Below the pieces are notes generated by a model that was not told the origin of the DNA, did not search any database, and was given only the letters and a program-made list of their open reading frames with translations. 37,093 nt of DNA from Desulfuromonadales bacterium (GTDB lineage: Bacteria; Desulfobacterota; Desulfuromonadia; Desulfuromonadales; Syntrophotaleaceae), in NCBI GenBank assembly GCA_030613545.1, contig JAUWLU010000008.1, positions 1-37,093 on the forward strand, in the 5' to 3' direction. Made by a program: the position numbers and the translations under genes. Within the stretch, counting starts at the first letter, position 1. Every line of letters begins with the position of its first letter. This document shows positions 1 to 37,093 of this stretch, one piece after another.

Positions 1-260
1 AACTCTATCAGCAGCACTATCGGAACGAACCCTTCGTACGGGTCCACCCGGAGGGTGACCTGCCCAACGTCGCTTATGTTCGGGGCAGTAACTACTGCAA
101 CATCGGTTTGGTCAGCGATGCGCGCACCGGGCGGGTGATCGTTGTTTCGGTCATTGACAATCTGCTTAAAGGGGCGGCCAGTCAGGCGGTACAAAACATG
201 AACCTGATGCTTGGCCTGGAAGAGGGCTGCGGCCTTCAAGAACTCCCCCTGTTCCCCTGA
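1..260 (+). CDS. argC: N-acetyl-gamma-glutamyl-phosphate reductase, C-terminal part (partial)
   Basis: The window opens inside this gene. Reading frame 3 is open from base 3 to a TGA at 258-260 and gives about 85 residues. The segment contains [11 protein letters not shown] and a C-terminal [17 protein letters not shown] block, which is the usual end of ArgC, followed by a short tail ending in PLFP. ArgC reduces N-acetylglutamyl phosphate to the semialdehyde with NADPH in cytoplasmic arginine synthesis. The start, the NADP-binding domain and the catalytic cysteine lie upstream of the window. The family call is firm because the C-terminal block is characteristic; completeness cannot be judged here. 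Confidence 0.9.
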
Positions 261-332
261 TGGTCGACCAACAGGCTCTTCTTCAGGTGGCAGGGAAGGG
301 GGCTTTCAGCTATTGGATAAAGGGGCGCTGCC

Positions 333-527
333 ATGACCTGTATAGGCAGACAGGGTCTCGATCATTGTACCTGCACCTATACCGCTTGTGACAAGCGGGG
401 CCGCTGTTGCGAATGTGTCATCTATCACCGCAGCAAAGGGGAGATTCCCGGCTGTTTTTTCTCTTCCGCCGGTGAGCGCAGCTACGACCGTTCCCTGAAA
501 AAACTCTGTAAGGATAGCGGCTGCTGA
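333..527 (+). CDS. small cysteine-rich protein (DUF6485-like)
   Basis: This gene encodes 64 residues with nine cysteines, arranged as CTC, then a CCEC cluster near residues 25-28, then single cysteines near the end. The pattern, with a central [10 protein letters not shown] block and GEIPGCFF, resembles the DUF6485 family of small cysteine-rich proteins found in anaerobic bacteria. The function is unknown. The cysteine clusters suggest metal (zinc or iron-sulfur) binding, which is inference. A purine-rich GGGG ribosome site lies about 8 bases before the ATG. The TGA at 525-527 overlaps the probable CTG start of the next gene, so the two may be translationally coupled. A spurious frame is possible but unlikely given the family-like cysteine spacing. 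Confidence 0.7.
510..526 (+). promoter_or_regulatory. ribosome binding site and inferred CTG start of ygiQ
   Basis: AAGGA at 510-514 lies 9 bases before CTG 524, and the stop codon of the cysteine-rich gene (525-527) overlaps that CTG. No standard start codon exists in frame between the upstream TAG at 515 and ATG 572, yet the translated stretch carries the FLP residues normally found at the YgiQ N-terminus. Confidence 0.5.
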
Positions 528-2368
528 AGACGAATAACGATAATACGTTCCTGCCCGTCTGCCGGCAGGATATGGACCGCCGTGGCTGGGATCAGCTCGA
601 TGTGCTGTTCGTCTCCGGTGACGCCTACGTCGATCACCCGGCTTTTGGCGTGCCGCTACTGGCCCGACTGCTGGAGGCTGAGGGCTATCGGGTCGGCATT
701 CTGGCTCAACCCGACTGGCGGGACCCTCAGGCGATGCAGGCCATGGGCCGACCGCGGCTGTTTGCCGCCGTCTCCGCCGGGGCCATGGATTCCATGGTCA
801 ACCACTATACGGCCGCCAAAAAACTGCGTCGCAACGATGCCTATACCCCTGGCGGCCGCAGCGGTGCTCGACCCAACCGCGCGGTGATCGCTTATACTGC
901 GGCCCTCAAGGGAGCCTTCAAGGGGCTGCCGGTTGTGATCGGCGGTATTGAGGCCAGTCTGCGCCGTCTGGCTCACTACGATTATTGGTCCGACTCGGTA
1001 CGCCGCTCCCTGCTGGTCGACAGCAAGGCCAGTCTGCTGCTCTACGGCATGGCCGAAACTGCCCTGCTGGAATTGACCCGCCGGCTGGCTGCCGGCGAGG
1101 CGCTAGAGACCATTCGCGATCTGCGTGGCAGTGCTCTGTTGTGTGGCCAGCGCCCGGACGAGGGGGTCGAGCTGCCCGCCTTTGAGATTGTGGTGGACGA
1201 TACGGAGGCCTTTGGCGAGGCCTTTCGCCTTGCTGCCGGCGAGACCAACCCTTATTGTGCCCGCCCTCTGCTGCAACGCCACGGTGCTCGCTGGCTACTG
1301 GTCAACCCGCCGCCGCTGCCTTTGGACCAGGCCAGGCTCGATCGTCTCTACGCCCTGCCTTTTCAGCGCCGGCCCCATTCCGACTACAGCGAGACGATTC
1401 CCGCATTTGAGCAGATTCGCCATTCGGTGACCAGCCATCGCGGCTGCTGCGGTGGCTGTGCCTTCTGCGCCATTGCCCAGCATCAGGGTAAATTCATTCA
1501 ATCCCGTTCTGAACAATCGATTTGCCAGGAAGTACAGCGCCTGGCGGCCGATGACGGGTTTCGCGGCACGGTCAGCGATGTCGGCGGACCGAGCGCCAAC
1601 ATGTATGGCATGCGCTGCGGCAATGCCGAAGCTCGCCGCCAGTGCCGCCGGGACGGTTGCCTGTTCCCCGAACCCTGTCCCCATCTGCAAGCCGATGATC
1701 GAGCCGCGGTGCACTTGCTGAAGCGCCTGCGGGCTATCAAGGGGGTCCGTCACCTGTTTATCGCCTCCGGAGTGCGTCTCGATCTGTTGGAAAAACAGCC
1801 TCGTTACCAACGACAACTCATCGCCGATCATGTTAGCGGTTTGCTCAAGGTTGCCCCCGAGGCCCTGTGTGAAGAGTTGACCCGCATCATGCGCAAGCCC
1901 GGTCCGGCGGTCTTCGAGGCCTTTTTGGCCCGTTTCCGTGAACAAAGCCAGCGTTGCGGTAAACGCCAGAGTGTGGTGCCCTACCTGATCGCCGGTCATC
2001 CCGGCTCGACCCTGGAGCATATGGTCGAAACCGCCCTGCTTCTGCGCCGGCTTGGGCTGCAGGTCGAGCAGGTGCAGGAATTCACTCCGACTCCGGGGAC
2101 TTTATCCTCTTGTCTCTATCACACCGGTTGCGATCCTTTTAGCGGTGAGCCTGTTCATGTGCCTCGATCCGATCGCGAGCGTCGGTTGCAAAAGGCTCTG
2201 TTGCTATCGCATCTTCCTGAGAATCGTTCTGCGGTAAGGGAGGCGTTGCGGCGCTGTGGCCGTGAATCCGACGGGGCCCTTCTGTTTGTTGGGGGGCAAG
2301 CAACGGAGCAACGCCCCACTCGCCAGCGGCGGGGCAGGGCGCTTGACAGAGGTCGGGGCAAGGCATAA
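524..2368 (+). CDS. ygiQ: YgiQ family (UPF0313) radical SAM protein
   Basis: From the first ATG at 572 this is a 598-residue protein. Its N-terminal cobalamin-binding-like region contains [15 protein letters not shown] and its radical SAM core has the CxxxCxxC cluster in [16 protein letters not shown], which would ligate the 4Fe-4S cluster that cleaves S-adenosylmethionine. The substrate of YgiQ proteins is unknown. Conserved family residues (FLP, then a short linker to the GWDQ block) are encoded in frame upstream of 572, and the frame stays open back to a TAG at 515-517 without any ATG, GTG or TTG. The start is therefore probably CTG at 524 (or 521), with AAGGA at 510-514 as the ribosome site. 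The C-terminus is arginine- and glycine-rich, as is usual for the family. The coordinates use the inferred CTG; the conservative start is 572. Confidence 0.88.
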
Positions 2369-2416
2369 CATGGCCCGCCAAACAGGCAGGACGCTGCCAG
2401 AATAGAAGGGAAGGGC

Positions 2417-2602
2417 ATGGAGCTGTTATTGACGGTTGTCGGGCTGTTGCTGGTGATCGAAGGTATCCCTTGGTTTTTGTCTCCCCGTCGTTTTAAGGCT
2501 CTGCTGGCGAGCGTAGCTGAGGCCGACGAGGTCTTTTTACGGCTGGCTGGGTTCGGTGCCATGATGATCGGATTGCTGCTGGTCTACTTGGCTCGCAGCT
2601 AA
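2417..2602 (+). CDS. small membrane protein, DUF2065 (YjeT-like)
   Basis: This gene encodes 61 residues with two hydrophobic helices: residues about 2-20, and about 43-59 up to an LARS end. The first helix ends in EGIPWFLSP, which matches the EG-P pattern of DUF2065/YjeT proteins, and a basic RRFK loop connects the two segments. The function is unknown; it is predicted to sit in the inner membrane as a hairpin. GAAGGG lies just before the ATG. It follows ygiQ by 48 bases and may be cotranscribed. The family match rests on size, helix layout and the conserved EG motif. Confidence 0.75.
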   Translation: MELLLTVVGLLLVIEGIPWFLSPRRFKALLASVAEADEVFLRLAGFGAMMIGLLLVYLARS

Positions 2603-2726
2603 AGCAAGACAGGCCTCGATGGTGGTATCTCTGTCGTAGTGTTCTGTATAATCCGCACTGTTGTCGTAAGTTGTTTTCGGCTCGAATTAGGTTAATTTTA
2701 GCCTGTGTCAAGGGCCCGGAAAAGAA

Positions 2727-2755
2727 TTGACTTTGCCCATTATCTATGTTTGATT
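2727..2755 (+). promoter_or_regulatory. weak promoter candidate for queA-tgt
   Basis: TTGACT at 2727-2732 is followed after 17 bases by TTGATT at 2750-2755, upstream of queA. The -35 box is good and the -10 box is poor. An isolated TATAAT at 2647-2652 has no convincing -35 box. The intergenic region is otherwise featureless. Confidence 0.25.
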
Positions 2756-2799
2756 AAGCCCGTATTTGCTGCTCGTTGGCAGCTTGTGGACAGGTATTT

Positions 2800-4969
<2,170 letters not shown>

Positions 4970-4993
4970 ACGCGGCCCACGGTTGTGGCAGAC

Positions 4994-5013
4994 GGGCCTT
5001 TGCAGGCCCTTTT
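4994..5013 (+). terminator. short hairpin with T-run after tgt
   Basis: GGGCCT at 4994-4999 and AGGCCC at 5004-5009 form a 6-bp stem with a 4-base loop, followed by TTTT at 5010-5013. It lies between tgt and yajC. The short T-run makes it a weak terminator or attenuator at best. Confidence 0.4.
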
Positions 5014-5050
5014 ACAGACGGTATTTACGCACACATCGAGGAGGTTATCC

Positions 5051-5365
5051 ATGGTTTCCGAAGCTTTTGCATTTGCCGGAGCGACCGGCGGTCAGCAGGG
5101 CAGCAACCCCTACCAGGGGATCATCATGCTGGTGCTGATGTTCGCCATTTTCTACTTTTTGCTCATCCGGCCCCAGCAAAAGAAGGCCAAGATGCACAAG
5201 GAGCTGATCGAGGGGCTCAAGGTCGGCGATACGATTGTCACCGTTGGCGGCATTTTCGGCAAGGTGGTCGCTATTCAGGAAGAGATGCTCACCGTTGAGA
5301 TTGCCACCGGGGTCAAGGTCAAGATAACCCGCAATTCGGTCGCTTCGGTCACCAAAGAGCAATAA
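5051..5365 (+). CDS. yajC: Sec translocon accessory protein YajC
   Basis: YajC is a small inner-membrane protein that associates with SecDF during protein export. The gene encodes 104 residues. A glycine- and alanine-rich N-terminus leads into one transmembrane helix at residues about 21-39, ending in FYFLLIRPQQKKAKMHKE, the hallmark of the family. The cytoplasmic part contains LKVGDTIVTVGGIFGKV. The ATG at 5051 is preceded by AGGAGG, so it is preferred to the in-frame extension further upstream. secD follows after 28 bases. Confidence 0.95.
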   Translation: MVSEAFAFAGATGGQQGSNPYQGIIMLVLMFAIFYFLLIRPQQKKAKMHKELIEGLKVGDTIVTVGGIFGKVVAIQEEMLTVEIATGVKVKITRNSVASVTKEQ

Positions 5366-5393
5366 TTCGATCTGCAAAGGAGCTAGTACTGTC

Positions 5394-6992
5394 ATGTCCA
5401 AAAGCATCAAGGTGCGGGGCGGGATCGTCCTCGGCTGCCTCCTGCTGTCGCTGATTTCCCTGGCGCCGACCTTTTTCAACGGCAGTCTGCCATCCTGGTG
5501 GCAGAAGGCATTCGATCCGATCCATCTTGGCCTCGACCTGCAGGGCGGCATGCATCTGGTGCTGGGGGTCGATGCGGAAAAGGCGGTGGAAAGCCGACTC
5601 GACGCCATCGTCGATCAGTCCGAGGGACTGCTACGGGAACAGGATGTGATCTTCAAGCGGGTCGATCGCCGAAATGGTCAGCGGCTGACGGTGACTGTCT
5701 ATGACGAACAAGCCGGCGGTCAGGTCGATGGCCTGATGGCCGAGAACTTTCCCGATCTCGAAGCGATGACCCTGTCCGCTGAGGGCGGCTACATCGAAAA
5801 GAATTACCGTCTCAGCGATAAAGAGGTGACCCGTATCAAGGATTATGCGGTGCGCCAGGCCCTGGAGACCCTGCGTAACAGGGTCGACCAGTTCGGGGTC
5901 AGCGAGCCGACCCTGCAGCTGCAGAGCGGCGGCCGGATTCTGATTCAGTTGCCGGGGATTAAGGATCCCCAGCGGGCCATCGCCCTGCTCGGCAAGACCG
6001 CCCGCCTCGAATTCATGATGGTCGACGAAAAGGCCGATCTGCAGCAGGCGGTGCAGGGCAACCTGCCGGCCGGCAGCAAGCTCCTCTACGAACGCCGGGT
6101 TGACCCCCGCAGCGGTGCGGTCAGCGAGATTCCGCTGGTGGTCAAGGACAAGACGGTGATGACCGGCGACCTGCTGTCCGACGCTCAGGTGCGCATCGAT
6201 CCGCGCTTTAACGATCCCTATGTGGCCATGGACTTCAACGCGGTCGGTGCCAAGCGCTTCGATCAGATCACCGCGGCCAACGTCGGCAAGCGCATGGCCA
6301 TCGTTCTCGACGATACGGTCTATTCGGCACCGGTGATTCGCGAGCGCATCTCCGGCGGCAGTGCCCAGGTCAGCGGCTCCTTTACAGAACAGGAGGCCAC
6401 CGACCTGGCCATCGTACTGCGGGCCGGTTCCCTGCCGGCACCGGTCGAGATCCTCGAAGACCGCACCGTCGGTCCTTCCCTCGGTCTCGATTCCATCAAG
6501 CGCGGGGTTATCTCGGTGCTCATCGGCTCGCTGCTGGTGCTGCTGGCTATGGGCCTCTACTACAATCTGTTCGGTGTGGTCGCCAACCTGGCGCTGATTC
6601 TCAACGTGGTCTTCGTCTTGGCCATGCTCGGCATGTTCAAGGCGACCCTGACCCTGCCGGGGATCGGCGGTATCGTGTTGACCATCGGCATGGCGGTCGA
6701 TGCCAACGTGCTGATCTTCGAACGCATTCGCGAGGAGCTGCGCCTCGGCAAGACCGCCCGGGCCGCCCTGGCGGCCGGCTATGCCAAGGCGTTCTGGACC
6801 ATCATCGACGCCAACGTCACCACCCTGATCGCCGCCGTGGTGCTCTTTCAGTTCGGTACCGGCCCGGTCAAGGGCTTTGCCGTGACCCTGTCGGTGGGTA
6901 TCCTGGCCTCGCTTTTTACCGCGATTTTCGTCTCGAGACTGGTATTCGATTTCTTCTTGACCCGCTATGACATCAAGCGGCTGAGCATATAG
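5394..6992 (+). CDS. secD: protein translocase subunit SecD
   Basis: SecD, with SecF, uses the proton gradient to help pull exported proteins out of SecYEG. The gene encodes 532 residues. There is one N-terminal membrane helix (about residues 7-27), then the conserved DLQGGMHLVLGVD at about residue 48, then a large periplasmic region. RAGSLPAPVEILEDRTVGPSLG leads into the five-helix RND-type membrane domain, where AVDANVLIFERIREE is conserved. AAAGGAG lies 11 bases before the ATG. secF starts 10 bases after the stop, so the two are one unit. No unusual features were seen. Confidence 0.98.
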   Translation: MSKSIKVRGGIVLGCLLLSLISLAPTFFNGSLPSWWQKAFDPIHLGLDLQGGMHLVLGVDAEKAVESRLDAIVDQSEGLLREQDVIFKRVDRRNGQRLTVTVYDEQAGGQVDGLMAENFPDLEAMTLSAEGGYIEKNYRLSDKEVTRIKDYAVRQALETLRNRVDQFGVSEPTLQLQSGGRILIQLPGIKDPQRAIALLGKTARLEFMMVDEKADLQQAVQGNLPAGSKLLYERRVDPRSGAVSEIPLVVKDKTVMTGDLLSDAQVRIDPRFNDPYVAMDFNAVGAKRFDQITAANVGKRMAIVLDDTVYSAPVIRERISGGSAQVSGSFTEQEATDLAIVLRAGSLPAPVEILEDRTVGPSLGLDSIKRGVISVLIGSLLVLLAMGLYYNLFGVVANLALILNVVFVLAMLGMFKATLTLPGIGGIVLTIGMAVDANVLIFERIREELRLGKTARAALAAGYAKAFWTIIDANVTTLIAAVVLFQFGTGPVKGFAVTLSVGILASLFTAIFVSRLVFDFFLTRYDIKRLSI

Positions 6993-7002
6993 GGAGGGCG
7001 GC

Positions 7003-7917
7003 ATGGAATTAATCAAACCGAATATCAATCTCGATTTCGTCGGCAAGCGGCGTATGGCGGTGATCTTCTCCGCGGCGCTGATCCTCATCGGCCTGGTGTC
7101 GCTGATCGTCAAGGGCGGCCCCAACTACGGCATCGACTTCGCCGGCGGCAGCCTGGTACAGGTCAAATTCACCGAGGCCACCACCGCCAAGGACATCAAG
7201 GCTGCCCTGCAGGACCTTGATCTGCGCGGTTTGACCGTGCAGCAGTTTGGCGACGAGGCCAACGAGTTTCTACTGCGGGCCCAGGAATCCAGCTCCAAGC
7301 TGGAGGGGCTGTCCAAAACCATCGGGGGCGCACTGGACGCTGCCTACGGTGTCGATCAGGCGGAGATTCGCCGGGCCGAAATGGTCGGGCCGCAGGTCGG
7401 CAAAGATCTACGCAAGAAGGGCCTGATGGCCATTCTCTATGCCATGATCGGCATTCTCATCTATGTCACCTGGCGTTTCGAGTTTCGTTTCGCGGTCGGC
7501 GCCATTGTGGCCCTGGTTCACGACGTGATCATCACCCTGGGGGCCTTTTCCCTGTCGGGCAAAGAGATCGACCTGCCGATCATCGCCGCTTTTCTGGCCA
7601 TCATCGGTTATTCCCTCAACGACACCATCATCGTCTATGACCGGATTCGCGAAAATCAGGGCAAGCACGGCAAGCAGGGCCTCGAATTTATTATCAATCG
7701 CTCCATCAACGAGACCCTCTCCCGCACCCTGCTCACCTCCGGTACTACTTTACTGGTGGTGCTGGCGCTGTTTATCTTTGGCGGCGGGGTCATTCATAAC
7801 TTTGCCTTCGCCCTGCTGATCGGGGTTTTGATCGGTACCTTCTCCTCGGTTTTCGTCGCCAGTCCGCTGTTGATTTTCTGGCAGAACTACCGGACCCGCG
7901 CCAAGGCCAAGGCTTGA
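7003..7917 (+). CDS. secF: protein translocase subunit SecF
   Basis: SecF is the partner of SecD in the inner-membrane export motor. The gene encodes 304 residues. A first helix at about residues 20-38 is followed by GIDFAGGSLVQV, the SecF equivalent of the SecD GG motif. The C-terminal membrane domain contains SLNDTIIVYDRIREN and INRSINETLSRTLLTSGTT. A GGGAGG ribosome site lies just before the ATG. A strong terminator follows at 7963-8001, which closes the yajC-secD-secF unit. Confidence 0.98.
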   Translation: MELIKPNINLDFVGKRRMAVIFSAALILIGLVSLIVKGGPNYGIDFAGGSLVQVKFTEATTAKDIKAALQDLDLRGLTVQQFGDEANEFLLRAQESSSKLEGLSKTIGGALDAAYGVDQAEIRRAEMVGPQVGKDLRKKGLMAILYAMIGILIYVTWRFEFRFAVGAIVALVHDVIITLGAFSLSGKEIDLPIIAAFLAIIGYSLNDTIIVYDRIRENQGKHGKQGLEFIINRSINETLSRTLLTSGTTLLVVLALFIFGGGVIHNFAFALLIGVLIGTFSSVFVASPLLIFWQNYRTRAKAKA

Positions 7918-7962
7918 TAGCACAATACCAATCGGCCGCACGGTCGGCTGACTGATCTACCC

Positions 7963-8001
7963 AGGCGGGCCGGAATACGATAATTCCGGCCCGCCTTTTT
8001 T
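7963..8001 (+). terminator. strong intrinsic terminator after secF
   Basis: A perfect 14-bp stem (7963-7976 pairing with 7983-7996, core GGCGGGCCGGAAT) has a 6-base loop and runs straight into six T residues. It ends only 12 bases before recJ, so recJ needs its own promoter or read-through. Confidence 0.92.
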
Positions 8002-8013
8002 ATAGGACCCCAT

Positions 8014-9741
8014 ATGAATCCGCTATTGCGCTATCTCTGGGATTGCCGCGGCGAAGTCGATGCCGCCCTGACCAGAATCCTGGCCGAAAAGCTTCAGGTC
8101 AGCCCCCTGGTCGCTGCTTTGCTGCAGCAGCGGGGTGTCACCGATATCGACCAGGGTCTCCAGTATCTCTCCAGCCGCCTGGCGGCCATGCCCGATCCGC
8201 TGCTGATGGCCGATATGGAGGCTGCGGTGGTGCGCCTCTGCCGAGCGGTGCAGGGCGGCGAGCGAATCGCTGTGCACGGCGACTATGATGTGGACGGTAT
8301 CACCGCCAGCGCCCTGCTGGTGGAGAATCTGCGCGCCTTCGGTGCCACCGTCGACTACTACATTCCGCTGCGTCTGGTGGACGGTTACGGCCTGTCCGGT
8401 GAGGCACTGCAACGGGCTGCCGTCAGCGGTGCCAGGGTGGCGGTGTCCGTCGATTGCGGGGTGTCGGCTCATGAGGAAGCTCGACTGGCCAAAGAGCTGG
8501 GACTCGACCTGATCATCACCGACCACCATCAGCCCCCCGAACAATTGCCCGAGGCCCTGGCGGTCATCAACCCCCACCGAACGGACTGCGCTTTTCCCGA
8601 CAAGGGGCTGGCCGGGGTCGGGGTGGCTTTTATGCTGCTGGTCGCCCTGCGCAGCCGTCTGCGGCAGCAGGGTTGGTTTCAGCAGCGGCCTGAACCGGAT
8701 CTGCGCCACAGCCTCGACCTGGTGGCTCTTGGCACCATCGCCGATATCGCCCCGTTAAGCGGTCTCAACCGTATTCTGGTCAAGGCCGGCCTGGCGGTGC
8801 TCAATCAGGGGCAGCGACCGGGCATCGCCGCTCTGAAACAGGTCGCCGATGTCAAGGAGGTCAGCTGCGGCAGCGTCGGTTTTCGTTTGGCGCCGCGCCT
8901 AAATGCCGCCGGTCGCTTGCAGGACGCCGCCCAGGGGGTAGCCCTGCTGCTCGAGCCCTTGGCAGACAAGGCCTTGGAGAGTGCCCGCCAGCTTGACGAC
9001 TGCAACCGCCAGCGCCAGGCTATCGAGCAGCAGACCCTCGATCAGGCCCTGGAGCGACTCGCCGAAGAGTACGACCCGGCCCAGCGCAGCATCGTCCTCG
9101 CCGACCCCGAGTGGCACTCGGGAGTGATCGGCATCGTCGCCAGCCGCCTGGTGGAACGCTTTTATCGGCCGACGGTGCTCATAGCGGTTGAAAACGGGCG
9201 AGGTAAAGGCTCGGCCCGCTCCATTCGCGGCTTTCACCTCTATCGAGCGCTGCACGACTCTCGGCAGCACCTGAGCGCCTATGGCGGCCATGAATTCGCC
9301 GCCGGCCTGTCCATCCCCGCCGACAATATTAATGCCTTCGCGTCCGCCTTCGAGGCGGTGGCCGAACAGGAGCTGAGCGAAGAGCAGCTGCAGCCGCGCC
9401 ATCTGTTTGATCAGGAGGTGCTTCTCGAAGAACTGACTCCGGAGACCGTGGTCGAGCTCGACCAGTTGGCCCCTTTCGGTGCCGGCAATCCTCAACCGCT
9501 GTTGGTGGCCCGCAATCTGCGCGCCCAGCAGGTGCAGGTTCTCGGTGATAAGCACCTGCGCTTCACCGCCCGTCAAGGCGGCTACAGCCAGGCCTGCATC
9601 GCCTTCGGCATGGCCGAACGCAGCGACGAATTGGCCGGCGAGTTCGATCTGCTCTTCACCCCGGGGATCAATGAGTGGCGCGACCGACGCTCGGTACAGC
9701 TGAAGGTTAAGGATTTTCGGGTGAGCGGTCAGGAAAGGTGA
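8014..9741 (+). CDS. recJ: single-stranded-DNA-specific exonuclease RecJ
   Basis: RecJ degrades single-stranded DNA 5' to 3' in recombination and repair. The gene encodes 575 residues, typical for the family. The DHH phosphoesterase core has HGDYDVDGITA near residue 88 and DHHQP near residue 170, which hold the catalytic metals. The DHHA1 region has GGHEFAAGLSI near residue 424, followed by the C-terminal OB-like region. AGGA lies upstream of the ATG. The gene is bounded by terminators on both sides, so it appears to be a single-gene unit. Confidence 0.97.
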   Translation: MNPLLRYLWDCRGEVDAALTRILAEKLQVSPLVAALLQQRGVTDIDQGLQYLSSRLAAMPDPLLMADMEAAVVRLCRAVQGGERIAVHGDYDVDGITASALLVENLRAFGATVDYYIPLRLVDGYGLSGEALQRAAVSGARVAVSVDCGVSAHEEARLAKELGLDLIITDHHQPPEQLPEALAVINPHRTDCAFPDKGLAGVGVAFMLLVALRSRLRQQGWFQQRPEPDLRHSLDLVALGTIADIAPLSGLNRILVKAGLAVLNQGQRPGIAALKQVADVKEVSCGSVGFRLAPRLNAAGRLQDAAQGVALLLEPLADKALESARQLDDCNRQRQAIEQQTLDQALERLAEEYDPAQRSIVLADPEWHSGVIGIVASRLVERFYRPTVLIAVENGRGKGSARSIRGFHLYRALHDSRQHLSAYGGHEFAAGLSIPADNINAFASAFEAVAEQELSEEQLQPRHLFDQEVLLEELTPETVVELDQLAPFGAGNPQPLLVARNLRAQQVQVLGDKHLRFTARQGGYSQACIAFGMAERSDELAGEFDLLFTPGINEWRDRRSVQLKVKDFRVSGQER

Positions 9742-9782
9742 TGGGGCAGGGAATGAAGATTGACCAAATAAATTAAGGTGAT

Positions 9783-9828
9783 ATAAGCTCAAGGGTGCTG
9801 CAGTGATGGCCTTTGAGCTTATTTTTTT
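9783..9828 (+). terminator. intrinsic terminator after recJ
   Basis: ATAAGCTCAAGG at 9783-9794 pairs with CCTTTGAGCTTAT at 9810-9822, with one G-T wobble and a loop of about 14 bases. A run of seven T follows at 9822-9828. Confidence 0.85.
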
Positions 9829-9912
9829 GGCGCTGGCTGATCAGGCATCGGGCCGGCTTCTTGTGGCTATCATTTGGGTTGAACAGCCGAATTGGAAACG
9901 AAAGGGTTTCGA

Positions 9913-10527
9913 ATGGATCACAAATGCAACAAGCCGGATTATGCTGACATCGCTCGGTATGAGAGCAGCCGAGAGGGGGAGCACCACCACAGAGGGAAAT
10001 CCTCCGAGAGTCTTTTGAACAAGGACGCGATCCTCTCCTCCTTGGCGATTACCCCAGGCCAGACGATTCTTGATGCCGGTTGCGGGAATGGCTACATGGC
10101 GAAGGAGTTTTCGCGGCGGGTCGGTAATAGGGGAAAGGTGTACGCGCTCGATCCCGATGAGATCGCCATATCGACACTCCGTACCGAAGCGCAAGAAACG
10201 AACATGCTGGCGATGGTAGGGGATATCACGACCACAACGCACCTGCCGGAATCCGCGTTTGACCTGGTTTACCTCTCAACGGTGTTCCATGGTTTCTCCC
10301 CGGAGCAGATCAAAGGGTTCGAGATGGAGGTAAAACGCTTATTTTCACCGCACGGCAAGCTTGCGATTGTCGAGATCGTGAACCGTGTCACCCCTTTCGG
10401 GCCAGCGCTGGAAAGACGGTTTTCCCCGGAGGAACTGCAGCAGGTGTTGGGGCTGACTCCCCTGGCCACAGTGGAAGTGGGCGAGTACTTCTACATGCAG
10501 ATCTTCGGGAATCGGCCGGGAGAGTGA
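9913..10527 (+). CDS. class I SAM-dependent methyltransferase
   Basis: This gene encodes 204 residues. Motif I of the Rossmann-type methyltransferases, TILDAGCGNGYM, is at about residues 51-62. An acidic residue at the end of strand 2 (YALDPDE) would hold the cofactor ribose, and AFDLVYLSTVFHGF corresponds to motif IV. The layout resembles the UbiE/Methyltransf_11 group, but the substrate cannot be told. The N-terminus is rich in histidine and charged residues (GEHHHRGKS). The ATG at 9913 has AAAGGG 6 bases upstream and is preferred to an in-frame TTG at 9892. It sits alone after the recJ terminator, and its codon use looks less GC-biased than that of the neighbouring genes, so it may be a later acquisition. 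Confidence 0.85.
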   Translation: MDHKCNKPDYADIARYESSREGEHHHRGKSSESLLNKDAILSSLAITPGQTILDAGCGNGYMAKEFSRRVGNRGKVYALDPDEIAISTLRTEAQETNMLAMVGDITTTTHLPESAFDLVYLSTVFHGFSPEQIKGFEMEVKRLFSPHGKLAIVEIVNRVTPFGPALERRFSPEELQQVLGLTPLATVEVGEYFYMQIFGNRPGE

Positions 10528-10730
10528 CCTGCAGGTCGATGAGCCATCTGGACAGTTTACGATTAATGCATTCAATGATTCAAGCCTGTTAGCCGTCCTA
10601 AGCAAGTGCTGCATAAGCGTTAGGGTTGCGTGTGGATATGGCCTTTTCGCATCGACGGATGAACTCAGACAGGTCTTTTGCGGACTCGGTTCTTTCTACG
10701 CAGGCGCCGGGCATTGACAGAGGGGGAGGG

Positions 10731-11174
10731 ATGGCAGAACCGGAACTCAAGGAATTGCGGCGGCGTACATTGGTCAAATCACTGATATGGCGCGTCATTG
10801 GTGTGGTGTGGACGTGGATCGGTGCCTATATCATCCTGCAGCTGGTGCCTCCCGCCCACAGGTCGGCGGCCCTTATCGCAACCTTGATAGTCGTGTACCA
10901 CCATTCCACGCGGATGGTCATGTACTATGCCTACGAGCGCATCTGGGCGTCCGTCGCCTGGGGGCGTCAGGGTGCCGCCGACCCCATGTCCCGGGGAACG
11001 ATGGCTCTGTGGTCGATCGGCACTGCGATTGCGCTGGCGCTCATTTTCTTCCTTCTGCTGGTAGTGCATCCCCGAATCAAGGCGCAACAATCCACCAGCA
11101 AGTCGGTGGCGGCGAAGACTGACCGTACGCCTCATCGCCATATCCCAACAAAGTCAGAGATTCTTTTTGTGTAA
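10731..11174 (+). CDS. DUF2061 family membrane protein
   Basis: This gene encodes 147 residues. The first half has the DUF2061 pattern: a basic start (LRRRTLVKSLIWRVIG), two hydrophobic helices at about residues 20-60, and MVMYYAYERIWASVAWG at the end of the domain. A third helix at about residues 92-112 and a basic tail extend beyond the usual domain. The function is unknown; it is predicted to be in the inner membrane. The ATG at 10731 has a run of G-rich bases immediately upstream; in-frame starts further upstream (10662, 10626) would add residues outside the domain. A terminator follows at 11249-11291. Confidence 0.75.
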   Translation: MAEPELKELRRRTLVKSLIWRVIGVVWTWIGAYIILQLVPPAHRSAALIATLIVVYHHSTRMVMYYAYERIWASVAWGRQGAADPMSRGTMALWSIGTAIALALIFFLLLVVHPRIKAQQSTSKSVAAKTDRTPHRHIPTKSEILFV

Positions 11175-11248
11175 GGAATTTTGGGCTTTTTAAGGCGAGC
11201 AGTTGGCAGAAGAAAGGTGGCTGCTGAGGCCGCGAAACGCTAAACAAG

Positions 11249-11291
11249 AGGCCGGTTGTCTGATCAGTTATTTTCAGACCTCCGGCCTTTT
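11249..11291 (+). terminator. terminator between DUF2061 gene and the cytochrome genes
   Basis: AGGCCGG (11249-11255) pairs with CCGGCCT (11282-11288), and GTCTGA inside pairs with TCAGAC, with a small internal loop. TTTT ends the structure on the plus strand. On the minus strand the hairpin is followed by a T-rich CTTGTTTAG, so it may also stop transcripts from the convergent cytochrome genes. Confidence 0.7.
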
Positions 11292-11338
11292 CCCTGCGCG
11301 CGCTTACTTCGTAGCTGGTTTGGCGGCTGCCGGTCCGA

Positions 11339-11917
11339 CTAAGGTTGGCGCAAGGCCGGTCCGCCCGGCCCGTAGGGGTGGCAGCGGTTGCAGGAGCGTA
11401 CGGCGCTGTCGTGTGGCTGATGGCAGGACTGGCAAAGGGTCATGGCCGAGCGGGCCTTGACCGGCAGCATGGTGGCGTGGGCCAGGCCGCCGTGGCAGGC
11501 AACGCAGGCAATCTGTTTTTCCTGGTGCAGACGATGGTAGGAGGCATGTGCCTGGCCGCTATCCTCTTTCTCCTCTCCTAAGGCTTCGGCGTCGTGGCAT
11601 TTGAAGCAGTTTTCGTTGGGTACCTCGGCGAGAAGAATCGGTCCGCTCTGGCGGCCGCTGAGGAATGCGTAGACATAGCGGGCGCCGGCCAGGTGGGCCT
11701 TTATTTCGCCGGTCAGGCCCGGTTCCGAATGGCAGGAGAGGCAGTTGGTGTAGGCGGCGTGATCGGAGTACTGCCAGGAGACGTAGCGGGTCTCCATGAT
11801 ATGGCAGGAAGCGCAGAAACGCGCTGTCGACGTATAGCCGATCAGGCCGGCAAACAGGGCCGTTGCGGTCAGGGCAAAAAGTGCGGCAGTGATCAGCCAT
11901 TTCGTTCGGCGTGTCAT
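11339..11917 (-). CDS. NapC/NrfH-type membrane-anchored multiheme cytochrome c
   Basis: This gene encodes 192 residues. One N-terminal membrane helix at about residues 8-28 is followed by a periplasmic part with six CxxCH heme sites: CASCH, CLSCH, CFKCH, CVACH, CQSCH and CNRCH. The first is followed by IM (CASCHIM), as in NrfH where a nearby methionine serves the quinol-side heme. The spacing to W-QYSDHA-NCLSCH also fits NapC/NrfH. Such proteins take electrons from membrane quinol and pass them to a periplasmic partner. NrfH has four hemes, so the two extra C-terminal sites are an addition. It begins 22 bases after the eight-heme lipoprotein gene with no clear ribosome site, so it is probably translationally coupled to that likely partner. 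Confidence 0.85.
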   Translation of the reverse strand: MTRRTKWLITAALFALTATALFAGLIGYTSTARFCASCHIMETRYVSWQYSDHAAYTNCLSCHSEPGLTGEIKAHLAGARYVYAFLSGRQSGPILLAEVPNENCFKCHDAEALGEEKEDSGQAHASYHRLHQEKQIACVACHGGLAHATMLPVKARSAMTLCQSCHQPHDSAVRSCNRCHPYGPGGPALRQP

Positions 11918-11939
11918 GGGCTGGATACAGGCTCCGGGG

Positions 11940-13154
11940 TTATTGGCTCAGCCTGCGGCGGGCCAGGTCGAGCCGCTGTTGCAACTGTTCTGGCGCATGG
12001 TCCCGATGATAGTGGCAGCTGTTGCATGAATTGGGCTGTTTCTTCAGATCGCCGCCGCCAAGCTCCAGGGTGAGCCGCGGCGGAATGAAGCGGAAAGTGT
12101 GGGTCCGCTCGTCGCCCACGGTGGCGCTCTTGCCGGTGTTCGGCATATGGCAGGCGATGCAGTTGCCATGCTGGGGCGCGTCCTCGATAGGGGCATGGCC
12201 GCTGACCGGATCGGTACTGACGTTGGGATGGCAGCCGAGACAGAGGTTGTTGCCGGTCCCCCGGGTGCTGAACCGATTGCTGGTGCTGTGGCTGGTATGA
12301 CAGTCGAGGCAGCTGATCCCGGCCCGGTAGTGGCGTGAGGTCTGCCATTCGGGATACTGCTGACGGTGCTGTTTGACTGCGCCGGAGGGCCACCAGGCTT
12401 TTTTGTTATCGTAACTGGTTACGGTAAACATGCTCGGCACCAGGCGCCGACCGACCTGGTAGCCAATGGGGAAGGGATCTTTGCCGTCCGGCGATTTGCC
12501 GCGGGTATGGCACTGGCCGCAGATGTCGGAGGCCAGATGCCAGGGGAGCTTGGCCGGATTGACGATGGTGTTGGCCCGGGCCAGGCCACGGGCCTTGACG
12601 TGGGTTTCACCGGGGCCGTGGCAGGCCTCGCAGCCGATGCTCAGTTCGGCCCAGGTGTAGTCCTGATGGTTAAAGCCGGTGACGTGGCAGTAGGAGCACT
12701 TTTTCTGCCAGTCGGGTCCCTGGGCGTCGCTGAAATGGTAGGGCGCCCAGAAGTTGTCGGCGATGTTCCACTGGAATTTCTGCACTTCCCAGTCGGCAGT
12801 GATGTAACGCTGCTTCCACAGCACGCCGTGGGTCAGCATGATCCGCTCTTTGCTGAGATCGCCAAGATCCGTAACCTTTACCGTAGCACCGCTGGCATCT
12901 GTGGCGGTGAAGTTCGGCGGGGTCTGCCAGTCGCCGACAATGGCCTTGTCCTGCGGCCCGGAGACCTGCTTGATGACCATGGAGTGGGGGGTGGTCTGCC
13001 AGGTGGCGGCGATACGGTCGTGGCATTTGGCGCAGACCGCCGAACCGACGTAGCCGCCCTCCTTGACCTCGATATCGCCCATGTCGTTGGCGCAACCGCT
13101 GAGCAGCAACGCCAGCCCCATCAGTCCCAAAGCCGTCTTGATCGCCACTTTCAT
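11940..13154 (-). CDS. octaheme c-type cytochrome, lipoprotein
   Basis: This gene encodes 404 residues. A lipoprotein signal sequence ends in LLLSGC, with the lipidated cysteine at residue 21. Eight CxxCH heme sites follow: CAKCH, CSYCH, CEACH, CGQCH, CLDCH, CLGCH, CIACH and CNSCH. The opening YVGSAVCAKCHDRIAATWQ resembles cytochrome c554-type domains. The protein is therefore expected on the periplasmic side, lipid-anchored to the inner or outer membrane. The electron acceptor is unknown. It lacks the CxxCK active-site heme of NrfA, so simple nitrite reductase is not supported. AAAGGGGG lies just before the ATG, and a near-perfect 35-bp palindrome sits directly upstream of that. It is first in a two-gene unit with the NapC/NrfH-type gene. 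Confidence 0.88.
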   Translation of the reverse strand: MKVAIKTALGLMGLALLLSGCANDMGDIEVKEGGYVGSAVCAKCHDRIAATWQTTPHSMVIKQVSGPQDKAIVGDWQTPPNFTATDASGATVKVTDLGDLSKERIMLTHGVLWKQRYITADWEVQKFQWNIADNFWAPYHFSDAQGPDWQKKCSYCHVTGFNHQDYTWAELSIGCEACHGPGETHVKARGLARANTIVNPAKLPWHLASDICGQCHTRGKSPDGKDPFPIGYQVGRRLVPSMFTVTSYDNKKAWWPSGAVKQHRQQYPEWQTSRHYRAGISCLDCHTSHSTSNRFSTRGTGNNLCLGCHPNVSTDPVSGHAPIEDAPQHGNCIACHMPNTGKSATVGDERTHTFRFIPPRLTLELGGGDLKKQPNSCNSCHYHRDHAPEQLQQRLDLARRRLSQ

Positions 13155-13491
13155 TTTTCTGCCCCCTTTTGCAGTTGCGCAGTAACGGATCGTTTCTGCG
13201 CAACTGGTACGTGCCGGACAGGCCCCGGTTCGGTTGCCGAATCGCTAAACGGGCTATAGCAGATGCGGGGTCTCTTTAGAATTTTATAAAGAGGCGATGG
13301 GATGTCAAAGAAATCGAGGGAAAAGAAGCCGCAGGCAAACCGAAAAGGTGGTGTTTGAGAAATGACAGCCAACCTGTCGGGTAGCAGAAAAGCCCGGCAG
13401 CATGCGGGGCAGGGGGCCGGACAGACCTTTTCTTCGGGGCCAGGCGCGCTATAGTTCAGTCAGTGCCCCTCTCATCTAAGGAGGTTCTGTC
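13155..13491. other. gene-free divergent region between cytochrome and thioredoxin-like genes
   Basis: No coding region was found. It holds the 35-bp palindrome at 13172-13206, a 7-bp inverted repeat (CTCTTTA at 13272-13278 with TAAAGAG at 13287-13293) and the AAGGAGG ribosome site of the thioredoxin-like gene near 13478. A TATAGT near 13452 has no convincing -35 box. No clear promoter could be assigned in either direction. Confidence 0.6.
13172..13206. promoter_or_regulatory. 35-bp near-perfect palindrome upstream of octaheme cytochrome
   Basis: Arms 13172-13187 and 13191-13206 (core CAGTTGCGCAG / CTGCGCAACTG) are 16 bp with one mismatch and a 3-base centre. It ends about 18 bases before the cytochrome ATG, abutting the ribosome site. 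It could be a repressor operator or, in the mRNA, a hairpin next to the ribosome site. The TTGCGCA half-site is not one I can assign to a regulator. Confidence 0.65.
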
Positions 13492-14040
13492 ATGGCCCTG
13501 GTTCATTCCGCAGATCTGCCCCTCGGCAGCCCCATGCCCCCGTTTCGTCTCAACGACCCGTCCGGCAAGCCCTTCAGCAGCCAGGAACTGCTGGGAAGCA
13601 CGGGCCTGCTGCTGGTCTTCATCTGCAACCACTGCCCCTATGCCAAAGCCCAGTGGCCGCGTCTGATTCGACTGGCCGAGGAGTTTGCCGGCCGGGGCGT
13701 GGCGACGGTGGCCATTAACGCCAATATTCATCCCAGTTATCCGGCCGATGCCCCGCCACGCATGATTGAGCTTGTTGCCAAACTGGGTATCTCCTTCCCC
13801 TATCTGGTGGACGCCAGCCAGGAGGTGGCCCGGGCCTTCCGCGCCCAGTGCACCCCCGATCCTTATCTGTTTGACCGCCAGGGGCGGCTGGTCTATCACG
13901 GCCGCATCGACGATAACTGGCAGGACGAGGACGCGGTCGGACGGCAGGAGCTGCGGGCCGCCATGGCGGCTCTGGTAGCGGGTGAGGAGCCGCTGAAGGA
14001 GCAGCATCCCTCCATGGGTTGCTCCATCAAGTGGCGATGA
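13492..14040 (+). CDS. thioredoxin-like (AhpC/TSA-Redoxin) family protein
   Basis: This gene encodes 182 residues with no signal peptide, so it is predicted to be cytoplasmic. The redoxin fold starts with a FRLNDPSGKPFS block. The redox motif is CNHC at residues 45-48, in FICNHCPYAKAQWPR, followed by a cis-proline-type region CTPDPYLFDRQGRLVYHGR. This subgroup usually ends, as here, in SMGCSIKW. It probably acts as a thiol oxidoreductase or peroxiredoxin-like protein; the partner is unknown. The ribosome site AAGGAGG is strong. It stands alone and shares a bidirectional terminator with the convergent aminotransferase. Confidence 0.85.
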   Translation: MALVHSADLPLGSPMPPFRLNDPSGKPFSSQELLGSTGLLLVFICNHCPYAKAQWPRLIRLAEEFAGRGVATVAINANIHPSYPADAPPRMIELVAKLGISFPYLVDASQEVARAFRAQCTPDPYLFDRQGRLVYHGRIDDNWQDEDAVGRQELRAAMAALVAGEEPLKEQHPSMGCSIKWR

Positions 14041-14078
14041 GGCGACAACGCTGTGTAAACGATTTTTTCGCAGAGACC

Positions 14079-14112
14079 AAAAAAGCCCGGAGCAGATGCG
14101 CTCCGGGCTTTT
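14079..14112. terminator. bidirectional terminator between convergent genes
   Basis: GCCCGGAGC (14085-14093) pairs with GCTCCGGGC (14100-14108) over a 6-base loop. Six A residues precede the stem (14079-14084) and four T follow (14109-14112), so it can end transcription on both strands. Confidence 0.9.
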
Positions 14113-14133
14113 GTTGTGGTTGGCGGCAGACCC

Positions 14134-15324
14134 TCAGGCCAGGCCCGATTCCTTAGCCAGCTGTTCCCAGGCGGGGAGGCTGCGGCGGATCAGTTCCATC
14201 TCGACGCAGTAGGCGATGCGGAAGTAGCCCGGAGCACCGAAGCCCCGTCCCGGCACCACCAGGATATTGTGCTTCTGGGCCAGTTGGGCGAAGGCCACAT
14301 CGTCTTCCAGGGGCGATTCGGGAAAGAAGTAGAAGCCGCCCTGCGGTTTCACCATTTTGAAGCCGAGGGAGGTCAGGCGCTCATAGAGCAGGTCGCGTTT
14401 TTCCTGGTAGGCGGCGATGTCGACGCTCTCTTCCTGAAGATTGGTCACCAGACGTTGCATCAGGGCCGGCGCGTTGACGAAGCCGAGCACCCGGTTGCAG
14501 AAGATGGCGCCCTCTATGAATTGCTCGACCCCGTCCATGGCCGGGTTGGCGGCCAGGTAGCCGATCCGTTCACCGGGCAGGGCCAGGTCCTTGGAGTGGG
14601 AGGTGACGATCACCGAGTTTTTGATGTGGGAAAAGATGCAGGGCACGCTCTGGCCTTCGTAGGCGAGGCGCGCGTAGGGTTCGTCGGAGATGACGAACAG
14701 GGTGCGGCCCAGTTGCTGTTCCTTGCGGGCTAGCATCTCCCCCAGGGCCTGCAGGGTTTCGGCGGGGTAGATAACCCCGGTGGGGTTATTGGGCGAATTG
14801 ATGATGATGGCCCGGGTGTTGGAGCCGATGGCGGACTCGATGGCGGCCACGTCGAGCTGAAAGGTCTCGGGATCGGTAGCCACGGTTTGGGCTGTGCCGC
14901 CGTGGTTGTCGATGTAGAACATGTACTCGACGAAGTAAGGGGTGAGGATGATCACCTCTTCGCCGGGGTTAAGAATCGTTTTCAGCACCACGTTGAGGCC
15001 GCCGCCGGCGCCGCAGGTCATGATCACATGGCGATCCTCGATTCGCTGAGGTGCGTTTTGGGAGATATGATCGGCTACCGCCTGGCGGGTCTCCTGATAG
15101 CCGGCGTTGCTCATGTAGCGGTGCATGCCGGGTACCGGGTGCTGGGCCAGCTTGAGCAGTTCCTGCTGCAGGCTTGCGGGCGGTTCGGTGGAAGGGTTGC
15201 CGATGGTGAAATCGAAGATGTTGTCGGCGCCCCGTTCGGCGCGCAGCCGCGCTCCCTCTTCGAACATTTTGCGGATCCAGCTGGCCCGCTCGATATATTT
15301 GGCGATCTTGATCGATATGCTCAT
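14134..15324 (-). CDS. pyridoxal-phosphate-dependent aminotransferase (class I/II)
   Basis: This gene encodes 396 residues. The fold-type I aminotransferase motifs are present: FTIGNPS at the N-terminus, the cofactor-contacting NSPNNPTG near residue 176, ISDEPYARLAY, and the Schiff-base lysine in SHSKDLALPGERIGY at about residue 245. It probably transaminates an amino acid such as aspartate or an aromatic amino acid. Its place next to pheA and tyrA fits the final transamination of phenylpyruvate or hydroxyphenylpyruvate, but that is inference. AAGGAG lies 6 bases before the ATG. It is divergent from pheA and ends at the bidirectional terminator. Confidence 0.9.
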   Translation of the reverse strand: MSISIKIAKYIERASWIRKMFEEGARLRAERGADNIFDFTIGNPSTEPPASLQQELLKLAQHPVPGMHRYMSNAGYQETRQAVADHISQNAPQRIEDRHVIMTCGAGGGLNVVLKTILNPGEEVIILTPYFVEYMFYIDNHGGTAQTVATDPETFQLDVAAIESAIGSNTRAIIINSPNNPTGVIYPAETLQALGEMLARKEQQLGRTLFVISDEPYARLAYEGQSVPCIFSHIKNSVIVTSHSKDLALPGERIGYLAANPAMDGVEQFIEGAIFCNRVLGFVNAPALMQRLVTNLQEESVDIAAYQEKRDLLYERLTSLGFKMVKPQGGFYFFPESPLEDDVAFAQLAQKHNILVVPGRGFGAPGYFRIAYCVEMELIRRSLPAWEQLAKESGLA

Positions 15325-15426
15325 GGCCGCTCCTTGTCTGTCCGTAATAGTCTGAATTGCGGCAGTTTAGCTGCTGGTCGGTGGCCGGTCAAGGGTAAAG
15401 GCGGCACCATCGGTGCGCCAACGCCG

Positions 15427-15455
15427 TTGATTTTTCTGTGAGGATTCGCTAGATT
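15427..15455 (+). promoter_or_regulatory. candidate promoter for the pheA-tyrA-aroA unit
   Basis: TTGATT at 15427-15432, a 17-base spacer and TAGATT at 15450-15455 lie 33 bases before pheA. Each box matches the consensus at four of six positions with ideal spacing. Confidence 0.45.
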
Positions 15456-15487
15456 GTACAACTTGAATCCATCAGGAAGGGGTTGTT

Positions 15488-16558
15488 ATGGCAAAGGGAA
15501 ATCTCAACGAACTGCGGGAACGGATTGACCAGATCGACGATCAGATACTGGAGCTGCTCAACCGCCGGGCCGAGGTGGTGAAGGAGGTCGGCCGCACCAA
15601 GGTCAACAGCAGTCAGGAATTTTACGTGCCGGGGCGGGAGCAGGCTATCTTCGAGCGTCTAACCCGCAATGCCGGACCCTTTCCGGCCGACGGGGTGCGG
15701 CGGGTGTTTCGCGAGATCATTTCGGCCTCCCTTGCCCTGGAGCAGCCGATGAAGATCGCCTATCTCGGCCCTCCGGCCACCTTTACCCACCAGGCGGCCC
15801 TTCGCCAGTTTGGCCTTTCCGCTCAGCTGGTGGCGCAGAAGAGCATTCCGGCGGTATTCGAGGAAGTGTGTCGCGGCCGCGCCCCCTACGGGGTGGTACC
15901 GGTGGAAAATTCCACCGAGGGGGTCGTCTCCCATACCCTCGATATGTTCATTCGCTCGGAGCTGAAGATCAATGCCGAGATCCTGCTGGAGATCGAGCAT
16001 AATCTGCTGTCGCTGACCGGGCGCATGGCGGACGTGCGCAAGATCATCTCTCATCCCCAGGCCCTGGCCCAGTGCCGCCAGTGGCTGGAGGAGAACCTGC
16101 CCGATACGGCCCTGGTCGATGTGGCCAGTACCGCGCTGGCGGCGCAGATGGCCGCCGAGGATGAGAGTGTGGCCGCCATCGCCGGCGAAGTGGCTGCCAC
16201 CATGTACGGGTTGAAGACGGTCAAACAGAAGATCGAAGACAACCCTAACAACTTTACCCGTTTTCTGGTCATAGGCCGCAATATTCCAGCGCCGAGCGCC
16301 CGGGACAAGACCTCGGTCATGTTCAGCGTCAAGGACGAGCCGGGCATTCTCTATAGCATGCTCAAGCCTTTCAGCAAGCGGGGCATCAATTTGAGCAAGA
16401 TCGAGAGCCGGCCGATGAAGAAGAAGGCCTGGGAATACATCTTTTTTCTCGACATGGACGGTCATGTGCAGGACTCCGATGTGTCCGAGGCCATCGCGGA
16501 ATTACGCGGCTGCTGCCAGGAACTGCGGGTGCTTGGCTCTTATCCCCGCTCCCGCTGA
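15488..16558 (+). CDS. pheA: bifunctional chorismate mutase / prephenate dehydratase
   Basis: PheA converts chorismate to prephenate and then to phenylpyruvate in phenylalanine synthesis. The gene encodes 356 residues. An AroQ-type mutase helix bundle occupies residues 1-85 (LNELRERIDQIDDQILELLNRR). The dehydratase domain begins near residue 88 (MKIAYLGPPATFTHQAA) and contains VPVENSTEG near 139 and NNFTRFLVIG near 256. A C-terminal ACT domain holds the LSKIESRP motif near residue 306, the usual phenylalanine feedback site. AGGAAGGGG precedes the ATG. tyrA follows after 40 bases and aroA after that, a clear aromatic amino acid operon. Confidence 0.97.
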   Translation: MAKGNLNELRERIDQIDDQILELLNRRAEVVKEVGRTKVNSSQEFYVPGREQAIFERLTRNAGPFPADGVRRVFREIISASLALEQPMKIAYLGPPATFTHQAALRQFGLSAQLVAQKSIPAVFEEVCRGRAPYGVVPVENSTEGVVSHTLDMFIRSELKINAEILLEIEHNLLSLTGRMADVRKIISHPQALAQCRQWLEENLPDTALVDVASTALAAQMAAEDESVAAIAGEVAATMYGLKTVKQKIEDNPNNFTRFLVIGRNIPAPSARDKTSVMFSVKDEPGILYSMLKPFSKRGINLSKIESRPMKKKAWEYIFFLDMDGHVQDSDVSEAIAELRGCCQELRVLGSYPRSR

Positions 16559-16598
16559 GACGGCTTTGCTCTCCCCTTGAAAGGGATACTTAATAAGA

Positions 16599-17465
16599 AT
16601 GCAGGATGTACTGATACCGAAAATGACCGTGATCGGCACCGGCCTCATCGGTGGCTCGCTGGCCCTGGCCCTCAAGGCAGCCGGAGCGGTGGGCGAGGTG
16701 ACCGGGGTCGGCCGCGGTCTGGCCAATCTGGAAGAGGCCCTGGCGCTCGACGTGATCGACCGCTTCAGTCTGGATGCCGAGGCCGCGGTGGCCGATGCCG
16801 ATCTGGTGTTTCTCGCTACCCCGGTGATGGCCCTGCCGGTGATGGCGGCGCGTCTTCTGCCCCACATGAAACCGGGGGCGATTCTTACCGACGGCGGCAG
16901 TGTCAAGGAGCGCATCGTCGCCGAAATCGAGCCGCTGGTGCCGGCCGGAGTCCATTTTGTTCCTGGCCACCCCATCGCCGGGACCGAAAAGAGCGGTTCG
17001 GCTGCCGCCTTCGCCACCCTCTACCGCGACCGGCGCTGTATTCTGACCCCCACCGCCAGGACCGATGCGACGGCCTTGGAACTGGTGCGGCGTATGTGGC
17101 AGGCGGCCGGCAGCGAGGTGGTGATCATGGATGTGGTCAAACACGACCGTATCCTGGCCGCCATCAGTCATCTGCCCCACATGGTGGCCTACGCCCTGGT
17201 TAACGCTGTGGCCAGCGACGACCGGTACGGCGAGGATATACTTAAATACTCCGCCGGTGGGTTTCGCGACTTTACCCGCATCGCCTCTTCCGACCCGGCC
17301 ATGTGGCGGGATATCGCCCTGACCAATCGTGAGGCCCTGCTGGAGATGATTGGCGGCTTTGAGTCCATGCTTGCTGATCTCAAGCAGGATATTGCCGCCG
17401 GCAACGACGACAGTCTTTTCAACTTTTTTCTGCGTTCCAAAGAACGGCGCGATGCCCTTCTCTGA
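16599..17465 (+). CDS. tyrA: prephenate dehydrogenase
   Basis: TyrA oxidises prephenate to 4-hydroxyphenylpyruvate with NAD in tyrosine synthesis. The gene encodes 288 residues. The nucleotide-binding glycines are in VIGTGLIGGSLA (about residues 11-22). FVPGHPIAGTEKSG and SHLPHMVAYALVN, typical of the substrate site, are present. There is no C-terminal ACT domain, so tyrosine feedback by that route is not expected. AAAGGGA lies upstream of the ATG. aroA begins 21 bases after the stop. Confidence 0.95.
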   Translation: MQDVLIPKMTVIGTGLIGGSLALALKAAGAVGEVTGVGRGLANLEEALALDVIDRFSLDAEAAVADADLVFLATPVMALPVMAARLLPHMKPGAILTDGGSVKERIVAEIEPLVPAGVHFVPGHPIAGTEKSGSAAAFATLYRDRRCILTPTARTDATALELVRRMWQAAGSEVVIMDVVKHDRILAAISHLPHMVAYALVNAVASDDRYGEDILKYSAGGFRDFTRIASSDPAMWRDIALTNREALLEMIGGFESMLADLKQDIAAGNDDSLFNFFLRSKERRDALL

Positions 17466-17486
17466 TAGCGCTCTGGAATTCTATTC

Positions 17487-18776
17487 ATGAAACAGCAGAC
17501 CATCGCTTCTTCTGGCCCATTGCGCGGCGAAATTACCGTTCCCGGCGATAAGTCCATCTCCCATCGCTCCATCATGCTCGGTTCCTTGGCCAGCGGCACC
17601 ACTCTGGTGCACGGCTTTCTCCAAGGGGAGGACAGTTTGGCTACCCTGCGGGCCTTTCGCACCATGGGCATCGCCATCGAGGAGCTCGGCGACGGCCGGC
17701 TGCGCATCGAAGGGCGTGGACTGCGCGGCCTGCAGGAGCCTGCCGACGTCATTGACTGTGGCAATTCCGGCACCACTATGCGGCTGATGCTCGGTCTGCT
17801 GTCCGGTCAGTCCTTTTTCAGCGTGTTAAGCGGCGATCAGTATCTGCGCCGGCGGCCCATGAAGCGGGTGGTCGGTCCCCTGAGCACCATGGGCGCTCGC
17901 ATCTGGGGGCGTTGCGATGCTGAACGGGCGCCCCTGGCCATTCAGGGCGGGACGCTGCAGGCCGCTTCCTACGATTCGCCTATCGCCAGCGCCCAGGTCA
18001 AGTCGGCTCTGCTGCTGGCCGGGCTCTACGCCGACGGCGAAACCACGGTTCGGGAGCCCCATCTGTCCCGCGATCACAGCGAACGGATGCTGAGTTACTT
18101 TGGTGCCGACGTACGGCCCTTCGCCGGCGGCGTGACCATCGCCGGAGGTGCCAAACTGGCCGGTCAGGAGGTCTTTGTTCCCGGCGATATCTCTTCAGCG
18201 GCCTTTTTCATGGTCGCGGGCCTGATTACCCCCGGCTCCGAACTGCTGATCCGCAATGTCGGCGTCAACCCGACCCGCAGCGGCATCATCGACATTCTGC
18301 GTCAGATGGGCGGCTCCATTGAGTTGCTCGACCCGCGGGAGCGTTCCGGCGAGCCGGTAGCCGATCTGCTGGTGCGCAGTAGCGAGCTGCGCGGCATCGA
18401 GATCGGCGGCGCCCTGGTGCCGCGGGCCATCGACGAATTTCCGGTGATCAGCGTTGCGGCCTGTTTTGCCGAGGGCACGACGGTCATTCGTGACGCCCGC
18501 GAACTGCGGGTCAAGGAGACCGACCGCATCGCCGCTATGTGCGACGCCCTTAACGCCGTCGGTGGCCGGATAGAGCCCCGCGAGGACGGGATGCGCATTT
18601 GCGGCATCGATCAATTGGGCGGCGGCACGGTGGCATCCTGCGGCGATCATCGCATCGCCATGAGCATGGCCGTTGCCGCTCTGCGCTCTTCGGCGCATAT
18701 CACTGTAAGCGATACCGGCTGTACCGAGACCTCATTCCCCGGCTTCTGGCAGTTGCTGCAGAAGCTGGCCTGCTAA
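17487..18776 (+). CDS. aroA: 3-phosphoshikimate 1-carboxyvinyltransferase (EPSP synthase)
   Basis: AroA joins phosphoenolpyruvate to shikimate 3-phosphate, giving EPSP, one step before chorismate. The gene encodes 429 residues. ITVPGDKSISHRSIMLGSLA is at the N-terminus with the substrate-binding lysine and arginine. NSGTTMRLMLGLLSGQ follows near residue 93, and LRVKETDRIAAM near residue 340. The sequence pattern is of the class found in many Gram-positives and deltaproteobacteria. cmk starts 20 bases after the stop. Confidence 0.97.
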   Translation: MKQQTIASSGPLRGEITVPGDKSISHRSIMLGSLASGTTLVHGFLQGEDSLATLRAFRTMGIAIEELGDGRLRIEGRGLRGLQEPADVIDCGNSGTTMRLMLGLLSGQSFFSVLSGDQYLRRRPMKRVVGPLSTMGARIWGRCDAERAPLAIQGGTLQAASYDSPIASAQVKSALLLAGLYADGETTVREPHLSRDHSERMLSYFGADVRPFAGGVTIAGGAKLAGQEVFVPGDISSAAFFMVAGLITPGSELLIRNVGVNPTRSGIIDILRQMGGSIELLDPRERSGEPVADLLVRSSELRGIEIGGALVPRAIDEFPVISVAACFAEGTTVIRDARELRVKETDRIAAMCDALNAVGGRIEPREDGMRICGIDQLGGGTVASCGDHRIAMSMAVAALRSSAHITVSDTGCTETSFPGFWQLLQKLAC

Positions 18777-18796
18777 ACCGCCCCCGGGAGAACCTT

Positions 18797-19501
18797 TTGA
18801 AGCGTGAATTGATTATTGCCATTGACGGACCGTCCGGCTCCGGCAAGAGTACCCTTAGCCGGTTGCTGGCCGCGGCCCTCAACTATATTAATATCGACAC
18901 CGGCGCCATGTACCGTTCCGTTGGTCTGGCTGCTCATCGGGCCGGTATCGATCCGGCGGACAGTCAGGCTCTGGCCGAGCTCTGCGCGCGACTGACCATC
19001 GAATTCGTTCGCAGCGGCACCGCGGAGCGGGTGTTGCTCGATGGTGAAGACATCAGCGAAGCGATTCGCACGCCGGAGATGAGCCTGATGGCGTCGCGCG
19101 TGTCGGCCTGTCCGGCGGTGCGGGAGGCCATGGGCCGCCTGCAGAGGGCTATGGGCGACCAGGGGGGCGTGGTTCTAGAGGGGCGCGATATCGGCACCGT
19201 GGTCTTTCCCCAGGCCGAGGTCAAATTCTTTCTGTTGGCCAGTGTTGCAGAACGGGGTCGGCGTCGCTTTGAAGAACTGCAGGCCAAGGGACTACAGGTC
19301 GATCTGCAGCAGACCATCGCCGAGGTGGAGCAGCGGGACGCCGCCGACTGTAATCGCCAGCATGCCCCTCTGCTGCAGGCGGACGACGCTCTGGCCATCG
19401 ACACCACCGCCATGGCTATCGACCAGGTGCTGCAGGAGATGCTGGAGATCGTCACCAAGCGCCGCCTGCAGGGCTGTGAAGCGCAGGGGCAGGGAGGATA
19501 G
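18797..19501 (+). CDS. cmk: cytidylate kinase
   Basis: Cmk phosphorylates CMP and dCMP in pyrimidine nucleotide synthesis. The gene encodes 234 residues from the chosen TTG at 18797. The P-loop GPSGSGKS is at residues 11-18, followed by INIDTGAMYRSVGL. VLEGRDIGTVVFPQAEVKFFL and RDAADCNRQHAPL belong to the CMP-binding and lid regions. GGGAG lies 6 bases before TTG 18797. A longer open frame upstream overlaps aroA and is not part of the family. The TTG start is inferred from the ribosome site and the usual protein start. ispH follows after 4 bases. Confidence 0.93.
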   Translation: MKRELIIAIDGPSGSGKSTLSRLLAAALNYINIDTGAMYRSVGLAAHRAGIDPADSQALAELCARLTIEFVRSGTAERVLLDGEDISEAIRTPEMSLMASRVSACPAVREAMGRLQRAMGDQGGVVLEGRDIGTVVFPQAEVKFFLLASVAERGRRRFEELQAKGLQVDLQQTIAEVEQRDAADCNRQHAPLLQADDALAIDTTAMAIDQVLQEMLEIVTKRRLQGCEAQGQGG

Positions 19502-19505
19502 AGCC

Positions 19506-20345
19506 ATGAAAATCATCCTGGCCGACAGCGCCGGTTTCTGTTTCGGAGTTAAGCGGGCCACCCAGTTGGCCTTCAAGGCGGCGGAGGAGAATTGTCCGAT
19601 CTGCTCCCTCGGTCCCATTATTCATTCGCCCCAGGTGGTGGAAAAACTTGAGAACAAAGGGGTGAAGGTGGTGGAGAGGGTCGAGGATATCGAAGCGGGC
19701 ATGGTAGTCATTCGTTCGCACGGCATCACCGCCGGTGAACTGGCCGATATTCACGCCCGCAACCTGACCCCGGTCGATGCCACCTGTCCCTTCGTCAAGA
19801 AGGCTCAGGATTACGCCGCCCTGCTTTGCGCCGAAGGCTATTCGGTGGTGTTGGTGGGGGAGAAGGACCACCCAGAGGTGCAGGGCATCATCTCCTATAC
19901 CCGCGGTGCCGAGGTGGCGGTGGTGGCCGACCGCGAAGAGGCGCAGCGCCTGCCGAACAAAACCAAGATCGGTATCGTGGCCCAGACCACCCAGTCCTTT
20001 GAAAACCTCCGCCAGGTGACCGGTGTCTGCCTCGATAAAAGCAAGGAGGTGCGGGTCTTTAACACCATCTGCGATGCCACCTCGGTACGACAGGCCGAAG
20101 CGCGTAAAATCGCTCAACAGGCCGATCTGATGCTGGTCGTCGGCGGCTTCAACAGCGCCAACACCACTCGTCTGGCGCATATCTGCCGGGAGCTTCAGCC
20201 CAGGACCTATCATATCGAAACCGCTGCGCAGATCGACTTGCTGTGGTTCGCTGACGCCAAGACGGTGGGGATCACCGCCGGCGCATCCACGCCTCGCTGG
20301 ATTATCGACGAAGTGGTCAAGCGGGTAGCGTCTTTTGAAAATTAA
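19506..20345 (+). CDS. ispH: 4-hydroxy-3-methylbut-2-enyl diphosphate reductase
   Basis: IspH makes isopentenyl and dimethylallyl diphosphate in the last step of the MEP isoprenoid pathway. The gene encodes 279 residues. The three iron-sulfur cysteines are at about residue 12 (GFCFGVKRA), 94 (DATCPFVKK) and 189 (NTICDATSVRQ). The TxxHGI-type region appears as IRSHGI, and GASTPRWIIDEV is near the C-terminus. GGGAGGA lies before the ATG at 19506. In this organism it stands in the cmk-ispH-rpsA order seen in related genomes. Confidence 0.97.
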   Translation: MKIILADSAGFCFGVKRATQLAFKAAEENCPICSLGPIIHSPQVVEKLENKGVKVVERVEDIEAGMVVIRSHGITAGELADIHARNLTPVDATCPFVKKAQDYAALLCAEGYSVVLVGEKDHPEVQGIISYTRGAEVAVVADREEAQRLPNKTKIGIVAQTTQSFENLRQVTGVCLDKSKEVRVFNTICDATSVRQAEARKIAQQADLMLVVGGFNSANTTRLAHICRELQPRTYHIETAAQIDLLWFADAKTVGITAGASTPRWIIDEVVKRVASFEN

Positions 20346-20389
20346 ATAAGGGTTTGTTTTTTTTTTGATTCGTGTTATCTTCCCCGCCG

Positions 20390-20421
20390 TGACTCAAAGT
20401 CATGCTGTCGTCAGACGACAG
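20390..20421 (+). other. two small inverted repeats in the rpsA leader
   Basis: TGACT/AGTCA (20390-20402, 3-base loop) and CTGTCGT/ACGACAG (20405-20421, 3-base loop) lie back to back between ispH and rpsA, after a run of ten T (20357-20366). In the leader RNA they would form two hairpins about 30 bases before the start. A role in rpsA control is possible but only inferred. Confidence 0.4.
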
Positions 20422-20450
20422 GATTATTCCGAGGGGGTACGTTACTAACA

Positions 20451-22196
20451 ATGGTGGAAAGCAAAGAGAAAATCGACAAGAACAAGGAAGTGGATCTGTT
20501 TGGCGATGACCTGGAGATGGAGGAAGGCGAGCAGAGTTTTAGCGAGCTTTTCGAAAGCAGCATCAAGGAGCTGAACGTCGGAGATGTGGTCGAAGGGACT
20601 ATCGTCCAGATCAATCCTGACACGGTGGTGGTCGATGTCGGCTATAAGTCCGAAGGCATCATCCCGCTCTCCGAGCTGGCCGATGAAAACGGCGAGGTCA
20701 ACGTTGAAGTTGGGGGCAAGCTCGATGTTCTGTTCGAGCGCCGCGAAAACGAAAACGGTCTGATCGGTCTGTCCAAGGAAAAAGCCGATCGGCAGAAGAT
20801 CTGGAACGCCCTGGAAGAAGACGCAGTGGTTGAAGGACGAATTGTCAACCGCATCAAGGGTGGCCTGTCCGTCGATATCGGCGTTACGGCGTTCCTGCCC
20901 GGTTCTCAGGTTGATCTGCGACCGGTACGCAATCTCGACAAACTCCTCGGTGAAAGCTTCGATTTCAAGATTATCAAACTCAATAAGCGGCGCGGTAATA
21001 TCGTGCTGTCCCGCCGGGTGCTGCTCGAAGAACTGCGTGAGAGTCAGCGCAAGGAGACCCTCGACACTCTGGCCGAAGGTCAGGAAATCGAAGGTGTGGT
21101 CAAGAATCTCACCGATTACGGTGCGTTTATCGACCTGGGCGGCATCGATGGCCTTCTGCATATTACCGATATGTCTTGGGGCCGCGTGGCGCATCCTTCC
21201 GATGTGCTGGCTGTCGGCGACAAGATCAAGGTCAAGGTTCTCAAGTTCGACCAGGAGAAGGAGCGCGTCTCCCTCGGCCTTAAGCAGTTGATTCCCGATC
21301 CCTGGCTCAACGTCGCCGAAAAATATCCGGTTAGCACCCGTGTCAGCGGCAAGGTTGTCAGCCTGACCGATTACGGTGCGTTCGTCGAACTGAATGAAGG
21401 GGTAGAAGGTTTGATCCACGTCTCTGAAATGAGCTGGACCAAGCGCATCAAGCATCCCAACAAGCTGCTCAGCGTTGGCGACGAAATCGAAACCGTCGTG
21501 CTGGCTCTCGATACTCCGAGCCGTCGTATTTCCCTCGGCCTGAAACAGATCGAGCGCAATCCCTGGGAAGTCATTGGCGAGAAGTTCCCCATCGGCACCA
21601 TTATCGAAGGTCAAGTCAAGAACATTACAGACTTCGGCATCTTTGTTGGTGTCGACGAAGGTATTGACGGTCTGGTGCATATCTCCGACCTGTCCTGGAC
21701 CAAGCGTATCAAGCATCCTTCTGAACTCTACAAGAAGGGCGATCTGGTTAAGGCGGTAGTTCTCAATATCGACCAGGACAACGAGCGTTTCTCCCTGGGT
21801 GTTAAGCAGCTTGCTGCCGATCCCTGGCAGACCATCAGCACCCGCTACGCTTCTGGCACCTTGATCACCGGCAAGGTGACTTCGGTGACCGATTTCGGCA
21901 TCTTCCTGGAAGTTGAAGAGGGTATCGAAGGGTTGATTCACGTCTCCGAGATCAGCAAGGAGAAGATCGACACGCCGAAGGATTTCGCCAATGTCGGTGA
22001 CTCCCTCGAGGCGGTCGTGCTGCATGTCGACACTAGCGAGCGCAAGATCGCTCTGTCGATCAAGAGTCTGGCTCGGCAAAAGGAAAAAGCCGAGGTTGAT
22101 GAGTTCATGGGGGCACAGAAGAATGCTACCTCCAGCCTGGGTGAGCTGCTCCAGGGCGCCATGAAAAAGGCCGGTGGCGATAACGACGAAGAATAA
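20451..22196 (+). CDS. rpsA: 30S ribosomal protein S1
   Basis: S1 helps the ribosome bind and unwind mRNA. The gene encodes 581 residues with six S1 (OB-fold) repeats starting near residues 44, 130, 210, 295, 382 and 470. The best-conserved repeats carry the LTDYGAFVEL or VTDFGIFLEV pattern followed by GLIHVSEMSW. The acidic N-terminal segment (EVDLFGDDLEMEEGEQ) is longer than in E. coli. AGGGGG lies 13 bases before the ATG, a long spacing that fits a gene known for atypical initiation in other bacteria. A GC-rich hairpin follows the stop. Confidence 0.97.
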   Translation: MVESKEKIDKNKEVDLFGDDLEMEEGEQSFSELFESSIKELNVGDVVEGTIVQINPDTVVVDVGYKSEGIIPLSELADENGEVNVEVGGKLDVLFERRENENGLIGLSKEKADRQKIWNALEEDAVVEGRIVNRIKGGLSVDIGVTAFLPGSQVDLRPVRNLDKLLGESFDFKIIKLNKRRGNIVLSRRVLLEELRESQRKETLDTLAEGQEIEGVVKNLTDYGAFIDLGGIDGLLHITDMSWGRVAHPSDVLAVGDKIKVKVLKFDQEKERVSLGLKQLIPDPWLNVAEKYPVSTRVSGKVVSLTDYGAFVELNEGVEGLIHVSEMSWTKRIKHPNKLLSVGDEIETVVLALDTPSRRISLGLKQIERNPWEVIGEKFPIGTIIEGQVKNITDFGIFVGVDEGIDGLVHISDLSWTKRIKHPSELYKKGDLVKAVVLNIDQDNERFSLGVKQLAADPWQTISTRYASGTLITGKVTSVTDFGIFLEVEEGIEGLIHVSEISKEKIDTPKDFANVGDSLEAVVLHVDTSERKIALSIKSLARQKEKAEVDEFMGAQKNATSSLGELLQGAMKKAGGDNDEE

Positions 22197-22211
22197 CAGT
22201 GGTCTAATTCT

Positions 22212-22245
22212 CGAAGCCCGTGCGGTCTCTGGCCGCCGGGCTTCG
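22212..22245 (+). terminator. hairpin after rpsA, possible weak terminator
   Basis: CGAAGCCCG (22212-22220) pairs with CGGGCTTCG (22237-22245), with further GCGG/CCGC pairing inside. It is followed by TCTGTTT rather than a clean T-run, so partial termination before sppA is the most it suggests. Confidence 0.5.
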
Positions 22246-22265
22246 TCTGTTTGACGGAATAACTC

Positions 22266-23150
22266 ATGAAGAAACGACCATTTTTGATGGCCCTGCTTAC
22301 CCTCGGGGCCATTTTTCTTTTTTTCCTGCTTCTGATCGTGGTGGTCGGCAAGATGTCGGGTCGCTCGAGCCGTTTTGTGCTGGGGGATAAAATCGGCTAT
22401 GTCACCATCGCCGGGGCCATCACTTCATCTGAAAAGATCATCGAGCAGATCGATGATTTTAAAGAAGACAACTCGGTCAAGGCCATCGTTCTGCGGGTTA
22501 ATTCCCCGGGGGGCGGGGTCAGCCCTTCGCAGGAAATTTACGATGAGGTCAGGGCGGCCGCTGCCGTTAAGCCGGTAGTCGTCTCCATGGGCTCGGTAGC
22601 CGCTTCTGGCGGTTACTATATCGCCGTTCCTGCCCAGCGTATCCTGGCCAACCCCGGCACCATCACCGGCAGTATCGGCGTCATCATGCAGTTTACTAAT
22701 GTTGAAGAACTGCTGGGCAAGGTCGGTTTGAAGAGCCAGGTGGTCAAAAGCGGCCTACACAAGGATATCGGTTCCCCTGTGCGGCCTATGTCTACTGCTG
22801 ATCGCGAGATTCTGCAATCGCTGATCGATGATGTCTATGCTCAGTTTGTGCAGGCTGTGGCCGAGTCCCGGCAGATGGATCCGGATAAGGTCCGGCAGCT
22901 TGCCGACGGCCGCATCTTTACCGGACGCCAGGCCTTGCAGGCCGGCCTGGTCGATGAGCTGGGCGGCTATCGAGATGCTATTCGAGTGGCTGCCGAACTG
23001 GCTGGTATCGAGGGAACGCCGAAAGTGGTCTACCCGAAACCGGACAAAGAAGAATGGCTGGAATATTTTATTCGAGAGACTGCGCAGCTGGTTAAGCAGG
23101 GCGTACAAAATGGTGATGCCGGCCTGCAGTTTCTCTGGTCTGGGAAATAG
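22266..23150 (+). CDS. sppA: signal peptide peptidase SppA
   Basis: SppA is a membrane-bound serine peptidase that degrades released signal peptides. The gene encodes 294 residues, the short single-domain form. One N-terminal membrane helix at about residues 7-29 anchors it. LRVNSPGGGVSPSQEIYDE is the family block. The catalytic serine is in GSVAASGGYYIA at about residue 114, and the general-base lysine is in KSGLHKDIGSP at about residue 166. The 52-residue gap matches the gap in the short Bacillus enzyme. It sits between rpsA and ihfB and is probably cotranscribed with ihfB. Confidence 0.95.
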   Translation: MKKRPFLMALLTLGAIFLFFLLLIVVVGKMSGRSSRFVLGDKIGYVTIAGAITSSEKIIEQIDDFKEDNSVKAIVLRVNSPGGGVSPSQEIYDEVRAAAAVKPVVVSMGSVAASGGYYIAVPAQRILANPGTITGSIGVIMQFTNVEELLGKVGLKSQVVKSGLHKDIGSPVRPMSTADREILQSLIDDVYAQFVQAVAESRQMDPDKVRQLADGRIFTGRQALQAGLVDELGGYRDAIRVAAELAGIEGTPKVVYPKPDKEEWLEYFIRETAQLVKQGVQNGDAGLQFLWSGK

Positions 23151-23159
23151 GAGGGTGAC

Positions 23160-23447
23160 ATGACGAAAAGTGAATTGATCGAAAAGCTGTCCTATAGCAA
23201 CAACCTGTTGGGGAAAAAAGAATCGGAACTGGTAGTCAATACGCTGCTTGACGGAATTCGCAACGCCCTGGTTGAGGGGCAGCGGGTAGAGATTCGTGGT
23301 TTCGGGTCCTTCACCGTTCGTACTCGCGATGCTCGTGAAGCTCGCAATCCCAAGAGTGGTGAGGTGGTGCAGATCGCTGCTAAAAAAACCGCTTTCTTCA
23401 AGACGGGCAAGGAACTTCGGGAGCGGGTCGACAACGGAAACGGGTAG
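23160..23447 (+). CDS. ihfB: integration host factor beta subunit (HU/IHF family)
   Basis: This gene encodes a 95-residue DNA-bending protein. It starts with MTKSELIEKL, as IHF-beta proteins do, and has VEIRGFGSFTVRTRDAREARNPKSGEVV minus-groove arm residues (the RNPKSG turn carries the intercalating proline), followed by a FFKTGKELR C-terminus. The order rpsA, then sppA, then this gene recalls the rpsA-ihfB neighbourhood of enterobacteria and supports beta subunit rather than HU. GGAGGG lies before the ATG. Confidence 0.92.
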   Translation: MTKSELIEKLSYSNNLLGKKESELVVNTLLDGIRNALVEGQRVEIRGFGSFTVRTRDAREARNPKSGEVVQIAAKKTAFFKTGKELRERVDNGNG

Positions 23448-23488
23448 GGCTTGCGTAGCCCACTTGATTCGCATTGGAATAACTCACG

Positions 23489-23875
23489 ATGAAGCCGAAT
23501 ACCCATTTAGCCATCTCGCCGACCTGGGTTGGAACGCTGGTCGACCTTTCCGATAGGCGGGCCGTTGCCCAGCTTAAAACCCGTGCAGAGATGTGTGCCG
23601 ATGATGCTGGCCTGGTCCATGGCGGTTTTGCCTTTGGCCTGGCCGATTATGCCGCTATGCTGGCGATAAATGACCCCTATGTGGTGCTCGGCGCGGCTGA
23701 AACAAAGTTTCTGGCTCCTGTTCGGTGCGGCGAAGTGATGGTCGCCACTGCTGAGGTTGTGACCGAACAAGGGAAGAAATGTCAGGTTGAATGCCAGGTT
23801 GCGGTCGGTGATCGAGTGGTTTTTGAAGGCCGCTTCACCTGTTTTATTTTGCAGAAGCATATTTTTGATCAGTGA
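23489..23875 (+). CDS. hotdog-fold thioesterase-like protein
   Basis: This gene encodes 128 residues. The pattern LVHGGFAFGLADYAAMLAIN is the central helix region of hotdog-fold thioesterases of the PaaI/FlK type, and LGAAETKFLAPVRCGEVMVATAEV is the following strand region. These enzymes commonly hydrolyse acyl-CoA, but the substrate is not predictable here. The ribosome site is weak (GGAA about 10 bases upstream). It follows ihfB by 41 bases and ends before a strong terminator. Confidence 0.82.
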   Translation: MKPNTHLAISPTWVGTLVDLSDRRAVAQLKTRAEMCADDAGLVHGGFAFGLADYAAMLAINDPYVVLGAAETKFLAPVRCGEVMVATAEVVTEQGKKCQVECQVAVGDRVVFEGRFTCFILQKHIFDQ

Positions 23876-23931
23876 CCCAGGTCTCTAGTGTTGGCAGGAG
23901 GATCCGTTCTGCCGCGCTCCTAAAATCATAT

Positions 23932-23974
23932 CGAAAAGGCCCAGTCCTGGATAAGGACGGGGCCTTTTCGTTTT
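23932..23974 (+). terminator. strong intrinsic terminator after the rpsA-to-thioesterase series
   Basis: CGAAAAGGCCC-A-GTCCT pairs with AGGAC-G-GGGCCTTTTCG (23932-23970) with a single internal mismatch and a short loop, followed by TTTT. It is the longest stem in this half of the window. Confidence 0.9.
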
Positions 23975-24368
23975 CAGGGATCTTTTGGAGTGCAAAAGGT
24001 CGCCACTGCTGATTGATCTCTCCGGGATGCCGGAAGCCTCCTGTAATCATGACCGTTAAAAAATATCCGCTCTCGACAGTCACTTCAGGCGTCCCACTTC
24101 GTGGTGGGCTGGCTCACCATGACCCAGGCCGAGGGCTTTGTGTCAGAGATGTTGGTCATCGATTATAAGAAGGATCTCCGGTCATCCCAGAGATGGGTCA
24201 GGGCCAAATGCCCTTGTGTTTTTAGATTAGCAGGGTCCCGCTTCCTGTCAACCGGCCTAGGGATCTTTTCCCCTGCTTAATGAGTGGCAATAATGCCAAG
24301 ACAGGTCTGCTGAGGGTATGTTATTATCCGCTCCAGCAGTGGTAACAGGTATTGGGAGGTTCGCCAGG
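23975..24368. other. gene-free region with hairpins and a minus-strand promoter-like site
   Basis: No convincing gene was found. The region holds small hairpins at 23982-23998 (CTTTTG/CAAAAG), 24093-24108 (CCCAC/GTGGG) and 24200-24214 (AGGGC/GCCCT), and a minus-strand promoter-like site at 24224-24251. The region is long for this compact stretch, so an untranslated RNA is possible. The ribosome site for the pseudouridine synthase lies at its end. Confidence 0.5.
24224..24251 (-). promoter_or_regulatory. minus-strand promoter-like site
   Basis: Read on the minus strand: TTGACA (24251-24246), a 16-base spacer, then TAATCT (24229-24224), preceded by TGC to give an extended -10. No minus-strand gene lies downstream before the terminator at 23932-23974. 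Confidence 0.4.
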
Positions 24369-25286
24369 ATGTCGTCCAGGATCTACCGTCTCACCGTCGA
24401 TTCACAGGCTGAAGGCCTGCGCATCGATCAGTATATCGCCAGTCAGGTTGCAGATCTTTCCGGGGGAATTGTTCGCAAGGTCATTGACCTCGGCGGTATT
24501 CATGTGGCAGGGCGCCGCATAGGCCGCTGCTCCCAGACGGTGCGCGCTGGGCAGTCCGTCGAGGTTTATCTCGACGGCCGCTCCCTCGATATATTTTCCC
24601 TCTGCGCCGGGCAGGTTCTGTTTCAGGATGCCTATCTGCTGGTTATCGATAAACCGCCTGGTATTGACTTTCAACCGACCCATGCTCGCTTTAAAGGGAC
24701 CCTCTACCATGCCGTCCGACGCCATATGGAGAGCGCAACGGGTGGCAAGGGAAATGTCAGCCTCGGTATGGTGCAGCGCCTCGATCGGGATACCTCCGGG
24801 GCGACGGTCTTTTCCATTCACCAGCGCGCTCACCGTGCCATGACCCGTATGTTTGCCGATCGCCGGGTTGATAAGCGCTATCGGACTCTGGTGGCCGGTC
24901 GGCCGGCTGACAAAGAAGGAGAGTTTCGCTCTCTGCTGGCCCGTCAACATCGCACCAATCTGATGAAGTCCGTGCAAAAGGGCGGCAAGGAAGCCATCAC
25001 GCGCTACCGCGTGGTCGAGGAATTTGCCGACTGTGCGCTGATCGAGGTGGAGCTGGTAACGGGTCGGTCCCATCAGATTCGAGCCCACTTTTCCGAGGCC
25101 GGGCACCCGTTGCTGGGTGATCGACGCTACGGCGGCCCCTCTTTTGTCTCAGGTCGCGAGGTCGAGCGCTCGATGCTGCATGCGTTTCGGCTCTCTTTTG
25201 AACATCCCGTGAGCCGTGAACCTGTGATGTTTGAAGCTTCCCTGCCTGAGGATATGGCCGGCTTGCTTGCTCATCTGGTCGCCTGA
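24369..25286 (+). CDS. RluA family pseudouridine synthase
   Basis: This protein converts specific uridines in rRNA or tRNA to pseudouridine. It has 305 residues from the chosen ATG. An N-terminal S4-like RNA-binding segment (LRIDQYIASQVADLSGG to GGIHVAGRR) precedes the catalytic domain. VIDKPPGIDFQP and QRLDRDTSG carry the catalytic aspartate near residue 139, and TGRSHQIRAHFSEAGHPLLGD is conserved in RluA/RluD. The exact RNA target is not clear. The ATG at 24369 has GGGAGG 8 bases upstream; an ATG at 24318 in the same frame is an alternative that would add 17 residues unrelated to the S4 fold. Confidence 0.92.
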   Translation: MSSRIYRLTVDSQAEGLRIDQYIASQVADLSGGIVRKVIDLGGIHVAGRRIGRCSQTVRAGQSVEVYLDGRSLDIFSLCAGQVLFQDAYLLVIDKPPGIDFQPTHARFKGTLYHAVRRHMESATGGKGNVSLGMVQRLDRDTSGATVFSIHQRAHRAMTRMFADRRVDKRYRTLVAGRPADKEGEFRSLLARQHRTNLMKSVQKGGKEAITRYRVVEEFADCALIEVELVTGRSHQIRAHFSEAGHPLLGDRRYGGPSFVSGREVERSMLHAFRLSFEHPVSREPVMFEASLPEDMAGLLAHLVA

Positions 25287-25339
25287 TTTGTTTCCGACAA
25301 AATATTTCAGGAACCTTGGACTGCTTTGAAGGATTATTT

Positions 25340-26125
25340 ATGCTGACCTACCCCCAGATCGATCCGGTTATTGTCCAGATCGGGCCTCTCGCCATCCGTT
25401 GGTACGGCCTTATGTATCTACTCGGTTTCGTTGCCGCCTACTACCTGATTCGGCACCTGTGCCGCTGGCGGCGGTTGCCGCTGAACAGTGCCGAGGTCTC
25501 CGATCTGCTTTTTTATTGTGTGCTCGGGGTTATTCTCGGCGGCCGGCTCGGTTATGTGCTCTTTTACGATCTTTCCTACTATCTGGAACATCCGCTGGAG
25601 ATTCTGGCGGTCTGGCAAGGGGGAATGAGCTTTCACGGTGGGCTCAGCGGCGTGGTGCTGTCGGCCTCGTTCTTTTGCCTGCGTAAAAAATTGCCCTGGC
25701 TGCTGACCGCCGATGTGTTGGTGACGGCCGCTACCATCGGTCTCGGTCTCGGCCGGCTTGGCAACTTTATCAACGGCGAATTGTGGGGCAGGGTGACCGA
25801 TGTTCCCTGGGGTATGGTCTTCCCCGGCGCCGGACCCTTGCCGCGCCATCCCAGCCAGCTCTATGAAGCGGGCCTGGAGGGCGGAGTACTCTTTGCGCTT
25901 CTCTATCTGTTACATCGCCGTCGCTTGGCGCCTGGAGTGCCGTTCTTTTCTTTCTGTCTGCTTTACGGGCTGTTTCGTTTCGGGGTCGAATTTGTTCGAG
26001 AGCCCGATGCTCACATCGGCTTTTTGTGGGGGGCTGCCACCATGGGACAGTTGCTGTCGCTGCCCATGGTGCTGATCGGCCTGATCGGTCTCGGCTGGAT
26101 TCTTCTGGACAGGAGGAGTGAATGA
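25340..26125 (+). CDS. lgt: phosphatidylglycerol:prolipoprotein diacylglyceryl transferase
   Basis: Lgt adds diacylglycerol to the lipobox cysteine of prelipoproteins in the inner membrane. The gene encodes 261 residues with about seven hydrophobic helices. IRWYGLMYLLGF is at the first helix, SFHGGLSG near residue 97 holds the conserved histidine, and the signature GRLGNFINGELWGR starts near residue 138. RHPSQLYEA and FRFGVEFVREPD follow. AAGGA lies upstream of ATG 25340, preferred to an in-frame TTG 24 bases earlier. The HAD gene overlaps its stop by four bases. Several lipoproteins in this window would be its substrates. Confidence 0.97.
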   Translation: MLTYPQIDPVIVQIGPLAIRWYGLMYLLGFVAAYYLIRHLCRWRRLPLNSAEVSDLLFYCVLGVILGGRLGYVLFYDLSYYLEHPLEILAVWQGGMSFHGGLSGVVLSASFFCLRKKLPWLLTADVLVTAATIGLGLGRLGNFINGELWGRVTDVPWGMVFPGAGPLPRHPSQLYEAGLEGGVLFALLYLLHRRRLAPGVPFFSFCLLYGLFRFGVEFVREPDAHIGFLWGAATMGQLLSLPMVLIGLIGLGWILLDRRSE

Positions 26126-26739
26126 CCCGGGTCAGGGGGGTTATTTTCGATTGCGATGGGGTCTTGTTTGAGAGTCGCCAAGCCAACCTCGCTTATTACA
26201 ACACGGTCTTTGAGCGCTGTGGCTTTCCGCTGGTCAGCGAGGAGGAGCCGGACAAGGTGCATGTTTGCCATACCGCGGCCACACCGCAGGTCTTCGCGGC
26301 CCTGCTCAGTCCCCAGCAGGCGCAACAGGCCCTGGTCGTAGCTCGATGTCTCGATTACCGGCAGTTTGTACCGTTGATGATTCCCGAGCCCGATCTGCTG
26401 GAGGTTTTACAGGCTCTGCATGGCAAACGCTCCCTGGCCGTAGCCACCAATCGCGGCCATGGCGTCAAGGAACTGCTGGCCTTTTTCGGTCTGGACGATT
26501 TCTTTGTTACGGTGGTTAGCAGTGCCGATGTGGAACGGCCAAAGCCCCACCCCGACATGTTGCTGCTGGCGACCGAACGACTTGGCTTTGAGCCGCGCGA
26601 ACTGCTGTTTGTCGGCGATTCGGAACTCGATTGCCAAGCCGCCGGGGAAGCGGGTATCCCCTTTGTTGCCTATAAGAATACCTTTACCGGACAACAAGCA
26701 GTTAATGGTCATCGGGATTTGCTGGCGCTGCTGGCCTGA
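26122..26739 (+). CDS. HAD superfamily hydrolase (phosphoglycolate phosphatase-like)
   Basis: This gene encodes 205 residues. HAD motif I is IFDCDGVLFES, with aspartates at residues 10 and 12. Motif II is in LAVATNRG, motif III near RPKPHPDML, and motif IV is FVGDSELDCQAA. A helical cap lies between motifs I and II. The layout is that of the Gph/PGP-type small-molecule phosphatases, but the substrate is uncertain. The ATG overlaps the lgt TGA (ATGA), so it is translationally coupled to lgt. A copy of the 150-bp repeat begins 28 bases after its stop. Confidence 0.9.
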   Translation: MTRVRGVIFDCDGVLFESRQANLAYYNTVFERCGFPLVSEEEPDKVHVCHTAATPQVFAALLSPQQAQQALVVARCLDYRQFVPLMIPEPDLLEVLQALHGKRSLAVATNRGHGVKELLAFFGLDDFFVTVVSSADVERPKPHPDMLLLATERLGFEPRELLFVGDSELDCQAAGEAGIPFVAYKNTFTGQQAVNGHRDLLALLA

Positions 26740-26767
26740 TGATCCCCGTCTGAACGAAACAAATCTT

Positions 26768-26917
26768 GATGGCGTCGCAAAAAGTCCGCCCTACAGCGTT
26801 GCAGTGCTTTTTCAGGACTTCGCCATACTATATGTATGCCTTCACCCCTGAAAAACCACTACGCCTTGTAGCTCGAAAATTTTGCTTAGCCCTCTCGTGA
26901 CTTTTTGCGAAAGCATC
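26768..26917 (+). mobile_element. 150-bp stop-codon-associated repeat, copy 1 (MITE-like)
   Basis: The element runs from GATGGCG to GCATC with inverted ends (TCGCAAAAAGTC / GACTTTTTGCGA) and inner arms TTTTTCAGG / CCTGAAAAA. Direct repeats AATCTT flank it (26762-26767, 26918-26923). The right direct repeat overlaps the stop codon of the minus-strand anti-sigma gene (26922-26924). No open frame is evident. It lies between two convergent genes. Confidence 0.85.
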
Positions 26918-26921
26918 AATC

Positions 26922-27344
26922 TTAAAAGAGAACCTTTTCCATCTCCAGGACGTGCCCGCCGTCGTACTTGCGGTAGGAGACCCGATCCATCAGGGTCTTG
27001 ATGATAAAGATGCCGCGGCCGTGTTCAGCCAGGCAGGAAGGGTGCGGTTCCGGCAGGTTGCTGAAGTCGAATCCCTGCCCCTGGTCATATACCTTGATGG
27101 TCAGTTTGCGATTTTCTACTCGCAGGGTAACGTGCAGCGCTTCGCTACGTTTCGCGTCCGCGGTATGCTGGATGGCATTAGCCATCGCTTCGGTCAGCAC
27201 CAGGTTGATGTGATAGGCCAGTTCTTCCCGATCTCCCGGATAGGATTCCAGGCTTTGGGCGAGATATTCCCCTATCTTGCCGAGCAGGCGCAGATAACCT
27301 GTCTCGTTGGGAATCTTGATGTCGAGGAAGATACTTTCACTCAT
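26922..27344 (-). CDS. anti-sigma-type serine kinase / HATPase (RsbW-like)
   Basis: This gene encodes 140 residues. The GHKL ATPase motifs are present: the N box in LTEAMANAIQHTAD, the G1 box in VYDQGQGFDF, and the G2 box in HGRGIFIIKTLMDRVSY. This is the RsbW/SpoIIAB-like family, whose members bind sigma factors or phosphorylate STAS partners. The ATG at 27344 gives MSESIFLDI, the normal start; a longer open frame upstream is not part of the family. It lies 17 bases after the STAS antagonist gene, a classical partner pair. No sigma factor or PP2C phosphatase is seen in the window. Its TAA stop overlaps the flank of repeat copy 1. Confidence 0.88.
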   Translation of the reverse strand: MSESIFLDIKIPNETGYLRLLGKIGEYLAQSLESYPGDREELAYHINLVLTEAMANAIQHTADAKRSEALHVTLRVENRKLTIKVYDQGQGFDFSNLPEPHPSCLAEHGRGIFIIKTLMDRVSYRKYDGGHVLEMEKVLF

Positions 27345-27361
27345 AAGCACACCGAACAGGT

Positions 27362-27703
27362 CTATTCCTGAAAACTGTCCAAAGCCTGGGTCGAGTCGGG
27401 AAAAATTTCGAACACCCGGTGCAGTCGGGTCAGTTCGAACATCGATTCTACCTGCGGCTGCAGGCCGCAAAGTTTGAGATTGCCGTTGCGGGCGCTGGCA
27501 TTTTTAAACCCGGAAACCAGGGCGCCGAGTCCGGACGAGTCGACAAAGCGTACCCCCTGCAGGTCGACGACCATATTGTTCTTACCTTCTTCAAACAGGG
27601 TCAGCATCTGGCCCTTCAAATCCGAACTGTTATGCGCATCGAGGCGTTCTTCCTGAATTTGGATCAGAGTAACGGCATCTCTGGATTCAATTGTCGTAAG
27701 CAT
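27362..27703 (-). CDS. STAS domain anti-sigma factor antagonist
   Basis: This gene encodes 113 residues forming one STAS domain of the SpoIIAA/RsbV type. The phosphorylatable serine region is VRFVDSSGLGALVSGFK. The N-terminal strand pattern (LTTIESRDAVTLIQIQEERLDAHN) is usual. Unphosphorylated antagonists bind the anti-sigma kinase and free the sigma factor. The ATG at 27703 has AAGGAG 7 bases upstream, so it is preferred to the longer frame starting at 27760. It is the first gene of a two-gene unit with the kinase. Confidence 0.92.
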   Translation of the reverse strand: MLTTIESRDAVTLIQIQEERLDAHNSSDLKGQMLTLFEEGKNNMVVDLQGVRFVDSSGLGALVSGFKNASARNGNLKLCGLQPQVESMFELTRLHRVFEIFPDSTQALDSFQE

Positions 27704-28007
27704 TACATTCTCCTTGAGGCTTGCTCGAGCAGGAAATGGAATCTTCAGGGGGTTGGCCATAAAAGTGAACCGCCCTTTATGGTGCTATGATATCACGTTG
27801 CCTTAAAGGGTCTGCTGATAATAGTGCGCAGACCCCTTCGGAGGCCTACTGCTAGTGTCTATCCTGGGGGCGATTGGGTCGATCGAACTAAGGCTAACTT
27901 GCCGGATTTCCATAGAAGATTATCATATCGGGATGGGCTGTAAAGGATTTTCTGACCGCTCATGGCGATTGACCCTGTAAGCGTGATATGATACTTGTCT
28001 TAACCGC

Positions 28008-28176
28008 CCAGGAGGGTGTCGGACTTACCATGAACCGACTGCAAAATCGTCTGATCGGCCCATATTCCCGACAATTTTCGCCAAATAGCCCTGCTATTTG
28101 CTCTCAAATTCTCGGAAATCTGTTCTCGAACAGCCATATTTTTCGTTTCGGTCCGTCAAGCCAGACAACCTCCTAG
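28008..28176. mobile_element. MITE-like hairpin element, unrelated to the 150-bp repeats
   Basis: Imperfect inverted ends of 19 bp (CCAGGAGGGTGTCGGACTT at 28008-28026 with its partner at 28158-28176, 15 of 19 matching) enclose a second palindrome with a perfect CAAATAG/CTATTTG core. A CCAG/CTAG pair at the outer edges could be a degenerate target duplication. No open frame of interest. It lies between the STAS gene and the TPR lipoprotein gene. Confidence 0.55.
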
Positions 28177-28185
28177 TGCCCCGTA

Positions 28186-28227
28186 AATCCCTTGTTCACG
28201 GCCGATAATCCCTTGTTCTCAGCCGGT
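28186..28227 (+). repeat. 21-base tandem direct repeat before the TPR lipoprotein
   Basis: Two adjacent 21-base units, each starting AATCCCTTGTTC, at 28186-28206 and 28207-28227, match at about 17 of 21 positions. They end 22 bases before the ATG at 28250, so they lie close to where regulation or the transcript start would be. Confidence 0.6.
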
Positions 28228-28249
28228 GACAGTTTTCCTAGGAGCCAGC

Positions 28250-29968
28250 ATGGCTGCAAAGTCTGCGATTCTTCTCCTGATGCTAGCCTGCCTGGCCGGC
28301 TGCCCCGCGCCATCGGCCTATTCGGTTCGCGCCGAGACCGGGGACCACGGTGCGACGCCAGGTTACGTTTCCCGTATTGAGGATCCGACCGCCAAAGCTC
28401 TCTATTTTTTTGGCCTGGCACGGCTTACTGTGGTCGACGGCGATTATCCGGCAGCGGTTGCGGCTCTTCAGCAGGCCTTGCAGTACGATCCCCAGTCGGC
28501 CTATCTACATCTGTTCCTGGCCGAACTCTATCTCTCCATGGGTGAGGTCCGAATGGCCGTTCGTGCGGCCGAAGACGCCTTGATCTATGCTCCCGAAGAC
28601 CCTCAACCCTATCTGCTGCTGGGCAATCTTTACTTTGAACAGGGCCAGGACGCGCAAGCTATTGCCCGACTGCAAAGGGCCATCGAGCTCGATGCCGAGC
28701 AGTCGGAGGCCTATTTGCGCCTTGGTGTCGCCTATGCCCGCAGCGGCGATAGCGAGCAGGCTGTTGCCGTTCTGAAAGCCTTGCTTGAGCGAGATCCCGA
28801 TTCGCTGCTGGCCGGATTGACTCTGGCGCGGGTCTATCGGGAAATCGGCCTTTCCAGCCGGGCCGAGGAGGTCTATCGCGATCTGTTAGGGCGACGTCCC
28901 GCACTCGATGCGGCTTATCTCGAATTGGCTGCCCTTTATCAGCGTCAGGGAGAGGCCGCCAAGGCGGTGGCCGTGTTGCGCGAGGCGTTGAGCCAGAATC
29001 CCGAAAATACCCCAATTCGTCTGCGCGTGGTGCGCTTACTGGTCGCCACCCGTAACTTTCGGGAGGCGCTGCAAGAACTCGATCAGGTCATACGGCAGCA
29101 TCCCGAGGGGGCCGAGGGCTACCGGCTGCGCGGTCTTATTCTTATGGAGCAGGAACAGTGGCCCAAGGCCGCAGCTTCCCTGACCAAGGCCCTGTCCCTT
29201 GAACCGGACTCGGCTCAGATTCGCTTTTATCTCGGCACCATTTACGAACGGCAGCAGCAATGGCAACAGGCCTTTCAGGCATTTCAAGCCATCGAAGCCG
29301 ATGCCGAGCCCTTTGCTGACGCCACCAGCCATATGGCCTATCTGCTGCACCGCATGGGGCGGCTCGATGAGGCTGTCGCCCTGTTGCGGGAGCGACTACC
29401 CAAACTGCCGCCGCGGGCGGAAATCTATTCCTTTTTTTCCTCCCTCTATCAAGAGCAAGGCGACCTTGCCGCTGCTCGGGCTGTATTGCAGCAGGGACTG
29501 AGCAAGCTGCCGCAAAGTGCCGACCTGCACTATCATCTCGGTCTGCTTTTTGATGGCGCCGGCCAGCAAGGGGCCGCTGCTGCCGCCATGCGCAAGGCCA
29601 TCGAATTGAATGGGGAACACGTCGAGGCCTTGAATTACCTGGCCTATTCCTTCGCTGAGCAGGGTATCCATCTTGATGAGGCCCTGCAATTTGCCCGGCG
29701 TGCTCTGGCTCTCGACAACGCCGGCCATATCCTCGATACTCTCGGCTGGGTCTATTTTAAGCTCGGCCGTTTCGCCGAGGCCCGTCCGGAACTTGAGGCC
29801 GCGGCCGTCCTGCTGAAGGACGATGCCGTGGTTCAGGAACATCTCGGCGACCTGTACCGGGCTCTGCAGCTCTATGATCGGGCCCGCCGGACTTACCGTA
29901 AGGCTCTGCAAATAAAGCCCGACAATCCAGTCCTGGAAAGCAAGCTGAAGGGGTTGGCCCATGACTGA
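28250..29968 (+). CDS. TPR repeat lipoprotein
   Basis: This gene encodes 572 residues. A lipoprotein signal ends in ACLAGC, with the cysteine at residue 18. The rest is a long array of about 14 tetratricopeptide repeats with the usual 34-residue rhythm (for example AIARLQRAIELDAEQSEAYLRLG, broken here as 20-residue pieces: AIARLQRAIELDAEQSEAYL). Such arrays bind partner proteins; this one is exported and lipid-anchored. The ATG at 28250 has AGGAG 5 bases upstream. The next gene overlaps its end by 8 bases, so the two are coupled. The specific partner is unknown; the LolB-like protein encoded next is a candidate. Confidence 0.9.
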   Translation: MAAKSAILLLMLACLAGCPAPSAYSVRAETGDHGATPGYVSRIEDPTAKALYFFGLARLTVVDGDYPAAVAALQQALQYDPQSAYLHLFLAELYLSMGEVRMAVRAAEDALIYAPEDPQPYLLLGNLYFEQGQDAQAIARLQRAIELDAEQSEAYLRLGVAYARSGDSEQAVAVLKALLERDPDSLLAGLTLARVYREIGLSSRAEEVYRDLLGRRPALDAAYLELAALYQRQGEAAKAVAVLREALSQNPENTPIRLRVVRLLVATRNFREALQELDQVIRQHPEGAEGYRLRGLILMEQEQWPKAAASLTKALSLEPDSAQIRFYLGTIYERQQQWQQAFQAFQAIEADAEPFADATSHMAYLLHRMGRLDEAVALLRERLPKLPPRAEIYSFFSSLYQEQGDLAAARAVLQQGLSKLPQSADLHYHLGLLFDGAGQQGAAAAAMRKAIELNGEHVEALNYLAYSFAEQGIHLDEALQFARRALALDNAGHILDTLGWVYFKLGRFAEARPELEAAAVLLKDDAVVQEHLGDLYRALQLYDRARRTYRKALQIKPDNPVLESKLKGLAHD

Positions 29969-30776
29969 TCTGCTTTGGCAGCGAACTAGCGGGGAGGCGA
30001 GCCGCCAAAACCGACCCCTGCTCCGTCGATTGGTGCTGGCGGCAAGCCTGGCGTTGCTCTTGGCCCGTTGTGTGCCGGCCCCGGCGCCTCTGCCGCGCTT
30101 GGATCAGCAGGTGCTGATGCAGCGCCTGCAGGCCAACGCCAGCGCCTATCAAAGCCTGCGCGGCATGACGCGAATCCATACCGAAAACAGCTCCGGGTCG
30201 GCCTCCGCACGGCAGGTGCTGCTGCTGGCCAAGCCGAACCGCATTCGGGCCGAGGTGCTTGGCCCCTTTGGCCAGCCGCTGCTGTTGCTGGTCGCCCGCG
30301 ACGGAGAGTTGAGTGTGTCCCTGCCGCGGGAACAGCGCTTTTTGCAAGGAGCTGCTACGCCGCAGCGGATCGCCCGCTTTATCCGCATGCCGCTGACAGC
30401 GGAACAACTGGTGCGCCTGGCCCTCTACGACGTGCCGCTTATCGCCTATGGTGACAGTGCCTTGACCCGCCATGAACAAGGCTATCGGTTGCTGTTGAAT
30501 GGCGCCGACAGTCGGCGGCAACAGCTCGATTTCGATGCCGTCGGACGACTGCTAGGCGCAACCTATTTTCGGGGCGAAGAGCCCTTGCTGACGGTGGCCT
30601 ACGGACGCTTCGACGGCCATCAGCAGGATTTTCCCCGGCAGGTGACAGTGACCATGCCTGAACAGGCCGCGAGCTTTTCCCTGACCTACAGCGATGTTGA
30701 ATTGAATCCGGAACTGGCCGCGGAGTCTTTCACCCTGCAACCGCCGGCCGGGGTGGTGACGGAGGCCTTGCCATGA
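29961..30776 (+). CDS. LolB/DUF4292-like outer-membrane lipoprotein candidate
   Basis: This gene encodes 271 residues. A basic, hydrophobic N-terminus leads to LLLARCVPAP, with a candidate lipobox cysteine at residue 37. The arginine just before the cysteine is not typical of a lipobox, so lipidation is uncertain. The body (YQSLRGMTRIHTENSSGSAS, KPNRIRAEVLGPFGQPLLLL, and a C-terminal FTLQPPAGV) resembles the LolA/LolB-like fold of DUF4292 proteins, which carry lipid or lipoprotein cargo. It overlaps the TPR gene by 8 bases and the next gene by 4, indicating one operon. It may work with the TPR lipoprotein at the cell envelope; that is inference. Confidence 0.75.
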   Translation: MTDLLWQRTSGEASRQNRPLLRRLVLAASLALLLARCVPAPAPLPRLDQQVLMQRLQANASAYQSLRGMTRIHTENSSGSASARQVLLLAKPNRIRAEVLGPFGQPLLLLVARDGELSVSLPREQRFLQGAATPQRIARFIRMPLTAEQLVRLALYDVPLIAYGDSALTRHEQGYRLLLNGADSRRQQLDFDAVGRLLGATYFRGEEPLLTVAYGRFDGHQQDFPRQVTVTMPEQAASFSLTYSDVELNPELAAESFTLQPPAGVVTEALP

Positions 30777-32416
30777 ATTCGCTGAACAACAGGATTGGCC
30801 TGTTTGCGGGGCTGCTGGTTCTGTGCTGCCTGTGGCTGGTTTGCGGCTGCGACCGGCGTGACGACAACCTGGCAGGGCAGGGGAAGACAGGGCCACCGAC
30901 GGCCGGCGATACCCTGATCATCGGTTCCGGGGCCGATGCCGTTACCCTGCTGCCGGTGCTGGCCAGCGACGGTACCTCAGGCGATATTAACGGCCTGGTC
31001 TATGACGGCCTGGTGCGCTACGACAAGGACCTCAACATCGAAGGGGAGCTGGCCGAGCGCTGGGACATCTCGCCGGACAACCTGACCCTGACCTTCCATC
31101 TGCGCCAGGGGGTGCGCTGGCACGATGGGGCGCCGTTTACCGCCGAGGACGTGCTCTTTACCTACCGGCTGCTGGTCGACCCCAATACCCCCACCGCCTA
31201 TGCCGAGCGTTACCGTCAGGTGGCCACGGCCGAGGTCCTCGATGCACACACCTTTCGCGTGCGCTACCTTAAACCCCTGGCCACTGCTCTGATCAGCTGG
31301 GCATTTCCCATTCATCCCCGGCATCTGCTGGAAGGGGTCGAGATCATCAAGAGCCCTCTCGCCAGCCACCCTGTCGGCACAGGGCCCTATCGCTTCGTTG
31401 CCTGGCAGCGGGGCGAAAAGATCGTGCTGGAGGCCAATCCCGACTACTTCGAAGGGCCGCCCTACATTCAGCGGGTTCTCTATCGGGTGATTCCCGATCC
31501 TTCGACCATGTTTCTCGAGATGCAGTCCGGTGGCCTCGACTACATGGGCCTGACCCCCCTGCAATACGCCATGCAGACCGACACGCCGGCTTTTCGCCGG
31601 CGATTTCGCAAATATCACTATCCGGCCTTTGCCTATACCTATCTCGGCTACAATCTGCGTCGACCGATCTTTCAGGACAAGCGGGTGCGGCAGGCTCTGT
31701 CCTTCGCCATCGACAAGCAGGAGATCATCGACGGCGTGCTGCTCGGTTTCGGCCAAGTCGCCCGCGGCCCCTACAAGCCCGGCAGCTGGGCTCATAATCC
31801 CGAAGTGCAGCAGTATCCTTACGATCCGCAGCGGGCCCGCACCCTGCTGGCCGAGGCGGGCTGGCAGGACAGCGACGGTGACGGCGTGCTGGACCGGAAC
31901 GGGCAACCCCTGGCCTTTACCATCGTCACCAACCAGGGTAACGACCAGCGGATCAAGGCCGGTGAGATCATTCAACGGCGTTTGTCCGAAGTGGGTGTGA
32001 AGGTCAAGCTGCGGGTCATCGAGTGGGCCGCCTTTCTCAAGGAATTCATCAATCCCGGCAATTTCGACGCCACCATTCTGGGTTGGAGCGGCGGCATCGA
32101 CCCCGATGTTTACAATGTCTGGCATTCGAGCAAGACCGGGCCGGGCGAGCTTAATTTCATCGCTTTCCATAATGCCGAGGTTGATCAGCTGCTGGAGGCG
32201 GGGAGGCGCACTTTCGACCAGGGGGAGCGCAAGCGGGCCTACGACCAATTTCAAGAGATTCTGGCCGAGGAGCAGCCGTACACCTTTCTCTACGTACCCG
32301 AAAGTCTGCCGGTGGTAGCGGCCCGTTTTCGCGGAATCGAACCGGCGCCGGCCGGCATCATGCACAACTTCACCCGCTGGTATGTGCCGGCCGAAGAACA
32401 GAAGTATAGCCGTTGA
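30773..32416 (+). CDS. oligopeptide-type ABC transporter substrate-binding lipoprotein
   Basis: This gene encodes 547 residues of the SBP_bac_5 (DppA/OppA) family. The signal ends in LVCGC, with the lipidated cysteine at residue 26. LAERWDISPDNLTLTFHLRQ, GVRWHDGAPFTAEDVLFTY and VGTGPYRFVAWQRGEKIVLE are the standard blocks. ANPDYFEGPPYIQRV and the C-terminal half (RQALSFAIDKQEIIDGVL) complete it. It binds a peptide or similar ligand in the periplasm and delivers it to the permease pair encoded downstream. It overlaps the LolB-like gene by 4 bases (ATGA). dppB-type permease follows after 55 bases. The ligand is not predictable. Confidence 0.93.
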   Translation: MNSLNNRIGLFAGLLVLCCLWLVCGCDRRDDNLAGQGKTGPPTAGDTLIIGSGADAVTLLPVLASDGTSGDINGLVYDGLVRYDKDLNIEGELAERWDISPDNLTLTFHLRQGVRWHDGAPFTAEDVLFTYRLLVDPNTPTAYAERYRQVATAEVLDAHTFRVRYLKPLATALISWAFPIHPRHLLEGVEIIKSPLASHPVGTGPYRFVAWQRGEKIVLEANPDYFEGPPYIQRVLYRVIPDPSTMFLEMQSGGLDYMGLTPLQYAMQTDTPAFRRRFRKYHYPAFAYTYLGYNLRRPIFQDKRVRQALSFAIDKQEIIDGVLLGFGQVARGPYKPGSWAHNPEVQQYPYDPQRARTLLAEAGWQDSDGDGVLDRNGQPLAFTIVTNQGNDQRIKAGEIIQRRLSEVGVKVKLRVIEWAAFLKEFINPGNFDATILGWSGGIDPDVYNVWHSSKTGPGELNFIAFHNAEVDQLLEAGRRTFDQGERKRAYDQFQEILAEEQPYTFLYVPESLPVVAARFRGIEPAPAGIMHNFTRWYVPAEEQKYSR

Positions 32417-32471
32417 TGAAAGTCTTCCGTATTTCTATTGTATATTAGTTGGTTAGCTTATAAGAGTTGCC

Positions 32472-33446
32472 ATGCTGCCTTATCTTTTTAAACGCCTGCT
32501 GCTGATGGTGCCTTTGCTGCTGGGGATCACCCTGATCTCCTTTGTGGTGATTCACCTGGCGCCCGGTGAGCCGACCGATCTGCAGACCCAGCTCAACCCC
32601 GAGGTCAGTGCCGAACTGCAGCAGCGGCTGCGGGCTCAGTACGATCTCGATCAGCCGTTGATGGTCCAATACGGCAAATGGCTCGGCCGCCTGGTGCGCC
32701 TCGATTTCGGCGACTCCTTCTCGCAGGACCGGCGGCCTGTGACCGCCAAGATCGCCGAGCGTCTGCCGGTGACCATTCTGATCAATGTCCTTTCCATCGG
32801 TTTGATTCTGGTCGTAGCGGTACCCATCGGCATCCTCTCGGCGGTGCGGCGCAATTCCCATTTCGATCGCCTGACCACTGTCTTTGTCTTTGTCGGCTTC
32901 GCCACCCCTTCGTTCTGGCTGGCCCTGTTGCTGATGGACGTGCTCGGGGTACGCTATGGACTGTTTCCCATCGTCGGCCTCAAGTCCCTGGGCTACGATT
33001 ACCTTAGTTGGTCGGGCCGGGTTTTCGATATGGCGCACCATCTGGTGCTGCCGGTCTTCGTTTCAGCTTTTGGCGGTCTGGCCGGGTTCTCCCGCTACAT
33101 GCGGGCCAATATGCTCGAGGTGATCCGCCAGGACTATATCCTCACCGCCCGGGCCAAGGGCCTGACGGAAAAAGCGGTGATTTGCAAGCATGCCCTGCGC
33201 AATGCTCTGCTGCCGGTGATTACCATTCTTGGCCTGTCGGTACCCGGGTTGATCGGCGGCAGCGTGATTTTCGAGACGATTTTTGCTATCCCCGGCATGG
33301 GCAAGCTCTTTTACGACGGGGTCATGATGCGCGATTATCCACTGATCATGGGCATTCTGGTGATCGGTGCGGTACTGACCCTGGTCGGTAATCTGCTGGC
33401 TGATCTCGGCTACGCGTTGGCCGACCCCCGTATTCGCCATAGTTGA
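32472..33446 (+). CDS. ABC transporter permease, DppB/OppB type
   Basis: This gene encodes 324 residues with about six hydrophobic helices. [20 protein letters not shown] is the usual DppB start. The cytoplasmic EAA loop is [16 protein letters not shown] followed by [11 protein letters not shown], and the end [15 protein letters not shown] is typical. It forms half of the membrane channel; its partner is the DppC-type permease at 35449. Normally the two genes are adjacent; here they are separated by galE and a GspE-N gene. The ribosome site is weak. Its TGA stop (33444-33446) is composed partly of the repeat element that follows. Confidence 0.95.
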
Positions 33447-33594
33447 CGGCGTTGCAAAAAGTCCACACTACTACGTTGCAGTGGTTTTTCAGGACTTTGA
33501 CATGCTTTATGTATGCCTTCATCCCTGAAAAACCACGACGCCTTGTAGGTCGATATTTTTGCTTAGCCATCTCATGACTTTTTGCGAGATCATC
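33445..33594 (+). mobile_element. 150-bp stop-codon-associated repeat, copy 2 (MITE-like)
   Basis: The element runs from GACGGCG to ATCATC, with inner arms GTGGTTTTTCAGG / CCTGAAAAACCAC pairing perfectly over 13 bp. ATAGTT flanks it at 33439-33444 and 33595-33600; including the next bases, the direct repeat is 12 bases (CATAGTTGACGG). The first two bases of the element complete the TGA stop of the DppB-type gene. It is in the same orientation as copies 1, 3 and 4. Confidence 0.87.
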
Positions 33595-33612
33595 ATAGTT
33601 GACGGTTGGTGA

Positions 33613-34659
<1,047 letters not shown>

Positions 34660-34700
34660 GCCTCGGGCGCACCACCCACCGTAATAGAAGGGGGCAGCGT

Positions 34701-35282
34701 ATGAACGACAACAGACCGAAACTCGGCCAACTGCTGGTCGAAGCCGATCTTATCGATGAACTCCAGCTCAAGTCGGCCCTGGTCCATCAGCAGCACTGGC
34801 GCTGCCTGTTCGGCGCCTCGCTGGTCAAGCTCGGCTACGTTGGCGAAGGGGAGCTGCTGGAGTTTATGGCCGAAGCCCTCAACCTGTTGCGGGTCGATCT
34901 TAAATGGCGCGCTATTCCCAGAGAGGTGCTGGACCTGGTGCCGGAAGCCAAGGCCCGGGAATATCATGTCATCCCGGTGGACCGCGAGGTGTTGCATGGC
35001 ACTGCCTATCTGCTGCTGGCCACCTGTGACCCGACCCATCTGGCCAACCTGGATGACCTGGCTTTTCTCACTGGCTGCGAGATTCGGCCGGCCTTGGCCG
35101 CCGAGGAGGAGATCCGGCAGGCCATCGACCGCTGCTATGGCGGCCGGCTGGAACCTCTGGCCGCCCCGGCTTCGGTGCCGGTTCGCCCGCCGGCCGTCGA
35201 TCAGGAGAAATTTCACAAACTGCTCCTATTGCTGCTAGCTAAGGGGCTTATTTCCCGTAGTGAATACGACCTTCTCAAGTAA
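34701..35282 (+). CDS. stand-alone GspE N-terminal (MshEN-type) domain protein
   Basis: This gene encodes 193 residues. The N-terminal part, KLGQLLVEADLIDELQLKSA followed by FGASLVKLGYVGEGELLEFM, shows the tandem LGxxLvexGli pattern of the GspE/PilB N-terminal domain, which in MshE-like ATPases binds cyclic di-GMP. The second part (REYHVIPVDREVLHGTAYLL and CDPTHLANLDDLAFLTGCEI) completes the domain. No ATPase part follows. The arginine of the canonical first motif is lysine here, so nucleotide binding is uncertain. A short C-terminal segment (HKLLLLLLAKGLISRSEYDL) resembles a small helical tail domain. GAAGGGGG precedes the ATG. It follows galE by 41 bases and is bounded by repeat copy 3. Confidence 0.82.
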   Translation: MNDNRPKLGQLLVEADLIDELQLKSALVHQQHWRCLFGASLVKLGYVGEGELLEFMAEALNLLRVDLKWRAIPREVLDLVPEAKAREYHVIPVDREVLHGTAYLLLATCDPTHLANLDDLAFLTGCEIRPALAAEEEIRQAIDRCYGGRLEPLAAPASVPVRPPAVDQEKFHKLLLLLLAKGLISRSEYDLLK

Positions 35283-35286
35283 GTGT

Positions 35287-35435
35287 GATGGCGGCGCAAA
35301 AAGTCCGCCCTACGTCGTTACGGTGTTTTTCAGGACCTCGACATGCTGCATGTATGCCTTCGGCCCTGAAAAAACACCAAGCCTTGTAGGACGAAATTTT
35401 TGCTTAGCCATTTTATAAGTTTCTGCGAGTGCATC
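35287..35435 (+). mobile_element. 149-bp stop-codon-associated repeat, copy 3 (MITE-like)
   Basis: The element runs from GATGGCG to GCATC, with inner arms GGTGTTTTTCAGG and CCTGAAAAAACACC. Flanking 6-mers are AAGTGT (35281-35286) and AAGAGT (35436-35441), five of six identical. The left flank overlaps the last two bases of the GspE-N gene stop (TAA, 35280-35282). The DppC-type start lies 14 bases after its end. Confidence 0.84.
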
Positions 35436-35448
35436 AAGAGTGGAGATT

Positions 35449-36306
35449 ATGGATGGTGAAGTGAAACAATCCTTCTGGCGTCAGGTCTTCTGGCCGCGGC
35501 TGCGCAACAACCGCATGGCCATGGCCGGTGCCGTCATCGTGCTGGCCATGGCCTTCCTGGCTTTGCTGGCGCCGCTGGTGGCACGGGATCCGGGTCATAT
35601 CGATATTGCCCTGCGCCTGCAGGCGCCGAGCCTGCTCTATCCCCTCGGCACCGACGATCTCGGTCGCGATGTGCTGGCCCGCATCCTCTACGGCGCCCGC
35701 ATCTCCCTGCTGGTTGGATTCGTCGCGGTCGGCATTGCCACGGTTATCGGCGTGGTGCTCGGCGCCTTGGCCGGCTACTACGGCCGCTGGGTCGATACCC
35801 TGATCATGCGTTTTGTGGATATTATGCTCTGTTTTCCGAGCTTCTTTCTCATTCTGGCGGTGGTGGCCTTTTTAGAGCCGTCCATCTGGAACATCATGAT
35901 CATCATCGGTCTGACCGGCTGGATGGGGGTGGCCCGGCTGGTGCGGGCCGAGTTCCTTTCCCTGCGGGAGCGGGATTTCGTGCTGGCGGTGCGCGCCGCT
36001 GGAGCCCGTGACAGTCGCATCATCTTTCGTCACATTCTGCCCAACGCCCTGTCGCCGCTGTTGGTTTCGGCCACCTTGGGAGTTGCCGGCGCCATTCTCA
36101 CCGAGAGCGCTCTGTCCTTTCTCGGCATCGGCGTGCAGCCGCCGACCCCTTCCTGGGGCAATATGCTTATAGCCGGCAAGCAGACCCTCGGCAGCGCCTG
36201 GTGGCTGTCGGCCTTTCCCGGCCTGGCCATTCTGGTGACGGTGCTTGGTTACAATCTGCTCGGCGAAGGGATTCGCGACGCCCTCGACCCGCGCCTTAAG
36301 GAATGA
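35449..36306 (+). CDS. ABC transporter permease, DppC/OppC type
   Basis: This gene encodes 285 residues. An N-terminal OppC-type segment (FWPRLRNNRMAMAGAVIVLA) is followed by LGTDDLGRDVLARILYGARI, conserved in DppC, and by five more hydrophobic helices. The EAA loop is LRERDFVLAVRAAGARDSRI with HILPNALSPL. It is the second half of the channel with the DppB-type protein. The ATG at 35449 with GGAG just upstream is chosen; an in-frame GTG at 35440 is possible. No ATP-binding subunit gene is present in the window. The GA of its TGA stop lies at the start of the partial repeat copy. Confidence 0.94.
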   Translation: MDGEVKQSFWRQVFWPRLRNNRMAMAGAVIVLAMAFLALLAPLVARDPGHIDIALRLQAPSLLYPLGTDDLGRDVLARILYGARISLLVGFVAVGIATVIGVVLGALAGYYGRWVDTLIMRFVDIMLCFPSFFLILAVVAFLEPSIWNIMIIIGLTGWMGVARLVRAEFLSLRERDFVLAVRAAGARDSRIIFRHILPNALSPLLVSATLGVAGAILTESALSFLGIGVQPPTPSWGNMLIAGKQTLGSAWWLSAFPGLAILVTVLGYNLLGEGIRDALDPRLKE

Positions 36307-36342
36307 TGGCTTAGCCATCTCATGACTTTTTGCGAGACCCTC
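36305..36342 (+). mobile_element. internally deleted copy 4 of the 150-bp repeat (38 bp)
   Basis: GATGGC at 36305-36310 is joined directly to TTAGCCATC and the right end (TCATGACTTTTTGCGAGACC). This equals the full element minus about 112 internal bases, with the break at a shared GC. The first two bases complete the TGA stop of the DppC-type gene. The flanking 6-mers AGGAAT and ACTGAT match at only three positions, so no target duplication is claimed. Confidence 0.75.
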
Positions 36343-36369
36343 ACTGATCGAAATAACGAAAGTTGTGAC

Positions 36370-36876
36370 ATGAAGACTGGACGTAACGAGCCCTGTCCCT
36401 GCGGCAGCGGCCTCAAATACAAGAAGTGCTGTCTGCTTGTTTCGGCTTCGCTGGCCGAGATCGAGCTGTTACCGGTGCAGCTGGTGGCGGCTCGCGCCCG
36501 GGCCTTTGCCGATGGTGATTTCGCCTTTATCTACGACAGTTACCACTGCAATTCCCCTTTTCGTCGCCATTTTCCTGCGCGGGACGAATATCTGAACTAT
36601 GCCCGCAACGATCTGCAGGGTCGCTATCGCATTCACTCCTGTCGGATTTTATGCGACGATGCGCCCGTTGCTGGCGAGGCGCGGGTGCTGTTTTTCCTCG
36701 ATCTGGAATATGGCGGCGAGCGCCATCAAACCCTGGAGCTGTCGCGATTTTTGCAGACCGCCGGTGGTTGGCGCTATCATTCCGGTCATAAGGTAAACCG
36801 CGAGCAGTTGAGCGGCCCGCTGGAGGAGATCACCATGGCCGAGGTCGAAGAGCGTGCCGAGGGCATCTGTTTCTAG
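36370..36876 (+). CDS. SEC-C motif (YchJ-like) protein
   Basis: This gene encodes 168 residues. The zinc-binding SEC-C motif [15 protein letters not shown] is at residues 7-21, followed by a YchJ-type domain ([19 protein letters not shown], then [16 protein letters not shown]). The function is unknown; SEC-C proteins are cytoplasmic and some bind the ribosome or other partners. ATG 36370 gives the start [12 protein letters not shown] typical of the family. A longer frame from 36322 would start inside the repeat fragment and is not credible. No strong ribosome site is visible. Confidence 0.88.
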
Positions 36877-36910
36877 TCGCGGCACTGCCGATGGGCCAGG
36901 GGAGGGTGCA

Positions 36911-36943
36911 ATGACCTCAGCAGTGCAAGGATTTGGTTCATGA
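36911..36943 (+). CDS. candidate 10-codon leader ORF before the symporter
   Basis: ATG at 36911 has a strong GGGGAGGG ribosome site 5-6 bases upstream and opens a 10-codon frame ([10 protein letters not shown]). The frame ends in a TGA that overlaps the symporter ATG at 36940 (ATGA). It is too short to identify. It could be a translational coupling peptide or chance; the ribosome site is stronger than the symporter's own. Confidence 0.35.
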
Positions 36944-37093
36944 ACGACAGTAACCGGCCTCGCGTCCTGTGGGCGAGCCGCTGCGGCTTCGTGCTTGCTG
37001 CTGCCGGCAGCGCCATCGGCCTGGGCAACATCTGGAAATTCCCCTATATCACCGGCCAGCACGGCGGCGGCGCTTTTGTGCTGGTTTATCTGG
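36940..37093 (+). CDS. sodium:neurotransmitter symporter family protein, N-terminal part (partial)
   Basis: The first 51 codons are present before the window ends. The sequence begins [20 protein letters not shown] and continues into [16 protein letters not shown] and [10 protein letters not shown], the unmistakable first membrane helix of the NSS/SNF family, which includes LeuT. These inner-membrane carriers take up amino acids with sodium. AAGGA lies about 9 bases upstream. The short leader frame overlaps its start. The rest of the gene is outside the window, so the substrate cannot be judged. Confidence 0.93.

Follow-up and report, generated by a model that had tools for sequence, protein, structure and literature searches.

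A near-perfect palindrome beside the ribosome-binding site of an octaheme cytochrome gene in a Desulfuromonadales bacterium: a putative lineage-specific leader stem-loop

The minus strand of the window, by which we mean the whole 37,093-nucleotide stretch of Desulfuromonadales DNA analysed here, encodes an octaheme c-type cytochrome of 404 aa (11940..13154) with Cytochrome_C554/doubled CXXCH domains, and our count of eight CXXCH motifs in its product agrees with the octaheme gene of the original prediction. On the same strand, a second gene (11339..11917) encodes a 192 aa protein with six CXXCH motifs and a NapC/NirT-NrfH-like N-terminus. The ATG of the octaheme gene lies at 13154 and its ribosome-binding site, AAAAGGGGG, can be read from the sequence at 13162..13170, both on the minus strand. 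One base short of this site stops a near-perfect palindrome (13172-13206) of the predicted minus-strand leader, with 16-nt arms (13172-13187 and 13191-13206) that are complementary at 15 of 16 positions (94%) and a 3-nt centre. Both the palindrome and its position against the ribosome site had been described in the original prediction, and both are confirmed, our own inverted-repeat search recovering the palindrome. Further upstream on the minus strand is a sigma-70-like promoter, TTGACA-16-TAAAAT (13281..13308), which matches 11 of the 12 consensus bases; it is the only such promoter in 13000-13600, a region whose shuffled versions yield a mean of 0.1. From the match to the promoter consensus alone, transcription is predicted to start at ~13274. 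Since this near-consensus promoter is upstream on the same strand, the palindrome would be contained within a predicted 5' leader of ~120 nt; given a start near 13274, the hairpin would therefore span roughly nt 69-103 of the transcript and end 18 nt before the AUG, a distance that is near the edge of 30S subunit coverage. The leader also has a small hairpin, TTCGG-CAA-CCGAA (13229..13241, minus strand), which was recognized in the alignment described below and also appears in predicted folds.

As RNA, the palindrome is predicted to form an 11-bp stem, a 1x1 mismatch, a 4-bp stem and a 3-nt loop, with a folding energy of -21.7 kcal/mol when taken alone. The 55-nt leader stretch containing it folds at -26.2 kcal/mol, as against a mean of -12.7 (sd 5.6) for 105 crudely called gene starts from the genome sample described below, among which it ranks as the second most stable, behind a T-tailed hairpin before recJ. 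The stable fold expected of a leader stem-loop is therefore found both in the energy of the hairpin itself and in this rank. The 133-nt leader is likewise more stable than most of its shuffled versions (z -2.0; 8 of 200 as good). In the minimum-energy fold a CUGUCC/GGGCAG helix encloses the hairpin and would touch the ribosome site. Nevertheless, occlusion of the ribosome site was rejected, as in each of the three species compared its accessibility is close to that obtained with shuffled leaders: the GGGGG is unpaired with a mean probability of 0.23, where 200 shuffled leaders average 0.21, and the corresponding values are 0.25 against 0.22 in G002 and 0.27 against 0.24 in G003, the two same-genus relatives introduced below. 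Since the accessibility is ordinary, and falls to 0.18 upon in-silico scrambling of the right arm, the models predict no clear effect on translation and give no sign of a switch built into the leader.

A search for the cytochrome in 58 genomes, including that of the window (G000), gave some match in 48. Clear orthologues are present in G002 (87% identical), G003 (88% over residues 1-323) and G013 (75%), with the next match, in G033, at 38%; the G003 gene is split at contig ends but its leader is complete. The same search recovered no cytochrome of this kind in G001 and G004, which belong to the same genus. A pattern-seeded scan of a collection of 84,980 species found three close loci and two distant ones, the close loci being those of Desulfuromonadales bacterium 42485_Bin_1, Pelobacter sp. 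UBA5610 and Desulfuromonadaceae bacterium SMBSF57, which match G002, G013 and G003 respectively. The leaders of G002 and G003 align to that of G000 with single-base gaps only; the unalignable leader of G013 was excluded from the pair counts. The parts best preserved relative to G002 are the promoter region, identical at 18 of 27 positions, the 16-base block with the small hairpin, at 12 of 16, and the block from the Shine-Dalgarno sequence to the ATG, at 21 of 27. Both relatives retain TTGAC and TTTATA in the promoter region, and AAAGGGGGCAG is unchanged in both. In the palindrome itself the left arm is identical to G002 at 10 of 16 positions and the right arm at 5 of 15. Each sister can be scored at 14 of the 15 pairs of the G000 stem and has a standard pair at five (36%), where the random expectation is ~37% (6 of 16 base combinations). 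One of these five (columns 115/141) has changed on both sides, being UA here and CG there, and this may be counted as a point for the stem. The paired percentage of the alignment was attained in 3 of 500 shuffles, as would be expected of a structure derived from G000. The corresponding region of G002 folds at -3.7 kcal/mol as against -22.4 here. G002 and G003 are identical to each other in the palindrome region and the Shine-Dalgarno block, but much of their gene is also nearly identical (51-60 of 60 positions per full 60-base block). Thus, as far as the two alignable leaders tell, the conservation upstream of orthologues by which the original prediction proposed to judge the palindrome is absent (missing in 2 of 2, G002 and G003). 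Both same-genus orthologues keep the small hairpin at 13229-13241, with its TTCGG..CCGAA stem but a longer loop (CACCCAA), and its presence in both with a differing loop length makes it a better candidate for a conserved element than the palindrome.

The full arms at their spacing, with up to 3 mismatches allowed in 22 arm bases, occur in a single copy genome-wide, and accordingly a dispersed, REP-like repeat of many copies was rejected. When up to 2 mismatches are allowed, seven places in the genome, its own included, have the 8+8 core at this spacing, as against none for a reversed-pattern control; the other six all lie inside open frames of at least 118 codons, and coding bias is therefore their likely cause. 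Allowing any spacing of 3-30, the exact core is found at one other place, C204:398, within a MerR-family gene (Pfam MerR_1) at its 3' end, and across 40 genomes, including G000, this coding site is the only one to recur, namely in G001, G002 and G003. The 11-base arm alone is found at three other places, each in an open frame. Among the 136 genomes of the order that were searched, four, including G000, have the looser pattern GTTGCGCAG-N5-20-CTGCGCAAC. Its site in G024 is in a 451-codon open frame, that in G013 in a 127-codon open frame, and that in G085 belongs to a longer palindrome close to where an open frame of 151 codons ends, a frame that may or may not be genic; within the open frames covering each site and its flanks of 60 bases, none of these sites was seen to adjoin a cytochrome gene. 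The segment 13140-13320 had no plasmid match.

We also compared the palindrome with other stems of at least 13 matches and at most 1 mismatch in a sample of 253,951 bases of its own genome, comprising the window and 21 other stretches, for which six contigs were picked for their core matches and the rest by arbitrary number. The sample has 25 such stems, counting 13172-13206, where three Markov controls of equal size have 0, 1 and 3. Stems of this class thus exceed chance, yet they are common, at about one per 10 kb, and what is unusual about the palindrome is its placement against the ribosome site. Thirteen of the 25, with 13172-13206 among them, are outside every crude ORF call, and several have terminator-like A/T runs at the stem ends. 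In 13000-13600 neither strand has a terminator-like tail (a GC stem followed by a T-run), and with no T-run an intrinsic terminator is ruled out as a reading of the palindrome. Three other long near-perfect inverted repeats of the window, at 7963-7996, 14079-14114 and 23932-23970, have T-rich tails or A/T-flanked stems and are probably transcription terminators. Separately, the G000 genome has four exact copies of a repeated palindrome, TACTTTCTTTG-N6/7-CAAAGAAAGTA (C127:3937, C149:18170, C322:2895 and C322:28086), with variants in the sample at L049:2583-2616 and L051:11796-11828; GGCCGG is present in the flanks of all three copies that were read. This is a dispersed palindrome family, unlike the palindrome at 13172-13206.

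On balance, we lean towards reading the palindrome as a lineage-specific stem-loop that forms in the 5' leader RNA of the octaheme-hexaheme cytochrome pair and acts, if at all, on this one mRNA. An ordinary, species-specific leader structure is the most likely interpretation because two close relatives lack the hairpin and no second copy is found between genes. The original prediction had offered two readings, an operator and an mRNA hairpin, of which the latter fits better, since the repeat would lie ~70-100 nt inside the predicted transcript; the former is not supported. Our best reading is that the palindrome would be neither a conserved operator nor a riboswitch, and would at most tune the stability or translation of one mRNA. 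Transcription would start near 13274 and run through the hairpin, which probably folds constitutively and may then slow decay of this mRNA as a 5' barrier or, alternatively, space the leader from the ribosome site. Equally, it may do nothing, because the two sister leaders presumably work without it. As judged from the models, the leader-hairpin reading is plausible, but it comes with no predicted regulatory effect. The literature searches turned up no paper on the palindrome at 13172-13206, which does not prove that there is none.

The main rival to the leader stem-loop is a neutral origin, which we regard as unlikely though still deserving weight: the palindrome would be a transient feature, in which an imperfect inverted repeat was made near-perfect by a template switch during replication that replaced one arm with the reverse complement of the other. 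The hairpin is possibly neutral, in that its non-conservation would suit a neutral palindrome too. Replication template switching can create a near-perfect stem in a single event, according to the consulted part of PMC8794818, and this leader aligns to those of its sisters with no more than single-base gaps, so that it has received no long insertion. The stronger divergence of the right arm from G002 noted above also fits such a switch, but the asymmetry between the arms is not significant (Fisher p = 0.16), and the attempt to establish a template-switch origin failed on this count. Nor does the next orthologue settle the direction of change, its leader, that of G013, being unalignable.

A DNA operator, at which a local transcription factor would form a roadblock downstream of the start site, is improbable. 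In its favour are the dyad symmetry, the two TGCGCA cores, which are 21 bp apart and thus separated by two helical turns, and the excess of degenerate core matches over the reversed-pattern control. Against it, the other six of these matches are in open frames, as coding bias would have it, the exact match is MerR-family coding sequence shared with three sister genomes, there is only one full copy, and neither alignable orthologous leader keeps the palindrome. The operator of a regulon was accordingly rejected for want of non-coding copies, and the proposal of an operator for an unknown regulator finds no support in these comparisons, even if a weak degenerate operator motif may exist elsewhere in the genome. 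Most operators sit less far downstream than the +69 to +103 predicted for the palindrome. The original prediction had also noted that no FNR/CRP pattern is present, and our reading by eye upholds this, with no FNR, CRP or HcpR consensus half-site seen in 13172-13206. The delta-proteobacterial CRP/FNR-type and HcpR operators have the consensuses TTGTGA-N6-TCACAA and ATTTGACC-NN-GGTCAAAT in the consulted part of PMC545781. The palindrome resembles these operators in being palindromic, but it differs from the consensuses given there, having neither of them, nor the TTGAT-N4-ATCAA of the original prediction, and in being a single full copy inside a predicted transcript.

Even more doubtful is a switch, be it a transcription attenuator, a riboswitch or a protein-bound translational operator for the cytochrome operon. 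The position in the leader and the stable structure speak for it, as does the precedent of GEMM-Ib cyclic-GMP-AMP riboswitches before cytochrome genes in Geobacter (consulted part of PMC6456294), which are likewise leader RNAs before multiheme cytochrome genes, in a related group. In contrast to these, the palindrome has no Rfam match at the gathering score, no conservation in the sisters and no terminator. None of 4227 Rfam families reached the gathering score in the window; there were three weak local matches, all far below threshold, of which one fell on the palindrome (MIR839; 14.2 bits against a threshold of 200), and a known riboswitch or RNA family was therefore rejected. The missing terminator-like tail, the failure of the fold to be conserved across orthologues and the ordinary accessibility of the ribosome site weigh in the same direction. 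We give very little credence to the further idea that the stem-loop, beside the ribosome site, is bound by an RNA-binding protein which senses heme, redox state or cytochrome and shuts off the cytochrome pair, in an arrangement that arose after the split from the sister species.

The closest parallels for a leader stem-loop are 5' stabilizers of mRNA. The consulted part of PMC3997798 reports that in B. subtilis long downstream regions can be stabilized by a hairpin located at the 5' end or close to it and that in E. coli a 5' hairpin added to the bla mRNA stabilizes it; papA and B. subtilis aprE appear, by title in its references, as further cases of stabilizing stem-loops in the 5'-UTR. The palindrome is similar to these in being a stable leader hairpin upstream of the ribosome site, and dissimilar in having ~68 nt of predicted leader before it and in that any effect on its mRNA is hypothetical. 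More generally, a striking palindrome at a ribosome site can be missing from sister species that keep the surrounding promoter region and the ribosome site, which cautions against taking palindromes from single genomes for operators. Should strains of the same species reveal a single-step origin of the stem, they would provide a neat bacterial case of template switching giving rise to a leader hairpin. In G013 the start of the same gene is preceded (L037; G013:C7, upstream of 2219, minus strand) by another strong inverted repeat, distinct from the palindrome, which could form between CCCCTGTC and GACAGGGG and would overlap the ribosome site.
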